Shown piece after piece: positions 1-64,000 of a DNA stretch of 64,000 nt. The DNA comes from Dokdonia sp. Dokd-P16 (lineage in GTDB: Bacteria > Bacteroidota > Bacteroidia > Flavobacteriales > Flavobacteriaceae). The number at the start of each line of letters is the position of its first letter. The stretch's first letter is position 1. Under the pieces are notes generated by a model, which did not search any database, had not been told where the DNA came from, and saw nothing but the letters and a program-made list of their open reading frames with translations. The stretch covers positions 3,161,001 to 3,225,000 of the forward strand of contig NZ_CP029151.1 of the NCBI RefSeq assembly GCF_003095655.1, written 5' to 3'. Made by a program: the position numbers and the translations under genes.

Positions 1-1
1 A

Positions 2-82
2 GAATTCTACACTTTAGAGAATTTTTATAGCAATAATTTCACGCTAGGAATGACGTATTACTTTAAGAATAAGAAAAACTAA
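2..82 (+). CDS. C-terminal end of an outer-membrane beta-barrel protein (partial)
   Basis: An open frame enters from the left edge and stops with TAA at 80-82, encoding 26 residues that end LGMTYYFKNKKN. Alternating hydrophobic and polar residues with a closing aromatic pair are what the last strand of a Bacteroidota outer-membrane barrel (TonB-dependent receptor or porin-like) looks like. Only the tail is present, so the family is inferred. It converges on the DUF4251 gene, with a palindromic repeat between the two. Confidence 0.5.
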   Translation, partial: EFYTLENFYSNNFTLGMTYYFKNKKN

Positions 83-126
83 GTAACTATAGAAAAGTGT
101 AATCTCTTTGTAGACTTGAGATGTTA

Positions 127-142
127 CGCTTTCGCGAAAGCG
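127..142. repeat. TTTCGCGAAA palindrome, copy 1
   Basis: Perfect 16-bp palindrome CGCTTTCGCGAAAGCG between two convergent genes. It is the first copy of the family that recurs throughout the window. Confidence 0.9.
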
Positions 143-153
143 TTATAAAAAAA

Positions 154-702
154 TTATTCTGCATCTAAGTCCATAAATCCATCATAGCGAATGCTTGTGC
201 GCTGCACACTATTTACAGAAATCTGTACTTTCTTGGTATTAAAAAATTCTATAAACACCTCATAGGTTTCAGCATCTTGAGATATAGAAAATGTCATCTC
301 TGTGCGATCTGTTTTCTTGTCTTTAGTAATTTCAAAGAATTTAGGAATTCCAGCAAATTCTACACCATTTGATGAGTTGTAGCCACCGCCCATCCTGCGC
401 TCGCCATAATACGGTAAATAAGCGCTCACGCTATCATTATGTATTTTGAGAAAGTTACCGTTACCCAGTAAATTGATGCGGCTACCGCTGTTACCAACCC
501 CTAGCCCATTGTTTACTGCTAGTTGGTTGAGTACATTACTTGCCAGCGGGTATGCCCAGGTTGCTGTAATATCAATCTGGCGATTGTCTATTAATTCTTG
601 TACACGGCTTGCTGTTGCGAGCTCCTGCTGCGTCATGGGTTGCTTAGTTTTACACGCGATTGCGAGTATAAGAAACGGTATGATGATGATGTATTTTTTC
701 AT
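154..702 (-). CDS. DUF4251 family lipoprotein
   Basis: About 182 residues beginning MKKYIIIIPFLILAIACK, a lipoprotein signal peptide with the lipobox Cys at residue 17. The body matches the DUF4251 pattern: a mature part that lays down a hydrophobic LPYYGERRMGGGY segment, then GVEFAG and a closing SVQRTSIRYDGFM block. The start at 702 was chosen over an upstream in-frame codon at 840 because the signal peptide begins here and the upstream extension would overlap the divergent MFS promoter. The protein is expected to be anchored in the envelope. The function of DUF4251 is unknown. Confidence 0.8.
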   Translation of the reverse strand: MKKYIIIIPFLILAIACKTKQPMTQQELATASRVQELIDNRQIDITATWAYPLASNVLNQLAVNNGLGVGNSGSRINLLGNGNFLKIHNDSVSAYLPYYGERRMGGGYNSSNGVEFAGIPKFFEITKDKKTDRTEMTFSISQDAETYEVFIEFFNTKKVQISVNSVQRTSIRYDGFMDLDAE

Positions 703-728
703 AGGGTGCAATTTTATTAGATAGATAG

Positions 729-759
729 CAAAAACTATTCCTTTGTGGGGTGTTAACAA
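729..759 (-). promoter_or_regulatory. Candidate promoter of the DUF4251 gene
   Basis: On the minus strand TTG (757-759) is followed after 19 bp by TAGTTTTTG (729-737). This is one base longer than the Bacteroidota -7 element TAnnTTTG, so it is a near match only. Confidence 0.35.
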
Positions 760-806
760 GGTGTTAGATTTTACATAAAACGACCATCGCTCGTAAGGCA
801 TTCTTG

Positions 807-814
807 TACTTTTG
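807..814 (+). promoter_or_regulatory. -7 element TACTTTTG of the MFS gene
   Basis: Exact TAnnTTTG match ending four bases before the ATG at 819. Transcription would be expected to begin at or next to the start codon, giving a leaderless mRNA. No good -33 TTG is visible. Confidence 0.55.
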
Positions 815-818
815 CCGA

Positions 819-2033
819 ATGCAAAAAACGAAAGGATCACAAATAGAATTTATCGCACTTATGGCGGCTTTAATGTCTGTCACCGCACTATCTATTGATG
901 CCCTGCTTCCAGCACTTGATATTATAGGTGTTGCGATACAAACCAAAACTCCAGCCGATAATCAGCTACTTATAAGCATGATCTTTTTAGGTCTAGGCCT
1001 GGGACCACTTGTCTTTGGACCATTAGCCGATGCTAAAGGTAGAAAATCTTCTGTTTATTTTGGGTTTACCATCTTTATAATCGCTTCATTTATATGTATG
1101 TACACACGTAGCTTTGAAGTAATGATTTTAGGTAGGATATTACAGGGAATCGGACTTTCGGCACCGCGTACCATCTGTATTGCAATTATAAGAGACCTTT
1201 ATGAGGGCGATTATATGGCTCGTATTATGTCTTTTGTAACCGTTGTATTTTTACTAATCCCTATCATCGCTCCTGCTATGGGTAAGGTGATTCTAGACAC
1301 CTGGAACTGGCAGGCTATATTTCTCGTGCAAGTATTCATAAGTATCTTGGTGATGCTATGGTTCTGGAGACGTCAAGAGGAGACACTCAAAGCAGCAAAT
1401 AGAATTCCGTTTTCTATGAAGCGTATCTCAAAAGGCTTCCGCGAAACCATAAAATACAAGCGCACCATGGGCTTCACGATTATACAAGGCTTTATCGTAG
1501 GTTCATTTATTGTGTACATAAGTGCTAGTCAGCAAATTTTCCAAAATCAATACGGACTCGTAGATGAGTTTCCTTACATTTTTGCAGGTCTTGCCGCGGC
1601 TATAGGCGCTGCTATCTTACTTAATGCCAACTTTGTGGTTCGTTTTGGGATGGAAAAAATAATAACTGGTTCCCTCATAGGCTTCTTTATCGTGTCCTTA
1701 TTATATGTGATTTTATTTAATGATGTGCTGCATCCTTCGGTGTATGTGCTTATAGGGTTCTTTGCGATGCAGTTTTTCTGTATAGGTTTTATGTTTGGAA
1801 ATCTTAGAGCGCTAGCGATGGAGCCTGTAGGCCACATTGCCGGTATAGGAGCTGCTATTACGGGTCTTATTTCTACACTTATGGCTGTTCCCATCAGTGC
1901 TTTTATAGGTCGTTTTATTGAAGAGACCACGCTCCCACTCTTCATTGGTTTTTCTTCGTGTGCCGCAATATCACTCTGTATTCTATTCTGGATAAAGAAA
2001 AAGGCTCCAAGAACAGTTGTCTTGAAGCCTTAA
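819..2033 (+). CDS. MFS transporter, Bcr/CflA-like drug exporter
   Basis: 404 residues with about 12 hydrophobic segments. The motif-A loop between TM2 and TM3 is GPLADAKGRKS (family pattern GxLaDrxGrk), and RILQGIGLSAPRT in TM4 resembles the RxxQGxGaa segment of the drug:H+ antiporter Bcr/CflA subfamily. It is expected to be an inner-membrane proton-coupled exporter; the substrate cannot be read from sequence. The ATG at 819 is preferred to the in-frame TTG at 804 because the -7 promoter element sits between them. It converges on the guanine-deaminase-like gene, with a palindromic repeat in the gap. Confidence 0.85.
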   Translation: MQKTKGSQIEFIALMAALMSVTALSIDALLPALDIIGVAIQTKTPADNQLLISMIFLGLGLGPLVFGPLADAKGRKSSVYFGFTIFIIASFICMYTRSFEVMILGRILQGIGLSAPRTICIAIIRDLYEGDYMARIMSFVTVVFLLIPIIAPAMGKVILDTWNWQAIFLVQVFISILVMLWFWRRQEETLKAANRIPFSMKRISKGFRETIKYKRTMGFTIIQGFIVGSFIVYISASQQIFQNQYGLVDEFPYIFAGLAAAIGAAILLNANFVVRFGMEKIITGSLIGFFIVSLLYVILFNDVLHPSVYVLIGFFAMQFFCIGFMFGNLRALAMEPVGHIAGIGAAITGLISTLMAVPISAFIGRFIEETTLPLFIGFSSCAAISLCILFWIKKKAPRTVVLKP

Positions 2034-2056
2034 TATTGCTATAGTGGTTTTTAGTA

Positions 2057-2072
2057 CGCTTTCGCGAAAGCG
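2057..2072. repeat. TTTCGCGAAA palindrome, copy 2
   Basis: Perfect palindrome, extended here to ACGCTTTCGCGAAAGCGT, between the convergent MFS and deaminase genes. Confidence 0.9.
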
Positions 2073-2083
2073 TAACTCCATAA

Positions 2084-2527
2084 TTACTCGTTCCACACCG
2101 CAGCGGCTTCTTCTCCAAGAAACTGTTGCATGTTAAACTCTTGATCACGTGCCTTAATATCTCTAGCGTAAAACATATCGCTATAGATAAAGCCAGCATT
2201 TTTTGCCATGTCAGCAGAAGCTCCGTAATAGATATGCTCAAATCGAGCCCATCTCGCTGCGCCTAAACACATCATGCAAGGCACACAACTCGTATACAAA
2301 TCACAATCTGAAAGATCCTTAGTACCCAGTGCTTTGCAAGCTAGCTGAATACAGCGTAACTCTGCATGCTGCGTAGGATCTTGCGAACCTCCAACGAGAT
2401 TATGACAAGCCGCAATGACCTGCCCAGAACGAACAATGACGGCGCCAAAAGCGCCGCCACCGTCTGTATCTTTACCTTCTCGAGCTAGCGCAATGGCTTG
2501 CTGCATAAAAGATGATTGATAACTCAT
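2084..2527 (-). CDS. Guanine deaminase-like nucleobase deaminase
   Basis: 147 residues of the cytidine/deoxycytidylate deaminase fold. The zinc site is complete: HAE at 54-56 and PCMMC at 83-87. Similarity to the short bacterial guanine deaminase (B. subtilis GuaD type) is seen in GAFGAVIV, DPTQHAEL and TSCVPCMMCLGAARWAR. Guanine to xanthine is the likely reaction. tRNA adenosine deaminase TadA is the alternative but usually has PCPMC and a different C-terminus. The start lies one base after the aldehyde dehydrogenase stop, so the two are almost surely co-transcribed. Confidence 0.78.
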   Translation of the reverse strand: MSYQSSFMQQAIALAREGKDTDGGGAFGAVIVRSGQVIAACHNLVGGSQDPTQHAELRCIQLACKALGTKDLSDCDLYTSCVPCMMCLGAARWARFEHIYYGASADMAKNAGFIYSDMFYARDIKARDQEFNMQQFLGEEAAAVWNE

Positions 2528-2528
2528 A

Positions 2529-3926
2529 TTATTCAGTTTCTGCTAGTAAAATAGACTTAGCATTTACAAATTCTTTAATCCCGAATCCTCCATGCTCTCT
2601 ACCATATCCAGAATCTTTTACTCCTCCGAAAGGCATCATAGGCTGTGCAAGACCGTACGAATTGATGAATATCATTCCTGTATCAAAGTGTTCTTGTGCC
2701 AGCTTGACTGCTGCTTTTTCGTCTTTAGAGAAAATTCCTCCTCCTAGTCCAAAACGGCTATCATTTGCTATGCGCATTGCATCTTCGTTATCTTTTGCCT
2801 TAATTAAAGAAGCTACCGGCCCAAAGAGTTCGTCATCATAAGCTGGTTGTCCAGGTTGTACGTTACTTAGTACCGTAGATGGGTAGTAATATCCCCTTCC
2901 GTCTGGTATTTCTCCTCCAGTTTCAATTACTGCTCCTTTTTCTACACTTTCTTTTACTTGGTCGCTTAGCAACTCCTGTAAATCTTTACGTGCGATTGGC
3001 CCCAGTTGGGTTCCCTCTTTATTAGGATCTCCCATGACCACATCTTTCATTCCTTTTACAAAGCCTTCCTTAAATGCATCATACACTTTATCTACTACGA
3101 TAAAACGTTTTGCAGCAATACAGGTCTCACCATTGTTTATGATTCTACCTTGTACACAAGCTTTTACAGCTTCTTCTACATCTGCATCATCAAGTACGAT
3201 GTATGCATCGTTACTTCCCAGTTCTAATACTGTTTTCTTAATAGATGCTCCAGCAGTTTTTGCTATGATTTTTCCTCCAGCAGAACTTCCTGTAAATGTC
3301 ACGCCACGTACTTTATCATTGCTTATCACTTTATCAGACTGTGCATGATCAATTACAAGTACTTTAAAAAGTCCTTCAGGCACACCAGCTTTAAGTAAAA
3401 GCTCTTCTATTAATAATGCGCTTCCCGTTACATTCTGAGCGTGCTTTAATAAAATCCCGTTACCCGCTAGTAAGTTGGCAATGGCAACTCTAAGTGGTTG
3501 GTATGTTGGGAAATTCCACGGCTGAATGCTGTAAATAACACCCTCTGGAGAAAAGTTGATAATTCCTTTTCCACCATCTAGTAGTGTTCTTTCTATAGGT
3601 TGTAATTCTTTTACTCCGTTTTCGGCAGTATATTCTGTGATGGCGATACAAAGGTCAATCTCACTTTTTCCTTGTTCAATGGTTTTACCCATCTCGTCGG
3701 TCATGAGTTGTACAAGTTGGTCTTTATAATTTTTAAGTTGTTCCCCTATATTTTTTATTACAGTAGCTCTATCATCTAGCGATTGCATTTTCCAGTCGTT
3801 AAAAGCGTCATGACAGTTGTCTATCGCTTCTGTAACCTGATCATCTGTAAAATATGTATACTCCTTAATTGATTGTTCGTTATGAGGATTTATGGTTCTA
3901 AAACCTCCTTTTATTTCTCTTTCCAT
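2529..3926 (-). CDS. NAD(P)-dependent aldehyde dehydrogenase, succinate-semialdehyde type
   Basis: 465 residues covering the full aldehyde dehydrogenase fold. Visible motifs: PWNFPTYQP (substrate/cofactor region), FTGSSAGG (nucleotide binding), LELGSNDAYIVLDDAD with the general-base Glu near residue 235, and NNGETCIAAKRF with the catalytic Cys near 269. C-terminal MPFGGVKDSGYGREHG is typical of succinate-semialdehyde dehydrogenases of the GabD/Sad group, so oxidation of succinate semialdehyde to succinate is the best guess; substrate is not proven. First gene of a two-gene unit with the deaminase. Confidence 0.85.
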   Translation of the reverse strand: MEREIKGGFRTINPHNEQSIKEYTYFTDDQVTEAIDNCHDAFNDWKMQSLDDRATVIKNIGEQLKNYKDQLVQLMTDEMGKTIEQGKSEIDLCIAITEYTAENGVKELQPIERTLLDGGKGIINFSPEGVIYSIQPWNFPTYQPLRVAIANLLAGNGILLKHAQNVTGSALLIEELLLKAGVPEGLFKVLVIDHAQSDKVISNDKVRGVTFTGSSAGGKIIAKTAGASIKKTVLELGSNDAYIVLDDADVEEAVKACVQGRIINNGETCIAAKRFIVVDKVYDAFKEGFVKGMKDVVMGDPNKEGTQLGPIARKDLQELLSDQVKESVEKGAVIETGGEIPDGRGYYYPSTVLSNVQPGQPAYDDELFGPVASLIKAKDNEDAMRIANDSRFGLGGGIFSKDEKAAVKLAQEHFDTGMIFINSYGLAQPMMPFGGVKDSGYGREHGGFGIKEFVNAKSILLAETE

Positions 3927-4048
3927 TGGTAATGTTTTTTTTGTTGTTGTAAAATTACGAGGAGACTACTTGCTGAAAATGCACTTTAATAGTATTTAAG
4001 AGTAGTGTTTAGAGAAGTTTAACGAGTAAGGAATAATCATTACAACAA

Positions 4049-4085
4049 GAAAAAGCCACTACCTTATATGTGGTAGTGGCTCTTT
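4049..4085 (-). terminator. Rho-independent terminator after the 44-aa ORF
   Basis: Stem AGCCACTACC (4054-4063) pairs with GGTAGTGGCT (4072-4081). Read on the minus strand it is followed by a T-rich run, placing it downstream of the small ORF at 4130-4264 and before the aldehyde dehydrogenase operon. Confidence 0.75.
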
Positions 4086-4129
4086 GTTAGTGGTTTAGCT
4101 TAAAAAATCTTACAAGTATGATATAAGTC

Positions 4130-4264
4130 TTACTCGTTATCTAAAGTAACCTCTCCATTACCTTTAATCTCAAATTCTTCTTTTGGGATGGTACGATTAA
4201 AGTTTGAAGATCTTCTGTGTGCATCTTGAAAATCTGCGTGCTTTTTGTTCTTTGTAGTATTCAT
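4130..4264 (-). CDS. Small basic/acidic hypothetical protein, 44 aa
   Basis: ATG at 4264, TAA at 4130. The 44 residues are highly charged, start MNTTKNKKHADFQDAHRRSS and end VTLDNE. No signal peptide or membrane segment. A clean ATG, an A-rich upstream tract as used by Bacteroidota, and a terminator directly downstream argue that it is a real gene. Function unknown; I do not recognise a family. Confidence 0.6.
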   Translation of the reverse strand: MNTTKNKKHADFQDAHRRSSNFNRTIPKEEFEIKGNGEVTLDNE

Positions 4265-4336
4265 AGCTTTATTTTTTTTTGATAAAGGTATTTTAAAGCA
4301 TCATAGCTAGTTGTTAATCAAAATGCTAATTCAGAG

Positions 4337-5056
4337 TTATTTAACGTTTTGAGCTGCCGATGCTACAATCCCATTCTCTGGTTCTGTAACGTAAATAACC
4401 ACTGTAATATCGTCATCCTTTGCTACCCACGAAGGAATACTAAGCGCTACTTCTTGTTGACTATAAGAAGCTTGTTCTTTTTTAAAATTTGCTACGATGT
4501 GCGTATTCTTTAAGGTTTTGTTTCGGTTTTCTCCTCTATTTACAATGGTGGTTTTTTGCCTTACAGTGAGAGCATACACAATTGTAGCATTATCTGGAAG
4601 CTCTTTAAAATTTGCTTGAATAGTAACACCTTCCGCCATACGCGCTACTGAAGCAATAGTAACTGCTGACTTGTTTATACGACTAGTTTCACTAGCTACT
4701 GCTCCCCTTAGCTCCCTTTCATTAGATCCTACCACATGATTACGACCATTAATAACTGCTTGAGGAGTATAAACGCTCCTTATATTGAAGGTACGACCAT
4801 ATTCATATTGGTGATTTGTATTACTAGCAGATGCATAAGGATCTTTCCAGCCTATATAGTCCCAATAATCTACATGATAAGACAGGATAATAACGTCTTC
4901 CTTAAGTTCTTCAGATAGACGAGTTATTAATTTATCTGCGGGTGGGCAACTGCTACATCCTTGTGATGTAAATAATTCAATCACCGTAGGAGATTGACCG
5001 ATTGCTGTAAATATGGTACCTAATAATAAGAACGATGTAAGCAGTATTGATTTCAT
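4337..5056 (-). CDS. DUF1223 secreted thioredoxin-like protein
   Basis: 239 residues. N-terminal signal peptide (MKSILLTSFLLLGTIFTAIGQ), then the DUF1223 hallmark IELFTSQGCSSCPPAD with a CxxC pair, followed by YHVDYWDYIGWKDPYAS and YTPQAVINGR. DUF1223 proteins have a thioredoxin-like fold and are periplasmic or secreted. The CxxC suggests a redox role, but the substrate is unknown. The gene is followed by the 44-aa ORF about 70 bp downstream on the same strand. Confidence 0.85.
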   Translation of the reverse strand: MKSILLTSFLLLGTIFTAIGQSPTVIELFTSQGCSSCPPADKLITRLSEELKEDVIILSYHVDYWDYIGWKDPYASASNTNHQYEYGRTFNIRSVYTPQAVINGRNHVVGSNERELRGAVASETSRINKSAVTIASVARMAEGVTIQANFKELPDNATIVYALTVRQKTTIVNRGENRNKTLKNTHIVANFKKEQASYSQQEVALSIPSWVAKDDDITVVIYVTEPENGIVASAAQNVK

Positions 5057-5215
5057 AAAAAGTATTTTATAATGGGTCGAACGCAGATAGGTTCCATTAC
5101 ATAGACGAGATGAGCATAGAAATCATACCATAACAACATTATCACTAAAAATGGTTTGTCAAAAAAATTATCTAGCTAGTTTACAATATTTTACATCTCT
5201 TTAATTACATCAAAT

Positions 5216-5228
5216 TTTCGCGAAAGCG
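5216..5228. repeat. TTTCGCGAAA palindrome, copy 3 (one arm short)
   Basis: TTTCGCGAAAGCG, full core with only the right arm kept, in the divergent intergenic region upstream of the basic secreted protein. Confidence 0.85.
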
Positions 5229-5334
5229 GTACTACTACCCTACTCGGTATAGAGTGCTTTTCAGACTTTGGCACGCTACTTGTAATTACCTAATTGTGAA
5301 CATCAATCCACGCAATTAATTAAAAACGAACATT

Positions 5335-6618
5335 ATGAAACATCTTGCATTATTATTTATAGGACTACTTACCTTCTCGGCAAGTACCTATGCAGCAGAA
5401 GAAGATACATCAATACGACGCGGTACCGTATATGACGGTAGCAAGTATATTTTTGTAGAAAACGGTATCGAATTTTCAGTATTTCCAGATGGAGAGTTTG
5501 ATTTTTACATACCACAATATGTAGAAGGAGTAAGCCTTTCTGTAAACGCTGGGCCAGTAGGCATAAGCTTTAACACAGGTTTTGACTACGATCCATACGT
5601 ACAGTATGATGAGTATGGAGCTGTGATACAAGTAGAAGACACTCCTTTATATTATGATAATTATGGACGCCTAGCACAAGCAGGTGACGTACGTATCAAC
5701 TATAGAGACAACAGAATATCTCGTGTAGGAGGACTACAGATTTATTACAACAACCGCGGACTATTTTCTCACTATACAGGCTTCATCAACGTGTATAACA
5801 GAAACTATGTGTTCCACCCGTACCACAATTACTACTACAGACCTGTTTTTAACAGATGTCTAGTATTTAATACACCATATAGAAGATATTACACCCCAGT
5901 ACGTTATAACTATGCATTCCATAGAAACAATTATAGCAGAGGTTACAACCGTGGGTATGCAAATGCTCGCCGTGACTTTAGACGTCCAGATAGAGGTCGT
6001 GTAGCTCATAATAATGGTAGGCGTGATAATGTAGATCGTAATAACGCTCGCTTTACAAGAGCAAACACAGGACGTGTTGCAAGTCGTGCAAATACTACTA
6101 CTACTACAAGAAGAAATAATACTTCTACACGTAGAACATCTAGCGCAAATACATCAAGTAGAAATGGCCGTGTAGCACAATCTACAAGCCGTAATGGAGC
6201 ACAGCGTGGTACTGCTACTACAACGTCAAGAAGAAGTACAAACAAGCGTGCTGTAATCTCTAATCGTAATGAAACACAACGAGGAAGACCTACAGTAGCT
6301 ACTACACCTAGACAACGTCCTACGGCATCTTCTAGATCTGGTAATAGCGTACGTAAAAGTACTCCTAGAACAACAAGACCTACAACGCGTACTACAAACA
6401 GAAGTACTAAGTCTGTAGCAACAAATAGAGGATCACGTACACAGTCTAAAGCTGCACCGCGTACCTCACAAAAAAGAGCGTTATCTACTAAGAGTAGAAG
6501 CTCAAGTAAAGTAAACACTCAGCGTTCTTCATCTCGTAAAGCTGCACCGCAGCGCACTAACAGAAGCTCAAATAGCAAGTCAAGTAGAAGCACATCTACG
6601 AGATCTAGAAGAGGATAA
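5335..6618 (+). CDS. Secreted protein with very basic Arg/Ser/Thr/Asn-rich tail
   Basis: 427 residues. Signal peptide MKHLALLFIGLLTFSASTYAA; a Tyr/Asp-rich globular part to about residue 195 (repeated YDNYGRL and YYNNRGLF elements); then about 230 residues made almost only of R, S, T, N, K and A with no hydrophobic core. The tail must be disordered and strongly cationic, so it could bind polyanions such as DNA, polysaccharide or LPS outside the cell; that is inference. I do not recognise the globular domain. Monocistronic, with its own terminator. A long antisense frame over the tail is a codon-composition artefact. Confidence 0.75.
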   Translation: MKHLALLFIGLLTFSASTYAAEEDTSIRRGTVYDGSKYIFVENGIEFSVFPDGEFDFYIPQYVEGVSLSVNAGPVGISFNTGFDYDPYVQYDEYGAVIQVEDTPLYYDNYGRLAQAGDVRINYRDNRISRVGGLQIYYNNRGLFSHYTGFINVYNRNYVFHPYHNYYYRPVFNRCLVFNTPYRRYYTPVRYNYAFHRNNYSRGYNRGYANARRDFRRPDRGRVAHNNGRRDNVDRNNARFTRANTGRVASRANTTTTTRRNNTSTRRTSSANTSSRNGRVAQSTSRNGAQRGTATTTSRRSTNKRAVISNRNETQRGRPTVATTPRQRPTASSRSGNSVRKSTPRTTRPTTRTTNRSTKSVATNRGSRTQSKAAPRTSQKRALSTKSRSSSKVNTQRSSSRKAAPQRTNRSSNSKSSRSTSTRSRRG

Positions 6619-6647
6619 GAATTAGATTTTTGGTTGGTTAGTTTGGT

Positions 6648-6687
6648 AGACCCTAGTTGCTATAAGCGCTAGGGTCTTCTTTTTTTT
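6648..6687 (+). terminator. Rho-independent terminator
   Basis: Stem AGACCCTAG (6648-6656) with CTAGGGTCT (6669-6677), followed by a run of T, after the basic secreted protein gene. Confidence 0.85.
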
Positions 6688-6722
6688 ATAACTTAGCTAC
6701 TATTAACCATAAGTATCTAAAT

Positions 6723-7211
6723 ATGAGAATTTTAAATGTATTACTCGTTCTGGTAGTGCTTAGTACCAGTTGTAAAAAGAAAAAGAAATCTAACACCACC
6801 ACTAGTCCGCCCATTACCTCTACAAGCAACAGACCCAGTGATAGCGCTAGAGAAGCTGCCATCTTACAGCTTGTAAATGACTATCGTGACTCTCTGGGTA
6901 TCTCCACTTTGAGAACTACTACCCTATCTCAAGCCCAAGCCCTTGATCACACTAATTATATGGTAGACAAGCGACTTATGAGTCATGATAACTTTTTTAA
7001 GCGCAGTGATTACTTAAAGTATAAAGGTGCCACCTCTGTAAGTGAGAATGTAGGTAAAGGGTACCGCACCGCTCAAGGAGTTGTAAACGGCTGGCTCAAT
7101 AGCCCTAAGCACAAAGCAGCTATAGAAAGTGATGCCACACATACCAGTATTGCATCCTTACAAGATGCAAACGGTATATGGTACGACACGCAGCTTTTTA
7201 TAGACTTTTAA
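6723..7211 (+). CDS. CAP (SCP/PR-1) domain lipoprotein
   Basis: 162 residues. Lipoprotein signal MRILNVLLVLVVLSTSC followed by a Lys-rich stretch, then a CAP domain: LVNDYRDSLGISTLR, the conserved HTNYMVDKRLMSHDNFFKR region, and NVGKGYRTAQGVVNGWLNSPKHKAAIES (motif with xxxxxWxxSxxHxxxi). Length fits a minimal bacterial CAP protein. These are extracytoplasmic proteins of largely unknown biochemical role. The next gene downstream, a dipeptidase, is also a lipoprotein. Confidence 0.85.
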   Translation: MRILNVLLVLVVLSTSCKKKKKSNTTTSPPITSTSNRPSDSAREAAILQLVNDYRDSLGISTLRTTTLSQAQALDHTNYMVDKRLMSHDNFFKRSDYLKYKGATSVSENVGKGYRTAQGVVNGWLNSPKHKAAIESDATHTSIASLQDANGIWYDTQLFIDF

Positions 7212-7219
7212 GATAATTA

Positions 7220-7232
7220 CGCTTTCGCGAAA
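7220..7232. repeat. TTTCGCGAAA palindrome, copy 4 (one arm short)
   Basis: CGCTTTCGCGAAA, full core and left arm, between two same-strand genes. Confidence 0.85.
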
Positions 7233-7284
7233 ATGTGAACACTCAATTTCAGTATCTTAGGAGTTTCAAAAACCATAATAACCA

Positions 7285-8601
7285 ATGATTAGATTCCTTA
7301 CCATTACCGCTTGTTTACTAGCGATGTTTTCTTGTCAAGAAACAAAGAAAAAAGAAGTAGCACCACCAAAAGAAATGACGGAGGCCGAAGTACTAGCAAA
7401 AGCCAAAGAAATACACAGCAACGTGATGACACTAGACACGCATTGCGATATAAACGTAGATAATTTTACGGATACCGTAAACTATACACAAAATCTTGCT
7501 TCACAAGTAAACTTACCTAAAATGCAAGAAGGTGGTCTAGACGTGCCGTGGTTTGTAGTATATACAGGACAAGGAGAGCTCAACGAAGAAGGTTACAAAG
7601 CCGCTTATGAGAATGCGATGTCAAAGTTTGATGCCATTCATAAACTCTGCGAAGAGATTGCTCCAGACCAAATCCAGCTAGCTACTACTTCACAAGAAGC
7701 AAGAGATATCTGGAAATCTGGTAAAAAAGTAGCCATGATCGGTATAGAAAATGGATATCCAGTAGGTACAGATGTTTCTAATGTAGAAAAATTTTATAAT
7801 CTAGGAGGTCGTTATATGTCTTTAGCGCATAATGGGCATAGTCAGCTAAGTGATAGTAACACCGGTGAAGCAGATGATGTATGGCTTCATAATGGATTGA
7901 GTGACTTAGGAAAGGAAGTTATTGCAGAGATGAACCGTGTTGGGATGATGATAGACGTATCGCATCCTAGTAAGGAAGCCATGCGCCAGATGATTGAGCT
8001 AAGTGAGACACCTATCATTGCATCTCACTCTTCTGCAAGAACGTTATGTAACCATAGCCGTAATCTTGATGACGAGCAATTGCAATGGATGCAAGATAAT
8101 GGCGGTGTGGTGCAAACAGTTGCTTTTAAAAGCTACTTAAACACAGAAAAAAATGACGCATACCAAGCCGAAGCAAATCAAGTAATAAAAGATATCGCCG
8201 ATTCTCTAGGAGTTGCATGGCTTGATCGCTCAGCAGCAAGAGCACTACCAGATGCCGAAAGAAAAGCGTATTACGAGACCTATACAGACGTGTTACTTCC
8301 TGCACAAAAGAAGAAACTGGCAGAACGCACAGACCTTCCTCCTGCGGTAGATGTGACAGACTTTATAGATCACATAGACTACCTAGTAGAAAAAATAGGA
8401 ATTGATCACGTAGGTATCTCATCAGACTTTGATGGCGGTGGCGGTGTAGAAGGCTGGAGCGATGCTTCTGAAACTATGAATGTGACTATAGAACTTGTAC
8501 GCCGTGGTTATACACAAGAGGAAATCGAGCAATTATGGAGTGGTAATTTACTGCGCGTTCTTGATGAAGTACAAGCATATGCCGCAGAGCAGAAAAGCTA
8601 A
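7285..8601 (+). CDS. Membrane dipeptidase, peptidase family M19 (lipoprotein)
   Basis: 438 residues starting with a lipoprotein signal (MIRFLTITACLLAMFSC). M19 metal-ligand segments are visible: TLDTHCDIN (HxD), IGIENGYPV, LAHNGHS, MMIDVSHPSKEAM, IIASHSSARTLCNHSRN and HVGISSDFDGGGG near the C-terminus. These enzymes are zinc dipeptidases (renal dipeptidase family) that hydrolyse dipeptides in the periplasm. Ends in a strong terminator shared with the convergent helicase gene. Confidence 0.9.
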   Translation: MIRFLTITACLLAMFSCQETKKKEVAPPKEMTEAEVLAKAKEIHSNVMTLDTHCDINVDNFTDTVNYTQNLASQVNLPKMQEGGLDVPWFVVYTGQGELNEEGYKAAYENAMSKFDAIHKLCEEIAPDQIQLATTSQEARDIWKSGKKVAMIGIENGYPVGTDVSNVEKFYNLGGRYMSLAHNGHSQLSDSNTGEADDVWLHNGLSDLGKEVIAEMNRVGMMIDVSHPSKEAMRQMIELSETPIIASHSSARTLCNHSRNLDDEQLQWMQDNGGVVQTVAFKSYLNTEKNDAYQAEANQVIKDIADSLGVAWLDRSAARALPDAERKAYYETYTDVLLPAQKKKLAERTDLPPAVDVTDFIDHIDYLVEKIGIDHVGISSDFDGGGGVEGWSDASETMNVTIELVRRGYTQEEIEQLWSGNLLRVLDEVQAYAAEQKS

Positions 8602-8636
8602 TTTCTCATTTTAGAAATTAATCGTTCTTAAAAATA

Positions 8637-8673
8637 AAAGAGCCCAGAAGTGTAAACTTCTGGGCTCTTTTTA
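8637..8673. terminator. Bidirectional terminator between dipeptidase and helicase
   Basis: Perfect 12-bp stem AGAGCCCAGAAG (8639-8650) and CTTCTGGGCTCT (8657-8668), A-rich before and T-rich after, between convergent genes. Confidence 0.9.
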
Positions 8674-8703
8674 TAGGTTATCTATAGTAGCTAAATGAAT
8701 AGA

Positions 8704-10227
8704 TTACATATCTCGTTCTCTACAAATCTGGTTAACCCTAAGCTTTAATTTACGCTCGTAATCCTCTTGTAACCAGTCTCTATAGTTTTTAGTATTATTC
8801 ATAATGCTGTATGAATATAAACGCACGCGGTAAGCGATATCATCTTTTAACTTACGTGCAAGTATTCTCGCATCAAAAACATCTTCACTATTTTCAATGA
8901 CCATTTCTGCGTGTTGCTCGATGGCATTTTCTAATGTTGTTTTTGCTTTAAGTCCTTCTTTAATTACACGTTTGTATTCCTTCTTGATATCAAAATAGAC
9001 ATTCTTAGTGTTTGCAAACTCCTTACGTAAATCTGGAGGCATCACATAGGTGAAGTTACGCTCTATCTCCTCATCTGCAATTAAATTTTCAAGATAGAAA
9101 TCTGGGTATGCAAAAATCTCTTTCCAATCTATTGGTGCTTCCCAAAGTCCAAAACGTGCTGCATTGTTTCCTAAGTCAAGTACCTTAAAAGTGGTTTTAC
9201 CTGGAGCAATACGCGATCCACGACCTATCATCTGGAAGTATAAGGTAAGAGATTTTGTTGCTCTGTTTAAGATAATAGTATCTACCGTAGGTTCATCAAA
9301 ACCAGTGGTAAGGATACTTACAGAAGTAAGTATCGCATCTGGAGTGTTTTTAAACCAGTCTAAGATTTCTGTTCGCTCCTTTGCACTGTTGGTATTATCT
9401 AGGTGGCGTATGTCATACCCTGCCATTTTAAACGTCTCATAGACATAGCGAGAGGTATTTATACCATTATTAAAGATAAGCGTCTTCTTCCCTTTAGATT
9501 GATCCTCATAAGCGCTCAACAGCTTTTGCTGCATGATGGTATCTGTGTACAGTATATCTGAAGACTTTACTGTATAATCACCATTAATACCCAGCTTAAG
9601 CGAACTCAAACCTACATTATAGCTTATTGTTTTAGCTTTAGAGAGGAATCCTCTTTTTATCAATGCAGGTATACTCTCCCCTATTAAAAGTTCGCTATAG
9701 TTGTCCTTCATAGGCAACTTAATATTAGAACTTAGTGGAGTTGCAGTTACCCCTAAAATAAAAGCCTTATCAAAGTAGCTGAAGAGTTTTCTAAAGGAAT
9801 TATAATGCGCCTCATCAATAATGACAAGACCCACATCATCCATATTCATCTGTTCCTCTTGCAATCTGTTAGTAAGCGTTTCTACCATCGCCACATAACA
9901 CATGTAATCATCACCCTCCTCTAAGGTCTTCACGTCACTACTTATGATCATGTTAGGAACCATAAATTCGGTAAGCATTCTTGAGGTTTGATTAGAAAGC
10001 TCAATACGGTGCGTGAGGATTACTACTTTCTTATTTGCTCTTTTTATATAGTTACGAACTATCTCAGAGAAAATAACTGTTTTTCCACCACCAGTAGGTA
10101 GTTGATATAACAAGTTATAGTCTTCCGATGTACGATCCATTACGCTAAAAACAGCCTCAAGATCCTTGAGTTGGTAGTCGTATAATTCTTTTTCTGGAGT
10201 TTCTTTTTCTTGAATAGCGTCGCTCAA
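8704..10227 (-). CDS. DEAD/DEAH superfamily 2 helicase (RadD-like)
   Basis: 507 residues with the SF2 motif set: Q-like YQLKDLEAV, Walker A LPTGGGKTVIF, motif Ia LTHRIELSNQ, motif II DEAH, motif III GVTATPL, a C-terminal RecA domain with TGFDEP and the arginine-finger motif QMIGRGSRIAPGK. After about residue 370 comes a helical tail without a known domain. Architecture resembles RadD-type repair helicases and the helicase half of restriction enzymes; no nuclease or methylase neighbour is present. Ends at the shared terminator; a palindromic repeat lies upstream. Confidence 0.82.
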   Translation of the reverse strand: MSDAIQEKETPEKELYDYQLKDLEAVFSVMDRTSEDYNLLYQLPTGGGKTVIFSEIVRNYIKRANKKVVILTHRIELSNQTSRMLTEFMVPNMIISSDVKTLEEGDDYMCYVAMVETLTNRLQEEQMNMDDVGLVIIDEAHYNSFRKLFSYFDKAFILGVTATPLSSNIKLPMKDNYSELLIGESIPALIKRGFLSKAKTISYNVGLSSLKLGINGDYTVKSSDILYTDTIMQQKLLSAYEDQSKGKKTLIFNNGINTSRYVYETFKMAGYDIRHLDNTNSAKERTEILDWFKNTPDAILTSVSILTTGFDEPTVDTIILNRATKSLTLYFQMIGRGSRIAPGKTTFKVLDLGNNAARFGLWEAPIDWKEIFAYPDFYLENLIADEEIERNFTYVMPPDLRKEFANTKNVYFDIKKEYKRVIKEGLKAKTTLENAIEQHAEMVIENSEDVFDARILARKLKDDIAYRVRLYSYSIMNNTKNYRDWLQEDYERKLKLRVNQICRERDM

Positions 10228-10281
10228 AAGTGTAGGTTTCTTCGGTTAAAAGTGAATCTTGCAAAACTAAGGGATTTTTAT

Positions 10282-10296
10282 GCTTTCGCGAAAGCG
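10282..10296. repeat. TTTCGCGAAA palindrome, copy 5
   Basis: GCTTTCGCGAAAGCG followed by TACT, between the helicase gene and the DUF6155 gene. Confidence 0.9.
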
Positions 10297-10368
10297 TACT
10301 GCAAGAATTCTTGCTACAATTTTAAAAATTATGTCTTAATTATTAAAAATAGATGAAAGACGATGTTT

Positions 10369-10878
10369 TTAAGATGGATCTGCTGCTTCGTCAAACAAAT
10401 CTGCATTAGGCCACTTACCTTCCTCGGCTAGTGCGACTATGCGCTCTAGTCGTTCTCCAAGCTCCTCTAATAAATGATGATAAGTAACATACTGTACAAG
10501 TTCTTTAAACGAGTTGAGCATACTTTTATAAAACGCATCTGGCTGCCCAGGACTAGATTGCTCAAAAGTCTGCGCAATTTCAATATTAAAAATCATCACA
10601 TCAGAAAGCAACAGCGGATTCATGCCTAAGGTTTTAAAGTGCTTGATATACTTCTGTGCAATAGAACGTCTTTTTCTAGGGCGTTTGCGTCGTGTGGGGA
10701 AATACTCGTTACTTATTTTAATTTTGGCCTCGTCTACGAGCTTGTCTTCTTTAGGGTTAAACACAAAGTCATAATAGGTCTTCACCTCAGGTATACGCTC
10801 ATAAAGCTCCATAATTTGCTCTTGCAATTCTGCATTGCTTAATGTGGAAATTTGCTTTTTTAACGCCCGTTTGCTCAT
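10369..10878 (-). CDS. DUF6155 family protein
   Basis: 169 residues, no signal peptide, mostly helical. MSKRALKKQISTLSNAELQ, LYERIPEVKTYYDFVFNPKE and a basic RRKRPRKRRS patch near residue 65 fit the flavobacterial DUF6155 family. The basic patch and KISNEYFP segment suggest nucleic-acid contact, which is only inference. Divergent from the 127-aa gene at 10989. Confidence 0.7.
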   Translation of the reverse strand: MSKRALKKQISTLSNAELQEQIMELYERIPEVKTYYDFVFNPKEDKLVDEAKIKISNEYFPTRRKRPRKRRSIAQKYIKHFKTLGMNPLLLSDVMIFNIEIAQTFEQSSPGQPDAFYKSMLNSFKELVQYVTYHHLLEELGERLERIVALAEEGKWPNADLFDEAADPS

Positions 10879-10942
10879 TGCTAATTGATTACTTATTGCG
10901 AATTTATAATAAAAAATAGTCGTAAAAAGCGAATCAAAAACC

Positions 10943-10950
10943 TATTTTTG
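10943..10950 (+). promoter_or_regulatory. -7 element TATTTTTG
   Basis: Exact TAnnTTTG match 38 bp before the ATG of the 127-aa gene; no good -33 TTG at the usual spacing. Confidence 0.45.
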
Positions 10951-10988
10951 CAACAATACCAACTTCATATATAAATCATCATTTTACA

Positions 10989-11372
10989 ATGAATACACTT
11001 CAAGATAGTAAAGCCGTAAACTTGATCAAAAAACTCATAGGAGATGTTGCTCAAAACGGAATTATAACGAATACAGTGGTTGAAGACCTTAAAGCGCTTC
11101 GCCCTCATACTATTACAGAGCAACTACCTTTATTAGCCAAAGCTACACGCCTTGCCGCTGAACATATAGAGGAGACAGGAACTTTTGCAATTCCTATCCC
11201 TGCAGATGATGATATTGAAGATGAAAACGAAGAAATTATTGCAGCTGCAGATCCTGCCGAAAGCACTCCGGAAGAAAGCTTACACTACTTCTTTTGCTTA
11301 ATAAGAGATGTAGATAAAAAAACAAATGAAGACGAATTACGTGAATACGTAAAGGCGTTAAGAGAGTACTAG
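10989..11372 (+). CDS. Conserved-looking hypothetical protein, acidic, 127 aa
   Basis: No signal peptide. The N-terminal half is helical and neutral (LIKKLIGDVAQNG, LPLLAKATRLAAEHIEE). Residues about 72-95 form an acidic linker rich in D, E and A, followed by LHYFFCLIRDVDKKTNEDELREY. Own promoter element and own terminator make a monocistronic unit. I do not recognise a family; a cytoplasmic protein is expected. Confidence 0.65.
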   Translation: MNTLQDSKAVNLIKKLIGDVAQNGIITNTVVEDLKALRPHTITEQLPLLAKATRLAAEHIEETGTFAIPIPADDDIEDENEEIIAAADPAESTPEESLHYFFCLIRDVDKKTNEDELREYVKALREY

Positions 11373-11400
11373 TATATCAATACTCTTTATCGATATTATA

Positions 11401-11431
11401 AAAAAGCCACTCAATCGAGTGGCCTTTTTTA
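11401..11431. terminator. Bidirectional terminator
   Basis: Stem GCCACTC (11406-11412) and GAGTGGC (11417-11423) flanked by A- and T-runs; serves the 127-aa gene and the convergent 103-aa gene. Confidence 0.85.
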
Positions 11432-11471
11432 TGCGATATAATGCTGTAAATCAAGTTGTGCAAGTAAGATT

Positions 11472-11783
11472 TCAATCAAATTTCTTCTCAATACTTTGCC
11501 CGATTGCAGTGCTTTTAAAAACGTATGTATATAACCACATTAGTGTAAATGAAGGAATGATGTCTAAACCAGGTACAATCTCTTCTACAAAGGTGATGAC
11601 ACCTCCTACCTTTCCTGCAGCGCCTTTATACAATCTTGTCATAAGCCATGCAGATAACGGTGCCCATACCACGTCAGACATATCTCCTATTACTGGAAAC
11701 ACCCAGCTTGAGGTAACGATACCTAAGACGTCTATAAGAAGTCCAATTAATAAAAGTTTGTATTTATTTGTTTGATTATCCAT
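11472..11783 (-). CDS. Small membrane protein, 103 aa
   Basis: Start ATG at 11783. Three hydrophobic segments are visible: LLLIGLLIDVLGIVTSSWVF, VVWAPLSAWLMTRLYKG and IIPSFTLMWLYTYVF, with a GGVITFVEEIVPGLD loop between the last two. It is expected to be an inner-membrane protein with the C-terminal KSTAIGQSIEKKFD in the cytoplasm. The family is not recognised with certainty. It ends about 50 bp before folE's terminus region and is transcribed in the same direction as folE. Confidence 0.65.
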   Translation of the reverse strand: MDNQTNKYKLLLIGLLIDVLGIVTSSWVFPVIGDMSDVVWAPLSAWLMTRLYKGAAGKVGGVITFVEEIVPGLDIIPSFTLMWLYTYVFKSTAIGQSIEKKFD

Positions 11784-11834
11784 AAGTATATTAAATATAA
11801 TACTTTAAACTAATCAAATAACATTCCAAAAATA

Positions 11835-12431
11835 TTAATCTAAACTTGAGGAAATCAATTTGAGAAATTCATTACGAGTTTCTTGCTTTTCAAATTGCCC
11901 TCTAAAACCAGAAGTGGTCGTTGTGGAGTTTTGCTTTTGTACACCTCTCATCATCATACACATGTGAGACGCCTCAATGACCACAGCAACACCCTTAGGA
12001 TTTAATGTCGAGTTGATGCATTCTAAAATATCATGTGTAAGCCTTTCTTGTACCTGAAGTCTTCTTGAAAACACGTCTACAATACGTGGTAGTTTACTTA
12101 GTCCTACAATATGTCCATTAGGTATATATGCAATATGAGCCTTACCGAAGAAAGGAAGCATATGATGCTCGCACAATGAATAAAGCTCTATATTCTTTAC
12201 AATAACCATGTCATCATAATCTTCTTTAAACATCGCTCCTTTAAGTATAGCAGCTGGATCCATATCATATCCAGAAGTAAGGAACTGCATTGCTTTTGCA
12301 GCCCTCTCTGGTGTTTTAACGATACCTTCTCTACCAGTATCTTCTCCTAAGTTTTTTATAATTGATGTAAAATTATCTTTGATTTCGTCTGTAACTTCAA
12401 TGTTATATTCTTCAAAACTTCTATACGGCAT
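11835..12431 (-). CDS. folE: GTP cyclohydrolase I
   Basis: 198 residues, standard single-domain FolE length. Zinc ligands Cys87 and His90 sit in SLCEHH, the third at Cys158 in [10 protein letters not shown]. Also visible: [53 protein letters not shown] split over the active site, and [12 protein letters not shown]. It converts GTP to 7,8-dihydroneopterin triphosphate, the first step of folate (and queuosine/pterin) synthesis, in the cytoplasm. Divergent from the DUF5916 gene. Confidence 0.96.
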
Positions 12432-12455
12432 AGGAGATATTTATTTTTGTTTAAT

Positions 12456-12463
12456 CAAATATA
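12456..12463 (-). promoter_or_regulatory. -7 element TATATTTG of folE
   Basis: Exact TAnnTTTG on the minus strand, 24 bp upstream of the folE ATG. Confidence 0.5.
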
Positions 12464-12530
12464 CTATTTATTAAACATTTTTATTTCTCTATTTAACTTT
12501 TTATTTAGAGTTTTCTTAGAATGACACGGT

Positions 12531-12538
12531 TAGATTTG
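12531..12538 (+). promoter_or_regulatory. -7 element TAGATTTG of the DUF5916 gene
   Basis: Exact TAnnTTTG 22 bp before the ATG at 12561, in the divergent folE/DUF5916 region. Confidence 0.5.
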
Positions 12539-12560
12539 TCAAGCCAATCAAACACATGCT

Positions 12561-15026
12561 ATGCGCATTTTTCTATTTGGGATATTCTCCCTGTTTTTAC
12601 TATTGCCCCATTTCCTTAAAGCTCAGCAAACTAAAACGCTTAATGCAGAGCGCATAAACACGCCACCTAAGATAGACGGTGTGCTAGATGATGCTGTATG
12701 GAAGTCTCTAGCTACTTATGATGGCTTTAACATGTTTGAACCTGGGAATGTAGGAATCATAGATGAAGACCAGCGCACAGAGATTAAAATGGCTTATGAT
12801 GATAAGGCAGTTTACATAGCGGCCTATTTATTTGACCCAGATCCAGAAAATATCCCTAGTCAGTTCAGTCAGCGTGATCAAGTATTCTCACAAGCAGATC
12901 ACTTTGTCGTTGCCTTAAATACTTATAATGACGGTATCAATGAAACTCGATTTTATGTAACTAGCGCTGGAACCATAGGTGATCAACGTATTACACAAAA
13001 CAATAGAGATTTTGGATTTAATGTAGTCTTTGAATGTAAAGTTTCTAGAGATGACAAAGGATGGTACGCAGAGTATCGCATTCCTTATAATGCACTACGA
13101 TTTCCAGAAGTAGCAGTTCAAGACTGGAGTGTAAATTTCTATAGAAGGTTAGTAAAAAAGAACGAAACACACACATGGAATTTTATAGAACGTGGTGTGG
13201 GTAGAGACACGCAGTACAACGGTACAGTTACAGGTGTACGTGATATTGATCCACCTGTAAGGCTTACTTTTTTCCCTTTTGCACAAACCTCTAATAATTT
13301 CTTTGACGGGAATAATGAAACCAATTTTGCTGGTGGTCTTGATATAAAATATGGTCTTACAGATAGTTTTACACTTGATGCCCAGCTAATTCCAGATTTT
13401 GGTCAGGTAGCTTTTGATAATGTAGAGCTCAACTTAGGGCCTTTTGAGCAAACTTTTGGGGAGAATAGAGCATTCTTTACAGAAGGAATAGATTTATTCA
13501 ATAAGGGAAGAATTTTCTTCTCTAGACGTATAGGTGGAGCACCTTCTGGAAGCCCAGAGCTCTTAAATACAGAAGAAGTGATAACCTCACCTTCTACCGT
13601 AAAACTCGCAAACTCTGTGAAGATCTCTGGACGCACCAAAGGAGGTCTTGGCATAGGATTTTTAAATTCAATAGGTCAAGAAACCTTTGCGACTATTGAA
13701 AACACAACTATTACTACTGTAAACGGCGAGGAGATTATTGAAAAAAGCAGACGTGATGAAGTAATTGAACCTCTTACTAATTATAACGTATTTGTATTAG
13801 ACCAGCAGTTTAATCAAAACTCCTCCGTATCGCTTATTAATACTAATGTAACGAGAAGCGGTAGCAACTTTAGAAATGCTAATGTTACTGGTGGCGTATT
13901 TGATATAGCAGATAAAGGGAACAACTTCAGAGCGTCAGGACGTGCAATTTTTAGTAATGTAAGAGAAGCGGGGGAAACCACTAGCGGTTTTTTATCTGAG
14001 TTTGATTTTAGAAAGATACAAGGAAACTGGCGCTATCGTTTTGCTCATGACTTTGCAGATACTAAACTCAACATCAATGATCTTGGTTTAAATTTTAGAA
14101 ATAACTTCAACAATTTTGCTGTAGGTGGTTCTTATGAGTTGATCCAACCTAAAGGTAAATTTAATAGATATCGCTTTGATGTAACTTTAAGACAAAGACG
14201 ATTATATGAACCCAGCATTAAAACAAGAAACAGCATACGCTTTGATTCCTTTTTCTCAACGACAGAACGCTTAGCTTTCGGACTTGACGCGAGTCTCAAC
14301 GGCAAGGATCAGGATTATTTTGAGCCAAGAGTAGAAGGAAGGTTTGTAACCTTTGAGTCTAACATAGGTAGTAGCGGCTTTATCTCGACAGATTTTAGAA
14401 AGAAATTTGCTTTTGATTTAAGAGGTTCTGTGCGTTCTTGGTTTGGAAATCAAGATCAATTTAATCACAGTATTAATTTCTCACCTCGATATAGATTTTC
14501 AGATAAGCTACTTGTTATTTTATCATCAAATTATTCTAGCAGAAAAGACAACTTTGGATGGGTAGACAATACAGATACAGAGGTATTCTTAGGTCTTAGA
14601 GATGTTAAATCTTTAGAAAACAGAGTGAATGTAAATTATAATTTTGACCCCTATAAGGCGCTCAACTTAAGTCTACGCAACTTTTGGGCAGTATCAGATC
14701 ACAGTAGTAATGTGTATTACATATTAAATAATGACGGATCGAGATCTCAAATAGATAACTACGATACTACCGTACAGCGTGATCCTAATGCAAACTTTAA
14801 TATCTGGAATCTTGATGTGAGTTATCGCTGGCGTTTTGCTCCAGGAAGCGAGGCATCCCTACTCTACCGTCATCAGATTTCGAATTTTGATGAGCAATCC
14901 ACTTTAGATTATGGACAGAGTCTTGGCAACTTGTTTGATGAACCTCTTAACCATACGCTGTCCCTAAGAGTTACTTATTTTATCGATTATAATAATGTAA
15001 AAGGCATCTTTAAAAAGACCGCCTAG
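12561..15026 (+). CDS. DUF5916 outer-membrane protein with CBM9-like N-terminus
   Basis: 821 residues. Signal peptide to about residue 21; a CBM9-like beta-sandwich (PPKIDGVLDDAVWKSL, KMAYDDKAVYIAAYLFDPDP, WYAEYRIPYNALRFP) to about 210; then the long DUF5916 region, rich in alternating aromatic/polar strands (LDAQLIPDFGQVAFDNVELNL, ENRAFFTEGIDLF) and ending in LSLRVTYFIDYN. The strand pattern indicates an outer-membrane beta-barrel. Substrate or role is unknown; sugar binding is suggested only by the N-terminal fold. A second CBM9-like gene lies at 32593. Confidence 0.85.
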   Translation: MRIFLFGIFSLFLLLPHFLKAQQTKTLNAERINTPPKIDGVLDDAVWKSLATYDGFNMFEPGNVGIIDEDQRTEIKMAYDDKAVYIAAYLFDPDPENIPSQFSQRDQVFSQADHFVVALNTYNDGINETRFYVTSAGTIGDQRITQNNRDFGFNVVFECKVSRDDKGWYAEYRIPYNALRFPEVAVQDWSVNFYRRLVKKNETHTWNFIERGVGRDTQYNGTVTGVRDIDPPVRLTFFPFAQTSNNFFDGNNETNFAGGLDIKYGLTDSFTLDAQLIPDFGQVAFDNVELNLGPFEQTFGENRAFFTEGIDLFNKGRIFFSRRIGGAPSGSPELLNTEEVITSPSTVKLANSVKISGRTKGGLGIGFLNSIGQETFATIENTTITTVNGEEIIEKSRRDEVIEPLTNYNVFVLDQQFNQNSSVSLINTNVTRSGSNFRNANVTGGVFDIADKGNNFRASGRAIFSNVREAGETTSGFLSEFDFRKIQGNWRYRFAHDFADTKLNINDLGLNFRNNFNNFAVGGSYELIQPKGKFNRYRFDVTLRQRRLYEPSIKTRNSIRFDSFFSTTERLAFGLDASLNGKDQDYFEPRVEGRFVTFESNIGSSGFISTDFRKKFAFDLRGSVRSWFGNQDQFNHSINFSPRYRFSDKLLVILSSNYSSRKDNFGWVDNTDTEVFLGLRDVKSLENRVNVNYNFDPYKALNLSLRNFWAVSDHSSNVYYILNNDGSRSQIDNYDTTVQRDPNANFNIWNLDVSYRWRFAPGSEASLLYRHQISNFDEQSTLDYGQSLGNLFDEPLNHTLSLRVTYFIDYNNVKGIFKKTA

Positions 15027-15077
15027 TACGTTGGTAAAAAGCAGCTATTATAGTACTTTCACAGTCAATATTGTATT

Positions 15078-15743
15078 ATGGTAAAGGCAGAACATATATC
15101 AAAAACTTTTGGAAACTTACAAGTTCTTAAAGACGTTGCATTAGACGTAAAAAAGGGAGAAGTAGTTTCTATTGTAGGGCAAAGCGGCGCTGGTAAAACT
15201 ACACTACTACAAATTCTAGGCACACTAGACATGCCTGATAACAATGCCCAGACGCAACTTACTATAAACGGTAAATCTCTCACAGGACTTAAATCTAAGT
15301 TGCTAAGTGCTTTCCGTAATGAGCATATTGGGTTTATATTTCAGTTTCACCAACTCCTTCCAGAGTTTACAGCGATGGAAAATGTGTGTATTCCTGCATT
15401 TATTGCCAAAAAAGATAAAGCACCAACAGAGGCTCGTGCAAAGGAGCTTCTTGACTTCTTGGGGCTCTCTCATCGCTATAATCATAAACCTAATGAACTA
15501 TCTGGAGGAGAGCAACAGCGAGTAGCAGTTGCTAGAGCACTTATAAACAATCCTGCACTTATTTTGGCAGATGAGCCTTCTGGTAACCTCGATACAGAAA
15601 GTGCAGATCATCTACATAAACTATTTTTTAGATTACGAGATGAGTTTAATCAAACGCTTATTATTGTTACTCATAATGAAGAGCTAGCAGATATGGCGGA
15701 CCGTAAGCTTGTAATGAAAGATGGCGAGTTTGTAACTAGTTAA
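15078..15743 (+). CDS. lolD: ABC transporter ATP-binding protein, LolD-like
   Basis: 221 residues. Walker [12 protein letters not shown]-loop region [18 protein letters not shown], signature [15 protein letters not shown], Walker [13 protein letters not shown] and H-loop [20 protein letters not shown] and PSGNLD are typical of the MacB/LolD clade. LolD powers release of lipoproteins from the inner membrane, with LolC/E-type permeases; no permease gene is adjacent, so a different MacB-like partner is possible. It is followed 52 bp later by TIGR02757, with a palindromic repeat between. Confidence 0.85.
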
Positions 15744-15750
15744 CTTAGTA

Positions 15751-15766
15751 CGCTTTCGCGAAAGCG
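15751..15766. repeat. TTTCGCGAAA palindrome, copy 6
   Basis: Perfect 16-bp palindrome between lolD and the TIGR02757 gene, same strand. Confidence 0.9.
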
Positions 15767-15795
15767 CACCCCTACTACATATAATACTGTAATAC

Positions 15796-16560
15796 ATGAA
15801 TAAAAAGGATCTTAAAATCTTCTTGGACGAAAAAGCAATTCAATATGAGAATGGCAATTTTATTCCACACGATCCTATTCAAATCCCTCATCAATTTGAA
15901 CTAAAAGAAGATATCGAGATTGCCGCTTTCTTAACGGCAACTATTGCTTGGGGTAATCGTAAGAGTATTATCACAAATGCTACAAAGATGATGGATATCA
16001 TGGGAAATGCACCTTATGATTTTGTATTAAACTACGATCCAGAGCAAGCGAATCTTTTTGAAGGTTTTGTGCATCGCACTTTTAATAGTGGAGACCTAGA
16101 AACGTTTATAAGAGCATTGCAGCACATTTATCTCAACCATGGCGGACTAGAAAATGCTTTTAAAAAAGGAATTACCACCGAAGGCCTACAACCATCTATA
16201 TCAAATTTCAAGAAGTTATTTTTTGAGGTCGAGCATTTACCAAGAACACAAAAACACGTGAGTGATCCATTACGTAATTCCGCGGCAAAACGTATCAATA
16301 TGTTTCTAAGATGGATGGTACGTGATGCAAGTGCAGGTGTTGATTTTGGTATATGGAACACTATTTCTCCTAGTTTACTCTCTTGTCCTCTCGATGTGCA
16401 TACAAGTAATGTAGCTAGAAAGCTTAAACTTCTTAAGAGAAAACAAAACGATGCAAAAACTTTATCAGAGCTTGACAAAGCGTTGAGAAGAATGGATCCT
16501 AATGATCCTGTTAAATATGATTTTGCATTGTTTGGATTAGGAGCGTTTGAAAAGTTTTAG
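15796..16560 (+). CDS. TIGR02757 (DUF2400) family protein
   Basis: 254 residues. Characteristic segments include EIAAFLTATIAWGNRKSI, HRTFNSGDLETFIRALQHIY, KRINMFLRWMVRD and CPLDVHTSNVARKLKLL, with a closing DPNDPVKYDFALFGLGAFE. The helix-rich fold and VRD/LDVHT segments recall HhH-type DNA glycosylases (endonuclease III-like), which is how the family is usually viewed; no enzymatic activity is established. Cytoplasmic. Confidence 0.85.
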   Translation: MNKKDLKIFLDEKAIQYENGNFIPHDPIQIPHQFELKEDIEIAAFLTATIAWGNRKSIITNATKMMDIMGNAPYDFVLNYDPEQANLFEGFVHRTFNSGDLETFIRALQHIYLNHGGLENAFKKGITTEGLQPSISNFKKLFFEVEHLPRTQKHVSDPLRNSAAKRINMFLRWMVRDASAGVDFGIWNTISPSLLSCPLDVHTSNVARKLKLLKRKQNDAKTLSELDKALRRMDPNDPVKYDFALFGLGAFEKF

Positions 16561-16623
16561 TTATTTCTTATGTACAATAGATATTATTTATATAGAATGT
16601 TATAAGCTATATTTTAGAAAGAC

Positions 16624-16631
16624 TATTTTTG
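16624..16631 (+). promoter_or_regulatory. -7 element TATTTTTG of the histidine kinase
   Basis: Exact TAnnTTTG 14 bp before the GTG start at 16646. Confidence 0.5.
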
Positions 16632-16645
16632 ATTAAAATTACACT

Positions 16646-17839
16646 GTGATAGCACCTCAAAAGCCAATTAACGAAAGTAAACGACTAGAAGTATTAAAGT
16701 CATATAAACTTCTTGACACGCTCCCAGAAGATGCTTATGACACGATCACAAAGCTTGCTTCTCACATCTGTAATACACCAATATCACTAGTTACATTGCT
16801 TGATGCAGATCGTAATTTCTTGAAATCAAGACGTGGTATCGATATGTCTGAATCTCCTAGAGATATCTCTTTTTGTGGTCACGCTATTCTCACAGAAGAT
16901 CCTATCTTTATAGTAGAAGATGCCCGCCTAGATAAACGTTTTCAAGATAATCCGCTGGTAAAAGATTTTAAAGCTATTTTTTATGCAGGTGTTCCTTTAC
17001 GCACAAGTGATGGTTATGCGCTAGGTACTTTATGTGTTTATGATCACAAACCAAGAACACTATCCTTAGAAGAACAAGATGCTTTAAGAGGTCTTGCAAA
17101 GCAAACAGTATTGCTGTTTGAAGCTCGCAAACGCAATATAGACCTCGCAGCTTCAGAAAATGAAACTGCTCAACGTAATGATCGTTTAGAAGATTTTGCT
17201 CGATTAGTAGCTCATGACCTTAAGTCTCCACTTGCAAGTATAGAAGGTTTACTCAATCTCTTGAAAGAAGATTACCTGGATAGCAATGATGAAGATTTTG
17301 CACTATACCTCAAGCATCTAGATACTTCGGCGAAGTCTATGAGAGGTTATATAGATGGGCTTCTCGAGTATTATAGGGCAGATACATTGCTGGCAACAAA
17401 AGAGAACACTACACTTTTTAAACTAGTTAAAGACGTAGCAGATTTACATAAATCTAGTAATGTTGCCATTAAGATTGAAGATGACTTGAAACTAGTCGCT
17501 GTTTCTGCAATTGCTATTGACCAGATATTATCGAATCTCGTTGATAACGCCACCAAATACAACGATAAAGAGGCACCAACAATCCAAATTAGCGGAAACG
17601 AATCAAAAGACTTCTACATTATCTCCGTAAAAGATAATGGCACTGGGATTCCAGAAGACAAACAAGACATTATTTTTGACCTATTTAAAACTACAGGAAC
17701 TAAAGATCGCAATGGCAAACAAGGTTCTGGAATGGGACTGGCAACCGTGCGTAAACTGGTAGAAGGATTGGGTGGTAATATTAGTGTTTCTTCTGTGGTA
17801 GGTGAAGGCAGTATTTTCACTTTTACCATTAGGCGATAA
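16646..17839 (+). CDS. GAF-domain sensor histidine kinase
   Basis: 397 residues, GTG start. An N-terminal GAF domain (about 20-165: SLVTLLDADRNFLKS, ISFCGHAIL, GVPLRTSDGYALGTLCVYD), a HisKA dimerisation helix with phospho-acceptor His near 190 (VAHDLKSPLASIEGLL), and an HATPase domain with N box LSNLVDNATKYND, G1 VKDNGTGIPED and G2 GSGMGLATVRKLV. No membrane segment, so it is a soluble cytoplasmic kinase sensing an internal signal. No response regulator is adjacent. The GTG is supported by the promoter 14 bp upstream. Confidence 0.9.
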   Translation: MIAPQKPINESKRLEVLKSYKLLDTLPEDAYDTITKLASHICNTPISLVTLLDADRNFLKSRRGIDMSESPRDISFCGHAILTEDPIFIVEDARLDKRFQDNPLVKDFKAIFYAGVPLRTSDGYALGTLCVYDHKPRTLSLEEQDALRGLAKQTVLLFEARKRNIDLAASENETAQRNDRLEDFARLVAHDLKSPLASIEGLLNLLKEDYLDSNDEDFALYLKHLDTSAKSMRGYIDGLLEYYRADTLLATKENTTLFKLVKDVADLHKSSNVAIKIEDDLKLVAVSAIAIDQILSNLVDNATKYNDKEAPTIQISGNESKDFYIISVKDNGTGIPEDKQDIIFDLFKTTGTKDRNGKQGSGMGLATVRKLVEGLGGNISVSSVVGEGSIFTFTIRR

Positions 17840-17852
17840 AGTCCGTTTTAAG

Positions 17853-17860
17853 TATTTTTG
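17853..17860 (+). promoter_or_regulatory. -7 element TATTTTTG of the BatA-domain operon
   Basis: Exact TAnnTTTG 19 bp before the ATG at 17880; starts the four-gene operon 17880-22103. Confidence 0.5.
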
Positions 17861-17879
17861 AACAAACCTAAAATCGCAC

Positions 17880-19811
17880 ATGCAGTTTAGACATCCAGAA
17901 CTCCTTTATGCACTGTTCTTACTGCTTATCCCTATTCTCGTTCACTTATTTCAACTGCGTAAGTTTAAAACAGAAGCATTTACAAACGTTGCCTTTCTTC
18001 AAAAACTCAACATTCAAACTCGTAAGAGTAATTCCATAAAGAAATGGCTAGTGTTACTGTCTCGTATGGCGGCAATAGCCGCAATTGTTCTAGCATTTGC
18101 TCAACCATTTATTACACAATCAGATAGCGCAATCCGTGAAAAGGAAACTATCATTTACTTGGATAACTCATTCAGTATGCAAGCAAAGGGTTCTTCTGGA
18201 CAATTGCTACGCACGGCTACCCAAGATATTATTACTAATATTCCCGAGGATCAAATCTTCACTTTAATTACAAATACAGATACGTATAGAAATACCTCTA
18301 TAAAAAACATGCGTAACGAGTTGCTACAACTACCATATGCAGCATCACAGCTATCTGAAACTGCAGTAACACTCAGAGCACAGAAAGAATTTTCTAGAGA
18401 CCAATCAAAAGATAAGAGGCTCATTATGATTTCTGATTTTCAAGATAATGGGGAGACGTATCAGCTACAGACTGATGGTATAGAAAAGCATTATGTGCAG
18501 CTCCAGCCAGTTATAAAAAACAATGTAAGTATAGACTCCGTTTTTATATCTAAAAGAAAAGCAGGAAGCATTGCCCTCACTGTGGCACTTTCAGCAGGTG
18601 AAAAGAAAGATATTAATACAGCCGTTTCTCTATACAACGGTGATCAATTATTGGCAAAGGGAACCGCATCTTTTGATAGCAAATTAACAACTACCGTAGT
18701 TTTTGATATAGATACAAAGGAAGAAATCGCAGGTCGTATCGTGATTGAAGATCCCCTACTCGCTTTTGACAACACCATGTTTTTTAGCATTAATAAAAGT
18801 CAGCCCATAAAAGTACTCGCAATAAATGGTGCAAACTCAGATTATTTGTCACGTATTTTTACGGCTCCAGAGTTTGAGTATGAAAGTACAAACATTAAGA
18901 ATCTAGATTATAGCAGCATCCCAGAGTTTAATTACATTGTTATAAATCAAGTTTCAGAAATAGGCGTATCTCTTAGTGGTGCTTTGAACGCTTTCGCGAA
19001 AGCGGGAGGAATTACCACCATTATTTTAGATCCAAATGCAGATGCGGCTAGTTACAACAATGCGTTAAGAGGTTTAGGAAACTTTGAGATCTCAAAAAAC
19101 GAAACTACTAAGCGATTAGTAACCACCATCAACTATGACCATCCTGTTTATAAAGATGTGTTTGATGCAAGAATAAAAAACTTTCAATATCCATCCGTTT
19201 CAAAGTCTTTTGCCTTACAAGGTGGAGATGCGTTACTTCGTTTTGAAGATGGAAGTCCTTTCCTGTCTTATGCTTCAAATTTCTTTGTAATCTCTGGAGG
19301 CATAGACGTTGCAAATTCAAATCTCCAAAGTTCGCCACTCATAGTTCCTACATTTTACAATATGTCACGACAGAGCTTGCAGTTGCCACGGTTGTATATG
19401 CCTGTAGGTAAAAACACAACATATGACATTCCCGTTGGACTTCAAGAAGATGATATTTTGAGTCTAGAAGACATTTCAGACCCCTCAAATACACTTATTC
19501 CTCTACAGCAATCTAAGGGAAATAAAGTACAAATTACAACGAGTGACTCGCCATCTAAAGCAAGTATTTACAATATTAAACTAGCAGATAATACAGTACA
19601 GCAAGTCAGTTATAATTACAATCGTAGCGAAAGCACATTACGATATGCAGTATTAAACACGGGTGCTACAAATCATTACAACACCTCTGTAGAAGATCTT
19701 TTTGACGAATTCAAAACAGCAGATAGTGTCCAATCGCTTTGGAAATGGTTTGTTATTTTTGCCTTGTTATTCCTAGTACTAGAAATCTTGATTTTAAAAT
19801 TCTATAAATGA
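17880..19811 (+). CDS. BatA-domain membrane protein
   Basis: 643 residues. The N-terminal double-transmembrane BatA module is clear: PELLYALFLLLIPILVHLFQLRKFK and a second hydrophobic segment WLVLLSRMAAIAAIVLAFAQP. A VWA-like part follows (TIIYLDNSFSM, a MIDAS-like DxSxS), then a large periplasmic region and a C-terminal TM (WFVIFALLFLVLEILIL). Such proteins accompany Bat aerotolerance systems, function uncertain. A palindromic repeat copy lies in frame and encodes NAFAKAG. The stop overlaps the next start by four bases (ATGA). Confidence 0.85.
   Translation: MQFRHPELLYALFLLLIPILVHLFQLRKFKTEAFTNVAFLQKLNIQTRKSNSIKKWLVLLSRMAAIAAIVLAFAQPFITQSDSAIREKETIIYLDNSFSMQAKGSSGQLLRTATQDIITNIPEDQIFTLITNTDTYRNTSIKNMRNELLQLPYAASQLSETAVTLRAQKEFSRDQSKDKRLIMISDFQDNGETYQLQTDGIEKHYVQLQPVIKNNVSIDSVFISKRKAGSIALTVALSAGEKKDINTAVSLYNGDQLLAKGTASFDSKLTTTVVFDIDTKEEIAGRIVIEDPLLAFDNTMFFSINKSQPIKVLAINGANSDYLSRIFTAPEFEYESTNIKNLDYSSIPEFNYIVINQVSEIGVSLSGALNAFAKAGGITTIILDPNADAASYNNALRGLGNFEISKNETTKRLVTTINYDHPVYKDVFDARIKNFQYPSVSKSFALQGGDALLRFEDGSPFLSYASNFFVISGGIDVANSNLQSSPLIVPTFYNMSRQSLQLPRLYMPVGKNTTYDIPVGLQEDDILSLEDISDPSNTLIPLQQSKGNKVQITTSDSPSKASIYNIKLADNTVQQVSYNYNRSESTLRYAVLNTGATNHYNTSVEDLFDEFKTADSVQSLWKWFVIFALLFLVLEILILKFYK
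18989..19004. repeat. TTTCGCGAAA palindrome, copy 7 (in CDS)
   Basis: Perfect 16-bp palindrome inside the BatA-domain gene, read in frame as A-F-A-K-A. Confidence 0.95.
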
Positions 19812-21061
19812 AAGCACTCATAAAGAACGCCATAATTGTAGACAGTGATAGCCCTCATCACGGCAGTACAAAAGATGTTAGAATTAAAGATGGCCTTATT
19901 ATAGAAATAGGAGAACATCTAGAACATACAAAAGGAGAGACACTCATAGAACGTGATAATCTGCATATATCACAAGGCTGGTTTGATAGTAGCGTGAGTA
20001 TGGGGCAACCAGGTTTTGAAGAACGAGAAACCATAGACCATGGCTTACAAGTTGCAGCGACTAGCGGCTTTACAGCAGTAGCACTCAATCCAAACACCTA
20101 CCCTATTATTGACACAAGCTCTGATGTTACTTTTGTAAAGAAAATGGCAGAAGGACATGCAACTTCTCTGTTTCCCATAGGTGCGCTTACGCGAAATAGT
20201 GAGAGCGTAGACCTAGCAGAATTGTATGACATGCAGCAATCTGGTGCTGTAGCTTTTGGTGATTATCAACAACCAATCTCAAATCCAAACTTGCTTAAAA
20301 TTGCACTTCAATACACGCAAGGTTTTAACGGACTCGTATTATCATTTCCTCAAGAGCAGAAAATTGCTGGAAAAGGGATGGTAAATGAAGGAGAAGTAAG
20401 CACTCGAGTGGGGCTTAAAGGAATTCCCGCTATAGCCGAAAGTCTTCAAGTAGCAAGAGACTTACACATTCTTGAATATGCTGGCGGAAGCCTTCACATT
20501 CCTACAATTTCCACAAAGGCAAGTGTGGAACTTATAAAACAAACTAAAGCTAAAGGACTAGACGTTACTTGTAGTGTAGCAATACACAACTTGTACTTAC
20601 TAGATACAGTTATAGATGATTTTGACACTCGTTATAAAGTATTACCACCACTAAGAAACCAAGAGCATGTAGACGCACTGATAGAAGGTGTAAAAGATGG
20701 TACTATCGATATGGTGACTAGTGATCATAATCCGCTAGATGTTGAGCGCAAGCACGTAGAATTTGATAATGCTATGTATGGCGCTATATCTCAAGAAGCT
20801 ACATTTAAAGCGCTACTTACCATAGTGAGTGAGAAGCGCGCCGTAACACTGCTTACTGCTGGGAGACGTAGATTTATAGGTACAAGTAATTCGATACAAG
20901 AAAATAGCCCAGCAGATATTACTTTATTTACACCAAAAGGAAGTTCCACATTTACGCAAGAACACATCAAATCAACTTCAAATAATGCCATATTCCTCAA
21001 TCAAAAGATGAAGGGAGAAGTGTATGGAATTATTGCAAATAACCAACTAGTACTCAACTAA
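19808..21061 (+). CDS. Dihydroorotase-like amidohydrolase lacking metal ligands
   Basis: 417 residues with the class I dihydroorotase layout: IEIGEHLEHTKGETLIERDN, GQPGFEERETIDHGLQVAATSGFTAVALNPNT, RVGLKGIPAIAES and VTSDHNPLDVERK. Catalytic dihydroorotases have DxHxH-RePG; here the equivalent near residue 59 is DSSVSMGQPG, so both His ligands are gone. The expected His ligands downstream also look replaced (LHIPTIST, TCSVAIHNLY); only SDHNP keeps the Asp region. It is probably a non-catalytic PyrC'-like homologue that may scaffold aspartate carbamoyltransferase. Second gene of the BatA operon, 4-bp overlap upstream, 1-bp overlap downstream. Confidence 0.8.
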   Translation: MKALIKNAIIVDSDSPHHGSTKDVRIKDGLIIEIGEHLEHTKGETLIERDNLHISQGWFDSSVSMGQPGFEERETIDHGLQVAATSGFTAVALNPNTYPIIDTSSDVTFVKKMAEGHATSLFPIGALTRNSESVDLAELYDMQQSGAVAFGDYQQPISNPNLLKIALQYTQGFNGLVLSFPQEQKIAGKGMVNEGEVSTRVGLKGIPAIAESLQVARDLHILEYAGGSLHIPTISTKASVELIKQTKAKGLDVTCSVAIHNLYLLDTVIDDFDTRYKVLPPLRNQEHVDALIEGVKDGTIDMVTSDHNPLDVERKHVEFDNAMYGAISQEATFKALLTIVSEKRAVTLLTAGRRRFIGTSNSIQENSPADITLFTPKGSSTFTQEHIKSTSNNAIFLNQKMKGEVYGIIANNQLVLN

Positions 21062-21390
21062 TGGATGAAAACACCGTTTTTGAAGGAAAAACAGCTGCAG
21101 TTTTGAGCTACATTACCTTCGTAGGATTAATTATAGCCTATTTTATGAATAGCGAATCAAAAAATGAATTTGCTGCTTTTCACCTTAGACAGTCATTAGG
21201 TTTAACCTTGAGCTACTTCTTAGTAATGATGCCTCTTAGCTATCTTGACATACCAATGGCATCCACAGGATTTCTCGTGCTATTTTTTGCACTGTGGCTT
21301 TTTGGAATAATTTCGGCTTTTCAAGGAAAACGCCAACTTGTACCTTTAGTAGGTGCGTTTTACCAAAATGTTTTCGGCGGAAACAACTAG
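21061..21390 (+). CDS. Small membrane protein, DUF4870-like
   Basis: 109 residues with three to four hydrophobic segments (AAVLSYITFVGLIIAYFMN, LGLTLSYFLVMMPLSYL, TGFLVLFFALWLFGIISAF) and the AAFHLRQSLGL segment typical of DUF4870/Tic20-like proteins between TM1 and TM2. The ATG overlaps the previous stop (TAATG), so translation is likely coupled. Inner membrane, function unknown. Confidence 0.72.
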   Translation: MDENTVFEGKTAAVLSYITFVGLIIAYFMNSESKNEFAAFHLRQSLGLTLSYFLVMMPLSYLDIPMASTGFLVLFFALWLFGIISAFQGKRQLVPLVGAFYQNVFGGNN

Positions 21391-21461
21391 TCTCACTTCA
21401 CGCCAGTAATAATTATACATCAAGGCATTACTTACTATGTATTGTCTACTATTTCAACTAT

Positions 21462-22103
21462 ATGTTATTAGAATATATCACACGTAAACCATCAAAATCT
21501 TCTAAGGGTAAAGCTCCATTAATTATTCTCCTTCATGGTTATGGAAGTAATGAAGAAGACCTATTTAGCTTTGCTGAAGAAATTCCAGATGAGTATTTCA
21601 TAGTATCTGCAAAGGCTCCTATCGCTATGCAACCTTATGGAAATGCGTGGTATCATATCACTATAGATGGTGATGGTGTAAAATCTTCAGATAATGATGG
21701 TGCTCGTGAGTCTAGAGATATCATTGCAAAATTTATCGATGAACTTATAGCAGAGTATGATGTTGATAAGCATAATATAACCTTGCTAGGTTTTAGTCAA
21801 GGAACGATATTGAGCTATGCAGTAGCACTCACCTACCCAGAAAAGGTTAAGAATGTTATAGGCTTGAGTGGTTACATCAATGAGGAGATTATTGATTTAA
21901 AAAGTAATCCATCTTATGCACATCTTAATATTTACAACTCACATGGAACTGTAGACCAAGTAATACCTATAGATGCTGCGCGCAAAACACCTGGCTATCT
22001 CAAGAATATTGGGATTGAATCCACACTTAGTGAGTTCCCTGTAGGTCACGGGGTTCACCCTACTAACTTCTATGAGTTTAAGGAATGGTTACAAAGTAAA
22101 TAG
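21462..22103 (+). CDS. Alpha/beta-hydrolase, phospholipase/carboxylesterase family
   Basis: 213 residues from ATG 21462; an upstream in-frame extension to 21294 would overlap the previous gene and lacks conservation features. Fold markers: LIILLHGYGSNEEDLF (oxyanion region), nucleophile LGFSQGTILSYA, Asp in NSHGTVDQVIP and His in FPVGHGVHP, a complete Ser-Asp-His triad. It belongs to the small cytosolic acyl-protein thioesterase/carboxylesterase group; natural substrate unknown. Last gene of the operon before a strong terminator. Confidence 0.85.
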   Translation: MLLEYITRKPSKSSKGKAPLIILLHGYGSNEEDLFSFAEEIPDEYFIVSAKAPIAMQPYGNAWYHITIDGDGVKSSDNDGARESRDIIAKFIDELIAEYDVDKHNITLLGFSQGTILSYAVALTYPEKVKNVIGLSGYINEEIIDLKSNPSYAHLNIYNSHGTVDQVIPIDAARKTPGYLKNIGIESTLSEFPVGHGVHPTNFYEFKEWLQSK

Positions 22104-22110
22104 AGACATA

Positions 22111-22141
22111 AAAAAAACAGGCCAAGAGCCTGTTTTTTTTA
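22111..22141. terminator. Bidirectional terminator
   Basis: Stem AAAACAGGC / GCCTGTTTT around loop 22123-22127 with A-run before and T-run after, between convergent genes. Confidence 0.9.
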
Positions 22142-22178
22142 TATATAATGGTGATTTAAAATCACCTAAATAAATTCC

Positions 22179-22670
22179 TTAATTAGGATATACTAAACTC
22201 TCCACGGTTTTATAATCTACCGTTCCATCCTCATTTACAAAATACTCAACCAGCATTTCTCCCCATTTCTTGCCGTCAGAAAAGTCGGCGATGATCCAGC
22301 GGTGATTTAAAATCTGTACTTTATTAATTTGGAAAGGTCTTCCATCACCTACAAAAGTAATAAGCTCATTACCTTGAGCTGTATTTTTTGCATATAACCC
22401 ATCTTCTATAGCTGGTTTAATCACAGCAATGTCTAGATCGTCATTATCAAAATATTCCTTTGCATTATCATTACCTAATAACGTGAAGTACTCCACGTTT
22501 GCTAGGCGTTCTTGATACATTCCAGCGATAGAATCTTTGTCTGCAAGTTTTATTTCTAGCTTCTCGATTTGCTTCGCTTGGTATTCTAGCCCCTTACTGC
22601 TATTTATATATTGAAAAATAATATACAATGCTGCAAATAGGAATAAGTATAAAAAAATGCTACGTCTCAT
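22179..22670 (-). CDS. Membrane-anchored hypothetical protein, 163 aa
   Basis: One N-terminal membrane anchor (IFLYLFLFAALYIIFQYI) followed by a coiled-coil-like segment (about 30-55: KQIEKLEIKLADKDSIAGMYQ) and a small mixed alpha/beta domain ending KKWGEMLVEYFVNEDGTVDY. The bulk faces the periplasm. It starts three bases after the stop of the MBL hydrolase gene, so the two form an operon. Family not recognised. Confidence 0.65.
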   Translation of the reverse strand: MRRSIFLYLFLFAALYIIFQYINSSKGLEYQAKQIEKLEIKLADKDSIAGMYQERLANVEYFTLLGNDNAKEYFDNDDLDIAVIKPAIEDGLYAKNTAQGNELITFVGDGRPFQINKVQILNHRWIIADFSDGKKWGEMLVEYFVNEDGTVDYKTVESLVYPN

Positions 22671-22673
22671 AAA

Positions 22674-23465
22674 TTATGTAGTTAAAGTAAGTCCGTCGTA
22701 TGCTAGAAAGACATTTTCGGGTAATTTTTGTTCGGCTTCTGCATGAAAGCCTAGATGGTGACTTATGTGTGTAAGATAGGTGCGCTTAGGTTTAATTTTT
22801 GCAACTAAAGCAAGCGCCTCGTCAACATTAAGATGTGTATAATGCGCTTCTTCCCGCAAGCAGTTTAAGACAAGAATATCTAAATCTTGTAATTTCTCAA
22901 TCTCCTCATCTGCAATAGTTTTTACATCAGTTAGATACGCTATATCTTGAAAACGATATCCAAAAACTTGCAGTGATCCATGATAGGCCTCGATAGGCTG
23001 TACTTCGATGTTACCTAATTTGATAGGTATACCATTCACCACCTCTTTTGAAGCAACACTTGGCGCTCCTGGGTATCTATTTTCTGTAGTAAAAATGTAA
23101 TCAAAACGTTCGGCAAGAGTTTTCAAAACTCGTTTATGAGCATAAATAGGCATATCACCTTGTCTAAAAACAAAAGGTCTTATGTCATCCAGCCCAGCAA
23201 CGTGATCGGCATGTTCATGGGTTAATAATATACCATGCAAAGGTGCTGGATCTCCTGCGGTTGTGCGCTTTCGCGAAAGCGTGCTCAACATTTGTTGTCT
23301 AAAATCCGGACCACAATCTATCACATAATTATAGCCGTCCCATTCTATTAGAACAGAAACTCGCAGTCTTATATCCCTAGGATCTGCACTTAAACACACG
23401 GGATGTGTACTTCCTATTACAGGAATTCCTTGAGATGTGCCAGTACCGAGAAAGGTGATTTTCAC
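22674..23465 (-). CDS. MBL-fold metallo-hydrolase (PhnP-like)
   Basis: About 263 residues. Metal-binding motif HEHADHVAGLDDIRPF, plus FLGTGTSQGIPVIGS at the N-terminus, DCGPDFRQQML, IEAYHGSLQVFGYR and THISHHLGFH. This pattern is that of the PhnP/lipoate-octanoyl-like MBL phosphodiesterase group. I chose the GTG at 23465 (protein starts MKITFLG) over the GTG at 23495 because family members begin at this strand. A palindromic repeat lies inside the gene, read as LSRKR. Co-transcribed with the membrane-anchored gene. Confidence 0.82.
   Translation of the reverse strand: MKITFLGTGTSQGIPVIGSTHPVCLSADPRDIRLRVSVLIEWDGYNYVIDCGPDFRQQMLSTLSRKRTTAGDPAPLHGILLTHEHADHVAGLDDIRPFVFRQGDMPIYAHKRVLKTLAERFDYIFTTENRYPGAPSVASKEVVNGIPIKLGNIEVQPIEAYHGSLQVFGYRFQDIAYLTDVKTIADEEIEKLQDLDILVLNCLREEAHYTHLNVDEALALVAKIKPKRTYLTHISHHLGFHAEAEQKLPENVFLAYDGLTLTT
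23266..23281. repeat. TTTCGCGAAA palindrome, copy 8 (in CDS)
   Basis: Perfect 16-bp palindrome in the MBL-hydrolase gene, in a frame that encodes L-S-R-K-R, just after the DCGPDFRQQML metal-site segment and before HEHADH. Confidence 0.95.
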
Positions 23466-23530
23466 TAATGTTTTAGAAAATAATGCGCTTATCACGCCGT
23501 TAATTGTGTAACAAAAATACAGTTATTTTT

Positions 23531-23559
23531 TTGGCTACTACAACCTTTTAGTATCTTTG
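23531..23559 (+). promoter_or_regulatory. Bacteroidota promoter, TTG-N18-TATCTTTG
   Basis: -33 TTG at 23531-23533 and exact -7 TATCTTTG at 23552-23559, spacing 18, 32 bp before the ATG at 23592. Confidence 0.75.
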
Positions 23560-23591
23560 AGTGACCATTAATCGATGGAAAAAAACACACT

Positions 23592-25049
23592 ATGGCTGTT
23601 AAAATTTTAGGAGACAAAGACTTTGAAAAAGTACCTCCTCTCAAGAATAAGGTACTTCGCGTAAATCTAAACGCAAATATATATGGAACTTTTGCCGAGA
23701 TAGGTGCAGGACAAGAAACGGTTCGTCATTTTTTTAGAGCAGGTGGTGCAAGTGGTACCATAGCAAAGGCAATGAGTGCATATGATAAAGACTTCTCTGA
23801 TGCTATTTATGGTGTGGAAGATGATGGTAGATATGTCACAGAAAAGCGTCTTAAGAAAATGCTTTCTCATGAGATGAAACTCATTGAAGATCGTATTTCA
23901 CGTTACAAGCAGCCAGATAAAATCTTCTTTACTTACGCAAACACGGTAGCTACCATAGATTTTGCAAAGAAATATAAAGGTCATGGATGGGTAGGAATTA
24001 GATTCCAGATTACTCCAGAAGGTGAATTTAATGAGATTATACTGCACGTTCGTTTTCACGAAAATGACGCTCGTTTACAACAGCTTACCTTGGGAACGCT
24101 AGGTGTAAACCTTATTTATGGTGCCTTTTATAAGCATGATAATCCTAAAAACTTACTTCGCTATCTTTATGATCACATTGATCAAGATCAGATAGAGATT
24201 GATACTATAAACTTCTCTGGACCTCAATTTGAGCATGTAGATAACCGCTTAATGAGTTTACAGCTTGTTAAAAACGGAATGACAGAGGCCGTAATGTTTG
24301 ACGCAAAAGGAAATAACATCCTTCCAGCAGCATTACTATATAAGAAAAACGTACTTGCACTGCGCGGTAGTTTTCGTCCTGTAACTAAGGTAAACATGGA
24401 TATGTTTGAAAAAGCATATAAAATGTTTGTAGAGGCAAATCGTGTAAACGAGAAAAAGACAGAAGCTATTTTTGAAATCACACTGTCTAACCTTCGCGCC
24501 GAAGGTGATATTGATGAGGAAGATTTCATGGCAAGAGCTCGATTATTAGGTTCTCTTGGACAGACCGTAATGATTTCAAACTTTAAAGAGTATTATCGCG
24601 TTGTTGAGTATTTCTCAAACTATACTAAGGAGCGTATGGGTCTGGTAATGGGTGTGAATAACCTAATTGACATCTTCGACACTAGCTACTATCGTCACTT
24701 AAGTGGAGGTATTCTAGAAGCATTCGGTAAATTATTCTTTAAAGATCTTAAGGTGTTCTTATACCCAATGAAAGATCCAAAAACAGGAGAATATACTGAT
24801 AGTGATAATTTAAAAGTACACCCACGAATGAAAGAACTTTACAAGTTCTTTAAACTGAATGGTAAAGTACTTGATATTGAAAATTATGATCCAGAAATTA
24901 CAGATATCTTCTCTAGAGAAGTATTAAGAATGATTTCTGATGGTGAAAAAGGTTGGGAAGGTATGCTTCCAGAAGGAGTTGCAGAGCTTATTAAGTCTCG
25001 TAATCTTTTTGGGTATCAATCTCAAGCACTTTTAGAAGCAGATAAATAA
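23592..25049 (+). CDS. Conserved-looking cytoplasmic protein of unknown function, 485 aa
   Basis: No signal peptide or membrane segment. Segments that look strongly constrained: NLNANIYGTFAEIGAGQE, HFFRAGGASGTIAKAMSAYD, SDAIYGVEDDGRY, GWVGIRFQ, LGTLGVNLIYGAFY and YYRHLSGGILEAFGKLFF. I do not recognise a characterised domain and see no nucleotidyltransferase HxGH, Walker A or metal-ligand cluster. Good promoter; the stop overlaps the start of the next lipoprotein gene (TAATG), suggesting translational coupling. Confidence 0.75.
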   Translation: MAVKILGDKDFEKVPPLKNKVLRVNLNANIYGTFAEIGAGQETVRHFFRAGGASGTIAKAMSAYDKDFSDAIYGVEDDGRYVTEKRLKKMLSHEMKLIEDRISRYKQPDKIFFTYANTVATIDFAKKYKGHGWVGIRFQITPEGEFNEIILHVRFHENDARLQQLTLGTLGVNLIYGAFYKHDNPKNLLRYLYDHIDQDQIEIDTINFSGPQFEHVDNRLMSLQLVKNGMTEAVMFDAKGNNILPAALLYKKNVLALRGSFRPVTKVNMDMFEKAYKMFVEANRVNEKKTEAIFEITLSNLRAEGDIDEEDFMARARLLGSLGQTVMISNFKEYYRVVEYFSNYTKERMGLVMGVNNLIDIFDTSYYRHLSGGILEAFGKLFFKDLKVFLYPMKDPKTGEYTDSDNLKVHPRMKELYKFFKLNGKVLDIENYDPEITDIFSREVLRMISDGEKGWEGMLPEGVAELIKSRNLFGYQSQALLEADK

Positions 25050-25474
25050 TGAATGTGCTTAATTACATAGCTGGTATCTCTTTACTATTTCTTGTATCTG
25101 CTTGCGGAGATAAGAATACTACAAGCGACATAAAAAGGGAAACTTGGCAACTTATTGAGATGACAGCCGGTATGGTACCACCATCAGATCAAGAAGCTGT
25201 GCTTTCCATGAGCCAGACCTATGTTTTTACACCAGAAATGACTTTCACAAAGCAGCAAACTAAAGATGGACCCACTATAGAAGCTTCAGGAACTTACATA
25301 ACAAAGGAAACTAGTGAGGGTATTTTTTATACTTTAAAATACACAGAAGGTTTACAGATAGTAGGAAGTTGTACTGGAAATGATAGTGAAGAGTTGCTAG
25401 TACGCAATGATGGTAAACTACAGAATAGCTGGATGATGTGCGACGGACCATTACTGATTTATGAAAAGCAATAA
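25049..25474 (+). CDS. Lipoprotein, lipocalin-like, 141 aa
   Basis: Signal peptide with lipobox Cys19 (LLFLVSACG). The mature part is a small beta-rich domain: WQLIEMTAGMVPP, YVFTPEMTFTKQQ, ASGTYITKETSEG, TLKYTEGLQIVGSC. It resembles the small lipocalin-like lipoproteins of Bacteroidota, not a specific family. The one-base overlap with the 485-aa gene implies co-expression. Ends at a bidirectional terminator. Confidence 0.65.
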   Translation: MNVLNYIAGISLLFLVSACGDKNTTSDIKRETWQLIEMTAGMVPPSDQEAVLSMSQTYVFTPEMTFTKQQTKDGPTIEASGTYITKETSEGIFYTLKYTEGLQIVGSCTGNDSEELLVRNDGKLQNSWMMCDGPLLIYEKQ

Positions 25475-25494
25475 TCACACAAATTCTTATAAAA

Positions 25495-25530
25495 TAAAGG
25501 GCGATACATTAAATGTATTGCCCTTTTTAC
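25495..25530. terminator. Bidirectional terminator
   Basis: Stem AGGGCGATACATT / AATGTATTGCCCT (one G-T pair) at 25498-25524 with A- and T-runs, between convergent lipoprotein and bcp genes. Confidence 0.85.
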
Positions 25531-25547
25531 TTTAAATATAATCTTGA

Positions 25548-26003
25548 TTATGCGTCAAGTAATTGTGCAGCGTGATCTTTAGTTTTTACTTTTTGTATTA
25601 CATCGCTCACCACACCTTCTTCGTCTACCTTGAACGTCATACGGTGAATACCGTCATATTCTTTTCCCATAAATTTCTTAAGTCCCCAAACACCAAAGGC
25701 GTTGATTACCGTTTTATCCTCATCTGCTAGCAGCTGGAAAGGAAACTCATATTTGGTTGCAAAATTCTTTTGGCGTTTTTGAGAATCTGCACTTACACCT
25801 AGTAAGTGATAACCCTGCGACTGTAATTCCTTGTAGTTATCTCTTAAATTACAAGCCTCTGCCGTACAACCTGGTGTACTTGCCTTTGGATAAAAGAAAA
25901 CGATAAGTTTCTTGCCTTTAAAACTAGCAAGAGTTACTTCGTTCCCATCTTGATCTGTTGTTGTAAAATCTGGGACTTTATCGCCCACTTTTAATGTATT
26001 CAT
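25548..26003 (-). CDS. bcp: Thioredoxin-dependent thiol peroxidase (peroxiredoxin Q/BCP)
   Basis: 151 residues, typical BCP length. Peroxidatic Cys46 and resolving Cys51 in ASTPGCTAEACNLRD, preceded by LIVFFYPK; GVSADSQKRQKNFATKY and FQLLADEDK are also standard. It reduces hydrogen peroxide and lipid peroxides in the cytoplasm using thioredoxin. Divergent from nth, with a palindromic repeat in the shared upstream region. Confidence 0.93.
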   Translation of the reverse strand: MNTLKVGDKVPDFTTTDQDGNEVTLASFKGKKLIVFFYPKASTPGCTAEACNLRDNYKELQSQGYHLLGVSADSQKRQKNFATKYEFPFQLLADEDKTVINAFGVWGLKKFMGKEYDGIHRMTFKVDEEGVVSDVIQKVKTKDHAAQLLDA

Positions 26004-26080
26004 CTGTGTTTAGTTTTGGCTAATTAGGAATTCTCATCCATCATTGGCACTAGTTAATTATCTTTACGTAGCAATGTTAT

Positions 26081-26095
26081 GCTTTCGCGAAAGCG
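26081..26095. repeat. TTTCGCGAAA palindrome, copy 9
   Basis: GCTTTCGCGAAAGCG followed by TAA, in the divergent bcp/nth region. Confidence 0.9.
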
Positions 26096-26213
26096 TAATT
26101 TATCACACATAGTGAAAGCATAGAATTATAAAGTTACGAGTTCTCGCTATTACAATAAAGAAATACGTTTAAGCTTTGTGGATTACACCATAAAGAATAA
26201 TTATGCCCATCAT

Positions 26214-26885
26214 ATGACTAAACAAGAAAAGGTAGACTTTACGATAAAGACATTACAAGAATTATATCCTCAGATACCTATTCCATTAGATCACAAAGAT
26301 CCATATACGCTTCTCATTGCTGTGTTAATGAGTGCTCAAAGTACAGATGTACGCGTTAATCAAATTACTCCACTCCTATTTGAGGTTGCAGATAATCCTT
26401 ATGATATGGTAAAACTTACGGTAGAGGACATTAGAGATATCATAAAACCAGTAGGACTTTCACCTATGAAAGCAAAAGGAATTCACGGCCTATCACACAT
26501 GCTTATAGATAAGTATGACGGCGTGGTACCCGCCAGTATAGAGAAGCTTACAGAGTTTCCTGCGGTGGGTCATAAGACAGCAAGTGTTGTAGTATCTCAA
26601 GCCTTTGGCATACCAGCATTTCCTGTAGATACTCACATACATAGATTGATGTATCGCTGGGGTTTTACTAATGGAAAGAACGTAGTGCAAACAGAAAAAG
26701 ATGCAAAGCGTTTATTTCCAGAACACGTGTGGAATGATCTTCACTTACAAATTATATGGTATGGACGTCAGTATTCTCCAGCAAGAGGCTGGGATCTAGA
26801 AAAAGACATCATTACAAAAACCATAGGTCGCAAGACAGTAATAGCCGACTATGAGAAGATGATGGCAAAAAGAAAGAAAAAATAA
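26214..26885 (+). CDS. nth: Endonuclease III without iron-sulfur cysteines
   Basis: 223 residues. HhH-GPD fold: LLIAVLMSAQSTDVRVNQ, hairpin FPAVGHKTASVVV with catalytic Lys121, and FPVDTHIHR with catalytic Asp139, aligned with E. coli K120 and D138. The C-terminus (HLQIIWYGRQYSPARGWDL) lacks all four cysteines of the usual C-X6-C-X2-C-X5-C cluster. It should remove oxidised pyrimidines and nick AP sites. ATG 26214 (MTKQEK) is preferred to an upstream GTG at 26178. Confidence 0.88.
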   Translation: MTKQEKVDFTIKTLQELYPQIPIPLDHKDPYTLLIAVLMSAQSTDVRVNQITPLLFEVADNPYDMVKLTVEDIRDIIKPVGLSPMKAKGIHGLSHMLIDKYDGVVPASIEKLTEFPAVGHKTASVVVSQAFGIPAFPVDTHIHRLMYRWGFTNGKNVVQTEKDAKRLFPEHVWNDLHLQIIWYGRQYSPARGWDLEKDIITKTIGRKTVIADYEKMMAKRKKK

Positions 26886-26912
26886 AACCTCGATGACTGG
26901 TCGAGGTTTTAT
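26882..26912. terminator. Bidirectional terminator
   Basis: Stem AAAACCTCGA (26884-26893) and TCGAGGTTTT (26901-26910) between nth and the convergent 50-aa gene. Confidence 0.85.
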
Positions 26913-26918
26913 CAAAGT

Positions 26919-27071
26919 TTAGTTGATGAATGCTTCAAATTTCATCGATTTATAATGCATAACACTTAAAGCCTTAGAAAAATTCAAGAGAAAATCTACA
27001 GTCTCTTGTTTCGGTTCAAATTGGTTCGTCTTATTATGACCTGACGAGGGTGTAGTGTAAGTTTTTGCCAT
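26919..27071 (-). CDS. Small protein, 50 aa, downstream of ECF sigma factor
   Basis: ATG at 27071, TAA at 26919. It begins MAKTYTTPSSGHNK and contains FEPKQETVDFLLNFSKAL, a helical segment that I recall from small ORFs next to sigma factors in other flavobacteria; that memory is not a search result. It starts about 50 bp after the sigma-factor stop on the same strand, so co-transcription is likely. No membrane segment. Could be a regulator or partner of the sigma factor; inference only. Confidence 0.65.
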   Translation of the reverse strand: MAKTYTTPSSGHNKTNQFEPKQETVDFLLNFSKALSVMHYKSMKFEAFIN

Positions 27072-27123
27072 GCGGTTTTTGTTTGATTCTTATCAAGAAC
27101 GCAAAAATGCACCGCATATTATA

Positions 27124-27708
27124 TTAATCTGTTAGAATTATATTATTGGTATCAATTACTTTTCTCATATTGATAAGTGCATAACGCATTCTACCTAGAG
27201 CAGTATTGATACTCACGCCTGTGCGTTCTGAGATTTCTTTAAAGCTCATCTCTTGATAAATACGCATTTTAAGTACTTCTTTTTGATCTTCTGGAAGTTC
27301 TTCTATGATACGCTTAACGTCTTTATTTACTTGATCACGCACCATTTGCTTTTCAGCATTGAGGCTATTATCACTCAACACAGAAAATATAGAAAACTCG
27401 CCTGCGTTATCAAACTTAGGCATCCTGTTATTACGACGGAAGTGGTCTATAACTAGATTATGCGCTATACGCATTGTCCATGGTAAAAATTTACCTTCCT
27501 CATTATATTTACCCTTTTTGAGAGTTTTGATAACCTTAATAAAAGTGTCTTGGAAAATATCCTCAGAGATATCACGATCATAAACCTTAGAGTATATAAA
27601 ACTATATATACGTTGCTTATGTCTCGCAATGAGCATAGCTAGTGATTGTTCGTCTCCTTTGATGTAATTGCTAACGAGCGTAGCATCGTCTATTAATACA
27701 CTTTTCAT
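27124..27708 (-). CDS. ECF-type RNA polymerase sigma factor
   Basis: 194 residues. Region 2: LIARHKQRIYSFIYSKVYDRDISEDIFQDTFIKVIK and PWTMRIAHNLVIDHFRRNNR (2.4, promoter recognition). Region 4: LPEDQKEVLKMRIYQEMSFKEISERTGVSINTALGRMRYALINMRK, a complete helix-turn-helix. No anti-sigma gene with membrane segments follows; the only linked gene is the 50-aa ORF. Divergent from uvrA. Confidence 0.92.
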   Translation of the reverse strand: MKSVLIDDATLVSNYIKGDEQSLAMLIARHKQRIYSFIYSKVYDRDISEDIFQDTFIKVIKTLKKGKYNEEGKFLPWTMRIAHNLVIDHFRRNNRMPKFDNAGEFSIFSVLSDNSLNAEKQMVRDQVNKDVKRIIEELPEDQKEVLKMRIYQEMSFKEISERTGVSINTALGRMRYALINMRKVIDTNNIILTD

Positions 27709-27928
27709 AAGTACTACTTTGTAGGTTAAAATTGCCAGAGAAATTCCCTTAGCCCAAAATTTTATAAAGTAGTTCTATACTATACGCAGTGTATTTGTTC
27801 GTGAATATTTCGGTAAATATATAATAAATCTGTTAACATTTGCAAAAAAACATTCATTTTGCACAATAAATTAAAAATAACGTTCAAAATGCTGCCAGCA
27901 CTTGGTTTCAATAGCAAAGCACTTTCGG

Positions 27929-27936
27929 TATCTTTG
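27929..27936 (+). promoter_or_regulatory. -7 element TATCTTTG of uvrA
   Basis: Exact TAnnTTTG 21 bp before the uvrA ATG; the nearest TTG (27902) is at a longer than usual spacing of 24. Confidence 0.5.
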
Positions 27937-27957
27937 TAATAGAACTAAAGAATTGCG

Positions 27958-30753
27958 ATGCTTATAGACGTTAAGGATGTTAATCCTAAGAAGAATATTA
28001 TCATTAAGGGTGCCAAACTGCACAATCTTAAAAATATTAATGCAGTAATCCCTCGTAACAAGCTCGTTGTAATCACGGGACTTTCTGGATCTGGTAAATC
28101 TTCTCTAGCTTTTGATACCCTTTATGCAGAGGGACAGCGCAGGTACGTGGAGAGCCTCTCCTCCTATGCTCGCCAGTTCTTAGGTAGACTTGACAAACCT
28201 AAAGTAGACTATATAAAAGGGATTGCTCCAGCCATTGCCATCGAGCAAAAGGTAAATAGTACAAACCCTAGATCTACAGTAGGTACAACGACGGAGATTT
28301 ATGATTATTTGAAGTTACTTTTTGCCCGTATAGGTAAGACATATTCTCCTGTTTCTGGAAATGAAGTTAAAAAGGATACAGTATCAGATGTGGTTGCTCA
28401 TGTTTCCGCTTTCGCGAAAAGAGAAAAACTACTCCTACTCGCTCCTATTCATTTAGAAAAAGGAAGAAAAATAGAATCTAAATTACAAGCCTTATTACAA
28501 CAAGGATATGCACGTATACAAGTAAAAGGAGAAGTAAAACGTCTCGATGAAGTTGCTGAAATAGGTAGCAAACTCAAAGCCAAAGATGTACTTCTCGTTG
28601 TAGATAGAATTATCAATGATCCAGAAGATGAAGATTTTATAAACCGACTTTCAGACGCCGTCCAAACCGCTTTCTTTGAAGGAAAAGGCGAACTATTTAT
28701 AGAAAAGCTAGCAGATAATTCTCGTCGCCAGTTTTCAAATAAGTTTGAGCTTGATGGAATTACTTTTTTAGAACCTAATGTTCACTTATTCTCTTTTAAT
28801 AATCCATACGGTGCATGCCCTACTTGTGAAGGTTATGGTGATGTAATAGGAATAGATGAAGATCTTGTAGTACCTAATACTGGACTATCAATCTATGAGA
28901 ACGCCGTGTTCCCTTGGCGTGGTGATAGTATGAGCCATTATCGTGACCAGCTAGTTAATCGAGCTTATAAATTTGATTTTCCTATCCATAAGCCTTGGTT
29001 CGAATTAACACCAGAACAACAGCAGCTTGTTTGGGATGGTAATAAAGAATTTGATGGGCTCAATAAGTTCTTTAAATTCTTAGAATCTAAGGCATATAAA
29101 ATTCAAAATAGAGTAATGTTATCGCGTTATCGTGGTAAAACTAAGTGTAACACTTGTAAAGGAAAGCGTCTACGCCCTGAAGCGACTTATGTAAAAATAG
29201 GTGGTAAAAATATCGTTGACCTAGTAGAGCTACCACTAGACGAAGTAGCAGTTTTCTTCAAAAGCCTAACGCTTAATGAGTATGATACTAAGGTCGCAAA
29301 AAGATTACTTACAGAGATTACAAGTAGACTGAGTTTTCTTGAAAAAGTAGGGCTCAACTACCTTACTCTTAATAGAAAGTCAAATACACTCTCAGGTGGT
29401 GAATCGCAACGTATCAATCTTGCAACTTCTTTAGGAAGCAGTCTTGTAGGTTCTATGTACATTCTTGATGAGCCAAGTATAGGCTTACACCCTAAAGACA
29501 CAGAAAAGCTCATTGAGGTGCTACAATCGCTACGCGATCTAGGCAATACGGTTATCGTTGTAGAACATGACGAGGACATTATGAAAAAAGCAGATTTTAT
29601 CATTGATATAGGGCCAGAAGCAGGAACCTTTGGAGGAGATGTGGTTGCTGTAGGTGATTATGATGAGATTTTAAAAAGTGATTCTCTAACTGCAGGATAT
29701 CTCAATGGAACATTAGAAATTGAAATTCCTAAAAAACGTAGAACTACAAAATTTTATGCCGAAGTTATTGGCGCTCGTGAAAATAACTTACAGAACGTAA
29801 ACGTACGTTTTCCACTTGGTGTATTTACAGCAGTAACTGGTGTTTCTGGAAGTGGAAAATCTACCTTAGTTAGAAAAATATTATACCCTGCCATGCTTAA
29901 AGCAATAGGCGGCTATGGTGAAAAAGCAGGACAATTTACAGAGCTTAAAGGAAATTATGACAATATAAAAACCATAGAATTTGTAGATCAAAATCCTATT
30001 GGGAGATCTTCTAGATCAAATCCAGTTACTTACATTAAAGCTTACGATGACATACGTAAATTATTTGAAAGTCAGAAGCTTAGCAAAATAAGGAACTACA
30101 AAGCAAAGCACTTTTCTTTTAACGTAGATGGCGGGAGATGTGAGACTTGTAAAGGTGAAGGTGAAGTAACCATTGAGATGCAATTCATGGCAGACGTCCA
30201 CTTAGAATGTGAGACCTGTAAGGGCAAGCGTTTTAAGAAAGAGGTGCTAGAAGTACAATTCAACGATAAGAATATTGATGATATTCTCACGATGACTATT
30301 GATGATGCCGTGGCATTTTTTACAACTCATAATGAAGCAAAAATCACCCGTAAGCTCAAACCATTACAAGACGTAGGTCTAGGGTATGTAACACTAGGTC
30401 AGAGCTCCTCTACCCTATCTGGAGGTGAAGCGCAGCGTATAAAACTTGCAAGTTTCTTAGTAAAAGGAACTACGAAGGATAAGACCTTATTCATTTTTGA
30501 CGAACCTACAACGGGCTTACACTTTCATGACATTAAAAAACTGTTGGCTTCTTTTGAGGCACTCATTGCAAAAGGTCATTCTATTATTGTGGTAGAACAC
30601 AACATGGATCTTGTAAAATGTGCAGACCACGTAATTGATATGGGGCCAGAAGGTGGAAAGAACGGAGGTATTCTAGTCGCTTCTGGAACTCCGGAAGAGG
30701 TAGCAAAAAACAAGAAGTCCTTTACTGGAAAATACTTGAAAGAAAAACTCTAG
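27958..30753 (+). CDS. uvrA: Excinuclease ABC subunit A
   Basis: 931 residues, full length. Two ABC modules: Walker [11 protein letters not shown] and [10 protein letters not shown]; signatures [12 protein letters not shown] and [12 protein letters not shown]; Walker [12 protein letters not shown] and [12 protein letters not shown]. Zinc-finger cysteines appear in [21 protein letters not shown] and the [19 protein letters not shown] pair. It is the damage-recognition ATPase of nucleotide excision repair. A palindromic repeat copy is in frame near residue 150 (SAFAKR). Confidence 0.98.
28407..28419. repeat. TTTCGCGAAA palindrome, copy 10 (in CDS)
   Basis: CGCTTTCGCGAAA in uvrA, in frame as (S)A-F-A-K; right arm lost to AGAG. 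Confidence 0.85.
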
Positions 30754-30798
30754 TCATTCTCAAACACATTATTCTATCGAAAGTCCTATTTTAGTACA

Positions 30799-31638
30799 AT
30801 GGGACTTTCTTCATTTTTTAAAAACCTTGTGCAATCTGCGGGTACTCCGGTGTTTGACCCTGCGGTATTTAACCATGAGCTTGCCTCAAAAACATGCTGG
30901 TCTCCTAAGGCTGGTGGTGGTGCAAATTTTAAAACCAAAACACTTGAAGTCGTTTCAGATAATGAGCTTCGCTATAAAGCCTCATCTTTCGGTAAGATTT
31001 TTGGTGGCATATTTATTCTATTTCCACTCATATTCGTTGGAGTAGGCATCACAACCACTATTAGTGATGGTTTTAGCATAGAATCTATATTTTTCGCGCT
31101 ATTTCCTTTAGTATTTATCGGTGTAGGGATCTTCTTATTAAAAAAATTATACACTACCACTAGTTTTAATAAATTAACTGGTTATTTCTATAAAGGTAAA
31201 AAGCAACAGGTTAAGAATCTTACTGTCACAGAAGATGCTCATACCTTTAAGCTAGAAACCATAAAAGCGCTTCAAATCCTACCTGAAAGAGTTCGCGGCG
31301 ATAAAAGCTCGTACACAAGCTACGAGATTAATCTTGTTTTTGAAGATGGCTCGCGTTATAATGTGGTAGATTATGGGCACCGTAAGAGTATAGAACAAGA
31401 TGCTGTTATGTTGAGTGATTTCTTAGGTATTCCTGCTTGGAATAAAATGACTGCTACTACTTATTTTTCAAAAAATACTGATACTACATATGGCTATAAT
31501 AGTCTCGAACCAGATATTGCTCATCGAGATAATACAGAAAGTAGTTATGACAGCACTTCAACAACCTATTCTAGCAAAGAATTTACAGTTGACGAACTTG
31601 ATCAAGACTACGACTCATCAAAACCAAGAAAAATGTAA
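30799..31638 (+). CDS. Membrane protein of unknown function, 279 aa
   Basis: Soluble N-terminus (about 60 residues, with KTCWSPKAGGGANFKTKTLEV), two adjacent transmembrane segments at about 70-115 (IFGGIFILFPLIFVGVGI and IFFALFPLVFIGVGIFLL), then a beta-rich cytoplasmic domain (LTGYFYKGKK, SSYTSYEINLVFEDGSRYNVVDYG) and a Ser/Thr-rich tail. The C-terminal domain resembles PH-like membrane-associated domains in outline, but I do not recognise a family. Located 45 bp after uvrA. Confidence 0.65.
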   Translation: MGLSSFFKNLVQSAGTPVFDPAVFNHELASKTCWSPKAGGGANFKTKTLEVVSDNELRYKASSFGKIFGGIFILFPLIFVGVGITTTISDGFSIESIFFALFPLVFIGVGIFLLKKLYTTTSFNKLTGYFYKGKKQQVKNLTVTEDAHTFKLETIKALQILPERVRGDKSSYTSYEINLVFEDGSRYNVVDYGHRKSIEQDAVMLSDFLGIPAWNKMTATTYFSKNTDTTYGYNSLEPDIAHRDNTESSYDSTSTTYSSKEFTVDELDQDYDSSKPRKM

Positions 31639-31646
31639 ATAAGTAT

Positions 31647-31661
31647 GCTTTCGCGAAAGCG
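31647..31661. repeat. TTTCGCGAAA palindrome, copy 11
   Basis: GCTTTCGCGAAAGCG followed by TACT, in the short gap between two same-strand genes. Confidence 0.9.
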
Positions 31662-31688
31662 TACTAAACGACAATACATCTATATTTT

Positions 31689-32549
31689 ATGAAAAACGTA
31701 CTTCTAATACTCTTAATTATTACGACGCAGTTTGCAGCATCTCAAACAGAAACAGAAATTTTTCTACTTGACATTAATAAAGCTGATAACGGAGATACGC
31801 TCACAAACAAGCGAAACATAAGCAATAACCCAGGTTATGATAGTCAGCCGCAATTTTTAGCTAATGACATTATTATTTACGCAGGTGAACGTGATGGTCA
31901 AACAGAAATTATTCAATACACACGTGGCACTACGAGACAGTTTAACAAAGCTACATCTGGTGGAGAGTATTCACCACAGTTTATGAAAGGAAAACGAGGA
32001 ATATCGGCCGTACGACTAGATCCCGATGGACTGCAACGCCTTTACTCCTATTTGCCTAGGCAAGATAAAGCACCGGTTTTGATTAAAGATGCTGTAGTTG
32101 CATACTATACATGGGCCGATAAGAATTTTATCGTGGGAGCCGATATTGTTGAAAGTAACTTACACCTAGTAATTCATAATGTAAAGAATCAAACATCTGA
32201 TGACTTAGAAATCCTTGTTGGTAGATCATTTCACAACATACCAGATACAAATCTCATCAGTTTTATTGACAAATCTACAGATCAATGGGTCGTAAAATCT
32301 ATCAATCCAAACACTAAGAAAATAAAGAGTATTACAGAGCTTCCAGAAGGTGTTGAAGATATTAACTGGTTACCAGATGGTACATTACTAGCTGCAAAAG
32401 GAAATACACTGCTCAGTAAAACTAAAAATTCAGCATGGGAGGTCTACCATACATTTGAAGACGAAGAACTCCAAGATATTTCAAGATTTGCTATATCCCC
32501 TAACGGTTCACAAATCGCCATAGTCGCTGCTAAAAAGGATAAAAAATAA
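31689..32549 (+). CDS. Secreted TolB/PD40-like beta-propeller protein
   Basis: 286 residues. Signal peptide to about 18 (LLIIITTQFAASQ-type, cleavage at ASQ). Repeating beta-propeller blades with the PD40-type pattern GYDSQPQFLANDIIIYAG, GEYSPQFMKGKRGISAVR and ISRFAISPNGSQIAIVA; about four to five blades. It probably acts as a periplasmic or secreted binding scaffold. Followed by a CBM9-like lipoprotein 43 bp downstream. Confidence 0.72.
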   Translation: MKNVLLILLIITTQFAASQTETEIFLLDINKADNGDTLTNKRNISNNPGYDSQPQFLANDIIIYAGERDGQTEIIQYTRGTTRQFNKATSGGEYSPQFMKGKRGISAVRLDPDGLQRLYSYLPRQDKAPVLIKDAVVAYYTWADKNFIVGADIVESNLHLVIHNVKNQTSDDLEILVGRSFHNIPDTNLISFIDKSTDQWVVKSINPNTKKIKSITELPEGVEDINWLPDGTLLAAKGNTLLSKTKNSAWEVYHTFEDEELQDISRFAISPNGSQIAIVAAKKDKK

Positions 32550-32592
32550 ACAAAGCAACAATCTCAATATTCAACTAAACCAACACACATCA

Positions 32593-33387
32593 ATGAAGCA
32601 TTTCTGGTCATTAAGCTTATTCTTAATCGTTTTCACTAGCTGCAATAACAATCCAAACCAACAAGAAAAAACATCAGATCTCGTTGAGGACACCTCAGAA
32701 ATACCCAACTCAAAAACAGATCACCAGTTACGAAAAGTAACAAAGGCGACCATAACACCAGAGATTGATGGGCTTGCAACAGATCCAGCTTGGAAAGACT
32801 TGCAATGGCAATCACTTGATCAAAAATGGTTAGGTGAAGACTATACAGCAGAGGACTTCTCAGGTAAATACAAGCTCACCTGGACCCCAGAAGCTTTATA
32901 CATCATTGCCGAAATTACTGATGATACTATTTATGATAAGGAAGATGATCCTCTTAAACTTTGGTGGGATGATGACTGCCTTGAGATATTTATAGATGCA
33001 GATAATTCTGGTGGTGGGCACCAGTTTACACATAATGCTTTTGCCTATCACGTTGCCCTAGATGGAAACGTGGTAGATGTCGCTCCTGGCCAAGTCCCTA
33101 CGCTGTATAACAATCACGTGGAGTCTAAGACAATGAAAACGGGAGAAAATACAATGATTTGGGAATGTAAGATGACCGTTTATAATGACACCTACAAAGA
33201 TGGTGGTGTCAATGAGCCAAAAATTCTGGATGTACATCAGAAACTAGGTTTTGCGCTTGCTTATTGTGATAACGACACAAGTGCAGAACGAGAGAACTTT
33301 ATAGGCTCTGTAGCTGTACCTGGTGAAGATAAAAATAGAGGCTGGATTGACGCTGGAATCTTTGGCACTATCGAGCTCGTAGAATAA
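32593..33387 (+). CDS. CBM9-like lipoprotein
   Basis: 264 residues. Lipobox Cys17 (LIVFTSCNNN), then a linker to about 45, then a CBM9-type beta-sandwich: ATITPEIDGLATDPAWKDL, LTWTPEALYIIAEITDDTI, WWDDDCLEIFIDADNSGG, WECKMTVYND and LGFALAYCDND. It binds ligand, probably carbohydrate, outside the inner membrane; substrate unknown. The same fold forms the N-terminus of the DUF5916 protein at 12561. Confidence 0.82.
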   Translation: MKHFWSLSLFLIVFTSCNNNPNQQEKTSDLVEDTSEIPNSKTDHQLRKVTKATITPEIDGLATDPAWKDLQWQSLDQKWLGEDYTAEDFSGKYKLTWTPEALYIIAEITDDTIYDKEDDPLKLWWDDDCLEIFIDADNSGGGHQFTHNAFAYHVALDGNVVDVAPGQVPTLYNNHVESKTMKTGENTMIWECKMTVYNDTYKDGGVNEPKILDVHQKLGFALAYCDNDTSAERENFIGSVAVPGEDKNRGWIDAGIFGTIELVE

Positions 33388-33403
33388 CATTTATTTGCTT
33401 TAA

Positions 33404-33435
33404 AAATCTCAAACAATCGTTTGGGATTTTTTTTT
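33404..33435 (+). terminator. Rho-independent terminator
   Basis: 11-bp stem with two G-T pairs (33404-33414 with 33419-33429) followed by a T-run. A palindromic repeat begins at its last T. Confidence 0.75.
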
Positions 33436-33450
33436 GCTTTCGCGAAAGCG
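33436..33450. repeat. TTTCGCGAAA palindrome, copy 12
   Basis: GCTTTCGCGAAAGCG followed by TACT, directly after the T-run of a terminator. Confidence 0.9.
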
Positions 33451-33513
33451 TACTTCTAGCACATACATTGTTTTAGTATCTTTAAAACATAACAATTTAT
33501 TAAACACTTTATA

Positions 33514-34899
33514 ATGTTAAACACGCATACTTCTACCCTATTTAGAGCAACTAAAAGACTATCCGTAAACTTAGGTTTTATGGTGGTAACACTACTTTGT
33601 ACTGTAGCTACAGTACATGCACAAACCGATGAGAGAATCTACGAAATTATAGATGCAGTATCTGAAGATCGCTTGAGAGCAGATGTAAAGAAACTAGCAG
33701 ATTTTGGGACACGGCATACTTTAAGTGATACCGTATCAAACACAAGAGGAATAGGAGCTGCGAGAAGATGGATAAAAAGCGAATTTGAAAAGACTTCACA
33801 AAACTGTAATAACTGTTTAGATGTATTTTATCAAAGTAACCTTATAAAAAAAGGCGATAATGATCGTATCACAAAAGATGTGATGGTTGTAAATGTACTG
33901 GCAGTTCAAAAAGGAACTAAATATCCTAACCGCTATGTGATCATGAGTGGTGATATAGACAGCCGCATCTCTGATCCTAATAATTATAAAGACGACGCGC
34001 CAGGAGCAAATGATAATGCGAGCGGAATGGCTGGAACGATGGAAGCTGCAAGAGTACTTTCTAAATATTCTTTTGAAAACAGCATTATATACGTAGGTCT
34101 TTCTGGTGAAGAACAAGGACTTTATGGTGGAAAAGGACTTGCTGCCCATGCTAAAGAAAAAGGATGGGAAATCATCGGGATTATGAATAATGACATGATT
34201 GGTAATATTGAAGGCGTAGATGGTATTATTGACAATCGTACGTTTAGAATATTTTCTGAGCCTGTACCGCCTACAGAGACTGAGCAACAACGCAGAGCTC
34301 GCCGTTTTTATGGTGGTGAAGTAGATGGTATCTCTCGCCAGCTAGCAAGATTTATATATAAAACCACTCAAGATTACATGCCAGAAATGAACCCTATGAT
34401 GGTGTACCGTTTAGATCGTTTTGGTCGTGGTGGTCACCACAGACCTTTTAATGATGCTGGCTTTGCAGGTATCCGTATCATGGAGGCTCATGAAAACTAC
34501 ACACAACAACATCAAGATATACGTACAGAAAACGGCATTAATTATGGAGATACGTTTGAGCATGTAAACTTCCCATATAATGCAAAGCTTACCGCTGTAA
34601 ATGCGATTAACCTTGCAAGTATTGCTTGGGCACCTCCTACTCCTAAAAACGTAGGTATTGGTGGTATTGTAGAGGCAAACGCGAGATTACAATGGGACGC
34701 TGTTGAGGGAGCTGTTGCTTATAAAGTATACTGGAGAGATACTACCTCTCCTACTTGGGATAATGCACGATTGATTACAGATGGAACTTCGGCGACATTA
34801 AAAGGGATTGTGATTGATAATTTTTTCTTTGGCGTTGCTGCTGTAGGTAAAGATGGTCATGAAAGTCCTGTTGCTTTCCCTAGCCAGATTATTAGATAA
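33514..34899 (+). CDS. Secreted M28-family metallopeptidase with C-terminal FnIII-like domain
   Basis: 461 residues. Hydrophobic segment followed by VHAQ cleavage near residue 37; M28 zinc ligands and catalytic acid in MSGDIDSRI, GANDNASGMAGTMEAARVL, GLSGEEQGLYGGKG, GIMNNDMIGN and the late RIMEAHENYTQQHQ. From about residue 378 a fibronectin-III-like domain (NARLQWDAVEGAVAYKVYWRD). The family comprises aminopeptidases such as aminopeptidase S. First gene of the peptidase cluster 33514-39356. Confidence 0.87.
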   Translation: MLNTHTSTLFRATKRLSVNLGFMVVTLLCTVATVHAQTDERIYEIIDAVSEDRLRADVKKLADFGTRHTLSDTVSNTRGIGAARRWIKSEFEKTSQNCNNCLDVFYQSNLIKKGDNDRITKDVMVVNVLAVQKGTKYPNRYVIMSGDIDSRISDPNNYKDDAPGANDNASGMAGTMEAARVLSKYSFENSIIYVGLSGEEQGLYGGKGLAAHAKEKGWEIIGIMNNDMIGNIEGVDGIIDNRTFRIFSEPVPPTETEQQRRARRFYGGEVDGISRQLARFIYKTTQDYMPEMNPMMVYRLDRFGRGGHHRPFNDAGFAGIRIMEAHENYTQQHQDIRTENGINYGDTFEHVNFPYNAKLTAVNAINLASIAWAPPTPKNVGIGGIVEANARLQWDAVEGAVAYKVYWRDTTSPTWDNARLITDGTSATLKGIVIDNFFFGVAAVGKDGHESPVAFPSQIIR

Positions 34900-34939
34900 C
34901 AATACACATCGATTTTTATATCACCACAACATATACCTT

Positions 34940-36217
34940 ATGAAAAAAGTATTAATACTAAGTGCCCTCATTGCTGGTACCGCTTTCGCGAAAGCGCAAA
35001 CCTCTTTTGACAAAGACATCGCCGCTGTAGAAAAAAAGGTCATAGAATGGCGCAGAGATTTTCATCAAAATCCAGAATTAGGAAATCGCGAATTTAAAAC
35101 TGCCGAGAAAATAGCAAAACACCTCGAATCATTAGGTATCGAAGTACAAACAGGTGTTGCCAAAACTGGTGTCGTAGGTCTACTTAAAGGAGATATGCCT
35201 GGTAAAGTGGTTGCGTTGAGAGCAGATATAGACGCCCTTCCCGTTACAGAACGAAATGACCTTCCTTTCAAATCTGAGGTAGTTACTTCATTTTTAGGAA
35301 CAGAAACAGGTGTGATGCATGCTTGCGGCCATGATACACACACTGCTATTCTTATGGGTGTGGCAGAAGTATTGTCTAAAAATAAAGACAAAATAAAAGG
35401 GTCTGTAAAGTTCATATTCCAACCATCAGAAGAAGGACCTCCACCAGGTGAAGAAGGTGGTGCAAAACTTATGGTAAAAGAAGGTGTACTAGACAATCCT
35501 AAGGTGGATGCTATTTTTGGCTTACATATTAATAGCTCTACACCAGTGAATACTATAAAATACAAGCCAGGAGGTACCATGGCTGCTACAGAACGTTTTG
35601 TAGTGAATGTAAAAGGTAAGCAATCTCACGGAAGCCAACCATGGCTTGGAGTCGATCCTATTTTAATTTCGGCTCAGATTATTAATGGTTTCCAGAGTAT
35701 TATCTCACGTGAGAGTAAATTAACAGAGGAAGCTGCGGTAATTACCGTAGGGAAAATAACATCTGGAACACGATTTAACATCATCCCAGAAAGTGCCGAA
35801 ATGATAGGAACAGTACGTACACTGGATCCAGATATGCGTACAAAAATCATACGTCGTATGGATGAAATGGCTGCTAGTATTGCAAAAGCGTATGGTGGTG
35901 AGGCTACAATAGACTGGCAGAATATGACTGTCGTGACCTACAATGATCTTGATCTTACTGCACAAATGCTACCTACATTACAGCAAGTAGGTGGTACAGA
36001 AAACGTGTCTTTACAGAAGGCGGTCACTGGCGGAGAAGACTTTTCTTTCTTTCAAGAGAAAGTACCTGGCTTCTATTTCTTTTTAGGCGGTATGACTGCA
36101 GGAAGTACTGAAGCTTTTCCTCATCACACACCAGATTTTGTAATCGATGAAGCTGGATTCCAGCTCGGTGTTAAGGCATTAAGCCAGATGAGCATAGACT
36201 ACTTAAACGGTAAATAA
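34940..36217 (+). CDS. M20-family amidohydrolase, secreted (paralogue 1)
   Basis: 425 residues. M20D (N-acyl amino acid or peptide amidohydrolase) pattern: WRRDFHQNPELGNREF, metal ligands HACGHDTHTAIL, PSEEGPPPGEEGG, GLHINSS and FPHHTPDF. Signal peptide ALIAGTAFAKAQ, in which a palindromic repeat encodes AFAKA just at the likely signal-peptidase site AKA-Q. ATG 34940 is preferred to the in-frame start at 34853, which overlaps the M28 gene. Very similar to the gene at 38079. Confidence 0.88.
   Translation: MKKVLILSALIAGTAFAKAQTSFDKDIAAVEKKVIEWRRDFHQNPELGNREFKTAEKIAKHLESLGIEVQTGVAKTGVVGLLKGDMPGKVVALRADIDALPVTERNDLPFKSEVVTSFLGTETGVMHACGHDTHTAILMGVAEVLSKNKDKIKGSVKFIFQPSEEGPPPGEEGGAKLMVKEGVLDNPKVDAIFGLHINSSTPVNTIKYKPGGTMAATERFVVNVKGKQSHGSQPWLGVDPILISAQIINGFQSIISRESKLTEEAAVITVGKITSGTRFNIIPESAEMIGTVRTLDPDMRTKIIRRMDEMAASIAKAYGGEATIDWQNMTVVTYNDLDLTAQMLPTLQQVGGTENVSLQKAVTGGEDFSFFQEKVPGFYFFLGGMTAGSTEAFPHHTPDFVIDEAGFQLGVKALSQMSIDYLNGK
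34981..34996. repeat. TTTCGCGAAA palindrome, copy 13 (in signal peptide)
   Basis: Perfect 16-bp palindrome in frame as A-F-A-K-A at the signal-peptide end of the first M20 gene. Confidence 0.95.
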
Positions 36218-36231
36218 AAATTTATATCCCT

Positions 36232-38061
36232 ATGAAGTTATTTTTTAAAACATTAATGCCATTTGCAGTTGCTGCAATTGCGGCAACCACTTTACATTCT
36301 CAAGAGAATGATCAACCAATTTTTAAGGATGGAGAAGCACAGATAGTTCCTGCATTTGATACACCTTCTACTTGGATTCGCGAGGATTTATGGGTTGAAA
36401 CAGAATTTGACACAGATGGTGATGGCGAGCTAGATCGAATGCACGTAGATGTGACAAGACCTCTACAAACCGAAAGCGGACTGAAACTGCCCGTTATATA
36501 TGAAACAAGTCCATATTACTCCGGTGTAGCAGCAAATGATCCAAACTTATTTTATGATGTAAACCATGAAATAGGAGCTCAAGAAAAGCCAATAGCAAAC
36601 GGAGTTGTCGTACGAAGAGGAAAACGCCCAGTAATTTCAAATTCGCTCATTAAGACTTGGATTCCTAGGGGTTACATCGTGGTACACTCATCTTCTCCAG
36701 GAACTGGACTATCAGAAGGTTCTCCTACGGTAGGTGGTGATAATGAATCACTTGCGCCTAAAGCTGTTGTAGACTGGCTCAACGGTAGAGCAAAAGGCTA
36801 TAAAGAAATAGATAGTAAGGAAGAAGTAAGAGCATTCTGGTCTACGGGTAAAGTAGGAATGACAGGAACATCTTATAATGGAACACTTCCGCTCGCTGCA
36901 GCAACAACTGGAGTTGACGGTCTTGAAGCTATAATCCCTGTAGCTCCTAACACTTCATATTATCACTACTATAGATCAAATGGTTTAGTGCGCTCACCAG
37001 GAGGGTATCTTGGTGAAGATATCGATGTACTGTACAATTTTATTCATAGTGGAGACGAATCAAAAAGAGCATATGCCGATAGTCTTGTGCGGGATATCGA
37101 GCTTAAAAATGGTATGGACCGTGCAACAGGAGATTACAACGATTTCTGGGCAGGAAGAGATTATCTTAATGATATGAAACCAATGAAAGCCGCACTACTC
37201 ATGTCACATGGTTTTAACGACTGGAACGTGATGCCTGAGCATAGCTACCGCATTTATAAGAGAGCTCAAGAAATGGGAATCCCTAGTCAGATTTTTTATC
37301 ATCAGAATGGTCATGGAGGTCCGCCACCTATGAAAATGATGAACAGATGGTTTACAAAATATTTACACGGAATAGATAATGGTGTTGAAAATGATCCTAA
37401 AGCACAAATCGTTAGAGAAAACGACGCTAGAGATCAACCTACACCTTATAAAAACTATCCAAACCCACAAGCAGAGGATATAACATTATACTTAGGAAAA
37501 AGTACAGATGGAGCTGGAACATTATCTATTCAAAAAGCAAAGAAATCACCTAAGGAAACACTTGTAGATGATGCTACTGTGAGCGCTAAAGATATGATGA
37601 AAGCTTCTACCTCTCAAAACAGATTATTGTACCTCACCCCTACTCTTAAGGATGAATTACATATTTCTGGAACACCTAAAGTGACTATTAGTGTATCTAG
37701 TAGTAAGGAAGCAGCCAACTTAAGCGTCTACTTGGTTTCATTACCTTATGATGAAGGAAAAGGGATTAAGATTACAGATAATCTCATCACTCGTGGATGG
37801 GCAGATCCTCAAAATCATGCCTCCATACGTAAGAGCGAGCCTCTTAAGAAAGGTGAGTTTTATGAAGTGACATTTGACTTAATGCCAGATGATCAGATTA
37901 TAAGAAAAGGACAGCAAATAGGCTTGATGATTTTTTCTAGTGATAGCGAGTTTACAGTACTTCCAAAGCCTGGAACTGAGCTTACTGTAGATCTATCAAA
38001 AACCAAAATTACACTACCCGTTGTAGGTGGAGAAACGGCGTTCAGCAACACGATTAATTAA
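36232..38061 (+). CDS. Xaa-Pro dipeptidyl-peptidase-like hydrolase, S15 family, secreted
   Basis: 609 residues. N-terminal signal peptide (to about ATTLHSQ), an alpha/beta-hydrolase core with nucleophile GMTGTSYNGTLPLAA, PVAPNTSYYHYYRSNG, and HGFNDWNVMPEHS and HQNGHGGPP supplying the acid and His, then a jelly-roll C-terminal domain (CocE/NonD type). It probably releases Xaa-Pro dipeptides outside the cytoplasm. Located between the two M20 paralogues, with gaps of 14 and 17 bp, so the three form an operon. Confidence 0.87.
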   Translation: MKLFFKTLMPFAVAAIAATTLHSQENDQPIFKDGEAQIVPAFDTPSTWIREDLWVETEFDTDGDGELDRMHVDVTRPLQTESGLKLPVIYETSPYYSGVAANDPNLFYDVNHEIGAQEKPIANGVVVRRGKRPVISNSLIKTWIPRGYIVVHSSSPGTGLSEGSPTVGGDNESLAPKAVVDWLNGRAKGYKEIDSKEEVRAFWSTGKVGMTGTSYNGTLPLAAATTGVDGLEAIIPVAPNTSYYHYYRSNGLVRSPGGYLGEDIDVLYNFIHSGDESKRAYADSLVRDIELKNGMDRATGDYNDFWAGRDYLNDMKPMKAALLMSHGFNDWNVMPEHSYRIYKRAQEMGIPSQIFYHQNGHGGPPPMKMMNRWFTKYLHGIDNGVENDPKAQIVRENDARDQPTPYKNYPNPQAEDITLYLGKSTDGAGTLSIQKAKKSPKETLVDDATVSAKDMMKASTSQNRLLYLTPTLKDELHISGTPKVTISVSSSKEAANLSVYLVSLPYDEGKGIKITDNLITRGWADPQNHASIRKSEPLKKGEFYEVTFDLMPDDQIIRKGQQIGLMIFSSDSEFTVLPKPGTELTVDLSKTKITLPVVGGETAFSNTIN

Positions 38062-38078
38062 TAATAGCATTATCATAA

Positions 38079-39356
38079 ATGAAGTATACAACAACCTTAC
38101 TATTTACTAGTGTCTTACTGTTTACCGCTTTCGCGAAAGCGCAATCAAATCTAGATAAGGAAATTACAACTATAGAATCAAAAGTCATCGAGTGGCGTAG
38201 AGATTTTCATCAAAATCCTGAATTAGGAAATCGTGAATTCAATACTGCTGATAAAATTGCAAAACACCTTAAATCCTTGGGCATTAAAGTGCAGACAGGA
38301 GTTGCAAAAACTGGAGTTGTAGGAATTCTTGAAGGAAAACGCAAAGGAAAAGTAGTTGCTTTACGAGCAGATATAGATGCTTTACCAGTAAAAGAACGTG
38401 CAGATTTACCGTTTAAATCTACAGCGATGGGTGAATACCAAGGTAATCCTGTACCTGTAATGCACGCTTGTGGGCATGACACACATATTGCAATACTTAT
38501 GGGTGTTGCAGAAGTACTTGCAAAAAACAATGATTTTGCAGGAACGGTTAAATTCATTTTTCAACCAGCTGAGGAAGGCGCACCTCCGGGAGAAGAAGGT
38601 GGTGCAGAGTTGATGGTAAAAGAAAATGTTCTTAAAAACCCTGATGTGGATGCCATTTTTGGACTTCACATAGGTTCTGGTCAAGATGTAAATACCATCG
38701 CCTATAAACCAGGCGGAATTATGGCAGCTTCCCAAAGTTTTGAAATCCATGTAAAGGGAAAGCAAAGTCATGGTTCTACACCGTGGACAAGTCGTGATCC
38801 AATCATGGCAGTAGTAAAAATTATAGATGGACTACAAACAATAATTTCTAGAGAAATCCCACTTACAGAAGAAGCGGCTGTGCTATCTATAGGACAAATT
38901 AACGCAGGTGTGCGAAGTAATATTATCCCAGAAGAAGTACATATAGTAGGTACATTACGTACGCTAGACTATGATATGCAAGCTTTTATAAATCAGCGTA
39001 TGAAGGAGATGATTCCGGCTATTGCTGCTGCATATCGTACAGAAGCTACGCTTACTATTCCTGAGGGCTACCCTATCACCTATAATGATGTATCACTTAC
39101 GGCACAAATGCTTCCATCACTTGAGAAAGCTGCTGGTAAGGATAATGTCTATGTAATAAAAGCCATTACAGGTGCCGAAGATTTTTCATTCTTTCAAAAA
39201 GAAGTTCCTGGGCTTTATTTCTTCTTAGGAGGTAAAACACCAGGTACTACAGAGGCTTTTCCTCATCATACACCTGATTTCTTTATTGATGAAAGTGGAA
39301 TGCTGTTAGGAGTTAAAACATTTGTCCAACTTACACATGACTATTTAGGGCAATAG
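38079..39356 (+). CDS. M20-family amidohydrolase, secreted (paralogue 2)
   Basis: 425 residues, the same length as paralogue 1 and nearly colinear with it: WRRDFHQNPELGNREF, HACGHDTHIAIL, PAEEGAPPGEEGG, GLHIGSG and FPHHTPDF are kept. The signal peptide also ends TAFAKAQ and carries a palindromic repeat at the same place. A tandem duplication separated by the S15 gene is the simplest explanation. The two differ most in the lid domain (residues 190-290), so substrate ranges may differ. Confidence 0.88.
   Translation: MKYTTTLLFTSVLLFTAFAKAQSNLDKEITTIESKVIEWRRDFHQNPELGNREFNTADKIAKHLKSLGIKVQTGVAKTGVVGILEGKRKGKVVALRADIDALPVKERADLPFKSTAMGEYQGNPVPVMHACGHDTHIAILMGVAEVLAKNNDFAGTVKFIFQPAEEGAPPGEEGGAELMVKENVLKNPDVDAIFGLHIGSGQDVNTIAYKPGGIMAASQSFEIHVKGKQSHGSTPWTSRDPIMAVVKIIDGLQTIISREIPLTEEAAVLSIGQINAGVRSNIIPEEVHIVGTLRTLDYDMQAFINQRMKEMIPAIAAAYRTEATLTIPEGYPITYNDVSLTAQMLPSLEKAAGKDNVYVIKAITGAEDFSFFQKEVPGLYFFLGGKTPGTTEAFPHHTPDFFIDESGMLLGVKTFVQLTHDYLGQ
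38126..38141. repeat. TTTCGCGAAA palindrome, copy 14 (in signal peptide)
   Basis: Perfect 16-bp palindrome in frame as A-F-A-K-A at the signal-peptide end of the second M20 gene. Confidence 0.95.
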
Positions 39357-39390
39357 CCCCTACTCCATCATTACGGTAAAGATTATATTA

Positions 39391-39427
39391 ACGACAGTTA
39401 ACCAATGTGTTAACTGTCGTTTTTTTA
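39391..39427 (+). terminator. Rho-independent terminator
   Basis: 10-bp perfect stem ACGACAGTTA (39391-39400) and TAACTGTCGT (39411-39420) plus T-run, ending the peptidase operon. Confidence 0.88.
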
Positions 39428-39444
39428 TGTAAAAAATTAATGAA

Positions 39445-39504
39445 AACTACAAATGTCGTTCATTAACTATAAAAATAGTTGTGTAACTATAATTTTCGTT
39501 GTAA
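39445..39504 (+). promoter_or_regulatory. Three tandem BlaI-type operator dyads, 20-bp pitch
   Basis: AACTACAAATGTCGTT (39445), AACTATAAAAATAGTT (39465) and AACTATAATTTTCGTT (39485) begin exactly 20 bp apart, each a 16-bp dyad AACnAnAA..TTnTnGTT. The first contains TACA-AA-TGT, the core of BlaI/MecI operators (TACAnnTGTA). The second overlaps the -33 box and the third lies between -33 and -7, so binding would block transcription of the downstream blaI-like gene. Confidence 0.7.
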
Positions 39505-39509
39505 GTTTG
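39479..39509 (+). promoter_or_regulatory. Promoter of the BlaI/BlaR-like operon, TTG-N20-TAAGTTTG
   Basis: -33 TTG (39479-39481) and exact -7 TAAGTTTG (39502-39509), 32 bp before the ATG at 39542. The -33 box is inside the second operator dyad. Confidence 0.7.
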
Positions 39510-39541
39510 AATTATCAATCATTAGATAATCAATTGTATAC

Positions 39542-39895
39542 ATGGAAAAACTAACAAACAAAGAAGAAGAAGTGATGCACGCACTATGGAAGTTAGAGCG
39601 CGCTTTTGTTAAAGAAGTGGTTGCTAGCTTACCAGAAGGTAATCATTACAATACCATATCTACAATTGTGCGCAACCTCGCAGATAAAGGATATGTGGAC
39701 TACCAAGCGTTTGGAAAGACCCATCAATATTTTCCTGTGGTATCTCTTCAGGCTTATAGAAAAGAATTTATGGAAACTACGAGTCAAAAGTTTTTTGGAA
39801 ACTCTTATAAAAATATGGTGTCATTTTTTGCCAAAGAAGAAAAGATCTCTGCAGATGAGCTTAGGGAAATCTTAGCAATCATAGAAAAAAAATAA
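39542..39895 (+). CDS. BlaI/MecI/CopY-family transcriptional repressor
   Basis: 117 residues. Winged-helix of the penicillinase-repressor family: LTNKEEEVMHALWKLERAFVKEV, NTISTIVRNLADKGYVDYQAFGKTHQYFPVV and a C-terminal dimerisation helix region EFMETTSQKFF. Such repressors bind TACAnnTGTA dyads as dimers and are removed when the partner M56 peptidase is activated. Three matching dyads lie in its own promoter, implying autoregulation. Three bases separate it from the peptidase gene. Confidence 0.9.
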   Translation: MEKLTNKEEEVMHALWKLERAFVKEVVASLPEGNHYNTISTIVRNLADKGYVDYQAFGKTHQYFPVVSLQAYRKEFMETTSQKFFGNSYKNMVSFFAKEEKISADELREILAIIEKK

Positions 39896-39898
39896 CTT

Positions 39899-42358
39899 AT
39901 GGAAATCCTTATTTTAATAGCAAGAAGTATTGGAATTCTATCCTTGTTTTATGTGATATACATTTCCATCTTGCACAAAAACACGCTCTTTACAGCAAAC
40001 AGGCATTTTCTCATTGCTGGTATCATTGCAGCGCTCACGCTACCTTTTTTAGAATTTACTCAAGTTACAGAAATCGTATTGCCTTCACAGCCAGTTTTTG
40101 ATACTGCAAATGTAGTTCCATTATCGCAAGTTGAATATCTTCCTACGGTAACCACAGCAGAGGTGCCAACAATTGATTGGTGGCAAATTGCATTGCTTAT
40201 ATATATTGTAGGCGTTATAGTCATGTGTATTAGATTAGGTGTGCAACTATTCTCCCTTAAAAATCTCATTTCTTCCGGAACTGTGGTACAAAGGAATGCA
40301 TACACTTATGTTACTGTCACGAATAATATAGCACCCTTTTCCTTCTTCTCGTATATCGTATATAATCCCGAGCTTCATACGATAGAAGAACTCGAGATGA
40401 TATTAGCTCACGAGCAAATTCATGCAGGACAACGCCATTCCATAGATATTCTCATCACGCAAATTATATTGGCATTGCACTGGTGCAATCCGCTAGCGTG
40501 GTTGTATAAGCAGAGTCTAGAACAGAACTTAGAATACATTGCAGATGCTCATGCTATCCAGCACATTAATAATCCGCAGCAATATCAACGTTCACTAGTT
40601 AAGGTTTCATCTCCCTCCATTCGACCAGCGCTTACTAATAAATTTTATCAATCATTCATCAAAAAACGAATCGTTATGCTCAACACACCACAATCAGGTA
40701 AACACCATCTTTGGAAACTGGGATTAATCATCCCGCTCGTCTCTTTCTTTCTATATTCTTTTAATGTAAAAGAAGTAGTCACTTATGTTGAAGAGGATAA
40801 TACCGTTTTCGCGAAAGCGGAAACAACTAAAAACCCGACTAATAAAGGAAGAGATGTCTTCTTTATAGATCGTGAAACCACAAATGACAAACTAGACAGA
40901 ATAGAAAAGTATGTCACAGACCATTGGAAAGAAGTCGCAATCAAATTTTCAAAAAGAAGCTTTACATCCGAAAATGACTTGTCAGCGTTTACGTTGCAGG
41001 TACAATTTGACGAGAACGAAGGTTTTGTAAATAAGCTTTCTTTTAATTCTAAAGAAATTAACCAGTGGGATGGCTATAGCCTTATGGTTAATACCGAAAA
41101 GGAGATTGTAATCATGGAGCAAAAAGATGGCACATTTATAAACATCACTCCAAACAAGACAACAATTACAGACGATAAAATAACAGCAGCAGAAGAAGAT
41201 AATATTACTAATGAAGCCCTAGGTTCTAACCCCGTAATAGTCGTTAATAATAACATCGTAAGAGATGAAAATAGAAAAAAGAGTTTTACTGCTGATAGTA
41301 TCACAACGCTCACTCCTACACAAGCTGTCAAGAAATATGGTACTAAGGCTCAAGACGGCGCTCTTATTGTACATAACAGTCCCAAGGCAGACACCACACG
41401 AGTAGTATCGCGTATAGTACAAGAAACTTATAGCTATATTATTACCAAAAATACAACGGATAATGAGATTGATGCGCTCATTAAGGTAATGAGAGAAAAG
41501 CACAAGGCTACTCTGAAGGTAAGTGGCATTAAGAGAAATAGAAATCTAGAAATAGAAAAAATTTCGGTCAATCTTAAAGATGAGAATGGGAATAATAAGA
41601 ATTACACTTTAAAGAGCTCTAATCCTATCAGCGACATTTATATATATCGCAATGCTGACGGTAGTACAGGCATGGGAAATGTCAATATGGAGAACAATAC
41701 TGGAGATACATATGACAACAGGAGAGTTAGCTTAGAAGAACGACGCAACTCAATGATAACTAGCAGAGACAGTATGCATAAAAATATGGAAGCACGCAAG
41801 CAAGACATGCTCGCTCGTATGGAAGGGCGTAGAAGTCTAAAAGGAAGAGCTCAAGTAGACTCTATGAGGCAAAATATGCTATCACGACGTGATAGTATGA
41901 AAATGCAAATGAAAGAGCGACGTGATAGTTCAAAAAGCGATAGGGAAAATTATAAAAATAGCAGACAACAAAGAGTGGGCTACTTAACACTTGATGATAA
42001 AACTTACTACTTTGTGGTTAGCCCTGAAGGGTCCAAGATTTTCTATGATCGTTGGGGAAAACAAATAAATGAAGATAATCCACTCTATAAAAAGCTTTTG
42101 AAAAAAGGTTACTTTACAGTAGATGACAAGAGCAAAGACGAAGTAATGAATATGGTACCTAAGGATGGGATTATTAAAACTGGCTCCTCTGATAAACCTA
42201 TTATCTATATCAATGGAAAGTTACTTACTTCAGGAAATTTTGAGAATTTAGATCCAAATGATATTGTAAGCTTGTCAGTTGTCAATGGTGAAAAAGCAAT
42301 TGAACTCTATGGACAGGCAGGAAAAAACGGAGTAATACTCGTTAAAACCAAAGATTAA
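39899..42358 (+). CDS. BlaR1-like M56 metallopeptidase with TonB-plug-like ends
   Basis: 819 residues. Two N-terminal TM segments, a third near residue 95, then the M56 zinc motif H171-EQIH-175 and LEYIADAHA, then TM4 (LGLIIPLVSFFLYSF) near 270. The periplasmic part holds two plug-like segments, TPTQAVKKYGTKAQDGALIV near 470 and LYGQAGKNGVILVKTKD at the C-terminus, and a Met/Arg/Asp-rich charged repeat (RDSM.., residues about 610-690). It probably senses an envelope signal and cleaves the BlaI-like repressor. A repeat copy is in frame (VFAKAE). Confidence 0.85.
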   Translation: MEILILIARSIGILSLFYVIYISILHKNTLFTANRHFLIAGIIAALTLPFLEFTQVTEIVLPSQPVFDTANVVPLSQVEYLPTVTTAEVPTIDWWQIALLIYIVGVIVMCIRLGVQLFSLKNLISSGTVVQRNAYTYVTVTNNIAPFSFFSYIVYNPELHTIEELEMILAHEQIHAGQRHSIDILITQIILALHWCNPLAWLYKQSLEQNLEYIADAHAIQHINNPQQYQRSLVKVSSPSIRPALTNKFYQSFIKKRIVMLNTPQSGKHHLWKLGLIIPLVSFFLYSFNVKEVVTYVEEDNTVFAKAETTKNPTNKGRDVFFIDRETTNDKLDRIEKYVTDHWKEVAIKFSKRSFTSENDLSAFTLQVQFDENEGFVNKLSFNSKEINQWDGYSLMVNTEKEIVIMEQKDGTFINITPNKTTITDDKITAAEEDNITNEALGSNPVIVVNNNIVRDENRKKSFTADSITTLTPTQAVKKYGTKAQDGALIVHNSPKADTTRVVSRIVQETYSYIITKNTTDNEIDALIKVMREKHKATLKVSGIKRNRNLEIEKISVNLKDENGNNKNYTLKSSNPISDIYIYRNADGSTGMGNVNMENNTGDTYDNRRVSLEERRNSMITSRDSMHKNMEARKQDMLARMEGRRSLKGRAQVDSMRQNMLSRRDSMKMQMKERRDSSKSDRENYKNSRQQRVGYLTLDDKTYYFVVSPEGSKIFYDRWGKQINEDNPLYKKLLKKGYFTVDDKSKDEVMNMVPKDGIIKTGSSDKPIIYINGKLLTSGNFENLDPNDIVSLSVVNGEKAIELYGQAGKNGVILVKTKD
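40807..40819. repeat. TTTCGCGAAA palindrome, copy 15 (in CDS)
   Basis: TTTCGCGAAAGCG in frame as V-F-A-K-A, just after TM4 of the BlaR-like protein. Confidence 0.9.
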
Positions 42359-42376
42359 TTAAACTCATAATATTTT

Positions 42377-42413
42377 AAAAGTCCGCTTTCAATCAGAAAG
42401 CGGACTTTTTTTA
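42377..42413 (+). terminator. Rho-independent terminator
   Basis: 10-bp stem GTCCGCTTTC (42381-42390), loop AATCA, GAAAGCGGAC (42396-42405) then T-run; ends the BlaI/BlaR-like operon. Confidence 0.9.
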
Positions 42414-42759
42414 TGCGCTGTTTTTTTCCAACTACCACTTGTGAAAATTCACTCCAAAATGATGGAATCGGATTAATACGGTTAAAATGAGTCATAATTT
42501 CTCTACAAAAATTTTAATCTGCTCATAAAGTCCCTACAGAACTAACACAATGAATGGTTAATAGTATTTAGACTAACATATATTAACCAACTTGAAGACA
42601 TCGGGATTACATATTTTAATCAATTACATTATTGTAGTTATAATATTCACGTTAATTTCATTAAAAACTTCTTTTCAATTTGTTTTACTGCGCTCAAGGT
42701 GACTTCTTTGCTTCATCAATAACAAACAACGTATCTAGTAACAATCAAAAACATCTATT
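42414..42759. other. AT-rich gene-free stretch upstream of two tiny ORFs
   Basis: No ORF with coding character on either strand. It holds an inverted repeat GGTTAATA (42556-42563) / TATTAACC (42581-42588) and, near 42706, a near-match to the -7 element (TTCTTTG). These could drive the tiny ORFs downstream; otherwise I see nothing in it. Confidence 0.5.
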
Positions 42760-42843
42760 ATGAAAACGCAAGTAAACAACAAGCCGCAAGTAAAAAACAA
42801 ACAAAGTATTAGGAATCTATACCATCTTCATGGTGAGCCTTAG
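42760..42843 (+). CDS. Tiny basic ORF, 27 aa
   Basis: ATG 42760 to TAG 42841-42843. A basic, hydrophilic peptide starting MKTQVNNKPQVKNKQ. Its only support is a possible promoter upstream and its position as first ORF of a gene-poor stretch. It could be a leader peptide or chance. Confidence 0.3.
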   Translation: MKTQVNNKPQVKNKQSIRNLYHLHGEP

Positions 42844-42953
42844 TATCTCTTATATAGTAACCACATTCTTGCATTTAGGAAACTAATCACTCCAACATTC
42901 ATCAATCATAAATCATCAATCAATTTTTACTAATCAATCAAAAACTATCAATC

Positions 42954-42998
42954 ATGATCCAAATTATCATCACTGCACTAGAACTTATCTTCGGATAA
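42954..42998 (+). CDS. Tiny hydrophobic ORF, 14 aa
   Basis: ATG 42954 to TAA 42996-42998, encoding MIQIIITALELIFG, almost entirely hydrophobic. It is preceded by an unusual leader made of repeated AATCA/ATCAATCA words (about 42889-42953). It could be a small membrane peptide, a leader, or chance. Confidence 0.3.
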   Translation: MIQIIITALELIFG

Positions 42999-43074
42999 AC
43001 ATTTGACCTCTTCACACCGCCGAGTTAAGGCCTGCTCTGTGTGTGTTTTTATAAAACTTACTTTAGATATAGCA

Positions 43075-43090
43075 CGTTTTCGCGAAGGCG
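43075..43090. repeat. Degenerate TTTCGCGAAA palindrome
   Basis: CGTTTTCGCGAAGGCG, two changes from the consensus, upstream of the 43205 lipoprotein. Confidence 0.6.
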
Positions 43091-43151
43091 TACTAATCAC
43101 ATCCAACCAATTCTTTCCAGTAGTATATTTTCAGCTACATTTGGGCTTTTA

Positions 43152-43159
43152 TAATTTTG
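43152..43159 (+). promoter_or_regulatory. -7 element TAATTTTG of the lipoprotein gene
   Basis: Exact TAnnTTTG 45 bp before the ATG at 43205; it also shows that an upstream in-frame TTG at 43157 is not the start. Confidence 0.5.
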
Positions 43160-43204
43160 GCACGCTCGTTGGAGTTGTCATCACCAATCAATACCCATTG
43201 TACG

Positions 43205-44389
43205 ATGAAAAATGTATTTCTCGCAATCCTTACTACCGTATTTGTAGTAAGCTGCAATTCGGTAAAAAAGACTGCTGCAACACTTAACAGTGGTAATTAT
43301 GATGATGCCATCGCCATCACTCTTAAGAAATTGCAACGCAATCCAGACAAAAAGAATAAGCAAGACTTCGTGCTTCTCCTTGAAGATGCCTTTGCAAAAG
43401 CATCTGCTCGCGATGCAGATCGTATTTCATTTCTCGTAAAAGAAAATCAGGAAGCAAATCTTGAAGAAATATATGAGACTTATGTATCGTTACAAAGACG
43501 TCAAGATCGTATAAGACCTATCTTACCTTTGCAGGTAATTGATGAGAATAGAACTGCTCGTTTTGACTTTGTAAACTATACAGACAAACTTATATCTTCT
43601 AAAGAAAAGCTAGCTGCTTCGTTATATAACAGTAGCCTTGATGCTATTATCACAGCATCTTCAAAAGTGGATTATCGTAATATTTATGATGATCTAGCAT
43701 ATTTAAATACGCTTAAACCAGGTTATAAAGACATCAAAAACGTGATGGAATCTGTACATCTTAAAGGGACAGACTTTGTTGCCGTGACTTTATTTAATGA
43801 TAGCAATATAGCGTTACCAGTACGATTAGAAAACAAGTTGTTAGATTTCTCTACCTATGGCCTTAACGATTTCTGGACCGTGTATCATAGCAATCCGCTT
43901 AATGATGTATCCTACGACTATAATATGGAAGTTGCTTTTACAGAGATTAATATTTCACCAGAGCGCATTAAAGAAAGAGAGGTGCAACAAGAAAAACTCA
44001 TTAAAGATGGAACCATCGTTTTAAAAGATGAAGATGGTAATGTGGTTTATGATGATGAGGGTGAGAAGGTTCTGGTAGACAATATGATTACGGTACGTTG
44101 CACGTACTTTGAGTTTATCCAAAACAAAGCGGTAAATGTAGTAGGCCGTGTGCGCTATTCTGATGGCAACACAAATCAGGTTCTACAATCGCTTCCACTA
44201 GCATCTGAGTTTATTTTTGATCACAGATATGCCACTTATAGAGGTGATAGAAGAGCACTAGAAGATGAGCTTTATGAGCGTACTCGCAATAGAGCAGTCC
44301 CGTTTCCTACTAATGAGCAAATGGTGTACGACGCTGGTGAAGACCTCAAAAATCGTATAAAAGACATTATTTTAAGAAATAACAACTAG
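43205..44389 (+). CDS. Lipoprotein of unknown function, 394 aa
   Basis: Lipobox in LTTVFVVSCNSVK. The N-terminal part is helical and repeat-like (SGNYDDAIAITLKKLQRNPDKK, TPR-like). A mostly beta C-terminal part contains DEDGNVVYDDEGEKVLVDN and VRCTYFEFIQNKAVNVVGRVRYSD. It probably resides in the outer membrane or periplasm. I do not recognise a family. DAFAKAS near residue 60 resembles the repeat-encoded peptide but the DNA there is unrelated. Confidence 0.7.
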   Translation: MKNVFLAILTTVFVVSCNSVKKTAATLNSGNYDDAIAITLKKLQRNPDKKNKQDFVLLLEDAFAKASARDADRISFLVKENQEANLEEIYETYVSLQRRQDRIRPILPLQVIDENRTARFDFVNYTDKLISSKEKLAASLYNSSLDAIITASSKVDYRNIYDDLAYLNTLKPGYKDIKNVMESVHLKGTDFVAVTLFNDSNIALPVRLENKLLDFSTYGLNDFWTVYHSNPLNDVSYDYNMEVAFTEINISPERIKEREVQQEKLIKDGTIVLKDEDGNVVYDDEGEKVLVDNMITVRCTYFEFIQNKAVNVVGRVRYSDGNTNQVLQSLPLASEFIFDHRYATYRGDRRALEDELYERTRNRAVPFPTNEQMVYDAGEDLKNRIKDIILRNNN

Positions 44390-44403
44390 TCTTTAAAAAT
44401 AGA

Positions 44404-44440
44404 TAAAAGCCGTAACGCTATGCGTTACGGCTTTGTTTTT
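44404..44440 (+). terminator. Rho-independent terminator
   Basis: 13-bp perfect stem AAAGCCGTAACGC (44406-44418) with GCGTTACGGCTTT (44422-44434), triloop TAT, T-run. It sits immediately before the next gene's promoter. Confidence 0.9.
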
Positions 44441-44444
44441 TAGC

Positions 44445-44452
44445 TACTTTTG
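44445..44452 (+). promoter_or_regulatory. -7 element TACTTTTG of the 49-aa gene
   Basis: Exact TAnnTTTG five bases before the ATG at 44458; it follows the upstream terminator directly and implies a leaderless mRNA. Confidence 0.5.
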
Positions 44453-44457
44453 ACGGT

Positions 44458-44607
44458 ATGCAAACACTCTATAAAATTCTTGCCAAAGTTAACAAGGCAG
44501 TACTTCCCTCCTATTCAAAACGTGGTCTTGACCTTACAAAAGCTAGTAAAGTACAGCTTGCTATTATCGGGTATAGAATCTGGGTTACAAAAAGAGCGTT
44601 AGGTTAA
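44458..44607 (+). CDS. Small conserved-looking protein, 49 aa
   Basis: MQTLYKILAKVNKAVLPS at the start and QLAIIGYRIWVTKRALG at the end; basic, with one amphipathic segment. I recall similar small flavobacterial proteins that databases call SsrA-binding protein, but 49 residues cannot be SmpB. Its stop overlaps the stop of the convergent ytxJ gene by a few bases. Not listed by longer-ORF criteria. Confidence 0.65.
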   Translation: MQTLYKILAKVNKAVLPSYSKRGLDLTKASKVQLAIIGYRIWVTKRALG

Positions 44608-44996
44608 ATCTTTTCGGCGAGTGCTTGTGCGCTTATCGCTCCGTGGCTGTCAGAATATACAGCTGTCCCATTCTTTATTAAAATCATCTGTGGACTCTGG
44701 TGTATTACTTGAAATTTATATCCTACTTCGTTAGACACTTCTCTGTACGCCTTAAGGTCTAAATAATAAATATCTAATTGATTAGGGTCAATATCGTACT
44801 GAGATTCTAACTGGCGTATTACCATACGGCTTATACCGCACGTTGTAGAATGTTTAAAAATTGCCTGTGGCTTCGTTTCAGAATCTTTTGCGATTTGATC
44901 GAGTTGCTCTAAAGTGGTTAATTGCTTCCAAGGCATAGGCGCTTTTTTCTCTTTTGGCTCCTTATCTCCTCCAAACATTGAATTGAATATTCCCAT
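44604..44996 (-). CDS. ytxJ: Bacillithiol system redox-active protein YtxJ
   Basis: 130 residues of the YtxJ family (thioredoxin-like): LTTLEQLDQIAKDSETKPQAIFKHSTTCGISRMVIRQLE, with a single Cys at TTCGIS in the CxxC position, then IYYLDLKAYREVSNEVGYKFQVIHQSPQMILIKNG. It acts in bacillithiol redox chemistry in the cytoplasm (monothiol bacilliredoxin). Its presence suggests that this organism makes bacillithiol. Its stop overlaps the 49-aa gene's stop. Confidence 0.88.
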   Translation of the reverse strand: MGIFNSMFGGDKEPKEKKAPMPWKQLTTLEQLDQIAKDSETKPQAIFKHSTTCGISRMVIRQLESQYDIDPNQLDIYYLDLKAYREVSNEVGYKFQVIHQSPQMILIKNGTAVYSDSHGAISAQALAEKI

Positions 44997-45042
44997 TGTA
45001 ATTAAGTTCTTTTTTACAAAGGTAGTCGTTGTGTCTGTGTTA

Positions 45043-45058
45043 CGCTTTCGCGAAAGCG
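45043..45058. repeat. TTTCGCGAAA palindrome, copy 17
   Basis: Perfect ACGCTTTCGCGAAAGCGT in the divergent ytxJ/clpB region. Confidence 0.95.
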
Positions 45059-45227
45059 TAAAATAGTTCTTAAATAAGTCATAAAGTCAGCTAAAATAAG
45101 AGCTTACAAGACATTTTGTCTACAAACTCCTGTGGAATAATAATTGACTATTGCATTTAAGAATTAATATAAATCAAGACAATCTAGAGATGCATTTCTC
45201 TCTTTATACGTCTTTTAAACATATACT

Positions 45228-47834
45228 ATGAATCTAAATAATTATACCATAAAATCGCAGGAAGCCATCCAGAGAGCGCAGCAAATTGCGCAAGAAATGG
45301 GTCACCAGCAAATAGAAAACGAGCATATTTTTAAAGCTATTTTTGAAATAGATGAGCATGTTACTCCATTCTTACTTCAAAAGCTAGATGTAAATATTCC
45401 GTTATTCCAGCAAGTTTTAGATAGCACGTTACAAAGCTACCCAAAAGTATCAGGAGGTGATATTCTACTAGGTCGTGAGGCAAATAAAGCACTCACGGAG
45501 GCTAGTATTATTGCTAAAAAAATGAACGATGAGTATGTCTCTATAGAGCATTTGATACTCGCTATTTTTGGAACAAAAAGTAAAGTAGCTCAAATCTTAA
45601 AAGATCAAGGAGTGACAGAAAAGCATTTACGTGCCGCGATTGACGAAGTACGTAAAGGAAATCGTGTGACTTCTCAAAGCGCCGAAGAAACTTATAATTC
45701 TTTAAATAAATACGCAAAAAACTTAAATGAGCTTGCTCGTAATGGAAAGCTAGATCCTGTAATAGGACGTGATGAAGAGATACGACGCATATTACAAATC
45801 TTAACGCGTCGTACCAAGAACAATCCTATTCTCGTAGGAGAGCCAGGTACTGGTAAAACCGCCATCGCCGAAGGTCTTGCGCATAGAATTGTAGATGGCG
45901 ACATTCCAGAAAACTTGCAGAATAAGCAAATATTTGCCCTTGATATGGGAGCGCTTATTGCTGGTGCAAAGTTTAAAGGAGAATTCGAAGAACGTCTTAA
46001 AGCGGTTATAAAAGAAGTAACAGAAAGTGATGGCGATATCGTACTCTTTATAGATGAGATACACACCCTTGTAGGTGCTGGAGGTGGTCAAGGCGCAATG
46101 GATGCGGCAAACATTCTTAAGCCTGCGCTTGCTCGTGGAGAATTACGTGCCATAGGTGCAACCACGCTTGATGAGTATCAAAAATACTTTGAAGCAGATA
46201 AGGCCCTAGAGCGTAGATTCCAGAAGGTAACCGTAGATGAGCCAGATACAGAGAGTGCGATTTCTATCTTACGTGGTATCAAAGACAAGTATGAGACACA
46301 CCACAAGGTGCGTATTAAGGATGATGCAATTATTGCTGCTGTAAAGTTATCACAGCGCTATATTACGAGCAGATTTTTACCAGACAAGGCGATTGACTTG
46401 ATGGATGAAGCTGCCGCGAAAATGCGAATGGAAATCAACTCTAAGCCAGAAGAGCTAGATGTGTTAGACCGTCGTGTGATGCAGCTAGAGATTGAGATCG
46501 AGGCTATAAAGCGTGAGAAAGATGAAGATAAGCTCAAAAGCCTGCGTGCAGATCTAGCAAACCTTAAGGAGGAGCGCAACGATCTTAACGCACAGTGGCA
46601 ATCTGAAAAGGATATTGTAGAGAGTGTACAAAATGCTAAGCAAGACATAGAAAACTACAAGCTAGAAGCCGAAAAAGCAGAGCGAGAAGGAAACTATGGG
46701 CTAGTAGCAGAGCTACGTTATGGTAAAATAAAAGAAGCTCAAGAGCATCTTGAGGAGCTACAAAAGGATCTTGCAAGTCAAGCAGATACTTCGCTTATTA
46801 AGGAAGAAGTAACTAGCGAAGACATTGCAGAGGTGGTTGCAAAATGGACAGGAATCCCTGTACAAAAAATGCTACAGGGAGAACGTGAGAAGTTACTCAA
46901 GTTAGAAGACGAGTTGCACAAACGTGTAGTGGGACAACGTGAGGCTATTGTTGCCGTAAGTGATGCCGTACGACGCAGCCGTGCAGGTTTACAAGATCAA
47001 AAGAAGCCAATTGGTTCGTTCTTATTTTTAGGAACAACCGGTGTAGGTAAAACAGAACTTGCAAAAGCACTGGCAGAGTACCTCTTTGATGATGAGAATG
47101 CAATGACGCGCATTGATATGAGTGAGTATCAAGAGCGTCACAGTGTGAGCCGTCTGGTGGGAGCGCCTCCAGGATACGTAGGTTATGATGAAGGTGGCCA
47201 GCTTACGGAGGCCGTGCGACGTCGTCCTTACTCTGTGGTGTTGCTCGATGAGATTGAGAAGGCACACCCAGATACGTTTAACGTGTTATTACAGGTGCTT
47301 GATGAAGGTAGACTTACAGATAATAAAGGCCGCACTGCCGACTTTAGAAATGCCATTATCATTATGACTTCAAATATGGGTAGTCATATTATAAAAGAGC
47401 GTTTTGAGGCGATTCCAGATGTAGATGCTGCGATGGAATCTGCAAAGATTGATGTTCTTGGCTTATTAAAACAAAACATACGTCCAGAGTTCTTAAATAG
47501 AATAGATGACATTGTAATGTTTAGTCCGCTTACGCGAAAAGACATTCGGGATATTGTGAAGTTGCAGTTTAAAGGGATTCAAAAAATGCTTGCACAGCAA
47601 AATATTACGCTAGACGCCACAAAACAGGCAATAGACTTTATATCCGAAGCAGGTTTCCAGCCAGAATATGGTGCAAGACCTGTGAAGAGAGCTATGCAAC
47701 GCGAAGTGCTTAATCAGTTATCAAAAGAAATTTTGAGCGGTAAAGTAGCATCAGACAGCGTGATACTCGTAGACTCCTTTGACGACAAACTCGTCTTTAG
47801 AAACGAAGGAGAACGCACAGGAGAAGAAGAATAA
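45228..47834 (+). CDS. clpB: ATP-dependent chaperone ClpB
   Basis: 868 residues, full length. An N domain (Clp_N repeats), AAA1 with GEPGTGKTAIAEGLA and DEIHTLVGAGG, the coiled-coil middle domain that marks ClpB (about 410-520), AAA2 with GTTGVGKTELAKALAE and DEIEKAHPD, and the C-terminal D2-small domain. It disaggregates proteins together with DnaK. No CIRCE-like or sigma-32 site is visible upstream; regulation is unknown. Confidence 0.98.
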   Translation: MNLNNYTIKSQEAIQRAQQIAQEMGHQQIENEHIFKAIFEIDEHVTPFLLQKLDVNIPLFQQVLDSTLQSYPKVSGGDILLGREANKALTEASIIAKKMNDEYVSIEHLILAIFGTKSKVAQILKDQGVTEKHLRAAIDEVRKGNRVTSQSAEETYNSLNKYAKNLNELARNGKLDPVIGRDEEIRRILQILTRRTKNNPILVGEPGTGKTAIAEGLAHRIVDGDIPENLQNKQIFALDMGALIAGAKFKGEFEERLKAVIKEVTESDGDIVLFIDEIHTLVGAGGGQGAMDAANILKPALARGELRAIGATTLDEYQKYFEADKALERRFQKVTVDEPDTESAISILRGIKDKYETHHKVRIKDDAIIAAVKLSQRYITSRFLPDKAIDLMDEAAAKMRMEINSKPEELDVLDRRVMQLEIEIEAIKREKDEDKLKSLRADLANLKEERNDLNAQWQSEKDIVESVQNAKQDIENYKLEAEKAEREGNYGLVAELRYGKIKEAQEHLEELQKDLASQADTSLIKEEVTSEDIAEVVAKWTGIPVQKMLQGEREKLLKLEDELHKRVVGQREAIVAVSDAVRRSRAGLQDQKKPIGSFLFLGTTGVGKTELAKALAEYLFDDENAMTRIDMSEYQERHSVSRLVGAPPGYVGYDEGGQLTEAVRRRPYSVVLLDEIEKAHPDTFNVLLQVLDEGRLTDNKGRTADFRNAIIIMTSNMGSHIIKERFEAIPDVDAAMESAKIDVLGLLKQNIRPEFLNRIDDIVMFSPLTRKDIRDIVKLQFKGIQKMLAQQNITLDATKQAIDFISEAGFQPEYGARPVKRAMQREVLNQLSKEILSGKVASDSVILVDSFDDKLVFRNEGERTGEEE

Positions 47835-47852
47835 AGATTGATTGACGATCAT

Positions 47853-47890
47853 GTAAAGTGGATATCTAGAGATAGGTATCCACTTTTTTT
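47853..47890 (+). terminator. Rho-independent terminator of clpB
   Basis: 10-bp stem AAAGTGGATA (47855-47864) and TATCCACTTT (47877-47886) followed by T-run. Confidence 0.85.
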
Positions 47891-47944
47891 ATGGCCTGAC
47901 TAGTAAGTTTTTACGGCTCTTTATGCGGTGACGAATACACTAAT

Positions 47945-48025
47945 AAGTGTATATTTAGGAAATCAATTAAAATAGGCACTACTGCACCGCACTGGGCTTA
48001 TGTAGAGGGCTGTTGACCACAATAA
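47945..48025 (+). repeat. Spacer 5' module, copy A
   Basis: GTGTATATTTAG, AATCAATTAAAATAGGCA, then ACTGCACCGCACTGGG, TGTAG and CTGTTG. It aligns closely with copy B at 48809 (AATAGGCA.TAC.GCACCG.ACT.G.CTT.TGTAG....CTGTTG) and ends shortly before the TTG start at 48044. Confidence 0.75.
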
Positions 48026-48043
48026 ACTAAAACAATCAAAACA

Positions 48044-48658
48044 TTGGATAAATATTTATATACATTATTAACATTCACTCTTTCAATAATATCCGGAGTA
48101 ATAGGCTACTATCTAAAGCAACTAATTGACAAGAAAAAATCTAAAAATCTAAAAATCTTAAATGTCGATTTGAGCATAGCTCAGGCCTGTAGTTTATCAC
48201 ACAATCCAAAAGGTTATTTACCTTCACGCCTATCAGTAAAATTGGAAAATCTTTCACAAACTGATATTACTGTTAAAAGTATTTCATTGAAACATCGTAA
48301 GCATTTGGATATTTTTCCAGCTCAAATGATAACGGATAATGAGAACACAATAAAACAATATGAAATCAAGACTTTTTCGTACAAAATGGAAAAAGACATT
48401 ATAAATCAAAACAGTAACAATGAAATAATAAACGTAAGGAAAAAGTTGTTAGAATTACCAACTGAATTTATTGGTACTTTATATTGGTATGTATTTAACT
48501 TGAAAGAAACTACCAAATCACGCAAAGAATTTGATAAAAAAATTAAAGGTTTAATGGTAAAAATATATACAAATATTGGCGAATATGAGAGAAAACTAAA
48601 ACGAAATGAACTTAATCATTTAAAACAAGCTTTAGATAAATTTTACCCAAACCAATAG
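48044..48658 (+). CDS. Membrane-anchored hypothetical protein, 204 aa
   Basis: TTG start (MDKYLYTLLTFT..), one N-terminal TM anchor (LLTFTLSIISGVIGYYL), then a soluble domain with KLENLSQTDITVKSISLKH (a small beta-sandwich look) and a basic, helical C-terminus. AT-rich compared with neighbours. No family recognised. First gene of the module-flanked island; no promoter of the usual kind is visible. Confidence 0.6.
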   Translation: MDKYLYTLLTFTLSIISGVIGYYLKQLIDKKKSKNLKILNVDLSIAQACSLSHNPKGYLPSRLSVKLENLSQTDITVKSISLKHRKHLDIFPAQMITDNENTIKQYEIKTFSYKMEKDIINQNSNNEIINVRKKLLELPTEFIGTLYWYVFNLKETTKSRKEFDKKIKGLMVKIYTNIGEYERKLKRNELNHLKQALDKFYPNQ

Positions 48659-48671
48659 CAATAATTACTGT

Positions 48672-48749
48672 GGGCAACAAAGAACTGAGTCAAAAAATAA
48701 GCCTAATTCATCTGCGCTCTTTACAAGTTTTTTAGCTGATTTTAACCTA
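48672..48749 (+). repeat. Spacer 3' module, copy B
   Basis: GGGCAACAAAGAACTGAGTC, then AAAAATAAGCC and TACAAGTTTTTTAGCTGATT. It is shared with copies C (49379) and E (50906). It begins 14 bp after the stop of the 48044 gene. Confidence 0.75.
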
Positions 48750-48781
48750 TAATTTTCATTAAAGGTTTTTCCTGACTTTAA

Positions 48782-48795
48782 GCTTTCGCGAAAGC
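48782..48795. repeat. TTTCGCGAAA palindrome, copy 18 (inside the spacer)
   Basis: GCTTTCGCGAAAGC at the junction of the 3' and 5' modules in spacer B; a degenerate copy occupies the same place in spacer C. Confidence 0.9.
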
Positions 48796-48808
48796 ATTAT
48801 CTTTCTCA

Positions 48809-48897
48809 AATACTTGTATATTTAAATCATAAATTAAAAAACAATCAAATAGGCAGTACCGCACCGAACTCGCTTTGTGTAGTTACCTGTTGCCATC
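48809..48897 (+). repeat. Spacer 5' module, copy B
   Basis: AATACTTGTATATTTAAAT, then AAATAGGCAGTACCGCACCG, CTTTGTGTAGTTACCTGTTGCC, ending 18 bp before the TTG start at 48915. The TGTTGCC (48888-48894) is the inverse of GGCAACA at 48673. Confidence 0.8.
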
Positions 48898-48914
48898 AAT
48901 TTAAACCAAACGCA

Positions 48915-49400
48915 TTGAACAAAGAAAAATTATCACAATTTGAAAGAATAAAAATATTTCTTAATGAATATTATTTTGGTTACGGAATTTTCTTCTCAAT
49001 CTTAAGAATTGTAGCTGGACCATTGATATTGATAATGGGTCTAAACTTGTATTATAATGGCAATACAAAACCTGGAATTGGATACTCTGGATTTATGATT
49101 TTTTTTGGAATTTACTATATGCTAAAACCTTTGATTATTATTCTAACCCAAAAGTCTTGGTTTCAGAATTTTGACCTTGACTACACAATTAATCCTGACA
49201 AAATTATTATTGAATCAGACAAAAGTAAATCTGAATTAGATTACTCTCACTTAAAAACAGTTCTGAAAAGGAAAACATATTACGCTCTCAAAACGAAATC
49301 AAAACAAGGAATTTATTTACCAATAAAACTTTTGGAATCGAACGAAATCGATATTCTGAATAAACTGAAAAACAATACAGGCAACAAAGAACTAAGTTAA
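48915..49400 (+). CDS. Membrane protein, 161 aa, reading into the 3' module
   Basis: TTG start. Two TM segments (YGIFFSILRIVAGPLILIMGL and PGIGYSGFMIFFGIYYML) and a basic PH-like C-terminal half (NFDLDYTINPDKIIIES, HLKTVLKRKTYYALKTK). The last residues GNKELS are encoded by the 3' module itself (GGC AAC AAA GAA CTA AGT TAA), so the reading frame runs through the repeat and stops there. Family unknown. Confidence 0.65.
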   Translation: MNKEKLSQFERIKIFLNEYYFGYGIFFSILRIVAGPLILIMGLNLYYNGNTKPGIGYSGFMIFFGIYYMLKPLIIILTQKSWFQNFDLDYTINPDKIIIESDKSKSELDYSHLKTVLKRKTYYALKTKSKQGIYLPIKLLESNEIDILNKLKNNTGNKELS

Positions 49401-49455
49401 AAAACAAGCCTACTTCGGCTGGGCTCAGTACAAGCTTTTAAGCTAATTTTGATCC
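49379..49455 (+). repeat. Spacer 3' module, copy C
   Basis: GGCAACAAAGAACTAAGTTA, then AAACAAGCC, GGCTGGGCTCAGTACAAGC and TTTTAAGCTAATTTTGATCC; the best-preserved copy. Its first 21 bases are coding for the 48915 gene. Confidence 0.8.
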
Positions 49456-49489
49456 ATAATTCACATCGCAGAGCCCTCTCCAATTTACC

Positions 49490-49502
49490 CTTCCGCGAAA
49501 GC
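49490..49502. repeat. Degenerate TTTCGCGAAA palindrome (inside the spacer)
   Basis: CTTCCGCGAAAGC, one change in the core, at the same relative place as copy 18. Confidence 0.65.
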
Positions 49503-49515
49503 ATCATCCTTCTTA

Positions 49516-49621
49516 AATACTTGTATATAAACGATCAATTAAAAAATAATAGAACAGGAATATTAGAAGTTCCGATAGCTATCGGGAGATGCGCTTGCTT
49601 TTATAGGGAACTGTTGGGATG
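49516..49621 (+). repeat. Spacer 5' module, copy C (partly diverged)
   Basis: AATACTTGTATATAAACGAT and CAATTAAAAAATAA match copy B; the middle has diverged and holds a short inverted repeat CCGATAGCTATCGG, then GGGAACTGTTGGGATG. It lies upstream of the toxin-antitoxin pair. Confidence 0.65.
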
Positions 49622-49684
49622 CATAATCACTCAGCAAACTGATAAAAACTCTTTTTGTATATTTGATTAGTTAACTCAATTAAT

Positions 49685-49903
49685 ATGGATATTCAATCAA
49701 CAAAAATTGAATTGGTAAAAACTATCTTAGCGATAGAAAATAGTGATTTTATTCAAAAAGTAGCTGACTTTGTAAATGCTGAAAAAGTTGATTTTTGGAA
49801 TGAATTAACTACTTCTGAAAAAGATGAAATTAAAGAAGGGATCAATCAGCTTGATCACGGAAAGCGAGTTTCTTATGATTCATTCTTGAAAAAGATTTCT
49901 TAA
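49685..49903 (+). CDS. Antitoxin of a type II toxin-antitoxin pair
   Basis: 72 residues; N-terminal helices (KIELVKTILAIENSDFIQKVADFV) and a C-terminal ELTTSEKDEIKEGINQLDHGKRVSYDSF, which matches the general pattern of RelB-like/Phd-like antitoxins in Bacteroidota (short linker ending in SYDSF). It presumably binds the adjoining toxin and autoregulates. The stop overlaps the toxin start by one base. Confidence 0.78.
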   Translation: MDIQSTKIELVKTILAIENSDFIQKVADFVNAEKVDFWNELTTSEKDEIKEGINQLDHGKRVSYDSFLKKIS

Positions 49904-50205
49904 TGGAAGTATTCTTATCTGAATTAGCAGAAAGAAAACTCCTGAAACTCTCCGAATATCTCTTAGAAACTTGGAATCTAAAAACGCGTGATAAGTTTAT
50001 TGAAAAACTAACTGTAAAAATTAAACAGATTTCTTATCAACTAGAAAGCTGCCCTCAATCTTCAGATCTCAAAGCCCTGTATAAGTGTGTTGTAACAAAA
50101 CAAACTACCTTTTATTATAGAATTTCGACAAATCTAAACGAAATTGAAATAATTACAATTTTTGACACAAGACAAAATCCTGACAAACTAAGAAAGGATA
50201 TTTAA
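49903..50205 (+). CDS. RelE/ParE-family toxin
   Basis: 100 residues of the RelE/ParE fold: MEVFLSELAERKLLKLSEYL, a long helix KTRDKFIEKLTVKIKQISYQ, CPQSSDLKALYKCVVTKQTTFYYRIS and the closing IITIFDTRQNPDKL. Length and C-terminal DTRQNP are typical. ParE-type gyrase poison or RelE-type mRNA cleavage cannot be told apart from sequence. Located inside the module-flanked island. Confidence 0.82.
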   Translation: MEVFLSELAERKLLKLSEYLLETWNLKTRDKFIEKLTVKIKQISYQLESCPQSSDLKALYKCVVTKQTTFYYRISTNLNEIEIITIFDTRQNPDKLRKDI

Positions 50206-50366
50206 AATACAACTCAGCATACATAAAACTGCTACGGCTGATTGCCAAAAAGCACAGGTTTCAATTATAGAAAGTTCAATTGTCATTGCAGTTAGACATG
50301 ACAATACATGAAGCGTCCCGATTACACTGAAAATTGAAAACTGTCTATGCGATGCGTGAAAACGCA

Positions 50367-50480
50367 AATATCTGTATATTTAAATAATCAATTAAAGAAC
50401 TACGCGATAGGCTTACTTGCACAACCAATAGTTGTTGGAGTTAAATTGTCTTTATTTAGGGGCCTGTTGGTAATAAATTG
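50367..50480 (+). repeat. Spacer 5' module, copy D (diverged)
   Basis: AAATATCTGTATATTTAAAT, AATCAATTAAAGAACTACGC, GATAGGCTTACTTGCAC, then CCTGTTGGTAATAAATTG up to the ATG at 50483. The CTGTTG end and the CTGTATATTTAAA.AATCAATTAAA block match copies A-C. Confidence 0.65.
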
Positions 50481-50482
50481 AA

Positions 50483-50884
50483 ATGATGATTAAAATCTGG
50501 AATTACATAAAGGAAAATAAAACTGTTAGTATTTTGAACCTAATCGTATTTCTGATTCTAATTGTTCCCAATTCTTACTCTTTTGGACATAACTACGAAA
50601 CGGAAGAATTACATTGGATTCCAAATTTTGTGTTTAAAGAAATTGACCTGATTGTATTTTATTTACCAATTCTGATTTTAACAATCGGATTTCAACTTTC
50701 TAAAAAAACTATTTGGAGAAATACATTTTTGATTTTGTTTATTGTTTTCTCAATTCTTTACTTTATTGGAGCAGTATTTTCGTTATCATTTCCAATTCAG
50801 GATTTTTCACCTGGAATTGGGAATTTATTGATTCTGACTTTATTTCCTCTAATTATAATTATTTTCAAAAGCAAACAATATTAA
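50483..50884 (+). CDS. Integral membrane protein, 133 aa
   Basis: Four predicted TM segments (ILNLIVFLILIVPNSYSF, LIVFYLPILILTIGFQL, TFLILFIVFSILYFIGAVF, GNLLILTLFPLIIIIF). Very AT-rich. No recognised family. It starts two bases after the end of module D and stops just before 3' module E. Confidence 0.6.
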   Translation: MMIKIWNYIKENKTVSILNLIVFLILIVPNSYSFGHNYETEELHWIPNFVFKEIDLIVFYLPILILTIGFQLSKKTIWRNTFLILFIVFSILYFIGAVFSLSFPIQDFSPGIGNLLILTLFPLIIIIFKSKQY

Positions 50885-50905
50885 CGCAATAAAAAGAAAA
50901 AACTA

Positions 50906-50940
50906 TTGGCAATAAAGAACTCAGTTAGAAACAAAATCAA
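50906..50940 (+). repeat. Spacer 3' module, copy E
   Basis: TTGGCAATAAAGAACTCAG, then TTAGAAACAAAA. It matches the start of copies B and C; the rest is not present, so the array ends here, before the TlpA-like gene. Confidence 0.7.
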
Positions 50941-51033
50941 AATTTATAGTGTCCTAAACTATCGTAACAAAATCCCCCTAACCCCCACTAAGGCACGATA
51001 AATGTATATAAGAAAACGTTTGTTACCATTAAC

Positions 51034-51041
51034 TATCTTTG
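51034..51041 (+). promoter_or_regulatory. -7 element TATCTTTG of the TlpA-like gene
   Basis: Exact TAnnTTTG 17 bp before the ATG at 51059. Confidence 0.5.
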
Positions 51042-51058
51042 TAACTCATACATATACC

Positions 51059-51787
51059 ATGAAAAACATTCCATTCCTATTTATACTATTTGTTGCGTTC
51101 TCTTTAAGCGCTCAACAAAACTACTATACCTTTCAAGGTGACACCTATGACGAGGAAAGCTTTCAAGCCAAACTAAAATCTATAGAAGAGGTTTACGGTG
51201 CGCAAGGAAGCTGGAAATACACAAAAGCCAACTTTAAAGTTCGCCATTCTCGTGTGCGACAAGACTCCATTATACAAGAGGTCGAGGTGATGCTGTCGCA
51301 ATCTAATAGCGCGCCTCTAGATATTAATGTAGGAGTAAATGGATTAATTAATAAACCTCTACCCGACTTTCAGCTGCAAGATCTTACAAATGGGCTTAAG
51401 TCTAAGGAGAGTTATAATGATAAAATCACACTCATTAACTTGTGGTTTACGAGCTGCCCTCCTTGTATCGCAGAGATACCTTATCTCAATGATCTCAAGA
51501 AACAGTATGAAGATCGCGTAAATTTTGTCGCTATCACTTTTGAGCCAAAAAGTAAAATCGACGATTTTTTAACTAAGAAACCGTTTGACTTTGAGCACCT
51601 AGTAGATGGTGCCAGCTATTTAAAGCAAGATTTGAAAACCAACACATATCCTAAGCTCGTATTTATGGATCGCAATGGTACCGTACGCTTTGTAGAAAAT
51701 GCGGTAATGGCTCAAGGCAGAGGTCCAGCAGCAGAGGTTACAGAAATCCTTAAGGAACATCTTGACTATCTTTTAGCAGATAACTAA
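51059..51787 (+). CDS. TlpA-family disulfide reductase
   Basis: 242 residues. Signal peptide to FSLSAQ; a thioredoxin fold in the second half with NLWFTSCPPCIAEIPYLNDL (CPPC near residue 131) and FVAITFEPKSKIDDF, VDGASYLKQDLKTNTYPKLVF. The N-terminal domain (DTYDEESFQAKLKSIEE) is of the AhpC/TlpA-accessory type. Periplasmic thiol:disulfide exchange is expected. ATG 51059 is preferred to the earlier in-frame start at 51002 because it starts the signal peptide. One-base overlap with the next gene (TAATG). Confidence 0.85.
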   Translation: MKNIPFLFILFVAFSLSAQQNYYTFQGDTYDEESFQAKLKSIEEVYGAQGSWKYTKANFKVRHSRVRQDSIIQEVEVMLSQSNSAPLDINVGVNGLINKPLPDFQLQDLTNGLKSKESYNDKITLINLWFTSCPPCIAEIPYLNDLKKQYEDRVNFVAITFEPKSKIDDFLTKKPFDFEHLVDGASYLKQDLKTNTYPKLVFMDRNGTVRFVENAVMAQGRGPAAEVTEILKEHLDYLLADN

Positions 51788-52434
51788 TGGAAAACATCGT
51801 AGAGCCAACTCCAGATTACTCCCCACTTGAGGAAAAACTCAATGTATGGACACATGGATTTGGTTTTGTAGCAAGTTTGATTGCTTTGGGTTTTTTAAGC
51901 TTTCGCGAAAGCGTATCAATCACAGCAACCGTTAGTCTCATTATTTTTGGAGTTAGCATGTCTGTGCTGTATTTTGCCTCTACGGCTTACCACAGTGCTG
52001 TAAAACCAATACGTAGAGCTAGATTAAAGATTTTTGACCACGCGGCAATCTACGTACTCATTGCAGGAACTTACACACCTTTTACACTCGTAACTTTAGA
52101 AGGAAGTACTGGATGGTGGATTTTTGGGATTGCATGGTCTATCGCTTTATTCGGTATTATTTTAAAACTTTTTTTTACAGGACGATTTGATATTCTTTCT
52201 ACCATTCTTTATGTAGCAATGGGTTGGCTTATCGTTTTTGCATACAAACCATTACTAGCAAATCTTGATCCAGCTGGAGTGCAATGGCTTTTTACTGGAG
52301 GTATTTTATATACGATAGGTGCTGTACTTTACAGCATTTCTCGCATTCCTTATAACCATGCTATTTTTCATGTATTTGTCTTGGGAGGCACAGCCTCTCA
52401 CTTTATTGCAGTTTACAACTACGTAGGAGTTTAA
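51787..52434 (+). CDS. Hemolysin III family (PAQR-like) membrane protein
   Basis: 215 residues, seven TM segments. Family motifs: EEKLNVWTHGFGFVASLIALGFL (start), FASTAYHSA with the first conserved His of the PAQR metal site, IFDHAAIYVLIAGTYTPF with Asp and His, and the last IFHVFVLGGTASHF. Role in Bacteroidota unknown; PAQR members are hydrolases in some organisms. It overlaps the TlpA-like gene by one base, so the two are linked. A palindromic repeat lies in frame as LSFRESVS near residue 40. Confidence 0.9.
   Translation: MENIVEPTPDYSPLEEKLNVWTHGFGFVASLIALGFLSFRESVSITATVSLIIFGVSMSVLYFASTAYHSAVKPIRRARLKIFDHAAIYVLIAGTYTPFTLVTLEGSTGWWIFGIAWSIALFGIILKLFFTGRFDILSTILYVAMGWLIVFAYKPLLANLDPAGVQWLFTGGILYTIGAVLYSISRIPYNHAIFHVFVLGGTASHFIAVYNYVGV
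51899..51913. repeat. TTTCGCGAAA palindrome, copy 20 (in CDS)
   Basis: GCTTTCGCGAAAGCG in the hemolysin III gene, read as S-F-R-E-S, a third reading frame. Confidence 0.9.
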
Positions 52435-52453
52435 ACCTTTCGAAGATTATAAA

Positions 52454-52488
52454 ACAAAAAATGCCCCTCAATGAGGGGCATTTTTATT
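52454..52488. terminator. Bidirectional terminator
   Basis: 13-bp perfect stem AAAAATGCCCCTC (52457-52469) and GAGGGGCATTTTT (52473-52485), loop AAT, between the convergent hemolysin III and TonB-receptor genes. Confidence 0.92.
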
Positions 52489-52522
52489 GCTAATAATAAT
52501 AATAATAAGAATCTACAATAGC

Positions 52523-55500
52523 TTAGTTAAAGATATAACGTAGTCCTAATTGTGCTTGCCATCTGTTTAAAAGACTTGCATCTGTTCCAAATGTTTGCGT
52601 AAGCTCTTCGTTGAATGTGTATGTAGGTACACCGTCTGCAACGCTTACACTTACCGGCTGGATACTGTTAGGTTGCTCAACTAGTCCCCAATCAGAATTG
52701 ATAAAGTTTCCTAAGTTAAGAACGTCTACACTAAACTGGATGGTGTTTTTCTTTCCTTTTACATCAAAATTAAAATCTTGTAATAAACGGAAATCTACAC
52801 GGCTTCTCCATGGTGCAAGTGCTCCATAACGCTCTGCATACTGACCACGATTATCACTTAAGTAATCATCTTGCTCGATGTACTGATTAAATGCTGCTGC
52901 TTGCTCTGGAGTAGCAAAATTTTGCTGTGTTACTTCTCCAGCAGTTGGGATGTAAATAAGGTCGTTAAAGTTACTTCCGTCACCATTAACATCTCCAGCA
53001 TAGGTATAGTTAAAACGTCCTCCTCTAGCCCACTCTGCAAATGTAGAAATGGTAGTAGCAAACTTGCCATCGCCATATTCAAACTTCTTTGAAGCTACAG
53101 CAATTACTCTGTGCTGATCACCATATCGTGAGTTCGATAACACTGCGTCATTTGCATTACCACGTATTGCATTTGCATTAAATGCATCACCAGTAATCTC
53201 TGCATCGATAGAGTTTACATTTTTAGAATCTAGGTAGTTATATGCTACACTTGCATAAAGTCCGTTACCAAATGATTTTTCTGCTTTTAATGTAGCGTTG
53301 ATTGTACGACCATTATCAGAGTTTGTAAATACATACGCATTTGTAGGTCCTCCAAAGGCATTAGTAGAAAAATCTGAAGCTTGATAGATAGGTCTGTTAT
53401 CAACTCCTTCTAACGTAGCAGATGGGTTATCTAGTGCCCAGTTTTGAACGTGTGCTGCGTTAAGATCTTTTGTGTAAGAGAAATCTCCTGTAAGTACCAC
53501 TCCATTTTCTAAGCGGTAATCAACACCAATGTTAGATCTCCACACTTGTGGCCATTTGAAATCTTGATCTACCGTTTGGTAAAAGAAAAAGTCAACGCCT
53601 TGTACTTGGTTACCTAACCATACAAAAGGAAAACGACCTGTAAATATACCTGTTCCTCCACGTACTTGGAATGTCTTATCTCCTTCTACATCCCAGTTAA
53701 AACCTAATCTAGGTGAGAATAAGAATCCATTATCTGGAAGTACCGTACTGTCCAATAAGATGTCTTCTCCAGTTGATGGATCTACATAAACATTTTCTGG
53801 TTGATATGTTCCTTTACGATCAATGTTCTCTTGAATTTTATCTTCTGTGTCAAAATATAAAGGCTTATCAAGGCGTAGCCCTAGTGTAAGCGTTAAATCA
53901 TCTGTTGCTTTCCATTGATCTTGTCCATAAAGAGAGAACTGCCCTACATTAGTTTCGGCAAGAGCCCAACCTTGTGGATCACCAATAGGAAGACCATTAT
54001 TCTCGTTAAATTCTGCCTCTGCAGATAAGAATGTACCTTGATATTGGTTTACTAAGAAATCTTGAAAAGCGACAAGATCAGTTTCTCCCGTTGTATCATT
54101 TACATAATCTGTATCTAGTACTCCATCACCATCAAAATCCATGTCTTGATCGATTGCTACACTTCCGAATAAATCAAAACCGTATCCTGTTAAGTTAAAA
54201 GAGTTGTAGAAGCTAAATTTCTCAAATGACGTACCTAAAGTAAATGTGTGACTTCCAGAAACAATATTCAAGTTGTTTGTGATTTGGAAAACTTGTTGCT
54301 CAAGTACATTTGAAATTGAAAATGGCTCATGACCTGCTATGATATAGTTTTGTCCTCCTTTTGTAATGTTTATAGATGGACCTGGTGTAGAAAAAGGCTT
54401 TCTAAAATCATCAAAGAACGTGTAACCTACTTGTAATTTGTTTGAGATGTTACTAGCAATGTCGCTATTCCACTCAAACTGGAAAGAATCTATGTTGTTG
54501 TTAATTTCGTATCCTGCATTTTCAAACTGCAATGTAGTCTGGTTAGGTCCACGCAATGCAATAGCATTTGGGTTTGCTGGATTTTCCTTAGAAGAGCGTA
54601 GTAAGTTGTAAACAAGTGCTACACGGTTCTTATCATTCACGTTCCAATCTAATTTAAAAAGTGCTTTTGTAGAACCTGCATCAAAGTTAAACCCTTCATA
54701 TCTTCCTGGCTCATAAAAAGAACCATCTGCATACTGGATACTTCCTAGCGCAGCAGAAACAGCATCAAGATCTGCTGGTAATACTCGGGACTCATTAATA
54801 GCTCCGGTATTTCTGTTAGGTGCCCATGGAGCTCCAAGATCTGATCTAGATTCCTTTTCAAAGTTTGCAAAGAAAAATAGTTTGTTTTTGATGATGGGCC
54901 CTCCTATAGAGATACCATAAGTATTCTGGCTTTGATCTGCTTTAAAAACATCATCTCCAGCAACTTTACCACCTGTAAGATCTTCATTTCTGTAAAAACC
55001 GTAAACAGTTCCTTTTACTTCATTCGATCCACTCTTAGTTACAGCATTTACAGAAGCTCCTGTAAATCCAGAAAGCGTTACATCATAAGGAGCTGTACTT
55101 ACTTGAATTTGCTCAATAGCATCAAGAGAAATAGGTTGAGAACCTGTCTGTCCTCCTGGAGTCGCAGCATCAAGTCCAAATGGGTTGTTAAAAACCGCCC
55201 CATCAAGACTAAAGTTATTGTACTGATCGTTACGTCCTCCAAAAGATCCGTTACTAGAAGCACTAGGCTCTAAACGGTAAAAATCTGCTGCAGATCTAGA
55301 TATTGTTGGAAGTGACTTTAATTGTCTCTCACCTACATTTGTCGCTGCACCTGTGCGTCCATCACTAAAAGTATTATTACGAGAACCCGTAATCACTACT
55401 TCTTCTAACGCATTACTATCTTCGCTCAGCGTTACTTCAACATTGTACGTTTCACCTAAGTTAAGATTTACACCTGTAAACTCTTGACTTTGGAATCCTA

Positions 55501-55741
55501 CATAACTCATGGTGATTGTATATGGCCCACCCACACGTAGATTTAATAGACTAAAACGACCATCAAAGTCTGTAATAGCACCATACTTTGTACCTGTAGG
55601 AGTGTGTACTGCAAGTACGTTTGCTCCTGGCAAAGTCTCGCTACCTCCATTTACTACTCCCGAAATAGAGGAAGTAGTTACTTGTGCCTGCAAACTAAAA
55701 GCGCCAAGTACTACGATTAAAAAGAAAAAATTTTTGAACAT
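52523..55741 (-). CDS. TonB-dependent receptor (Oar/SusC-like) with carboxypeptidase-like domain
   Basis: 1072 residues. Signal peptide to LQAQ; a carboxypeptidase-regulatory-like domain (TTSSISGVVNGGSETLPGANV to about 100); TonB-box-like and plug segment LEEVVITGSRNNTFSDG, RQLKSLPTISRSAADFYRLEPS, then NNFSLDGAVFNNPFG and a large barrel ending NRWQAQLGLRYIFN. The ATG at 55741 (MFKNFFFLIVVLG) is the natural start; upstream in-frame codons lack features. It imports a ligand or exports protein across the outer membrane; ligand unknown. No SusD partner is adjacent. Confidence 0.9.
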   Translation of the reverse strand: MFKNFFFLIVVLGAFSLQAQVTTSSISGVVNGGSETLPGANVLAVHTPTGTKYGAITDFDGRFSLLNLRVGGPYTITMSYVGFQSQEFTGVNLNLGETYNVEVTLSEDSNALEEVVITGSRNNTFSDGRTGAATNVGERQLKSLPTISRSAADFYRLEPSASSNGSFGGRNDQYNNFSLDGAVFNNPFGLDAATPGGQTGSQPISLDAIEQIQVSTAPYDVTLSGFTGASVNAVTKSGSNEVKGTVYGFYRNEDLTGGKVAGDDVFKADQSQNTYGISIGGPIIKNKLFFFANFEKESRSDLGAPWAPNRNTGAINESRVLPADLDAVSAALGSIQYADGSFYEPGRYEGFNFDAGSTKALFKLDWNVNDKNRVALVYNLLRSSKENPANPNAIALRGPNQTTLQFENAGYEINNNIDSFQFEWNSDIASNISNKLQVGYTFFDDFRKPFSTPGPSINITKGGQNYIIAGHEPFSISNVLEQQVFQITNNLNIVSGSHTFTLGTSFEKFSFYNSFNLTGYGFDLFGSVAIDQDMDFDGDGVLDTDYVNDTTGETDLVAFQDFLVNQYQGTFLSAEAEFNENNGLPIGDPQGWALAETNVGQFSLYGQDQWKATDDLTLTLGLRLDKPLYFDTEDKIQENIDRKGTYQPENVYVDPSTGEDILLDSTVLPDNGFLFSPRLGFNWDVEGDKTFQVRGGTGIFTGRFPFVWLGNQVQGVDFFFYQTVDQDFKWPQVWRSNIGVDYRLENGVVLTGDFSYTKDLNAAHVQNWALDNPSATLEGVDNRPIYQASDFSTNAFGGPTNAYVFTNSDNGRTINATLKAEKSFGNGLYASVAYNYLDSKNVNSIDAEITGDAFNANAIRGNANDAVLSNSRYGDQHRVIAVASKKFEYGDGKFATTISTFAEWARGGRFNYTYAGDVNGDGSNFNDLIYIPTAGEVTQQNFATPEQAAAFNQYIEQDDYLSDNRGQYAERYGALAPWRSRVDFRLLQDFNFDVKGKKNTIQFSVDVLNLGNFINSDWGLVEQPNSIQPVSVSVADGVPTYTFNEELTQTFGTDASLLNRWQAQLGLRYIFN

Positions 55742-55850
55742 AAAGTTTGAATTTGTTTCCGTAAAAATACTAGAGTAAATCAAAGAATACATTCATTTTA
55801 GTAACATTTCTTTAGCATTTTCTTAACAATTGTTCAATACTTTATTGGCT

Positions 55851-55866
55851 CGCTTTCGCGAAAGCG
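55851..55866. repeat. TTTCGCGAAA palindrome, copy 21
   Basis: Perfect 16-bp palindrome in the divergent TonB-receptor/DEAD-helicase region. Confidence 0.95.
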
Positions 55867-56007
55867 TAAAACAATCATAAAAAACATCAATAATACCTGA
55901 TCATTAACATAATATCAATCCAAAATTTTCTAAAATAACTTATTTAATACACAAGCAACTCCTAACACATGAACTCTATAAAAGATGATATCTCATAAAT
56001 GAATAAT

Positions 56008-56015
56008 TATCTTTG
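56008..56015 (+). promoter_or_regulatory. -7 element TATCTTTG of the DEAD-box helicase
   Basis: Exact TAnnTTTG six bases before the ATG at 56022, implying a leaderless or near-leaderless mRNA; it also rules out the in-frame TTG at 56013, which lies inside it. Confidence 0.6.
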
Positions 56016-56021
56016 CAGTCT

Positions 56022-57332
56022 ATGACAAGTAATCAAAAAACGCAAAAACAAATCCTTGATAAGCTAGGGATAAAGACGCTCAATGAGATGCAAGAGGCAG
56101 CTCAACTCGCAATTCAATCTGCAAGAGAGGTGATATTACTATCTCCTACAGGTACGGGTAAGACACTCGCTTTTTTATTACCTGTAATAGAAGCGCTTGA
56201 TCCAGACTTTGAAGAAGTACAATTACTTATCGTAGTTCCTTCTCGAGAACTCGCTATCCAGATAGAAAACGTGGCTCGCAATATGGGGACTGGATATAAA
56301 ATACACGCGGCTTATGGAGGGCAAAGTTTTAATACAGATAGACAAGCTATAAAACATCGCCCAGCTATTTTAATAGGGACACCTGGTAGACTAGCAGACC
56401 ATTTAAGAAGAGAAACTTTTTCTACAGATTATATTAAAACATTAGTTCTAGATGAATTTGACAAGTCGCTAGAAGTAGGTTTTGAAGGTGAAATGACAGA
56501 AATCATTAGTTTTTTACCAGCGCTAGAAAAGAAAGTGCTTACCTCTGCAACACAGGGAATAGATATTCCAAAGTTTGTAGGCCTTACTTCTCCAGTAGAA
56601 GTAGATTACTTGCATCAAGGAGGATCAAAACTTGAGCTAAAAGCTATTGTATCGCCAGATAAAGATAAGCTTGACATGCTTGTGAAAACATTATGTCATC
56701 TAGGCGATCAGCCTGGGATTATCTTTTGCAACTTTAAAGGAACAATCGCACGTATAAGTGAATACCTTAGTGATCGTGGTATTGCTCACGGGACTTTTTA
56801 TGGTGGGATGGAGCAACGAGAGCGAGAGCTGTCGTTACTTAAATTTCGTAATGGCACGCACCAATTACTACTTGCTACAGACCTTGCGGCCCGTGGTATC
56901 GATGTGCCAGAAATAAAATTTATACTTCACTACCACTTACCTATTCACGCAGAAGAGTTTACACACCGTAATGGTCGTACTGCTCGTATGCAATCTGAAG
57001 GAACTGCATATGTATTACACTGGAAAGATGAGAAACTTCCAGAGTTTATGCCACAAATGGGTGAAGAGTTTATACATGATAAAGGTATTCCTGATGGATC
57101 ACAGTGGCATACTTTAGAACTTTCTGGAGGGCGTAAGGATAAGATTTCTAAAGGTGATATTGCTGGTTTCTTTTTTAAAGAAGGAAACATAGACAGAGCA
57201 CACCTAGGAACTATAGAGGTAAAAAACACACAATCATTTGTAGCTGTACATAAAAGTATCGCAGAAGAAATGATAAAGAGACTAGATAACAAGCGACTTA
57301 AAAAAGCAAAATTAAGAATACAACACGCTTAG
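56022..57332 (+). CDS. DEAD-box RNA helicase with DEFD motif and DbpA-like C-terminus
   Basis: 436 residues. Motif I SPTGTGKTLAF, Ia PSRELAIQ, motif II VLDEFDK (D-E-F-D instead of DEAD), motif III TSATQG, IV IIFCNFKG, V TDLAARGIDVP and VI HRNGRTAR. The C-terminal about 75 residues (KDKISKGDIAGFFFKEGNIDRAHLGTIEV) form a DbpA-like RNA-binding domain. It probably acts in ribosome assembly or mRNA remodelling. DEFD keeps the acidic residues needed for ATP hydrolysis. Confidence 0.9.
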   Translation: MTSNQKTQKQILDKLGIKTLNEMQEAAQLAIQSAREVILLSPTGTGKTLAFLLPVIEALDPDFEEVQLLIVVPSRELAIQIENVARNMGTGYKIHAAYGGQSFNTDRQAIKHRPAILIGTPGRLADHLRRETFSTDYIKTLVLDEFDKSLEVGFEGEMTEIISFLPALEKKVLTSATQGIDIPKFVGLTSPVEVDYLHQGGSKLELKAIVSPDKDKLDMLVKTLCHLGDQPGIIFCNFKGTIARISEYLSDRGIAHGTFYGGMEQRERELSLLKFRNGTHQLLLATDLAARGIDVPEIKFILHYHLPIHAEEFTHRNGRTARMQSEGTAYVLHWKDEKLPEFMPQMGEEFIHDKGIPDGSQWHTLELSGGRKDKISKGDIAGFFFKEGNIDRAHLGTIEVKNTQSFVAVHKSIAEEMIKRLDNKRLKKAKLRIQHA

Positions 57333-57349
57333 AGAAGTCTTTGTATAAC

Positions 57350-57404
57350 AGAAAAGGATTGTAAAAACTACGTTTTATGAGTAGTCTTTACAATCCTTTT
57401 TTAA
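57350..57404 (+). terminator. Rho-independent terminator
   Basis: Stem AAAAGGATTGTAAA with TTTACAATCCTTTT (57352-57365 and 57387-57400), with a short inner ACTAC/GTAGT stem; between the convergent helicase and DUF6495 genes. Confidence 0.82.
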
Positions 57405-57429
57405 TGATAACTAATTTGGGCGATAAGAA

Positions 57430-57906
57430 TTACTTTACATCTACAAAGCGAGCAAACCATTTATAAAGGTCTCCTCGAGTTATTACAGCACCTTCACTTA
57501 TAAGTTTAAACTTATCTGCATTGCGATCTGCGCTATAATCTTTGCTTGCACTCATAAAGACAACATCATCATCCCCTAAGTTTTCTTTAAGCCATGCATA
57601 GCCTTCGGCAGTGGTGATGTCTATATCTTCCTTATTGATTTTTACAGCAATAAGTGACATATTATTTTCTCCTAGTAAGAATAAGTGCATCTGGTTAGGA
57701 GATACGTGCTCTAGGTATTGTGCTTTGGTAAGCACACCTTCCCACACAAGATCTGAGAAAACATCTATTTCCTCTTCGGCTACTTGTGGTTGTTTCTCTT
57801 TAATGGTTGCCCATTCATCACCAGTGATAGATTGCGTTGCTAGAAAATTTATAAATTCTGGCTTTAGTTCTTCTAGTTGTTCTTTTGTAAGGCGAGCGTA
57901 TTTCAT
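57430..57906 (-). CDS. DUF6495 family protein
   Basis: 158 residues. Begins MKYARLTKEQLEELKPEF and contains LATQSITGDEWATIKEKQPQVAEEEID and FSDLVWEGVLTKAQYL, which fit the DUF6495 family of flavobacteria. No signal peptide; cytoplasmic. Function unknown. Downstream of the rplI operon on the same strand but behind that operon's terminator, so probably transcribed separately. Confidence 0.75.
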   Translation of the reverse strand: MKYARLTKEQLEELKPEFINFLATQSITGDEWATIKEKQPQVAEEEIDVFSDLVWEGVLTKAQYLEHVSPNQMHLFLLGENNMSLIAVKINKEDIDITTAEGYAWLKENLGDDDVVFMSASKDYSADRNADKFKLISEGAVITRGDLYKWFARFVDVK

Positions 57907-57915
57907 TGTGAATCA

Positions 57916-57931
57916 CTTTTTCGCGTAAGCG
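57916..57931. repeat. Degenerate TTTCGCGAAA palindrome
   Basis: CTTTTTCGCGTAAGCG, two changes, between the DUF6495 gene and the ribosomal operon terminator. Confidence 0.5.
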
Positions 57932-57951
57932 TATTAAAAAATAAATTTCAT

Positions 57952-57988
57952 AAAAAAGCCGTCCTTACGATGTAAGAACGGCTTTTCA
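57952..57988 (-). terminator. Terminator of the rpsF-rpsR-rplI operon
   Basis: Stem AAAAGCCGT.CTTAC / GTAAG.ACGGCTTTT with one internal mismatch (57954-57985), T-rich on the minus strand. Confidence 0.85.
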
Positions 57989-58004
57989 TATAATGTCTAA
58001 TGAC

Positions 58005-58457
58005 TTAGTTAGCCTCTGCTACTACGTCAAAAGGAAGTGTAGCTACCACATTCTTGTGGAAACGTACTTTTGCTTCATAGTTACCTAAACGTTTTACAAC
58101 GTTTCCTGCGATTGAAATAAATTTCTTATCGATAGAAACACCTTCTTTTGCTAGGTATTCTGCAACGTCTGCATTGTTAATAGATCCAAAAAGCTTGTCT
58201 CCATCTCCAGTTTTTGCAGTAATCTTAACTTCAAGTCCGTTAAGTTTATCTGCTTGCTTCTGTGCATCGTCCACAAATTTTTGTTCTTTGTGAGCGCGTT
58301 GCTTAAGGTTTTCTGCAAGTACTTTCTTTGCGCTAGGCGTTGCAAGTACAGCATGACCGTTAGGAATTAGGTAATTTCTACCGTATCCGTTTTTTACTTC
58401 TACTAGATCGTCTGCAAATCCTAGATTTTCAACGTCCTTCTTTAATATAAGTTCCAT
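58005..58457 (-). CDS. rplI: 50S ribosomal protein L9
   Basis: 150 residues, the usual length. N-terminal rRNA-binding domain MELILKKDVENLGFADDLVEVKNGYGRNYLIPNG, long connecting helix, and C-terminal domain beginning KITAKTGDGDKLFGSI. It binds 23S rRNA domain V. Last gene of rpsF-rpsR-rplI, 14 bp after rpsR. Confidence 0.97.
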   Translation of the reverse strand: MELILKKDVENLGFADDLVEVKNGYGRNYLIPNGHAVLATPSAKKVLAENLKQRAHKEQKFVDDAQKQADKLNGLEVKITAKTGDGDKLFGSINNADVAEYLAKEGVSIDKKFISIAGNVVKRLGNYEAKVRFHKNVVATLPFDVVAEAN

Positions 58458-58471
58458 CTGTTATCTAGTTT

Positions 58472-58768
58472 CTATTTGTATAAATCAGTTACATAAGGCA
58501 TCAATGCAAGGTGACGTGCGCGTTTTACTGCTACAGACACTTTACGTTGGTACTTTAAAGAAGTTCCTGTAAGACGACGAGGTAACAATTTACCTTGCTC
58601 GTTTACAAAACCTGCTAGCCAGTCTGCATCTTTGTAATCGATATACTTGATACCAGATTTCTTAAAACGACAGTACTTCTTTGCTTTGTTAGTCTCAATG
58701 TTAAGAGGCGTAAGATATCTGATATCTCCGTCCTTCTTTCCTTTTGCTTGTTGTTGTAAAGATGCCAT
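58472..58768 (-). CDS. rpsR: 30S ribosomal protein S18
   Basis: 98 residues. [60 protein letters not shown] covers nearly the whole S18 core (split here into segments of at most 20 when quoted: [29 protein letters not shown]). It heterodimerises with S6 on the platform of the 30S subunit. Middle gene; the start lies 3 bp after the rpsF stop. Confidence 0.97.
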
Positions 58769-58771
58769 AAC

Positions 58772-59113
58772 TTACGCTTTTTGCTTTTTTAGTTTTTCAC
58801 GTCTTCTTTCAGCCCACGAGATCGCGTGCTTATCAAGTGTTACCGTAAGGTAACGCATCACACGTTCGTCACGGCGAAAAGCTAGTTCGTAATCATTGAT
58901 AGCTTGTCCATCAACAGTAAATTCAAGTAAGTGGTAAAAACCGCTTTTCTTGTTTTGGATAGGATATGCAAGCTTTTTTAAGCCCCAATCCTCTTTACTA
59001 ATCATCTTAGCGCCCTTTTCTTTAAGAAGACCTTCGTACTTCTTTACTGTTTCCTTTATCTGATCATCAGATAAAACGGGATTCAAGATGAAAACAGTTT
59101 CGTAATGGTTCAT
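58772..59113 (-). CDS. rpsF: 30S ribosomal protein S6
   Basis: 113 residues. MNHYETVFILNPVLSDDQIK, IQNKKSGFYHLLEF, AINDYELAFRRDERVMRYL are the conserved S6 ferredoxin-fold segments; C-terminus is Lys/Arg-rich, short, no acidic tail. It binds S18 and 16S rRNA. First gene of the operon, behind a canonical promoter. Confidence 0.96.
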   Translation of the reverse strand: MNHYETVFILNPVLSDDQIKETVKKYEGLLKEKGAKMISKEDWGLKKLAYPIQNKKSGFYHLLEFTVDGQAINDYELAFRRDERVMRYLTVTLDKHAISWAERRREKLKKQKA

Positions 59114-59141
59114 ATAATATGAGTTAAATTAAAAATGAGTG

Positions 59142-59171
59142 CAAAAGTAACGATTTACTTTTAATATTCAA
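59142..59171 (-). promoter_or_regulatory. Canonical promoter of rpsF, TTG-N19-TACTTTTG
   Basis: On the minus strand TTG (59169-59171), 19 bp, TACTTTTG (59142-59149), then 28 bp to the rpsF ATG. It is the best textbook Bacteroidota promoter in the window. Confidence 0.85.
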
Positions 59172-59523
59172 ATAGCAATTTGTTTATAAATTTAAAATAA
59201 AACATACTTTTTAAATAGGTTCATTTTCATGGTGTTGCTTTCGCGAAAAGTGAATTTATAAATCCAAGCAATTACTATATAATAAGGATACATATTATAG
59301 AGCTACCAATGGAAGAATTTTTAAGATAGTTAAGTTACACTTGTAGTCTAAATGCAAGAATGTATAGCTACTATTATCTTAGAAATAGACAGCTAATCGC
59401 CAATAGTCATTTTTTTATCGATTAAGACGTTAAATTCACCAATAGCTATGAGAATAAAGGAAAAATCATTCGACCAATCACACGAATAACCGATGAAAGT
59501 CATGTTTTTGTTGGTAAATAGGT
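59172..59523. other. Intergenic stretch between rpsF and the LytTR gene
   Basis: Holds one palindromic repeat at 59237-59249 and no coding ORF above a dozen codons. Otherwise AT-rich without visible structure apart from the downstream -7 element at 59524. Confidence 0.5.
59237..59249. repeat. TTTCGCGAAA palindrome, copy 23 (one arm short)
   Basis: GCTTTCGCGAAAA, full core, in the divergent rpsF/LytTR region. Confidence 0.85.
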
Positions 59524-59531
59524 TATTTTTG
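59524..59531 (+). promoter_or_regulatory. -7 element TATTTTTG of the LytTR gene
   Basis: Exact TAnnTTTG 41 bp before the GTG at 59573; a -33 TTG is not at the usual spacing. Confidence 0.4.
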
Positions 59532-59572
59532 TCTAATATTGATGAACTTAACCTAATTAAATAATAATCGCT

Positions 59573-60274
59573 GTGGAAGGAGTACTATTAGACTGCGCAG
59601 TTGTAGATGATTCAAGTTTACAACGTCTAGCTATCGTAAAGATGATTAATGATCACCCTAATTTACGATTAGTTGCCGAATATAATAACGCCATAGAAAC
59701 TAAAAATGGCCTTATCGAGACTAAAGTAGACCGTCTTTTTCTCGATATAGAAATGCCTATCCTATCTGGATTTGACTTACTTGATGATCTTATCCATAAG
59801 CCACAGATTATTTTTGTAACAGGTAAAACAAAATACGCTTACAAAGCTTTCAATTATAACGCAATCGATTACTTACGTAAGCCTCTTACTAAGGATCGCT
59901 TTACAAATGCTGTTTACAAAGCCATAAGTCTACATAAACTTAAAACTGAAGGTGCTGTAGAAGATGATGACTATATCTTTGTAAAAAGTAACCTAAAGAA
60001 AAAGAAAGTGATGCTCAATGAGCTTAAATATATCACTGCTCTTGGAGATTATGTAAAATTAGTTACTGTGCATGATCCTATTGTTGTACTTGCAACGATG
60101 AAATCATTTGTAGCACAATTACCACCGGAACGTTTTATGCGTATACATAAGTCTTATATTATTAATATAGACAAGGTAGATAAATACAATAGTAGAAATA
60201 TTGAGATAGACGGAGAGAAAATTCCTTTATCAAGACATAAAAAGTCAGAACTTATAGATGCATTGTCTGCATAA
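59573..60274 (+). CDS. LytR/AlgR-family response regulator (REC-LytTR)
   Basis: 233 residues from a GTG. A receiver domain with acidic pocket (AVVDDS) and phospho-acceptor Asp58 (RLFLDIEMP), Thr/Lys positions VTGKTKYA and YLRKPLT; then a LytTR DNA-binding domain (YIFVKSNLKKKKVMLNELKYI, FMRIHKSYIINIDKV). Target sites unknown. No LytS-type histidine kinase is adjacent, so it is an orphan regulator here. Ends at a bidirectional terminator before priA. Confidence 0.92.
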   Translation: MEGVLLDCAVVDDSSLQRLAIVKMINDHPNLRLVAEYNNAIETKNGLIETKVDRLFLDIEMPILSGFDLLDDLIHKPQIIFVTGKTKYAYKAFNYNAIDYLRKPLTKDRFTNAVYKAISLHKLKTEGAVEDDDYIFVKSNLKKKKVMLNELKYITALGDYVKLVTVHDPIVVLATMKSFVAQLPPERFMRIHKSYIINIDKVDKYNSRNIEIDGEKIPLSRHKKSELIDALSA

Positions 60275-60307
60275 GAGGACGTTAGACGAAAAAATAAATG
60301 TAAAATT

Positions 60308-60340
60308 GAAAATCCCACTCGTTGAGTGGGATTTTTTACA
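60308..60340. terminator. Bidirectional terminator
   Basis: Perfect 11-bp stem AAATCCCACTC (60310-60320) and GAGTGGGATTT (60324-60334), loop GTT, between convergent LytTR and priA genes. Confidence 0.92.
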
Positions 60341-60364
60341 TCTAATATGAAGTGAAAATTTTAT

Positions 60365-62821
60365 CTAATAACAATCCACATCTATCACAAGCCGTACACT
60401 TCTGTAAGGAGCGATTGCATTAAAACTAGTGACAACACGCTTTATAGCCTTCTTTGTTTCTAAAAGTTTCTGGCGGCGGCTTATCTTAATTAATACATTA
60501 CGTCTGTACTGGTTACGTATTCTTGCTACAGAAGGTGTCTCTGGACCTAATACCGCGTCTGCTCCTAGAGTTTGACGCAATGCTTTTGCGAGCCAGATAC
60601 TCGCCTCTTCTATTTTTTGATAATCTCGATGCTTTAAAGTAATACGTATCAATCTATGAAAAGGTGGATACTTAAAATTACGTCGTTCTTCTAATTGCTC
60701 CTTGTACATCTCTTCAAACTTATTTGCAGAAACCTGCTGTAGGATCTGATGGTAAGGATTATAAGTCTGCACGAGTACTTTACCTTGCTTTTCTGTTCGC
60801 CCTGCCCTACCCGACACTTGTGCAATCAACTGGTAACTACGTTCATGTGCTCTAAAATCTGGAAAATTGAGCATGCTATCTGCATTCATAATACCCACAA
60901 GAGTCACATTTCTAAAGTCTAAACCTTTAGTTAGCATTTGCGTACCTACAAGAATATCTATTTGCTCTTGCTCAAAGACAGTAATGAGCTTTTCAAATCC
61001 ATACTTACCTCTAGTAGTATCAGAATCCATTCTTGCAATAGATTTATCTGGATATAGCTCTTTGAGTTCTAATTCTATTTGCTCTGTACCAAAACCCTTA
61101 GTAGTAAGCTCTGCGCTTCCACAAGCCATACATTTCTGTTGTAAAGCGATATTATAACCACAATAATGACAACGTAGCTGTGACCTGTATTTATGATAAG
61201 TAAGACTTACATCACAATTAGGGCATTGTGGCGCGTGACCACAAGTAGTACATTCTAGTATAGGTGAGAAACCTCTACGGTTTTGAAAGAGAATTACCTG
61301 CTCCCCTAGTGCTAGTGCATCTGTAATTGCGCGTATTAAGGTGTCAGAAAAGTGACCCGTCATCTCACGCTTTTTGCTTTTCTCCTTAATATCTACAAGA
61401 TTAATCTCAGGCATTAAAATACCTCCATGTCTTTGTTTTAAAGACACATAACCATATTTCCCTTGCTGTGCGTTGTATACTGTTTCTATAGATGGCGTTG
61501 CAGACCCAAGTAATACTTTTGCTTTAAACATTGCTCCTAGCACAATAGCAGCATCACGAGCATGATATCTAGGCGCAGGGTCGTATTGCTTAAAACTACT
61601 TTCATGCTCCTCATCTACTACTATAAATTTTAAGTCTCTAAAGGGTAATAAAAGTGCACTACGTGCCCCTATAATAATTTGAGCTTTATCTAGCTTTTTC
61701 AATACATTATTCCACACCTCTACTCGCTCGTTTACGGAGTATTTGGAGTGAAAAATCGCTACGCGCTCACCAAAGTAGGTTTGCAACCTGGTTATCAACT
61801 GCGTAGTAAGTGCTATTTCTGGAAGTAAATACAGTATTTGATTACCAGAATCAAGCATCTCTTCTATGAGCTGCACATATATTTCTGTCTTTCCCGATGC
61901 AGTTACTCCATGCAACAGGGCGACATCTTTTGTTTCAAAATGACTTTTTATTTCATCATAAGCCGTTTGCTGATATTCGTTGAGAACCTTTGTTTCAAAA
62001 ACTTCGCCGTCAAAACCTACACGGTCCTGTCGTTTTTGATAGGTTTGAAAAACACCTTTATCCACAAGCGCCTTGAGCTGACTAGCAGTAGCGCTAGATG
62101 CTTTTTGTAAGTCCTGAGATGATATTGGTTTATTTGTTTTCGCTTTAAGCGAGAAAAATGTGAGCACCATCTCTCGTTGTTTTGGAGCTCGTGACAATTC
62201 CTCTAGTACAGTTGTAAGTCCCTCCTCGCCTTCGTATGCTGGGGCAATAGTGATAAATTTTACAAGCTTAGGTACATATTGCTCATAAATCTCTTCTTGC
62301 ATCTCGATCAAACCTTGATCAATTAAACGCTGTATAGAAGGAAGAATTTTTTTCTTGTCTAGAATATCCATCACCTCATGAACCTTTAATTCTGAACGAT
62401 GCTGTAATGCTTCATATATGAGAAACTCATCATCCTTAAGCGATGTCTCATCTATATCAAAGCCATCTTCCTTAAGTCTTATCACAGTCTCGCTTTCCAG
62501 TAAGAAAGCCTTAGGGAGTGCAGCGCGCATGACCTCTCCTTCGGTACACATATAGTAATCTGCAATCCAACTCCAGAATTTGAGCTGCTCTTCAGTGACT
62601 ATCGCGTCCTCATCTAGAATTTGCTGTATTTCCTTGGCTTCATAAATTGTAGGCGCCACCTGGTGCTTGTTTTTTACAATAGAAGCATATACTTTCTTTT
62701 TTCCAAAAGGAACAGCAACCCGCATCCCTTTTTGAATATAGTTAAACTCTGCCTCAGAGACGAAGTACGTAAACGTATTCTCTACAGGGATAGGAAGTAT
62801 AACATCAATAAAATAAGGCAT
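60365..62821 (-). CDS. priA: Primosomal protein N' (replication restart helicase PriA)
   Basis: 818 residues. N-terminal 3'-DNA-binding domain (PVENTFTYFV, GMRVAVPFGKKK), helicase with Walker A LLHGVTASGKTEIY, DEEHESSFKQ (motif II), GSATPSIET, then the zinc region with CTTCGHAPQCPNC and CHYCG, CMACG (eight cysteines) and TKGLDFRNVTLVG, QVSGRAGR. It reloads the replisome at stalled forks. Full length and complete motifs. Confidence 0.97.
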   Translation of the reverse strand: MPYFIDVILPIPVENTFTYFVSEAEFNYIQKGMRVAVPFGKKKVYASIVKNKHQVAPTIYEAKEIQQILDEDAIVTEEQLKFWSWIADYYMCTEGEVMRAALPKAFLLESETVIRLKEDGFDIDETSLKDDEFLIYEALQHRSELKVHEVMDILDKKKILPSIQRLIDQGLIEMQEEIYEQYVPKLVKFITIAPAYEGEEGLTTVLEELSRAPKQREMVLTFFSLKAKTNKPISSQDLQKASSATASQLKALVDKGVFQTYQKRQDRVGFDGEVFETKVLNEYQQTAYDEIKSHFETKDVALLHGVTASGKTEIYVQLIEEMLDSGNQILYLLPEIALTTQLITRLQTYFGERVAIFHSKYSVNERVEVWNNVLKKLDKAQIIIGARSALLLPFRDLKFIVVDEEHESSFKQYDPAPRYHARDAAIVLGAMFKAKVLLGSATPSIETVYNAQQGKYGYVSLKQRHGGILMPEINLVDIKEKSKKREMTGHFSDTLIRAITDALALGEQVILFQNRRGFSPILECTTCGHAPQCPNCDVSLTYHKYRSQLRCHYCGYNIALQQKCMACGSAELTTKGFGTEQIELELKELYPDKSIARMDSDTTRGKYGFEKLITVFEQEQIDILVGTQMLTKGLDFRNVTLVGIMNADSMLNFPDFRAHERSYQLIAQVSGRAGRTEKQGKVLVQTYNPYHQILQQVSANKFEEMYKEQLEERRNFKYPPFHRLIRITLKHRDYQKIEEASIWLAKALRQTLGADAVLGPETPSVARIRNQYRRNVLIKISRRQKLLETKKAIKRVVTSFNAIAPYRSVRLVIDVDCY

Positions 62822-62919
62822 AGCAAATTATGATAAGAAAGTATGAATATACAAAGTTACAGAAGCAGATCAAACGTAGGAGCTTATCGTCAATAAAAAG
62901 ACCATTAATGTTTGACATA

Positions 62920-62935
62920 CGCTTTCGCGAAAGCG
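62920..62935. repeat. TTTCGCGAAA palindrome, copy 24
   Basis: Perfect ACGCTTTCGCGAAAGCGT between priA and the terminator of the DUF2147 gene. Confidence 0.95.
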
Positions 62936-62969
62936 TAAAAAAAGCCGCTCCCAAAAGAAACGGCTTTCT
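62936..62969 (-). terminator. Terminator of the DUF2147 gene
   Basis: Stem AAAGCCG / CGGCTTT (62941-62947 and 62961-62967) with a T-run on the minus strand; a moderate stem with a large loop. Confidence 0.65.
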
Positions 62970-62988
62970 ATATTAAACAGCAACATCA

Positions 62989-63417
62989 TTAACGTCTTAC
63001 CCACTGTTGCGTTCTAAACAAGAATGCTATATAACCACGAACGTTTAAGACATTTTTATCATCCTCGTCAATCCACAGTTTAGCTTTATACTCCTTCCCT
63101 TTCTCTGGATCAAAAATAGTTCCTCCCTCATATTCGTCATCATCTTTTTCAAGATTCTTAATGATATCAAGACCTATGAGTGGTTTATCATAATCTTCAC
63201 CTTTACAGTAAATACAAGTCTTGTCACGATTTGCTGGATTTAATATATCTATAATCTTACCAAACACTTTACCATCCTTTTTATAGATTTCTATGATAGA
63301 CATTGCCTCACCAGTCTCATCATCTATAGTTTTCCATTGGCCAAAAATAGTTCCTTGTTGCGCTTGTATGCTCACTGCAAAAAATAGCAGCATAAGTAGG
63401 GTTATGTGTTTTTTCAT
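62989..63417 (-). CDS. DUF2147 domain protein, secreted
   Basis: 142 residues. Signal peptide MKKHITLLMLLFFAVSIQAQ, then a single DUF2147 domain: GTIFGQWKTIDDETGEAMSIIEIYKKDGKVFGKI, CIYCKGEDYDKPLIGLDIIKN, and FDPEKGKEYKAKLWIDEDDKNVLNVRGY (each segment conserved). The family is a small lipocalin-like secreted domain, function unknown. The ATG at 63417 is preferred to the in-frame TTG at 63426. Confidence 0.9.
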   Translation of the reverse strand: MKKHITLLMLLFFAVSIQAQQGTIFGQWKTIDDETGEAMSIIEIYKKDGKVFGKIIDILNPANRDKTCIYCKGEDYDKPLIGLDIIKNLEKDDDEYEGGTIFDPEKGKEYKAKLWIDEDDKNVLNVRGYIAFLFRTQQWVRR

Positions 63418-63473
63418 AGTATTCAAGTTTTAAAATTCTAAAATTAATTTGATTTACAGAGAGATTATAATGC

Positions 63474-63512
63474 ATAAAAAATGGCGAATCACAAGTGATC
63501 GCCATTTTTAAT
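63474..63512 (-). terminator. Terminator of the chalcone-isomerase-like gene
   Basis: Stem ATGGCG.ATCAC / GTGAT.CGCCAT with one bulged A (63481-63504), A- and T-runs outside. Confidence 0.85.
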
Positions 63513-63525
63513 ATGATTTTGATTA

Positions 63526-64000
63526 TTAGTTTTTACCTAACATCGCATCTTTAAGATCATCATCTGCTGGGTCGTTACCTAACCAGATTCCGAAAAGAGC
63601 TTTCTTAAAATCAAGACCTGCAATAGATCCTAATTCTTTTCCGTTTTTGTAAACTACAGTTCCTTTTCCTTTGATATAAGCGATATCAAAAACGTTTGTT
63701 TTTACAATTTTATCGCTGAAAAAACCTTTGAACTGCTCAATCTTCGCATCTAGCGAACTTGTGTTTCCATTCATTGAAGCATCAAAACCATCATCTACAG
63801 CTCCTATCATTTTCTTACTAGAAACCATTCCAGAAACGATGTCTAATTTAAGCGCCATAGTCTCGTCTGCATTGATAATAGCTGCTGCATCACTCTTTTT
63901 TGACACTAGATATAATCCTCCAGCATAAAGGTCAAATACTACCTTCTCTCTCATACCAGCACCATTAAGGATAAGTTCTGTACCTCCCATTGTTACTGAG
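63526..64000 (-). CDS. Chalcone isomerase-like protein (N-terminus beyond window)
   Basis: The frame is open to the right edge (S-V-T-M-GGTELILNGAGMREK), so the start and any signal peptide lie outside. Visible segments: LNGAGMREKVVFDLYAGGLYL, DETMALKLDIVSGMVSSKKM, a GFDASMNGN segment and FDIAYIKGKGTVVYKNGKELGSIAGLDFKKALFGIWLG; these match the bacterial chalcone-isomerase-like family, which binds fatty-acid-like ligands rather than flavonoids. Periplasmic in flavobacteria. Partial gene. Confidence 0.85.
   Translation of the reverse strand, partial: SVTMGGTELILNGAGMREKVVFDLYAGGLYLVSKKSDAAAIINADETMALKLDIVSGMVSSKKMIGAVDDGFDASMNGNTSSLDAKIEQFKGFFSDKIVKTNVFDIAYIKGKGTVVYKNGKELGSIAGLDFKKALFGIWLGNDPADDDLKDAMLGKN

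What the first reader, a model, noticed from the sequence alone, without database searches (positions are those of the whole stretch)
47945..50940. Cassette-like array: lone small genes separated by related modules with inverted-repeat ends
Between clpB and the TlpA-like gene each of three orphan genes and one toxin-antitoxin pair is preceded by a 5' module (blocks TTGTATATTTAAAT, AATCAATTAAA, AATAGGCA..GCACCG, CTGTTG). Two orphans and the last gene are followed by a 3' module (GGCAACAAAGAACT..., TACAAGC..TTTTAAGCT). In spacer B GGCAACA (48673) and TGTTGCC (48888) are inverted and 222 bp apart; with the next bases they align GGCAACAnnnAACT in both orientations. This is the outline of attC-flanked gene cassettes, but the sequences do not match the standard attC ends and no integrase is in view. 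It could be a distinct flavobacterial cassette system.
Basis: partly seen in the sequence, partly recalled or inferred. Interest (0 to 1): 0.8.

Follow-up and report, generated by a model that had tools for sequence, protein, structure and literature searches.

The report
Hidden gene-cassette system of Bacteroidota
This stretch is a small, partly worn row of movable gene cassettes belonging to a large integron-like gene-shuffling system in Bacteroidota, whose recombinase lacks the domain that defines known integron integrases and which integron surveys would therefore tend to overlook.

Summary
Window 47945-50940 holds four gene cassettes between clpB and tlpA in a Dokdonia genome; only the first keeps clearly complementary ends, so this array is partly decayed.

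Related modules recur in two large arrays of the genome. One starts 113 nt from a divergent 274-aa tyrosine recombinase (C1:89970-90791), next to an attI-like site.

Cassette starts (GTTN6[A/C]A[T/G]NN) are reverse complements of the same cassette's end, with a fixed C.A mismatch. The mobile unit runs from G|TT to G|TT: near-identical cassettes at two places in another genus stop matching there. Sites between cassettes are about 119 nt, covary, and fold better on the bottom strand in 114 of 116.

This is integron logic, but the integrase lacks the IntI-specific domain (57 aa where IntI has 99) and falls outside canonical IntI. Only 8 of 116 starts fit GTTRRRY. Site matches occur in 134 of 149 Flavobacteriaceae genomes (one per genus), the integrase in 82 of 247 Bacteroidota genomes. 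Nine open-access literature searches found no description.

Recombination is inferred from sequence, not tested; structure prediction could not be run.

The parts
45228..47834 (+). clpB, left flank of the insertion site
47945..48012 (+). 5' module (leader) before cassette 1, ending CTG|TT
   Evidence: repeat families D1, D4
48012..48025 (+). Cassette 1 start arm GTTGACCACAATAA
   Evidence: 12 of 14 complementary to the cassette's own end; one of the two mismatches is the usual C.A position
48044..48658 (+). Cassette 1 gene, 204 aa, no Pfam family
48665..48678 (+). Cassette 1 end arm TTACTGTGGGCAAC
48679..48889 (+). Composite recombination site: 3' module AAAGAACTGAGT.. plus leader TTGTATATTTAAAT..CTG
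   Evidence: related copies in the genome
48889..48902 (+). Cassette 2 start arm GTTGCCATCAATTT
48915..49400 (+). Cassette 2 gene, YcxB-like protein
   Evidence: Pfam YcxB 25.1 bits against cut-off 23.3
49372..49385 (+). Cassette 2 end arm, worn (9 of 14), overlapping the gene's 3' end
49386..49613 (+). 3' module plus leader before the toxin-antitoxin cassette
   Evidence: part of window block 49382-50496 shared with G008 at 87%
49613..49626 (+). Cassette 3 start arm GTTGGGATGCATAA
   Evidence: Start only; no convincing own end (7 of 14)
49685..49903 (+). Antitoxin-like small ORF, 72 aa
   Evidence: position before ParE; no Pfam hit
49903..50205 (+). ParE-family toxin
   Evidence: Pfam ParE_toxin 28.2 bits against cut-off 23
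50214..50466 (+). Degenerate leader (contains CTACGGCTGATTGCC, compare TGGACGGCTGATTGCC), ending CCTG|TT
   Evidence: One search compared by eye with array leaders
50466..50479 (+). Cassette 4 start arm GTTGGTAATAAATT
   Evidence: 9 of 14 to its own end
50483..50884 (+). Cassette 4 gene, 133 aa, no Pfam family
50900..50913 (+). Cassette 4 end arm AAACTATTGGCAAT, worn, followed by AAAGAACTCAGTT
51002..51787 (+). tlpA-like gene, right flank of the insertion site
   Evidence: Pfam AhpC-TSA/Redoxin

Best explanation
The window array is a satellite row of gene cassettes of an integron-like system. A tyrosine recombinase encoded at C1:89970-90791 (related to IntI but without the IntI-specific domain) would cut cassettes at G|TT and join the circles at an attI-like site beside its own gene or at other cassette sites. 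Each cassette would move as TT-gene-NNACTN6AAC-(about 119-nt site)-G. In the circle the two ends make one site whose single strand folds into a hairpin: a 14-nt outer helix, a short unpaired spacer, an inner helix and a variable loop. Fixed C.A mismatches on the top strand are G.T wobbles on the bottom strand, so the bottom strand folds better; this could set the strand used and hence cassette orientation. Shown from sequence: modules, own-end complementarity, breakpoints, integrase and attI layout, covariation, computed folding bias, missing domain. Inferred: enzyme activity, single-strand substrate, strand choice, leader function, and that this integrase put the cassettes between clpB and tlpA.
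For: Own-end pairing: 74 paired-end matches in 27 sequences (23 with any), each on one strand, against 2 in a cross-locus control; one of those 2 is the window set against itself because no longer locus existed, so the fair figure is 73 against 1 in 26. Fixed C.A position in 153 of 295 pairs from a scan that did not impose it, next commonest combination 19. Mobility: in G043 four cassettes each occur at two places with bodies 99.3, 99.8, 100 and 100% identical and different neighbours, breaking at G|TT (details in the full report); 76 of 127 within-genome repeats end at the last T of a shared GTT or one base beyond. Layout: 34 of 40 integrase loci hold cassettes, the first within 400 nt of the integrase in 21 of 40; own genome 113 nt with 13/13 paired positions. 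Structure: 10 of 12 predicted inner pairs show double changes; bottom strand more stable in 114 of 116, in 103 of 116 without outer arms, against 97 of 200 random windows. Domain missing: 57 aa against 99 (medians); VchIntIA residues 181-243 unmatched. Spread. Variable site content.
Against: In the window only cassette 1 has clear arms (12/14); cassettes 2 and 4 give 9/14 and cassette 3 7/14, where ends of other cassettes average 7.3. The window sites are not the 119-nt type, and nothing shows that the integrase at 90 kb made this array. Ends of the A1/A2 cassettes were chosen by best match (24 of 33 starts kept), which inflates that comparison. The C.A position was part of the search pattern for the 116-site set and helps its bottom strand. 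76 of 196 qualifying cassette ends had no GTT at 115-123 nt. The looser scan gave minority opposite-strand hits in 3 of 20 loci. The G043 pairs were picked by equal arms and length. Left ends of the 127 repeats lie 0-3 nt from a start signature in only 32; 92 have none within 8 nt. One full-length integrase locus, L167, has no cassette. No same-species strains; no biochemistry.
Confidence: 0.88

Rival explanations
1. The window array is a remnant (CALIN) of an ordinary, known integron, and the flavobacterial integrase is just a divergent IntI.
For: The best NCBIfam match of the integrase is TIGR02249, integron integrase (184 bits). The SPLD-like C-terminal tail and the G|TT crossover are shared. 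The Bacteroidota group in the tree has only 90/73 support.
Against: Below the TIGR02249 cut-off (184 against 265; 0 of 30 genomes over it). The IntI-specific segment is absent in 38 of 38 Bacteroidota rows and present in 22 of 22 canonical rows. Canonical IntI form a separate group (100/100). GTTRRRY in 8 of 116 starts. No extended-arm cassettes in 24 canonical IntI loci, though these were not checked to hold arrays.
Confidence: 0.06
2. Each gene is a small transposon or MITE-like unit with terminal inverted repeats that inserts next to others; the integrase is a bystander.
For: Complementary ends flank each gene; the Dokdonia leader itself consists of two units with inverted ends.
Against: Cassettes abut at one shared site of about 119 nt, on one strand, often starting at a fixed spot beside the integrase. 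The terminal sequence differs from cassette to cassette but pairs within each cassette, unlike a transposase-read repeat. Target duplications were not searched for systematically.
Confidence: 0.04
3. The repeats are only regulatory modules (promoter leaders and terminators) that accumulated around orphan genes; nothing moves now.
For: The Dokdonia leader carries a promoter-like AT-rich motif (recalled, not tested) and may drive each gene; the window array looks worn.
Against: G|TT breakpoints of duplicated cassettes, gene-content differences at clpB-tlpA including a nearly empty site, and integrase-headed arrays in many genera.
Confidence: 0.03

Closest known systems
Integrons (IntI / attI / attC; e.g. 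the Vibrio cholerae superintegron with VCR sites)
   Same: Tyrosine recombinase beside attI at the array head; arrays of mostly small unknown genes in one direction; crossover G|TT; foldable site of two box pairs with a loop, about 120 nt; bottom-strand bias (here computed); own-cassette end pairing.
   Different: Integrase lacks the alpha-I2/beta-4,5 segment (with PMC3053210 passages); outer box is 14 nt with a fixed C.A (bottom G.T) position instead of the 7-nt GTTRRRY; 31 of 51 aligned sites show no extra base in the inner box; separate integrase group.
CALIN (clusters of attC sites lacking an integron integrase)
   Same: The window array has cassettes but no integrase next to it.
   Different: Sites are of the Bacteroidota type, and the genome does encode a matching kind of integrase elsewhere.
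XerA / XerC / XerD recombinases
   Same: Similar core without the IntI insert; by profile, PDB matches to archaeal XerC-like 4a8e and XerA 5hxy score a little above VchIntIA 2a3v.
   Different: Apart from the Xer group in the tree, SPLD-like tail, association with cassette arrays.
ORF-less promoter cassettes of oral integrons (PMC6557892; title and start of abstract seen in the listing only)
   Same: A gene-free unit with a possible promoter role, like the Dokdonia leader.
   Different: The leader lies between site and next cassette and starts G|TG rather than G|TT; promoter activity not tested.

Membership tests
Integron | Tyrosine recombinase with full catalytic set | tested here: met
   R132, K157, H221, R224, H247, Y256 invariant in 16 of 16 aligned integrases (role of these positions recalled)
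Integron | IntI-specific additional domain | tested here: not met
   Segment between KDR and HxLRH: 57-62 aa in 38 Bacteroidota rows against 98-101 in 22 canonical IntI and 62-68 in 15 Xer-group rows; VchIntIA 181-243 unmatched. Called defining in PMC9668308 (passages)
Integron | Score above the curated integron-integrase cut-off (TIGR02249) | tested here: not met
   184.4 against 265 bits
Integron | Integrase beside attI and the first cassette | tested here: met
   21 of 40 loci within 400 nt; own genome 113 nt
Integron | attC core R''=RYYYAAC / R'=GTTRRRY | tested here: not met
   GTT shared by construction of the scan; GTTRRRY in 8 of 116
Integron | Foldable site with outer and inner box pairs, bottom strand favoured | tested here: met
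   (computed folding only)
Integron | Extrahelical bases in the folded bottom strand | tested here: inconclusive
   An extra base in the inner box in 20 of 51 aligned sites (gap count at one alignment column)
Integron | Cassettes move with crossover at G|TT | tested here: met
   By sequence breakpoints only:
Integron | Recombination by the integrase shown in cells or in vitro | not testable with these tools
   Needs the bench
CALIN (for the window array) | At least two sites within 4 kb, no integrase nearby | tested here: inconclusive
   Cassette 1 clear, cassettes 2 and 4 partial; the one integrase of this clade found in the genome is at C1:90 kb

The most novel reading that the evidence does not exclude
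Bacteroidota carry their own major class of integron, sister to classical integrons, in which the integrase never had (or lost) the domain that reads extrahelical bases, and strand choice is instead written into the site as fixed C.A / G.T asymmetries. The domain held necessary for cassette recombination would then not be necessary in general.
Probability: 0.6. Interest if true: 0.95.

Novelty: new variant of a known kind. Interest (0 to 1): 0.9.

Why it matters
[quoted passage not shown] That tool calls an integrase only if it also matches the IntI-specific domain profile (PMC9668308, passages), so it would be expected to pass over these integrases; I did not run it. If right, many Bacteroidota have an uncounted reservoir of mobile genes: site matches in 134 of 149 Flavobacteriaceae genomes, one per genus, and the integrase in 82 of 247 Bacteroidota genomes. 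It also makes a mechanistic question testable: how a recombinase without alpha-I2 and beta-4,5 picks one folded strand.

Tried and rejected
Rfam at E <= 1 on window 47000-52000 gave nothing. A within-Dokdonia search for shared cassettes with different flanks gave almost nothing (one 70% match between species and one cassette three times in G006), as did the first cross-genus comparison (apart from overlapping copies of the same loci, one 69% match); the case for mobility came from duplicated cassettes inside other genomes. The opposite-strand count is not an independent control, since it is the same pairs seen from the other strand. In one search the window's cross-control was the window itself. 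In one search the attempt to measure outer-arm extension in canonical cassettes found no qualifying pair and says nothing. The idea that the pairing lies within one spacer was rejected: end arms against the next cassette's start score like other cassettes (2.82 against 2.84 of 7; own 6.2). The leader was considered as a transposon or an ORF-less cassette; not settled. Structure prediction was not obtained.

Rows dropped: one search used 24 of 33 starts of A1/A2. Searches used 75 of the 124 sequences, chosen by me by origin, score and tail. Alignment A1 (and model R1) used 51 of the 56 references; the five left out were from L073, L088, L090, L091 and L177, three of them (L088, L090, L091) from genomes titled other than Flavobacteriaceae. 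One search kept only repeats of 250 nt or more at 97% or more; many of its 127 pairs are not independent, and some are copies of the leader. The count against one search was made by me from their lists.
Full report
What is in the window. Between clpB and a tlpA-like gene (47.9-50.95 kb) lie four units: an orphan gene, a YcxB-like gene, an antitoxin/ParE pair and another orphan. The genome is one 3.62 Mb contig. The genus is taken as Dokdonia: a contig titled uncultured Dokdonia encodes an 87%-identical integrase (L084), and three same-genus genomes (G016, G006, G012) carry close orthologs.

The modules are not local. TTGTATATTTAAAT with one mismatch hits 31 places, 19 of them in two large arrays; the backward pattern hits 14. 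Reading the arrays shows A1 (C1 about 90.9-115 kb, + strand) and A2 (C1 about 2582-2619 kb, - strand), with 15 and 18 leader-type starts and most genes on one strand. A1 is headed by a divergent 274-aa tyrosine recombinase at C1:89970-90791. The first cassette begins 113 nt from it, after GCGTATATATATAC|G, with 13/13 paired end positions besides the fixed mismatch.

End logic. For 24 of 33 A1/A2 starts an end was found. Own start and end match at 11.8 of 14 positions against 7.3 for other cassettes; in the seven inner variable positions 6.2 against 2.84, and 2.82 for the end against the next listed cassette's start. The observed sum, 149, exceeds all 100,000 permutations (maximum 105). Because these ends were picked by best match, the fairer test is the fixed-pattern scan: 74 matches in 27 sequences, each on one strand, against 2 when starts and ends came from different loci. 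One of those 2 is the window tested against itself, so 73 against 1 in 26. Some of the 74 share a start. A scan without any constraint at positions 1-4 still gave C.A at position 4 in 153 of 295 pairs, the next combination 19. This is how integron cassettes behave: the two ends of a circle form one site.

Site. Forty integrase loci were fetched, 38 from 38 other genera of the family and two from other Dokdonia species. Over all loci held at that point, 120 cassette ends had GTT 115-123 nt on and 76 did not; 116 of the 120 are unique, from 37 loci. Inner box: own complement 5.67 of 6 against 4.21 for others, 103 of 116 with 5 or more. On 51 array-form sites RNAalifold predicts 12 inner pairs, 10 with double compensating changes. 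With DNA parameters the circular site folds better as bottom strand in 114 of 116 (means -28.0 and -23.8); with a foreign start arm the bottom-strand mean is -21.7. Without the outer arms the bottom strand still wins in 103 of 116; random windows from the same loci give 97 of 200; 20 of 24 A1/A2 arm pairs, found without imposing the mismatch, also favour the bottom strand. The likely reason: C.A on top is G.T on the bottom.

Mobility. In genome G043 four cassettes, picked by equal arms and length, occur at two places each with bodies 99.3, 99.8, 100 and 100% identical. Left side: in three pairs identity stops at the G or one base before it; in the fourth it runs on 17 nt, with single mismatches, into a related site end. 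Right side: in three pairs it stops just after the next GTT; in the remaining one it breaks up 100 nt into the site. In that last pair one copy follows attI and the other a site. Across samples of 16 genomes, 127 repeats (>= 250 nt, >= 97%) end at the last T of a shared GTT or one base beyond in 76 cases, a little further in 13, 7 nt before one in 10, and without a shared GTT nearby in 28; left ends lie 0-3 nt from a start signature in 32, and 92 have none within 8 nt, several of these visibly running into the preceding site. No random control was run for these offsets. At clpB-tlpA spacing and content differ: 3.2 kb here, 4.6 kb in G016, 6.9 kb in G003, 3.1 kb in G008 and 2.5 kb in G006. The toxin-antitoxin block is shared with G008 (87%), G006 (89%) and G012 (92%); in G009 the aligned parts of the two genes lie about 160 nt apart. 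The scan found no paired-end cassette at this site in the five relatives with a filled site (L214-L218) nor in G009, so decay is general here.

Integrase. It matches TIGR02249 best (184 bits) but under the cut-off (265), skipping model positions 181-240. In an alignment of 75 sequences the segment before HxLRH is 57-62 aa in 38 Bacteroidota rows, 98-101 in 22 canonical IntI rows and 62-68 in 15 Xer-group rows. Against VchIntIA (2a3v) residues 181-243 have no partner. PMC3053210 (passages) places extrahelical-base contacts of alpha-I2 and beta-4,5 there (K209, Y210, W219, P232, H240, H241). The tree gives three groups: canonical IntI 100/100, Xer 100/100, Bacteroidota 90/73, so the last is likely but not certain to be one clade.

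Spread. Integrase (E <= 1e-35) in 99 of 149 Flavobacteriaceae genomes, one per genus, and in 82 of 247 Bacteroidota genomes, 56 of 122 genera. The covariance model R1, built from sites of some of these same genomes, finds sites in 134 of the same 149 (at most 21 candidates scored per genome): 97 of 99 genomes with the integrase and 37 of 50 without (my cross-count). Of 40 integrase loci 34 hold cassettes; of the six without, five are stretches cut short at a contig end and one (L167) is full length. First cassettes within 400 nt of the integrase (21 of 40; 16 co-oriented, 5 divergent) mostly follow AT-rich, attI-like sequence ending in G|TT. No extended-arm cassette was found in 24 canonical IntI loci (309 kb; not checked to hold arrays) against 164 pairs in the 40 loci (713 kb).

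How it probably works. Shown by sequence: units, boundaries, pairing, layout, missing domain. Inferred: the integrase binds the folded bottom strand as a pair of monomers on outer and inner helices, cuts after G, and inserts at attI; orientation follows from using one strand. In known integrons the crossover is also between the first two bases of GTTRRRY (PMC8876359, passages) and the bottom strand is bound (PMC3053210, passages). How strand choice works without the extrahelical-base readers is the open point; I propose the C.A/G.T asymmetry, untested.

The window array. Arms score 12, 9, 7 and 9 of 14, so only cassette 1 is clear. I read it as a worn satellite array. That the integrase at 90 kb made it is inferred.

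Literature. Nine searches of an open-access library without preprints listed no report, by title or start of abstract, of a Bacteroidota cassette system with an integrase lacking the domain; most subscription journals are not in it. Reviews do list Bacteroidota among phyla with integrons (PMC8618304, passages). Seven papers were seen as passages (PMC9024848, PMC2426708, PMC8618304, PMC9668308, PMC7370490, PMC3053210, PMC8876359); others in listings only.

Noticed in passing
C1 arrays A1 and A2, e.g. L009 13633-14065; also L164: Dokdonia leader of about 430-460 nt between site and next cassette, made of two units with inverted ends (TGGACGGCTGATTG..CAATCAGCCGTCCA and CAGGCCACTAC..GTAGTGGCCTG); looks like an ORF-less, promoter-like element that invaded G|TT junctions.
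   Followed up: partly
Window 48780, 49487, 51897 and many genome places: Palindrome CTTTCGCGAAAGC and near copies recur often in this genome, also inside the gene at 51787-52434.
   Followed up: no
G154 and other genomes: Some genomes carry several integrases of this clade (four matches in G154), and several integrases lie within 1 kb of a contig start, as if arrays break assemblies.
   Followed up: no
G231 array (L277) against 199 genomes of its genus: 72 of 199 genomes match at E <= 1e-50; stretches of about 130 nt recur at 87-98% identity in many species, and some long stretches at 67-84%.
   Followed up: no
L094-L163: The canonical IntI relatives found come from Verrucomicrobiota, Chloroflexota, Acidobacteriota and others; the 22 aligned ones carry the usual long insert.
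   Followed up: partly
Integrase loci of several genera: Many Bacteroidota integrases are open frames of 350-470 aa with an extra N-terminal part, while the Dokdonia protein is 274 aa.
   Followed up: no
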